From Polyrhizophydium stewartii (taxonomy: Eukaryota > Chytridiomycota > Chytridiomycetes > Rhizophydiales): a stretch of 18,018 nt of DNA. The notes beneath the pieces are model-generated. The model saw only the letters and a program-made list of their open reading frames with translations, ran no database searches and was not told where the DNA came from. The stretch's first letter is position 1, and the number at the start of each line of letters is the position of its first letter. Made by a program: the position numbers and the translations under genes. The DNA lies in contig JADGIZ010000253.1 of NCBI GenBank assembly GCA_027604665.1, forward strand, positions 1 to 18,018, in the 5' to 3' direction. Positions 1 to 18,018 of this stretch are shown piece by piece.

Positions 1-1362
1 CCCCCCACCAGTACGACCGCTTCATCCCCGACCGCGAGACCATGGAGTCCGCTACCGCAACCTTCAGTCGCATCAAGGAGCCTGTCGAGAAGCCAAAGCC
101 GCTCGACGCTGACGAGCTCGCCTACCAGGCAAAGATGGCCCAGGCATGCGGCGTTGCCATCGACCAGCGCATCCTCGCCTTCAACGTCGAGCCCCCCACC
201 ATCGAGCGCCACGACCTGCGCACCACTTGGAGCCGCATGCACCGTCCAAACACAAAGATTGCCCGCCGCCGCATCCCCACCGTCCCGGAAAAGGTCCTCG
301 ATGCCCCCGGCCTCGTCGACGACTTTTATCTCAACCTGCTTGACTGGTCCTCGCGCAACATCTTAGCCATCGCCCTCGACCGCACCGTCTACATCTGGAA
401 CGCAGACACTGGTAGCGTCCAAGAGTTTTGCTCCACCGCAGAAGACGACCTCGTCACCTCGCTGCAGTGGACTCTCGACGGCTCCTACCTCGCCGTCGGC
501 ACCGCCAACGGCGACGCACAGATCTGGGATGTGGACTCGGCGTCAAAGGTTCGCACCATGCGCGGCCGCAACAGCCGCGTCGGTGTGCTCTCGTGGGACC
601 GCCACATTGTCTCTTCAGGTGCTCGCGACGGGAGCATCTGGCATCACGACGTCCGCGTTGCCAACCACAAGGTTGCCGAGCTCCTTGGCCACTCGTCAGA
701 GATCTGCGGCCTCAAGTGGCGTCCGGACGGCCAGATGCTTGCCAGCGGCGGCAACGACAACCTTGTCAACATCTGGGATGTGCGCTCCACCACTCCCCGC
801 TTCACAAAATCAGAGCACATGGCCGCCGTCAAGGTGCATCCATCCCCTCACGCATGACGCAACTTTGCTCGGCCGTGCTGACTCATATTTCCACCTTTCT
901 GCCCAGGCAATCGCATGGTGTCCCTGGCAGCTCAACTTGCTTGCCACCGGCGGTGGCACCGCGGACAGGACCGTCCATTTTTGGAACACAACCACCGCAG
1001 GCAAGGTCACGTCCGTCAACACGGGCTCACAGGTCACGTCGATTGTCTGGTCCCGCGAGTACAAGGAGTTCCTGACCTCGCATGGCTTCCCGGACAACCA
1101 ACTTGCCATCTGGAGTTACCCATCCCTGCGCAAGGTTGCGGATCTGCCCGGCCACGACTCGCGTGTGCTGCATACTGCTCTCAGCCCCGACGGCCAGACG
1201 GTTGCCTCGACGGCAAGCGACGAGAACCTCAAGTTCTGGAAAGTGTTCGAGTCCCGCAAGGCCAAGGGCGCCTTGGCCGGCGCCGGCGCCACGGGCATCT
1301 CTGCCGACGACCTCGCCGACGGCCCGCTCGCAAAGTCTTACGCCCGCATGACCATCCGCTGA
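1..1362 (+). CDS. CDC20: CDC20, APC/C co-activator (5'-partial, two exons visible)
   Basis: Cdc20 recruits substrates to the anaphase-promoting complex at the metaphase-anaphase transition. Exons are <1-833 and 907-1362, with a 73-nt phase-0 intron (834-906). The frame is open to the window edge; a CAG at 9-11 could be a 3' splice site, so the N-terminus lies upstream. Just inside is the C-box DRFIPDR (15-35). A linker ending [13 protein letters not shown] leads into a seven-bladed WD40 propeller with several blades closed by WD/IWD. Stretches such as VAWCPWQ-like [27 protein letters not shown] and HGFPDNQ favour Cdc20 over Cdh1. The protein ends in MTIR, which is the Ile-Arg tail that docks on APC/C TPR subunits. 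The N-terminal D-box/KEN-type degrons would be outside the window. Nothing looks broken. The ATG at 42 lies inside the C-box region and is not the true start. Confidence 0.95.
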
Positions 1363-1450
1363 TAACTGCCACTCGTCCTCTGTCCCGCTCCCCAATGTCG
1401 CCTCCGCCTGACAGAACGCAACGGCTTGAGAGCGAGCACAGTAGCGCTTA

Positions 1451-1456
1451 AATAAA
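1451..1456 (+). promoter_or_regulatory. Polyadenylation signal of CDC20
   Basis: A canonical AATAAA lies 89 nt after the CDC20 stop and before the next gene. Its position fits a fungal 3' UTR. The assignment rests on motif and spacing only. Confidence 0.5.
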
Positions 1457-1578
1457 CGCAGCAAGACTTGTGACTTGGCATTACATCGCGAGCAGACCTC
1501 GTCTGGATCTTGCCAGCAAAGGGTTTGCTCCTCCAAAAGCGGCGACAGCGACAGCATCAGCACACGCACGGGTGCGGT

Positions 1579-4500
1579 ATGTCCACGCACAAGACCGTCT
1601 CCGAGGCGACGGCCGCCCACGATGCGTTCCTGGCAAAGGTACGACCGCATCCCACATCCAGGCCGCACGCACATGCCGCACCGCCCCGTCCGCGCGCGAG
1701 CGGCGCGCGCCTTGACGAACCCAGCCGCTCCGAGTCGTATCTCAATCGACTCGTGTGGGCCAAGGCGGCCCCGACGCCATCGCTGCCACAGCCACTGGCC
1801 TTGCCGCCTCGTGCCGGATATGCGTACTAGATCTGGCGAGGCCGTGCTTGCGCGCGCGTGTCGACAGGCGGTGGTGTTGGGCAGCCGGGCCGCGCCTCGC
1901 GCCGCCGCCCGAGGCCGTCGCCGATTCACGACAAAGCTCGGGTCGCGCTCTCGACCGGCGCTGCCGCACAGATCGCGGGCCGGCGGGGCTCGACTCGGCT
2001 GGCCTTAAAACCCGTACAGGCAGCAAAGCATCTCTGCTCGCTCCCAATGAGCTTCCGCGCATCCCTGTCCCGCAGCGACTCATCCTCCTCCTTCTGGCGC
2101 CAGCCGCTGCTGACCACAATAACCCGCCGACTTGACTCTGATTCGCAACTGCATGCAAACGGCTGATGGCCAGATCGGCTCAAAGATTGGCGTCCTGACC
2201 AAGGACGGCAGCACCGTGCCGCTCGTGTCGGCGACATTCACCGACCCGCAGGGCAAGGATCACGAGACACCGGCCAGCACCCACTTTGTCAAGCCCTTCA
2301 AGCGGCGAAACCTGCCCATCATCGCAAAGCGATTCGCCCCACGAGCCGAAAAGATGCAGAGCCATTCCAGCGGATCGGTCGCGGCTGGGTCATCGCCTGC
2401 AATGACGTCGGCCGCGTCGTCCTCACAGGCGGCCGTCGGCCAGGTTCCTCTTGGCCCCGCAGCTGTTCCATCCGTCTATCCATCGTCGCAGACACACTCG
2501 CAGATCAATGGCCACCCGCACGCAGCTGTTTTCATGACCTCCCGCTCTGGATCCATCGCCTCTTCCATCAGCGCCACTGCCGCCGGAACGGCCACGCTCG
2601 GAGCCTCGTCGTCCATCAAGCAACTAAACGCATCCGGCTCCCAAGTGCCGGCCTCGGGGACTGCCCGAGCTCATCCGTCGTCAGTCCTCCCGCAAGGATC
2701 TGGCGTCCCGGTTCCTTCACCATCCGGATCTGCTGTTGCCGCGCCGGCCACATCGAAGCAGTCCTCAGTCGTTGGCTCAAAAGACCCGCCGCTATCGCAA
2801 CCGCTTCCCGCTGCAGAGCAGGACTCGGTGCCATCCCAGGCCAACGGCTCCAGCTCGCCGACGCAGCAAGCCACGCAATCCAAGGCAGCCGCGCCGTCGC
2901 TCCAAACGGCGCTGTCCGCGGGGCCGCGACACGCAGCGCAAGGCACCCAGCCCAACCGATCCGATGATGCAGACGAGCCTTCGACGCTGCCCATCTCGCT
3001 GCCGGCATCGACTCAGCGCCTCAAAGGGCCGCAAAACTCCAAGCAGCTGATGCTGCAAAAGCAGCGCAACCTCAAGTACGGCCAGTTCCTCGCACGCAGC
3101 CTGTCCGATCAGGCCTCGCTCGGCCCAGGGGCGGCGCCATCGTCCACTCTGGCCCGGAGCGGCGCGACGATGCAAGTGACGCAGCTTGCTGCCCCTGGCT
3201 CATCAGAATCTGCGACTGCCGCTTCGGGCTCTGTGGTTTCTCCTGGCGATCGAGCAGCCAGACATGCGTCCGCCGCCGACACAATGGTGGATCCTGAGGC
3301 TTCCGGGCCGAGCACGGGTGCACCCAAGCCCAGCGGAGCAGATTCACTAGAGTCTGATCTGCAGGGACCAAATGCTGGTGACCGGGAGCTGCGGCCCCAC
3401 CCCGAACCACAGACGCGGCTTGACGGCAATCTCGACGATGCAAGCGGCCTGACCGCCGATGCCCGGTGAGAGTTGACGAGGTTTGCAGTCTGGCAGAAAC
3501 CATGTCGCAACTGACCCTGTGCCAAGTCGTAGTGATGGCCGCATACAGAGACAGCCGATTGTTGGGTCCGTGCAGACTGGCATCGCTGGCCAGCCGTCGC
3601 ACACGTCGGTGCCGGCCTCCGCTGCTCAGCGTGCATGGTCGACACCTCGCCAAAATAGTCTCACGGCAGGCTGCTATGACGGCGCTGGTGCGGCTCCGCA
3701 GCCGGCCATTGCAACGGTCGTTGCAGGCACAAAGAACACCGCCAGCGCATCGTCCGGCGATTCAGCTGCGCCAGTGCAGAACGGCTTTGCGGCCGCATCT
3801 GGCGCGACGAGCCGCGACGGCTCGCGGCCAGGCAAGGACGACAGCGATCGCGGCGAGATGCTGGTCGTCGAGGCCCCCGTGCCGCTTGCAACGCCGAGCT
3901 CCAAGCCCGTGTCGTACAGCTACGTGCTCTCAAACACAAGCGGCACGCAGCTCGAGAGCAACATGCTGCGGCGCATCCGCGAGTGGACTGTCTGGGAGGT
4001 CGCCATGCTGCGCGAGCTCACGCGCATGATCGAGCCAGTCTACGCCGCCGACAAGCTGTACGAGGCGGCCGCATACGGCCTCGACCGCGATTCTGACGGT
4101 GACGGCGCGGCCCCGTCGGACGCCGAGGCCGGATCCGGCTCGGACAGCCGTGATGCGTTCTCGCGCGACCCGCTGTGCCTTCAGGACCGCGACCGCCATC
4201 GCGACCGCGACATCCGCACCAGCCACAGCCACCACGGCGTGCGCGTCTCGTTCAAGCTGTCCGATTACGACGTCAGCGGCCGCAGCGGATCCGTGTCGAT
4301 GCGCGCGCCAGCACACAGCAACGTGCACCGCCGCAGCGCGCATCTGCAGGCCCACACGCACGCCCAGCAGGAACAGCAGCAGGCTGCCACTGGTGCTGCG
4401 CAGACGCTCGGGCAGGGATCACGTGCGACCGCAGATCCCGGAGCGGGTGCTGGCGCGCAATCTGCGAGCCGCCGCGCGGCAGCCAAGGCCGGCGCCGGTG

Positions 4501-5525
4501 TCACCGTCGTGCAGGCTCCAGGCAGCTCCACGTCGGCGGTGCCACTGCAGCCTGGCGCCGCATCGGCGTCAGCGGTGTCGGCGCTCGCATCGTCAGCGTA
4601 CCATCCTGGCATCGTGCGTGCGTCGCAGACACAGGCGGCCGCTGCAGCCGCATCTGTGCCCGGGGCATCTGCATCTGCATCCGTTGGATCCGTGGCCTCT
4701 GCAGCGGGAGTTTTTGGCATCGGTGCAGCTCCCGGGGCACAACCCGGCATCGACCCGTCGACAGCCGACGTCTTTGGGTCCTTTGTTCAGTATGGCTTCC
4801 AGCCCACGCCGCAGCACTATCCGTACATGCGCAACCTGCCGCCATCGATTCCCAACGGCACATTCAACGCCACGTTTGTCAACTCGAAGCAGTACATCTC
4901 GTCGCCCGCCGTGCACGCCCAGCACGCCATCCCGAAAGCAACGGCGGCGTCCAAGCAGCCAAAGCTGCCTGTGCGCAAGAGCCTGAGCCGCATGCCCACG
5001 CCGGCGGCCGTCACGCCTTGGGGATCCGACTCGGGTGCCACGCCAAAGCGAAAGACACGGCCGCAACAAGCTGGCTCGCAACAAGGCACATCACAGTCAC
5101 AGCAAGCACCAGGTCAGCAGGCACAGCAGCAACAGCAGCAGCAACAGCAGTCGCAGCAAGCGGGAAAACAGCAGGCGGGCAAGTCAAAAGAATCTGACGA
5201 CGAGGACAGCGACTATGACGCCGACGGGCTCGTGCCGACCGAGTATCTGCTCGACGAGCGGATCGTGTTGCTCAGCAGCAACCACGCGGCCGAGACGCTT
5301 CCGGCCCCGGAGCCCACCGCGCAGCCAGACATTGCACCACAGCACGTACCACAACCCGCGTCCGATGCACAGCTCGACGCCCACTCGACAACTGCGATCG
5401 AGTTCTCCAACAAGTCGTGGGACGCCCGCGGATACAGCACGCAGATGGCCGACGGCGACGGCATTGCAGACTTTTGGGCACAGAGCCTGACCCTCGGCAT
5501 GAACCCGTCCGAGTCGCTGCTTCTT

Positions 5526-5556
<31 letters not shown>

Positions 5557-6645
5557 GCACTATCGGCACTGTCACGGACGTAGAAGGCGAGCCGAATCCG
5601 GGCGAGTCTGCTCAGCGAGCTGCTCGTGCGCTTCCAAAGCGGGCAAAGGCTGGTGCACCGCCTGGGCCTGCGGATGTCAAGCTCGGCGGGCTCGGCCCGG
5701 ACAAGGACAGCGACGACTACCACGCCAAAGTGAGCATGCCGCTCGCAGTGATCTGTGTGGCGGGGACGGGACTGACCACGCCTCACACGCAGGTTGAGAA
5801 GCGCAACCGCCAGAAAGAATACAGCGAGCGTGTGCGCAGCATGGCGCTTGCGCAGCCGCGACCAGTCGACCGACTCGCAGTGGTAAACGAGACGCACTCG
5901 ACTCCGCTCAATGAGGTTGCGCCAGACAGCGATCCCGCCGACCAGGTGCAAGAGTCTGAACTGTCGTGCGCCGACGCACTCGAACAGCACGATTCAGGTG
6001 CCCCAGGCCCCCCGACGCAGCAGGAGCAGCCGCAACAGCAACCACACCCGCTCGCGCGCTCGGGCTCGGCAACCAAGACGCGGCTGCCGGTGATCGCCGC
6101 ACGCAACCAGGTCGCGGAGCAGCTGGCCGAGGCGGCCGCCCGACGCGAGAAGGTGCGTGTCGCCACGGCCATGCTATTCATGTGAGCAGCCCGCGCGCCT
6201 GGAGCCATGCACCCGCCCGCCCTTACTGCCTCGCACTCCTGCGCACGCGCGCGAACCAGCACGCGCGGCGTTGCCTGCAGTGCACAGATGCAAGCGCCTG
6301 CTGACCAAACAACGCGCCTTGCACCGCCGATGCCCGCAGATGAAGAGCTACGCCGCAGGCATCCGCAAGCCGGCGATCCCGCGCAGCTCGCCAAAGACGG
6401 CTTCGGCAGCCGCGCTCTCTGGCGCCGGGTCACGTTTCCCGCCCATCTCGTCAGCCAAGCGGCGCCAGCTCTCGTCGTCGGCGCCTGTCTCGGCCAGCGC
6501 ACTCGATCCGACCGCGTCGCCGACCCCCGGGGTCGCGCAGGGGCTTCCCGATCACGGCGCGGCGGCCGAGCTCCAGCGCCTCGAGAAGGAGCACCTGCGG
6601 GCCGTGGCCGTTGCAGAGAGCATCCGGAGAGAGCTGCGGCTGTGA
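1579..6645 (+). CDS. Large low-complexity protein, unrecognised (five exons, about 1404 aa)
   Basis: Proposed exons are 1579-1638, 2174-3465, 3533-5729, 5793-6152 and 6340-6645; they join in frame. Internal introns have clear donors (gtgaga, gtgagc, gtgcgt), CTGAC branch sites and TAG/CAG acceptors. The first exon is least certain: an in-frame ATG at 2153 could be the start instead. Most of the protein is Ser/Ala/Pro/Gln-rich and probably disordered. Short ordered-looking islands are: the N-terminus up to the basic KPFKRRNLPIIAKRF; a helical stretch around 3952-4065 (LRRIREWTVWEVAMLRELTR); a conserved-looking PYMRNLPPSIPNGTFN near 4823-4870; an acidic patch before GLVPTEYLLDERIVLL near 5225-5270; and C-terminal helices. 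The last two exons hold two related basic motifs, KEYSERVR and KSYAAGIRKPAIP. These faintly recall the K-x-Y-A-x-x-I-x-K-P motifs of ciliary JHY-type proteins, but that is weak. I assign no function. Confidence 0.7.
1639..2173 (+). other. Long first intron (535 nt) of the unrecognised gene
   Basis: This stretch separates a 20-codon first exon (AAG|gtacga donor) from the main body (gatggccag acceptor). It is several times longer than the other introns here. No reading frame in it resembles a protein, and codon content looks random despite open frames caused by high GC. It may hold 5' regulatory sequence, or the real promoter and 5' UTR if translation starts at the ATG at 2153. No repeat or RNA gene was seen in it. 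Confidence 0.4.
5115..5159 (+). repeat. CAG/CAA tract coding a polyglutamine run
   Basis: Mixed CAG and CAA codons give nine consecutive glutamines (5124-5150), with flanking Q pairs broken by Ala and Ser. It sits in the disordered middle of the large unrecognised protein, just before its acidic segment. The CAA interruptions should make it more stable than a pure CAG tract. Confidence 0.9.
5529..5558 (+). repeat. GGC microsatellite coding ten glycines
   Basis: Eight GGC codons followed by GGT GGC code for Gly10, directly after the Leu4 stretch of SESLLLL in the large unrecognised protein. It is an in-frame trinucleotide run likely to vary in length between strains. Confidence 0.9.
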
Positions 6646-6733
6646 CGTGCGTGGGAATGAAGTCGCTGCACTGCAGCTGGTGCCCTTGCCGCCCCCGCCC
6701 CCCTTCTCCTGGCCGCGTATTGCCACTGGGCTC

Positions 6734-9700
6734 ATGTCGGCCAGCGCCACAAACAAGACCAGCGCCTCCAACCGCCTTGGCGGGCTCTCCCCCACGGACA
6801 ACATCCATAGCGCTACCAAGATGCAGGACCGCAACCGTTCCACGGCCTCGTTCGACTCGTTCGCCAGCAAGTCGGGCCGCTCGACGCCGATCATGACGCG
6901 GCTCATCGGGTGCACAACGCCATCGGACATCGACGACGCTGTTGGCCCCGGCGGCGGCAAGATTCCCGTGAGCCAGGCTCCTGCGGGAATGGCTCCTCCG
7001 CAGGTTCAGACAGCCAGAGGCTCTCCCCCGTCACGCAATAACTCGAGCCAGGACTCACAGCCACCTCGAAACGTGACAGCCAACGTCGTCCAGCTTGACG
7101 AGAGCCAAGCCAAGATCAACAAGCTCGAGGAGAGCCATACCCAGGTGAGCCCCAAACGCTTGGCGCGCAGTGCTCGCCGCTCCAGCCAGCGCTGATCCGC
7201 ATCAGCAGCACCGCGAAGAGCTGCTCGAGAAACTCAAGAAGGCAGTGGACCGTATCGACAGCAAGCCTCCCATCTCGAAGGGCGAGATCAAGAAAATCGT
7301 CAACGGCATCGTCGAATCGTGCATTAATGTTCTCGACTGTATCAAGGACGTCGAAGCTGCTACCGAAGCTGCTGCCAAAGCTGCCAAGCAGGCCAACAAC
7401 AAAGCACTCGCTAAAGCTTCGTACGGTCCGCACTTGGAGGATGTGTTCAAGGCCGTCAAGTCGGGCGTCAGAGCTGCATCCGAGGTGCGCTGCGTGCGTG
7501 TTGTCCATATGCGTCTCGATCTCAGTGCTGACCATCGCCGTGCACATGCTTGCAGAATAAGGATACTATCGCCACGGTACTCGACACGCTTGTCAAGCAG
7601 CTCAGTCCCAGCATTTCGATGCCAAGCGCCGGCGAGATCGGCAGCGCGCTCAACAAGGCTAGGTCGCTGACTGACTTCATTGAGCAGCTCAACCGCTCGC
7701 GCGATCCGCACCTGAAAGGCGTCAAAGCTGCCACGCGCTTTCTGGCTGCGAATGGCCTCGAGATCGCCTCGACCATTGTCAATGTCGCCAAGGTCGCCGC
7801 CGACTTTGTGCCCGTGCCGGGTCTTGCCATCGCCATCGGAATCATCGACAAGATCCTCAAGAACATCGGCGACAGCCGCGATGCACCCAAGATCATGCAG
7901 ACGTTCTGCGTGCACCTCGGCGAGATCAAAACCATCATTGCGCCAATGACTGACCAGAAATTCTCGGCCGATGTGCGGCGCAAGTGCAGCGACCTTGTCG
8001 CGCTACTCAAGGAGGCGGACGCGGCTGTCGAGCGCGCCAAAGCCGACGCAAAGACATGGCGTGCGCTCCTGGGCGGCACCAGTACCAAGATGAACGCGCA
8101 GATCGAGTCGCTGCGCAAGAAGCTTGACAGGATCAAGGAGCTGCTGTCGCTCGCCATGCAGGTCGACAGCGCCATGATGCTGATGCGCATGGCCAAGCAG
8201 CTCAACATCATCGATGTCAAGGCCGACAAGATGCTTGCATGGGTGTCCCTGTGCCGCACCGCGCGTCTGCCTGTCGTGCGCCGCTAACCTGTGCACTCGC
8301 CACTGCTGCAGACTGCTTCGCCCGCGCACACTGGTGCTGCGGCACAACGACTTTATGATTGACGATGAGTCCTTCCAAGAGGACAAGGGAGGCATTTTCT
8401 GCACGTTTAATGCCATGATGGATGGCAGTCCGTTTGTGATCAAGGAGTTCCGCGACGGCATCGACAGCCGTAAGGACGAGATCGAGGCCGAGGCGCACCG
8501 CTGGCTCAACGCCAACCACCCGAACCTGCTGCAGCTCACGGGCATCTGCCTCACCGAAAACAAACAGACGGGTCGCGGGCCATTCATTGCTCTTCCGTTC
8601 GTCAAGCACGACCTCAAGTCGTTTGCTGCCGCGAATCCTGATCTCGGCATGGACAACAAGCTCAGAATCCTGCTGCGCATTGCGCGCGGGCTCAAGTACC
8701 TGCACGAGCAAGCTCCAGATGCGCCGATTGTGCACGGCAGCTTGACCATGCGCCATGTGCGCGTTGGTGCGTAGATGCTGCAAGCCACGATTCAGCTGCT
8801 TGCGTGCCACGTTGCTGACAGCGGGTTGATGTCTGAGCGCAGAAATCAAGGAGCGCATGGTCGATGATGTGCGTGAGATCCAGGTCACCAAGGTGCTGAT
8901 TGTGCCAGCTGTCGGAATCGGCAAGCCCAGCAAAACCGATTCCTACGCGGATGCATTTGCCGCCCCGGAGGCAGCCAAGGCTGGATCCAAGCCAGATGCG
9001 AAGCATGACATTTTCTCGTTCGGCGTCATGGCGCTGTCGATCGTGCTTGGCAAGGAGCCGGCCCAAGTCAGAACCTCATATCTTGACAATCCAGAAGGAT
9101 TTGACAGGCAGCTATTCGATTTATTCATTCAAGCTAAAATGCAGATTCCGAACATCCGCCCGAACCTGGACCAGTTTATCTCCAGGCTTAACAACAAGCT
9201 CAAGATGGGTGCGTTTTGCATAATCATGCCTCTGTTTTCGAGGGATCGCTGACCCTTTTCATTTTCTGCAGAGCCTGAGCTCGCCCGTCCCGGTGCATCG
9301 GACATTGAGCTTCTCTGTGCTGCGTTCCCAGACTGGACCAGGGATAGCGGCATTACATTAAGCAGCAACAATCCACACGGCGATCTTGTGTTTATATTTG
9401 ACACAACAACGCAGCGCAGCACGGTCAAATGGCGACTCGATTGGGACGCCGAGCACAACTTGACTGCCCTGTGAGTGTACGCTTGCGCGCCATGCACCTT
9501 GGGAGGCTGCTACGGGCGGTGCTGATTTGTGCTGCAGCCGTCTCACAGCCTCAGGAATCTCTGGCGGCATTCCTGAGGATCTGGGTCGCCTGACTGAGCT
9601 CAGGACGCTGTGAGTTGCGTTTGGCTGCGAGCGACATGCTGCTTGCACTGCTGACCAACCGGGCGGCAGCTGGCTTGACCAGAACGAGTTCGACCGCGAG

Positions 9701-11374
9701 ATACCTGTCAAGCTCTTTGGACTGCGTAATCTGACGTCCTTGTGCGTGCATATTGGTGCGCGACGTCACTGCTCATGGGCTGACAGCACGTGGTGCAGGC
9801 GTATCGGCCAGAACAGGCTCAAGGGACCGATTTCAACTCGCATTTCGAAGCTCACACAGCTTGTCGAGCTGTAAGTTGCGATCGCCAGGCTGATTTGCAG
9901 GCACTGACTGTGTGCTGACAGCAGCACAACAGCGACATCTCTGGCTGCGGGCTGGATGAGATTCCAGGTGCCCTCGCAAGCCTCAAACAGCTCAAGATTC
10001 TGTGCGTTTCATGCGCAGCCATAAGGCCATGCATCCGCCACGGCAGGACTGACGTCCATGTGCAGCAATCTGTCGGGAAACAACATCAAGGAGTTGCCCG
10101 AGCAAATCGACGAGATGCAGCTGCTCGAGATTCTGTAGGATGCGCGTGTTCTTGCTTGCAGCACAGCATCTGATTCTGACACCAGCCTGTGCCTCAAGCG
10201 ACCTCTCTGACTGCCAGATCGAGAAGCTCCCCATCACAAGCATGCAGAACTTGCAGATCCTGTGAGCCCAGGAGCCACGACTTAGCTTCTGAAAATGCAC
10301 ACAGGCTAACATTACAAATCAGCGATATCTCCAAAAAACATCAAACTGGAAGTCTCAGTTCAGCAGCTCAGCAGTCTCATATTACTTGAGACTCTGTGAG
10401 TAATCTTGCTTTGAGTTACTGCATGAATGCCGATGCCTAAAATCGACGCTGTTCCAGAGACATCACAGAGACTGCAACAAAAGAAGTCCCGTTCTCATTT
10501 AGGGATCGAGATGTGCGTGTTATGTGAGTTTTCACGCCAGGCCCTGTCATGTTGGATGTCATCAGTCTGGCATTCTCTTGCTGGCTCTGCAATTGCACCT
10601 TACCCAGTGCATTCTATGCGTGGCCTGCATGGCATTCTAGCTTACAAGACAAAAGCCCAACAGAAGGCTGGAGCTACGTCAAGCCGGAAGACAAGGCAAA
10701 GGGGCACAGCAATCCTCCTGCTGAGCCAAAGCCTGAACAGACTGCCGCAGTAGCTAGGTTTGTCCAGCATATCGTGGTGCAAACCGTATAACGCAAATGC
10801 TGACAAGACAAAAGCCAAAAATGGAGACCTGAAATCCAACAAGAAAGAGGAGCTCAGGTTTGTCACAGCCTGCCTCTGCAGATATTCTGGGCTTAAGATG
10901 CTAACCTGTAGCGTTCATTTAGTCGACCCGATTCAAATAGTATTAAGGGCTTTCAGGTCAGCGCAGAACAATTTAAGGGCTTCAATGTCGCGGCCGAGCG
11001 ACAGGGCCTCGGTGAAATCATACAAATGAACATGAAAGGCGCGCTGACGCGGGCGGCAGACTTGCCCCCGCGTTAGTCGCTTGATAACGACAGACGACTG
11101 TGAAGTACCTTGTGCTCGGAAGACTACACGGACACCTCACCGTCAAAATCCTGACCATTCCGCCATTAGCTATCTGCAGAACAACAAGCTCATCGATCTG
11201 CCACGCGAGCTGGGCGAGCTGACGCAACTCAAAGACCTGTGAGTCGCCGCATCAGGATTTGGGTTGCATCTCCCTTTGCTGAGCCTCCGCCACAGTAACG
11301 TGAGCGACAACAAGTTCAAAGTTAGACCTAAGTGTCTTGACGAATTGCCAGAAAATGTCAGGGTCTTGGAGTAG
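6734..11374 (+). CDS. MLKL/HeLo-like bundle + pseudokinase + LRR protein (frameshifted in LRR exon 7)
   Basis: Proposed exons are 6734-7144, 7206-7484, 7556-8250, 8312-8766, 8843-9208 and 9272-9470. LRR exons follow at 9538-9609, 9670-9741, 9799-9870, 9933-10001, 10066-10134, 10199-10261, 10323-10395 and 10458-10523. Then come 10641-10757, 10923-11075, 11170-11238 and 11296-11374 (TAG). Residues 1-137 are Ser-rich and disordered; about 138-450 is an all-helical MLKL-N-like domain; about 468-735 is a pseudokinase; LRRs start near 802. The expected role, inferred from MLKL, fungal HELLP and plant MLKLs, is a sensor-switch-executioner that acts at membranes. Exon 10323-10395 has one base too many and reaches an in-frame TGA near 10386. 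Without that excess base the exon total is 3378 nt (1125 aa). The donor at 8251 (gtgccg) was chosen over 8243 because only it, or 8245, keeps frame. The ATG at 6734 lies 88 nt after the previous stop. The gene is either a recent pseudogene, a six-LRR short form, or intact with a sequence error. Confidence 0.75.
7206..8250 (+). other. MLKL-N/HeLo-like helical-bundle domain
   Basis: This spans two exons, 7206-7484 and 7556-8250, roughly residues 138-461. A charged amphipathic helix (REELLEKLKKAVDRI) leads into a series of predicted helices. The hallmark is the hydrophobic LEIASTIVNVAKVAADF followed by VPVPGL (residues 315-320) and another helix (AIGIIDKILKNI). Fungal MLKL-N-type domains carry a similar PVPGL turn before a helix that packs in the bundle. 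A long coiled-coil brace-like region follows (TKMNAQIESLRKKLDRIKELL, then helices rich in Met). In MLKL and HELLP this domain binds and permeabilises membranes after the C-terminal sensor is triggered. The similarity is judged by eye from pattern and position, not by alignment score. Confidence 0.65.
8312..9208 (+). other. Pseudokinase domain
   Basis: Two exons (8312-8766 and 8843-9208) carry a protein-kinase fold. The beta3 lysine is kept (FVIKEF, K506), with a helix-C glutamate in IEAEAH (E520 or E522), NHPNLLQLTG, and ARGLKYLHEQ. Then HGSL (603-606) stands where HRDL should be, so the catalytic Asp is gone. No DFG follows: VTKVLIVPAVGIG occupies the site. The APE motif survives as AAPE (653-656), as does the helix-F motif KHDIFSFGVMAL. 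The glycine loop is degenerate (EDKGGIF). HG in place of HRD is also found in mammalian MLKL (HGK). Phosphotransfer is therefore unlikely, and nucleotide binding through K506 is possible. The domain would act as a conformational relay between the LRRs and the helical bundle. Confidence 0.85.
9538..10523 (+). repeat. Eight leucine-rich repeats, one per exon, all introns phase 2
   Basis: Exons of 72, 72, 72, 69, 69, 63, 73 and 66 nt each code one repeat of 21-24 residues. Every boundary cuts a Leu codon after its second base, except the exit from repeat 8. The early repeats follow the plant-specific form L-x-x-L-x-L-x-x-N-x-L-x-G-x-I-P: GGIPEDLGRLTELRTL, REIPVKLFGLRNLTSL, then KGPI, DEIP, KELP and EKLP at the same place. 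Introns are 57-64 nt with CTGAC/CTAAC branch sites; the sixth acceptor is an unusual AAG. Repeat 7 is frameshifted and repeat 8 (LDITETATKEVPF) is degenerate. The regular phase means whole repeats can be lost or gained without breaking the frame. Confidence 0.85.
10641..11075 (+). other. Non-LRR insert between the LRR blocks (two proposed exons)
   Basis: Two exons fit the same phase-2 rule. Exon 10641-10757 codes a Lys/Pro/Glu-rich linker (LQDKSPTEGWSYVKPEDKAK and onward). Exon 10923-11075 codes the KGF repeat region. The intron between them (10758-10922) uses a weak gtttgt donor and a CTAAC...TTTAG acceptor; it holds what looks like a decayed copy of the first exon. The donor at 11076 (gtcgct) is weak. 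GC is clearly lower than in the rest of the gene. I do not recognise either piece as a known domain. Confidence 0.4.
10942..11001 (+). repeat. 30-nt tandem duplication coding a KGF decapeptide
   Basis: Two adjacent 30-nt units (10942-10971 and 10972-11001) code IKGFQVSAEQ and FKGFNVAAER in the frame that joins the flanking phase-2 exons. The units share KGF-x-V-x-A-E and differ by conservative changes, as expected of an old tandem duplication under coding constraint. It is followed by QGLGEIIQMN. Confidence 0.6.
11170..11374 (+). other. Terminal LRR exons and stop of the MLKL-like gene
   Basis: Exon 11170-11238 (69 nt) is a clean repeat, YLQNNKLIDLPRELGELTQL, entered and left in phase 2 like the upstream repeats. 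Exon 11296-11374 starts LNVSDNKF, keeps the N at the right place, and ends RVLE then TAG as a short cap. Intron 11239-11295 is 57 nt. Clean coding repeats after the degenerate middle argue that the gene was full-length until recently. Confidence 0.8.
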
Positions 11375-11882
11375 GGCTCAGAATGATGTATTATGGTCAC
11401 CAGGGAAACGCTGGAAAATGGCCAATGGGAAATAAAGGAAAATGCCCCGACACATCCATCACAGCAACTAAGATGTAAGCAATGCGGGGTTGGTGGCTGT
11501 GCTGCAAGCTACAATCTCACCAACATGCACGCAGCACTCCACGAAAGGACTAGTGCTACTCGGGCGAGCATGCCAGGTGGCGGCTGGCAAGACGCACAGA
11601 CGATTTCGTCAATGAATTCCGACGGCGCATGTGCCAGAATCGCCTTCAAAGATGAGCTTCGCACCTGGTTGGCAGCGGCATTCCTTGTAGTCGTGCCAAT
11701 GGACCGCGGAAATACTCTGGCAGAATGTGCCTTTGCCTCTACTTCCAAGATCGAGCAATGTTTGAGAGTATGGCTGGACAGTAAGGATGGCGCATTCTTG
11801 TTTGCGCTCCCGCTGTCTTGTCACTTTCCCCACTCTCTGCATTTTGGTTCTCCAGCTTCGCGTCTGTCCGCAGCACGCCAAC
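11375..11882 (+). other. Intergenic stretch (508 nt) before DNALI1
   Basis: This interval holds the presumed 3' UTR of the LRR gene and the promoter and 5' UTR of DNALI1. GC is lower than in the flanking coding DNA. A CCAAT box occurs at 11696-11700, about 183 nt before the DNALI1 ATG, and a pyrimidine-rich stretch precedes the start. An open frame from an ATG at 11393 crosses the region and runs on into DNALI1 exon 1 in another frame. It contains CKQC followed 15 residues later by HAALH, a faint zinc-finger (BED-like) pattern. I do not call it a gene, because it spans the poly(A) signal and overlaps real coding sequence. Confidence 0.4.
11431..11436 (+). promoter_or_regulatory. Polyadenylation signal of the MLKL-like LRR gene
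   Basis: AATAAA lies 57 nt after the TAG at 11372-11374, at a usual distance for a 3' UTR. It supports the gene ending there. Confidence 0.5.
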
Positions 11883-13127
11883 ATGCAGCCATCTCACTCT
11901 CTCGTGCGATACGACAATCCTGTCCTCGTGTCGCGAACCGACGCTGCAGCCAAGGGCGTGGGCGGCGCCGGTGCCGGTGCCGGCGCGGGCCGGCCGGCCG
12001 CCGCGGGCCAGCCGTCGCCGGCCGAGATGAAGAAGATGCCCGGCGGGCCAAAGAAGCTGCCTCCTGTCGACGACAAAGGCCGCGCCAAGTCGCCGACGCA
12101 GACCGAGGACATCCTCAACTCGATTCTGCCGCCAAGGTTCGCCGAGAACATGCTCGCAACGACAATGTCGCTGAGCGGCGGCTCGCTCCGCAACACAGAC
12201 TGGGCTCGCATCATCGCCCCGCCGGGCTGCCGAGTGCTGCGGCGACGCGAGCCCTGTGTTGATGGCGACGCGGATCTGGCCAGATCGAGCCCGCCGCCTG
12301 CGGGACTGCAGCGATTCCGGCGCTGACGCTGCGAGCGCGCCGCAGGGAATGGGAGGAGACGGGCCAGCTCTGGGTCCAGAAAGTGTCGAGCACGCCGGCC
12401 ACACGCCTGGACGTCATCAATCTGCAGGTGCGGCGTCGCTGACGCAGGCAACGCGGGATTGTTTGTTGAGACGTCGGCGGGCGATGGCGCCTCGCACCGC
12501 AGGAGCAACTCGACCACATGCTGCAGAAGCGGCAGGCGCGCGAGACGGGCATCTGCCCTGTGCGCCGCGAACTATACAGCCAGTGCTTTGGTGCGGCCAT
12601 CGACAGCGATGAGCGGCTCGCGAGATGGAGCACCTGTCGCTGACTGCGCGCGCAACCTTTGCAGACGAGCTGATCCGCCAAGTGACCATCAGCTGCCAGG
12701 AGCGCGGGCTGCTGCTGCTGCGCGTGCGCGACGAGATCCGCATGTCGATCGCAGCATACCAGACGCTGTACGAAAGCAGCGTTGCGTTTGGCATGCGCAA
12801 GGCGCTGCAGGCCGAGCAGGGCAAGGCCGACATGGAGAACAAGATCAAGGAGCTCGAGGACGAGAAGCGCCAGCTCGAGCAGACGGTGCTGGAGCTCAAG
12901 GCCAAGTGCGAGGCCATCGAGAAGCGCGAGAGCGAGCGCCGCGCCATGGAGGAGCGCAAGCACGCCGAGGAGATTGCGTTCCTCAAAAAGACCAACGTGC
13001 AGCTCAAGGTGAGCGGCGCCGTCGCAGCGCTCTGATGCGCGATCGCAGCGCTGACGAGCCCCGCCTCCCACCTTCCTCGCCTGTGCAGACGCAACTCGAG
13101 GGCATCCTGTCGCCGCAAAAGAAGTGA
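11883..13127 (+). CDS. DNALI1: Axonemal dynein light intermediate chain (DNALI1 / p28), five exons
   Basis: Exons are 11883-12136, 12346-12427, 12503-12590, 12665-13008 and 13089-13127 (TGA); together 268 aa. The introns are 209, 75, 74 and 80 nt. p28 is a subunit of inner-arm dyneins that links heavy chains with actin/centrin and is needed for flagellar beating. Matches to the family run end to end: MQPSHSLVRYDNPVLVSR at the start, EDILNSILPPREWEETGQLW across the first junction, RQARETGICPVRRELYSQCF, then RGLLLLRVRDEIRMSIAAYQ and YESSVAFGMRKALQAEQGK. A long C-terminal coiled coil follows (residues about 180-255), ending TQLEGILSPQKK. The length is close to animal DNALI1 (about 260). An Ala/Gly/Pro-rich insert at residues about 20-45 is the only oddity. 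Four of the five junctions restore conserved residues exactly, so the model is firm. Confidence 0.96.
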
Positions 13128-13196
13128 GCCCCTTTCGCGGAATGAAGTTCCCTCGACGCTTCGCAACCCCACTTCCACCAGCGCACGCGCGTGCAG

Positions 13197-15088
13197 ATGC
13201 TGTCGAGCTCCATCCTCGCGGGCCTCTACGCGGCCGAGTGCGTCGCCACGGCGCTGCTGACGATGACGGCGTTCGCGAGCACCCGGCACGTCCGCGGCCT
13301 CATCCCGCGCGCGCTGTCGCGCAAGCGGCTTGCGCAGGCGTCGACGTTCGTGACCGAGTTTCCGCAGTCGGCGCTGGTCGGCAAGCTGGCCATGGTGGCG
13401 TACTGCATGTCCAACGGCGTCTTTGAGCTGCCGGGCATGACGGCACTCTACTGGTTCGACGTGCTGCTATGCCTCGTGCTGTGGGGCCTGTTCCTGCAGG
13501 CGTACTTTGCCAGGTACCCGGTCTATGAGCAGACCAAGTTCTACAGGAACTCGACGTCGACGGAGCCGCCGCTGTTCTTCACGCAAGTGGCGCCGCGCGC
13601 AGGCTGGGCGGTCGGCGTGCCGGCGCGCACGCGGGCAGCCGGGCGGCCGGGCGTGCCGGGAGGCGCAGCTCGCGCGGACCGGCACGCAGCGCTGCGGCGC
13701 GACCGATCCTGTCGTCCGGCGCCTCGTTACCGCTCAGGCTCGCCTTGCTCGGACACCGGCTGACGCATCGCACTCGCACCGCACTCGCACCGCCCTCGCA
13801 CCGCACCACGCCGCACCGTACCGCAGCATCTCGTTCTGGTTCCGGTTCCTCAACCCCATGTGGGAGGCGTCCTCGCGCCACCTCGCCGTCTACGAAAGCA
13901 GTGCGTTGCCGCGATGTGCCGAGGAGCGCACTCGTGCTCCACGAGCGCTGACCCGCTGGCGCAGTCTGCTATGCGACGCCTGAGGAGATCGAAGAGGCCG
14001 GCGTCAAGGCCAAGTACCAGCTCTCGCTCGACATCTTCCACCACTCGGACTACCCCAAGAACCGCCCCGTGCTGGTGCGTGCCTGCGCCTGCGTCTGCCG
14101 TGCCGTCGGCGCCTTGCACGTGATTGTCGGCCGATCTGGTCACTGACGCAGCGGCCTCGCGCAGATCTACGTCCACGGCGGCTCGTACCGCGGCGGCTCC
14201 AAGGACTCGCGCCCGCCGCTGCTGTCGTACATGGCGCTTAAAAAGTACATTGTCGTCGCCATCAACTACCGCCTCTCGCCCTCGGTCAACTACCCGACGC
14301 ACGTCATCGATGTCAAGCGCGCCATCCGCTGGGTGCGCAACAACATCTCGCTCTACGGCGGCGATCCGTCGTTCATCACGCTGGTCGGCGTCTCGTCGGG
14401 CGGCCACCTGGCAACCATGGTCGCCCTCACCAGCGGCGAGCGCAAGTACCAGCCGGGCTTTGAGGACGCGGACGTGTCGGTGCAGGCGGTCGTGTCCATC
14501 AGCGGCGTGTACGACCTCACCAACTTCAAGAACCACTTTGGCTTCAACCTCAAGGGCTGGTTCAGCCGCGAGGTTGCCGGGCAGCAGGCAGACGACCAGT
14601 TCTTCCGCGACGCGAGCCCCACGCGCCGCCTCAAGGACGCCGAGACCAAGATGCACCTGACTGCCGCGACACCCGAGGAGAAGCAGGGCATCGCGCTGCC
14701 GCCCTTCATGGTTATCCAGTGCGTTCCCACCTGGCTGCTCGCGAATCTGGCTGCCGCGCGACACGCGATGCTGACGACGAGACGACGCGCAGCGGCCAGG
14801 CGGACAGCCTCGCTCCCATCTCGCACGTGCGCGAGTTCACAAGGACGTTCAAGCAGGTCACCAAGGCAGAGCTGTGCTACATTGAGCTTCCCGTGTGTTT
14901 CCCGCCAAACGCATCCTCGCTGCATCCCACACGCGCCATGCTGACAAACTGCGTCGCATGCCTCGCAGAGCGCCAACCACCTCTTCCCCCAGCTCTCGAC
15001 GCCACGCGGCCACTACATTGCGTACGGCATCGAGCCATTTGTCCGCGCCATGTACGAGAGGCACGTGGCCGCCCAAAAGGCGAAATAG
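13197..15088 (+). CDS. Membrane-anchored alpha/beta-hydrolase (HSL/BD-FAE-like esterase)
   Basis: A serine esterase or lipase acting on small acyl esters is expected. Exon 1 starts at ATG 13197 and codes two or three hydrophobic segments (residues about 5-27, 62-78 and 84-102), so the enzyme is probably a membrane protein. Later exons are 13827-13900, 13965-14074, 14165-14718, 14793-14892 and 14969-15088 (TAG). The oxyanion HGG is in YVHGGSYRGG. The nucleophile elbow is GVSSGGHLA. The acid is the Asp of HGQADSLAP, restored across the 14719-14792 intron, and the base is the His of SANHLF. NYRLSP and DVKRAIRWVRNN are typical of the family. The junction from exon 1 to 13827 is unresolved: conserved-looking coding continues to about 13600, but no good donor there keeps frame. 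A short exon may be missing from my model, or there may be an indel. Substrate unknown. Confidence 0.85.
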
Positions 15089-15344
15089 ATGGCGAGCCAT
15101 GCAACCCGCACGAGCAGACCATTTCATTCCCCGGCATTCGTCCCTCTCCCCACACCTGCTCTTTGTTTGCTCTCCCTGTTCAGCGCATTCTCTTCTGATT
15201 ACACGCATCTCTTCCTCATCCCCGAGCCACGGACACTGTCGCCATTCCGAACCTCGTTGCTGGTCGGGCGTCTCGCGCCGCCAGATCTGCCGCCATCACT
15301 AAAGGCATCTGATGATGCTGCCGCTTTCAATCTGCCTGATTCAT

Positions 15345-16822
15345 TCACAGCTCCATGCTGTCATTGGAGCGCACCAAAGCGGGCCTACTCGCGCCGCCGA
15401 TGGGCCACACACGCACGGTCCTGTCGTACGACACGCTGACGAGGGCGCTCTGCTCGCCGTCAAACACAATGTGCCTGACAAGCCCCTCGTGGCCAACGAG
15501 CTTGTCGACGATGCGACCCGAGGCAGCGTGGAAGACGAGGATGCTCCTGTTGTCGCTCGAGGCAAAGAGGTAGTTCCCCGAAGGATGCCAGCAGCACGAT
15601 GCCTGCGTGAAGCCGTCGGCCTCGACGCCCCACAGGTCACGCACGATGCGCGATGTTCGGGTCTGGAAGACAATGATGCGGCCCGACTTGGCGTCCGTGT
15701 AGACGGCCAGATGCGCACCAGAGGGCGACGGCGCCATGTGCACCGGAGTAAAAGACACCCACGCGTCGCCGTTGGCGTTGAGGTTGACGGGCGTGGCCTG
15801 GAGCGACTCGGCGTCGTCGAGGTCAATGTAGTGCAGGTTGTTGTCTTCGCGCACGCCAACAACGAGCGTCGGCGAGGGTGTGGAGGCGCTGCCGGCGCGC
15901 AGGATGCACATGGACTCGACGGCGCCTTTGAATGTGGTCGTGTGGCGCTTGGTGTACGACGGCGGATGCGGGCCGCCTGGGGCAGATGCGAGGCGGTAGA
16001 TGTTGACCGAGCGATCGTGCGAGCCCGTGACGAGCCACGAGCCGCAGGGCGAAAAGGCGCACTGCGTGACGTACTTGGCGTGGCTGCGGGCCCAGTCAGC
16101 CAGGACCGTCCGGGCGGCAAGATCAACGAGATGCACCGAGCCGTCCATGCACGCCGTGGCCGCGATGGTCGGGATGCTCGGGTGGACGGCGACGGCGAGC
16201 ACAGGCGACGCCGGATGGCCGAGTGTGGCGAGCAGCTGCCCCGAGGCGGCGTCGCTGATGCGCAGCGACTTGTCGGCCGACCCTGTAAGCAGCACGCGGA
16301 CGTAGTCGTCGGGCAGGGCGTGCTCGGGGAAGACGGCCGCGGGCAGGGTGGTTGGGGCGACGCAGAGGATGTTGGCGTGGTGGATGCCGTGGAAGACGCG
16401 GGCCGCGTCGGAGCTGGTGGCCAGCGGAGCCGCGCCGGGCGCCGGGACCAGCCCGCTGTCTAGGGCGCTGCGGGCACACGAGGAGAGTCAGCGCAGCGCA
16501 CGGCCGAGGCTGGGCGCGGGCGGCAGCGGCGCACGCACTCCTGGATCGCGAGCTGCTTGAGACTCGAGTGCAGGGTCAAGTCCTGCAGCTCCTCGATGAC
16601 GCCGACCAGCGGGCGGGACGTGAGCGGCACGAGGTCGGCGATGTCGGCCAGGGGCTCTGCGGCCTCGCGCTCGAGCGCCGCGAGCGTCTCGTGCAGGTTG
16701 TTGTCGGCGAGGAAGCCGCGGACGAGGTGCAGCGCCGTCGCCTCGACCCTGTTCGTTGCAACCGAGCTGAGCATCAAGTGGTGAAGCCGCTCAAAGTCGG
16801 ATCTGAGCCGATGCAGCGACAT
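15345..16822 (-). CDS. LisH-WD40 repeat protein (two exons, 468 aa)
   Basis: Exon 1 is complement(16539-16822) and exon 2 complement(15345-16467), with a 71-nt intron (gtgcgt donor, gctgac branch, cag acceptor) in phase 2. Residues 28-52 form a LisH dimerisation motif (ALHLVRGFLADNNLHETLAALEREA). A helical linker (IEELQDLTLHSSLKQLAIQ) is followed by a WD40 propeller that fills exon 2. Blades are visible at LLTGSADKSLRISD, ATACMDGSVHLVD, VTGSHDRSVNIYR, ASSDNRSILVF and SVSYDRTVRVW. LisH-WD40 proteins generally act as dimeric scaffolds, for example in chromatin, E3-ligase, splicing or microtubule complexes. I cannot place this one in a named family; it lacks the CTLH/SMU1-type sequence. It converges on the esterase gene (256 bp between stops) and diverges from the Nudix gene. 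The start at 16822 is the first ATG of the clearly coding stretch. Confidence 0.85.
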
Positions 16823-16958
16823 CAGCTGGCAGCATGCACTGGCGAGACGGCCGCATGCGAGGCGATCCAGAGGCGGCTTGGAAGCTGCGTGCGGGTGGGA
16901 CTGTCGGGCAGCGGCGAGGCGACACCAGGCAGCGCAGCTGCACCAGAGTTGCCCAAAG
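16823..16958. promoter_or_regulatory. Shared divergent promoter region, LisH-WD40 and Nudix genes
   Basis: Only 136 bp lie between the two divergent ATGs, so the core promoters and 5' UTRs must share or overlap this space. It is GC-rich. I saw no TATA box or CCAAT box in it. Co-regulation is possible but not shown. Confidence 0.5.
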
Positions 16959-17801
16959 ATGCCGAAATCCTCCCGTCTCTTCGTCCAACTGGGCCGGCAC
17001 GCGGTGCCGCTGACGGCGGGCCACGGCGCGCTGGAGCCGCTGTTGCCTGCGGTGCTCGAGTTCCGGCCGTTCCAGCAGTGGGCGGCGCGGCTCGGGCGGC
17101 AGCTGGAGCGGCCGATGGGGTCGCGGGTCGAGGTGCGCGGCGTCCGAGTCAGCGACGTGGACATGTTTGGGCGGCGCATCGGGTTCGTCAAGTTCACGGC
17201 GGGCATCCGCTGGGCCGAGGACGGCAAGCCGCTGCCGGGCATCGTCTTCTGCCGCGGCGGGGCCGTTGCGGTGCTGCTGATCGTGCGGCCGAGCGACGCG
17301 GCGGCCGCCGTTGCCGACCAAGGCGGCAACGACGACGACAGCTGGGTCGTGCTGACGGTACAGCCGCGCCTGCCGGTTGCGCTGCTCGAAGACCCGGCGC
17401 TGCCAGCGGGCATGCTTGACGGGGACTCCAACTTTGCCGGCGTGGCGGCCAAGGAGCTCGAGGAGGAGTGCGGCATCCGCATGACGGCCGAGGATCTGGT
17501 GGATCTGACGTCGTTCCGCACGCTGGACGAGGGCGACGACGAAGGCGCGGGCGTAGACGAGACGGGGCTGTTCCCGAGCGCGGGCGGATGCGACGAGTTC
17601 ATCCGGCTATTTCTGTGCGAGAAGCGGCTGCCGCTCGCCCAGATCCGCGAGCTCGAGGGCCGCGAGGCCGGGCTGCGCGACGAGGGCGAGCGCATCCGGG
17701 TCAAGCTTGTGCGGCTGCGGGACCTGTGGCGGTCGACGCGGGACATGAAGGCGCTGGCCGCGCTGGCGCTGTACGGCATTCGGCGCGGCGGCGCGGCGTG
17801 A
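16959..17801 (+). CDS. Nudix sugar-nucleotide diphosphatase (NUDX14-like), single exon
   Basis: It is expected to hydrolyse nucleoside-diphosphate sugars (ADP- or UDP-glucose type) to NMP and sugar 1-phosphate in the cytosol. The ATG at 16959 opens a 280-residue intronless frame. A Nudix box is at residues 151-173: G151 starts it, and K165-E166-L167-x-E169-E170-x-G172-I173 forms the catalytic helix. The preceding PAGMLDG and the replacement of the first box Glu resemble plant NUDX14 (PAGMLD) and vertebrate NUDT14 more than MutT-type enzymes. Upstream, VEVRGVRVSDVDMFGRRIGFVKF and GIVFCRGGAVAVLLIV fit the N-terminal beta domain, and TVQPRLPV lies before the box. The C-terminal DEFIRLFLCEK and IRVKLVRLRDLW match the family. 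The Gly/Asp-rich loops at about 175-205 may be lineage inserts. Confidence 0.9.
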   Translation: MPKSSRLFVQLGRHAVPLTAGHGALEPLLPAVLEFRPFQQWAARLGRQLERPMGSRVEVRGVRVSDVDMFGRRIGFVKFTAGIRWAEDGKPLPGIVFCRGGAVAVLLIVRPSDAAAAVADQGGNDDDSWVVLTVQPRLPVALLEDPALPAGMLDGDSNFAGVAAKELEEECGIRMTAEDLVDLTSFRTLDEGDDEGAGVDETGLFPSAGGCDEFIRLFLCEKRLPLAQIRELEGREAGLRDEGERIRVKLVRLRDLWRSTRDMKALAALALYGIRRGGAA

Positions 17802-17923
17802 GGGCCGCGCCTGCGATGCGATGCCTGCCGGCCGGGGGACGCGGCCCACAGCCCCGCGGTCGTCAGGACGTGCTGGCAGGCTGCCGAAGGCGGCCGAACG
17901 TGGTTCCCCGTCAAACCGCCCAC

Positions 17924-18018
17924 ATGAAGGCTGCTGCCGTGCTGCTCTCGCTTGGTGCGTCCCCCCCCCCGCCCGCTGTTGCGGCGCGCGTGCCCGTCGC
18001 AGGCCGCCGGTGGGGCTG
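17924..18018 (+). CDS. Possible first exon of a secreted-protein gene (3'-partial)
   Basis: ATG at 17924 codes MKAAAVLLSL, a signal-peptide-like start, and reaches a good donor (cttg|gtgcgt) at 17955 after 31 nt. The rest would be intron running off the window, beginning with a C10 run. The call rests on this short stretch alone. It follows the Nudix stop by 122 bp on the same strand. Confidence 0.3.
   Translation, partial: MKAAAVLLSLGASPPPPAVAARVPVAGRRWG

Follow-up and report, generated by a model that had tools for sequence, protein, structure and literature searches.

A chytrid protein family joining a putatively MLKL-like helical bundle, a dead kinase and leucine-rich repeats, with a probably damaged member in Polyrhizophydium stewartii

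Introduction

In animal MLKL, a helical N-terminal region precedes a pseudokinase in which the VxK lysine is kept. Plant MLKL and other proteins that join an MLKL_NTD to a kinase, such as wheat Pm13, likewise carry a bundle and a kinase in one protein; the Pm13 kinase is of the plant RLK/Pelle type, and no leucine-rich repeat (LRR) tail is described for these proteins in the passages cited (PMC10951266). In fungi, the MLKL-related bundle superfamily comprises the HeLo, HELL and BaMLKL effectors, whose bundles are described, in the passages cited, on NLRs, on amyloid-motif partners or on kinases (PMC9815663, PMC12881547), and HELL domains have been noted in proteins that also contain a kinase or a pseudokinase (PMC12881547). 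MLKL-family homologues with Sel1 repeats are reported from Glomeromycotina only (PMC8778642). Fungal immunity is described mainly via NLRs and allorecognition (PMC10197012, PMC12881547). LRR pattern-recognition receptors are reported to be absent or almost so in fungi, and the chytrid Batrachochytrium dendrobatidis is reported to have four genes that combine LRRs with a kinase and lack a membrane segment (PMC2939053). A bundle, a pseudokinase and LRRs within one protein are not described in the cited passages of PMC9815663, PMC8778642, PMC10197012, PMC12881547, PMC10951266, PMC11218826, PMC2939053 and PMC12258605, and no LRR-tailed dead-kinase form was found in the open-licence papers that we searched.

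Here we analyze a gene in an 18,018-nucleotide stretch of the chytrid Polyrhizophydium stewartii (contig JADGIZ010000253.1, here C253, of a 12.86-Mb assembly in 690 contigs), hereafter the window, together with its relatives. A first-pass annotation of the letters had proposed that positions 6734..11374 encode all three parts in one protein. Judged from the sequences now compared, an architecture of bundle, dead kinase and LRRs is real and family-wide. With animal MLKL the family shares a predicted helical N-terminal region with MLKL_N similarity and a pseudokinase that keeps VxK, but it differs in its LRR tail, in extra N-terminal disordered and helical parts, and in a bundle match that stays sub-threshold. 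The MLKL family has a bundle and a pseudokinase only, whereas here LRRs follow; the loss of catalytic residues is common to both. Bundle and kinase in one protein recall plant MLKL and Pm13, from whose descriptions the LRR tail sets the family apart, and the bundle is likened to the fungal HeLo/HELL/BaMLKL superfamily. Like the Glomeromycotina homologues, the family occurs in early-diverging fungi and combines an MLKL-family match with repeats, but these are LRRs and not Sel1 (PMC8778642). The chytrid LRR-kinase proteins share LRRs and kinase in one protein without a transmembrane segment; they are likened by description, not by sequence, and the passages cited mention neither bundle nor pseudokinase (PMC2939053).

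Results

Layout of the window gene

A multi-exon gene on the + strand begins at 6734. In our gene model, 12 exons between 6734 and 10261 stay in one frame through residue 938, provided that intron 3 takes an unusual donor, and encode an N-terminus, a region predicted to be helical (residues 138-459), a TKL pseudokinase and LRRs, in that order. The features are as follows.

6734..7144, +, exon 1, residues 1-137, Ser/Thr/Pro-rich and presumably disordered (gene model)
6893-6913, +, short motif MTRLIGC in exon 1 (N-termini compared by eye)
7206..7484, +, exon 2, residues 138-230, first helical part, alignable but variable among homologues (gene model)
7556..8244, +, exon 3, residues 231-459, core helical bundle, with MLKL_N similarity at 7931-8200
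8239..8311, +, intron 3 at the paralogue position, where the paralogue donor GT is AT
8312..8766, +, exon 4, pseudokinase from the N-lobe through the catalytic loop (PK_Tyr_Ser-Thr, E 7.1e-9)
8843..9208, +, exon 5, pseudokinase C-lobe (Pkinase, E 1.4e-4)
9272..9470, +, exon 6, linker with DIELLCAAFPDW (alignment with homologues)
9538-9609, 9670-9741 and 9799-9870, +, three LRR exons of 24 residues each (gene model)
9933-10001, 10066-10134 and 10199-10261, +, three LRR exons of 21-23 residues (gene model)
10323-10395, +, further LRR-like exon, whose frame shifts close to an A run and then meets a stop (gene model, reading frames)
10986-11129, +, dispersed repeat of ~144 bp, found seven more times, whole or in part, on four contigs
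~11169-11238 and ~11296-11374, +, possible terminal LRR exons with a stop at the end (by eye; tie to the upstream exons unproven)

Three splice sites of the model are odd, namely the intron-3 donor, one AAG acceptor and one GTAGGA donor; as an alternative intron-3 donor the model takes the GT at 8245, which yields two extra residues. The proposed order in one protein was borne out by the exons from 6734 to 10261, and by homologues with the same order in P. stewartii and Entophlyctis helioformis. The proposed extent held in part: the gene is in frame to 10261, but 10400-11160 is not securely coding, given the frame shift and stop, the end of homology with the nearest paralogue at 10269 and the dispersed repeat. 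Further downstream, the possible terminal exons (11169..11374) resemble the C-terminal ends of the homologues P0007 and P0010.

Residues 1-137 have no Pfam match. By eye, look-alikes of the exon 1 motif, often with a cysteine, occur in the window protein and in P0002, P0004, P0006, P0010, P0016 and P0018 (forms MTRLIGC, VTRLFGC, IDRLFGL, YDRLACG, YDRLICG, FSRLLWSC and FKLFG), and none was seen in P0014. From its sequence, the motif is a possible lipid anchor or docking site.

A mosaic and probably damaged copy

The nearest paralogue, on contig C135, is 91.9% identical to the window gene over 2978 alignment columns. The identity alternates between blocks, from 69% (7303-7452) to 98% (7453-7602), 75% (7603-7747), 97% (7748-7897), 74% (8348-8497) and ~95-100% (8648 to 10147). 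Intron 2 is identical in the two copies, and the protein identity of exon 2 is 47%. The dS values are 0.52, 0.20 and 0.18 for exons 2-4 and 0.04 and 0.02 for exons 5 and 6, the last two of which have dN values of 0.007 and 0. Synonymous divergence tracks the identity blocks, a pattern that suggests gene conversion among paralogues and fits it better than diversifying selection. The window gene is a near-duplicate of the C135 gene with a mosaic make-up.

Taken as sequence, the window copy is probably damaged, and we consider the chance that it is a functionless pseudogene, or a decaying duplicate of the C135 gene, to be somewhat better than even. The intron-3 donor is GT in all seven paralogue loci in which it could be read (C135, C409, C161, C57, C660, C512 and C218; ten loci were examined and the exon end was missed by the pattern in three), and it has been lost to AT in the window. 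The frame shift and stop at 10323-10395 and the loss of C135 homology beyond 10269 point the same way, as does the dispersed repeat that lies in the remaining 3' part. This repeat begins TGTCGCGGCC, is up to 99% identical to its copies on C482, and has no Rfam match in a scan of the window; the other copies (L044-L047) are two on C482 that are 98% alike, an inverted pair on C202, and part-copies on C299 and C521. On the other hand, the modelled exons are free of stops until the last LRR exon, another GT could serve as the intron-3 donor, and the frame shift at the A run may be an assembly error. The low dN relative to dS in exons 5 and 6 would also speak for a functional gene, although recent gene conversion alone would explain it. 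A decaying window copy is compatible with each of the two leading functional readings discussed below, and statements on function rest on the more intact-looking relatives in the genome and the databases.

A family in two chytrid genera

A protein search returned 13 sequences, comprising eight from P. stewartii, two from E. helioformis and three plant kinases (E 9.8e-4 to 4e-3). The 24 sequences returned by a profile search divide into 18 records of the family, ten from P. stewartii and eight from E. helioformis, and six others that have LRR and/or kinase domains. The family total is 19 records, since P0010 came from the protein search only and is missing in the profile search. Probable double annotations of single genes account for P0002/P0003, P0004/P0005 and P0007/P0008; P0022 (bundle) and P0021 (kinase and LRRs) have adjoining locus tags and are maybe one split gene. 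For P0018, at most one LRR is recognised, and that below the threshold; P0019 is named as a partial record.

The first-pass annotation had recommended searching chytrid proteomes for the same order, and the order does recur, within single annotated proteins of both P. stewartii and E. helioformis. According to the NCBI taxonomy, Polyrhizophydium belongs to Rhizophydiales and E. helioformis to Chytridiales. The recurrence in single proteins of two chytrid genera indicates that the three-part architecture is not due to chance. In the seven homologues that were scanned whole with Pfam, kinase and LRR families exceed the cut-off in every case.

Within the host genome, the bundle exon has 13 matches on 10 contigs: C253, C135, C409, C161, C57, C660, C512, C114 (two), C218 (three) and C474 (weak). 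Named P. stewartii proteins correspond to three of these paralogue loci, P0001 to C135, P0002 to C409 and P0006 to C161; the pieces above 90% identity are mostly 97-100% identical, with two P0006 pieces at 96.6 and 92.6%, and an additional P0001 piece is 90% identical to C135. On C474:1-9000 (L042), the weak bundle match is followed by a kinase with HGD, and with NFN instead of DFG, which is perhaps intermediate in sequence between the active and the dead forms.

The kinase has lost its catalytic residues

In the window, the VIK lysine is kept in exon 4, as by eye is the alpha-C Glu, and HRD is replaced by HGS; in exon 5, DFG is replaced by PAVG and APE is kept. The motif table of the kinases has 17 rows, in which the window is represented by exon 3 only, P0022 lacks a kinase, and P0003, P0005 and P0008 were dropped as duplicates. 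The VxK lysine is present in all 15 readable rows, the HRD Asp is lost in all 14 readable rows (HGS, HGN, HGA or HCS), and DFG occurs in no readable row. The proposal of a dead kinase was therefore upheld by HGS and PAVG in the window and by the missing Asp in the homologues, and catalytic death of the kinase is secure as a prediction from sequence, for this gene and for the family. It belongs to the TKL superfamily, as PK_Tyr_Ser-Thr exceeds the cut-off in window exon 4 and in 7/7 homologues.

When a profile of five dead domains was compared with the PDB, the best four sequences were MLKL (60.2 to 59.6 bits, E 1.7e-15), followed by 6lba, which we take to be a plant MLKL, and then by MLKL again, SymRK, IRAK3 and BAK1; MLKL makes up eight of the best 60 of 789 rows. 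The margin is narrow (60.2 bits vs 58.9 for SymRK, 58.7 for IRAK3, 57.7 for BAK1 and 57.4 for MLK4), and the loss of HRD and DFG may by itself favour pseudokinases in this ranking. As a control, a profile of five active domains gave no MLKL among the best 60 of 1247 rows, in which an EGFR entry and TNNI3K come first and MLKs, CTR1, B-Raf and MET also appear. The two profiles align with each other at E 9.4e-44. A tree was built from 23 kinase domains, with duplicates and short rows dropped. One branch (100/99) separates the 14 dead kinases from the rest, and another (100/100) unites them with five active chytrid kinases against four plant kinases. Kinship with chytrid TKL kinases is thus clear; MLKL is absent from this tree, and a special kinship with MLKL is not demonstrated.

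Active-looking relatives with the same layout

Unlike the family, TKL kinases elsewhere in the genome have HGD and/or DFG, and they often stand in tandem; these active-looking kinases lie on C623, C418, C311, C562, C649, C518, C366, C310 and C575 (L054-L062). A tblastn comparison, for which three loci supplied the queries, found a bundle of the C623 type, a kinase and linker/LRR sequence in order in four of nine further loci (C575, C310, C418 and C366, the bundle match on C366 being 52 residues long). On C575, the kinase, the linker and plant-like LRRs lie within one open frame. The other five of the nine have kinases in all cases and some bundle match in four; tblastn gave no linker match in them, and they may still have LRRs. 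Because the C623 bundle itself is close to the end of its contig, the kinase expected to follow it is out of view. Linkers like that of exon 6 (DIELLCAAFPDW) are found upstream of the LRRs in several relatives and downstream of active-looking kinases. The same layout is present in one genome with kinases predicted to be active and with dead ones, and by analogy we hypothesize a RIPK3/MLKL-like relay between the two.

The helical bundle is probably related to MLKL and HeLo

MLKL_N matches window exon 3 at E 2.4e-5 and 24.3 bits, below the Pfam cut-off of 27 bits. It is the Pfam family matched most often by the family bundles, 7 of 12 at E<=1; at E<=0.01 it is found in 4/5 whole proteins of P. 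stewartii and in 0/2 of E. helioformis, and one of five further E. helioformis proteins reaches E<=0.05. The absence from most E. helioformis proteins indicates that the match fades in diverged members. The strongest control for the MLKL_N similarity is a six-frame scan of the whole 12.86-Mb genome, which gave seven matches. The first, at 27.3 bits, is a bundle on C623, where TKL kinases stand in tandem, and it is the only one among the C623-type bundles above the cut-off; ranks 2-6 are the family loci C253, C135, C409, C57 and C161, all below the cut-off, and rank 7 is C123. Genome scans with RPW8 and PigL_N gave no family locus among their matches. Of the 12 members, 11 have a PxPG motif in the core of the bundle.

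The two best matches of a bundle profile in the PDB are entries of At5g66900 (E 0.5 and 0.73, not significant), which we take to be NRG1, a carrier of an RPW8-type cell-death domain. Aligned by hhalign with five C623-type bundles, the family bundle gave a probability of 0.9% and E 0.058, likewise not significant. The fold check that had been suggested earlier, run on exon 3, returned an AF2 model that is helical and of low confidence (pLDDT 45); in the model of P0002, the bundle has a pLDDT of about 30-50, and Foldseek with the low-confidence bundle model gave nothing at E<=0.001. The description of the bundle as MLKL-like thus stands as a sub-threshold resemblance, and kinship with MLKL/HeLo is likely because of the sub-threshold MLKL_N sequence matches.

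LRRs and membrane spans

The window LRRs are encoded with one repeat per exon and phase-2 introns, and the LRR superfamily is represented in all seven homologues by LRR_8 and LRR_14 above the cut-off, in agreement with the LRR tail first proposed. The plant-type label given to this tail is apt for the first repeats, to which plant-type character is limited: the first window LRR has a plant-like GxIP, and in P. stewartii the later repeats mostly have a spacing of 23 residues, whereas they stay mostly at 24 residues in P0015, P0016, P0017 and P0020 of E. helioformis. The P0002 model gives most of the LRR part a pLDDT of 85-96 and an LRR fold; structurally, this part is matched best by a Leptospira LRR protein and by SHOC2, and plant receptors rank lower. 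These are the closest known structures for the LRR part of the family; we know of no kinase and no MLKL-like bundle in SHOC2. In the eight proteins scanned, no 19-residue stretch has a mean hydropathy >=1.8, so a membrane span is not evident.

The mosaic and damaged state of the copy, its membership in a family, the mostly non-plant nature of the LRRs and the active-looking kinases in the same layout had all escaped the first-pass annotation.

Discussion

We tentatively interpret the family, with a probability of roughly 45%, as cytosolic LRR-gated executioners of the MLKL type, each comparable to an MLKL with a built-in sensor. The sub-threshold MLKL_N similarity of the bundle and the PDB ranking of the pseudokinase, by its narrow margin, both point to MLKL. 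In the resting state, the bundle would be restrained by the pseudokinase and the LRRs. The trigger would be a ligand bound by the LRRs or an active TKL relative that phosphorylates the pseudokinase, and the freed bundle, if it has an MLKL/HeLo-type fold, would oligomerise and attack a membrane, resulting in cell death or a defence signal. The purpose of such a relay would presumably be immunity.

This interpretation competes with, and is only slightly ahead of, a plainer one to which we assign a comparable probability, still short of an even chance: the proteins would be cytosolic TKL/LRR scaffolds or sensors specific to this lineage, with a helical region that serves for oligomerisation and does not attack membranes, and with a dead kinase that scaffolds active TKL relatives in ordinary signalling. 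Chytrid proteins with LRRs and a kinase and without a membrane segment are on record (PMC2939053), and active-looking TKLs that carry bundles of another type and LRRs are present in the same genome; the tree that unites dead and active chytrid kinases against the four plant kinases also suits a scaffold, as do the sub-threshold MLKL_N matches, which most of the scanned E. helioformis proteins lack, and the low confidence of the bundle models. A generic module sits less easily with the preference of the bundles for MLKL_N over other Pfam families, with the five family loci among the seven matches of the genome scan and with the near-universal PxPG core. That the proteins are instead NLRs or plant-type LRR receptor kinases proper is very improbable. 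The order of an executioner-like N-terminus, a central switch and an LRR tail does resemble that of NLRs, and the first LRR is plant-like, but whole-protein Pfam scans of seven members found neither NB-ARC nor NACHT, and, against a plant receptor kinase, the kinase precedes the LRRs and no membrane span is evident. Membership in either class was accordingly rejected, which leaves an analogy of layout.

Extending the executioner interpretation, we can imagine, as a speculation that we think unlikely to hold in full, a chytrid class of NLR-like intracellular receptors in which a death-executing bundle and an LRR sensor are linked by a kinase, alive or dead, in place of the nucleotide-binding switch, and in which active, RIPK-like members trigger dead, MLKL-like members of an expanding and recombining family. 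A recombining family of this kind would open a chytrid cell-death or immune pathway to direct tests, and would be an example of a kinase in the place of the NLR nucleotide-binding switch. Active-looking and dead versions together would constitute a natural pair in the style of RIPK3/MLKL outside animals.

Other features of the genome and the window

Genome scans for nucleotide-binding domains gave nothing above the Pfam cut-off for NB-ARC and a sole match above it for NACHT, at C7:38523-38858. Upstream of the gene, the window contains a 902-residue open frame (3477-6185, +) that is rich in Gln, Ala and Ser and has no Pfam match at E<=0.001. Its other features, all assigned with Pfam, are the following.

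367-1362, +, CDC20/Fizzy-like WD40 protein
14147-14944, +, alpha/beta hydrolase
15345-16487, -, WD40 protein
16785-17801, +, NUDIX-like (20.9 bits, slightly below the cut-off)
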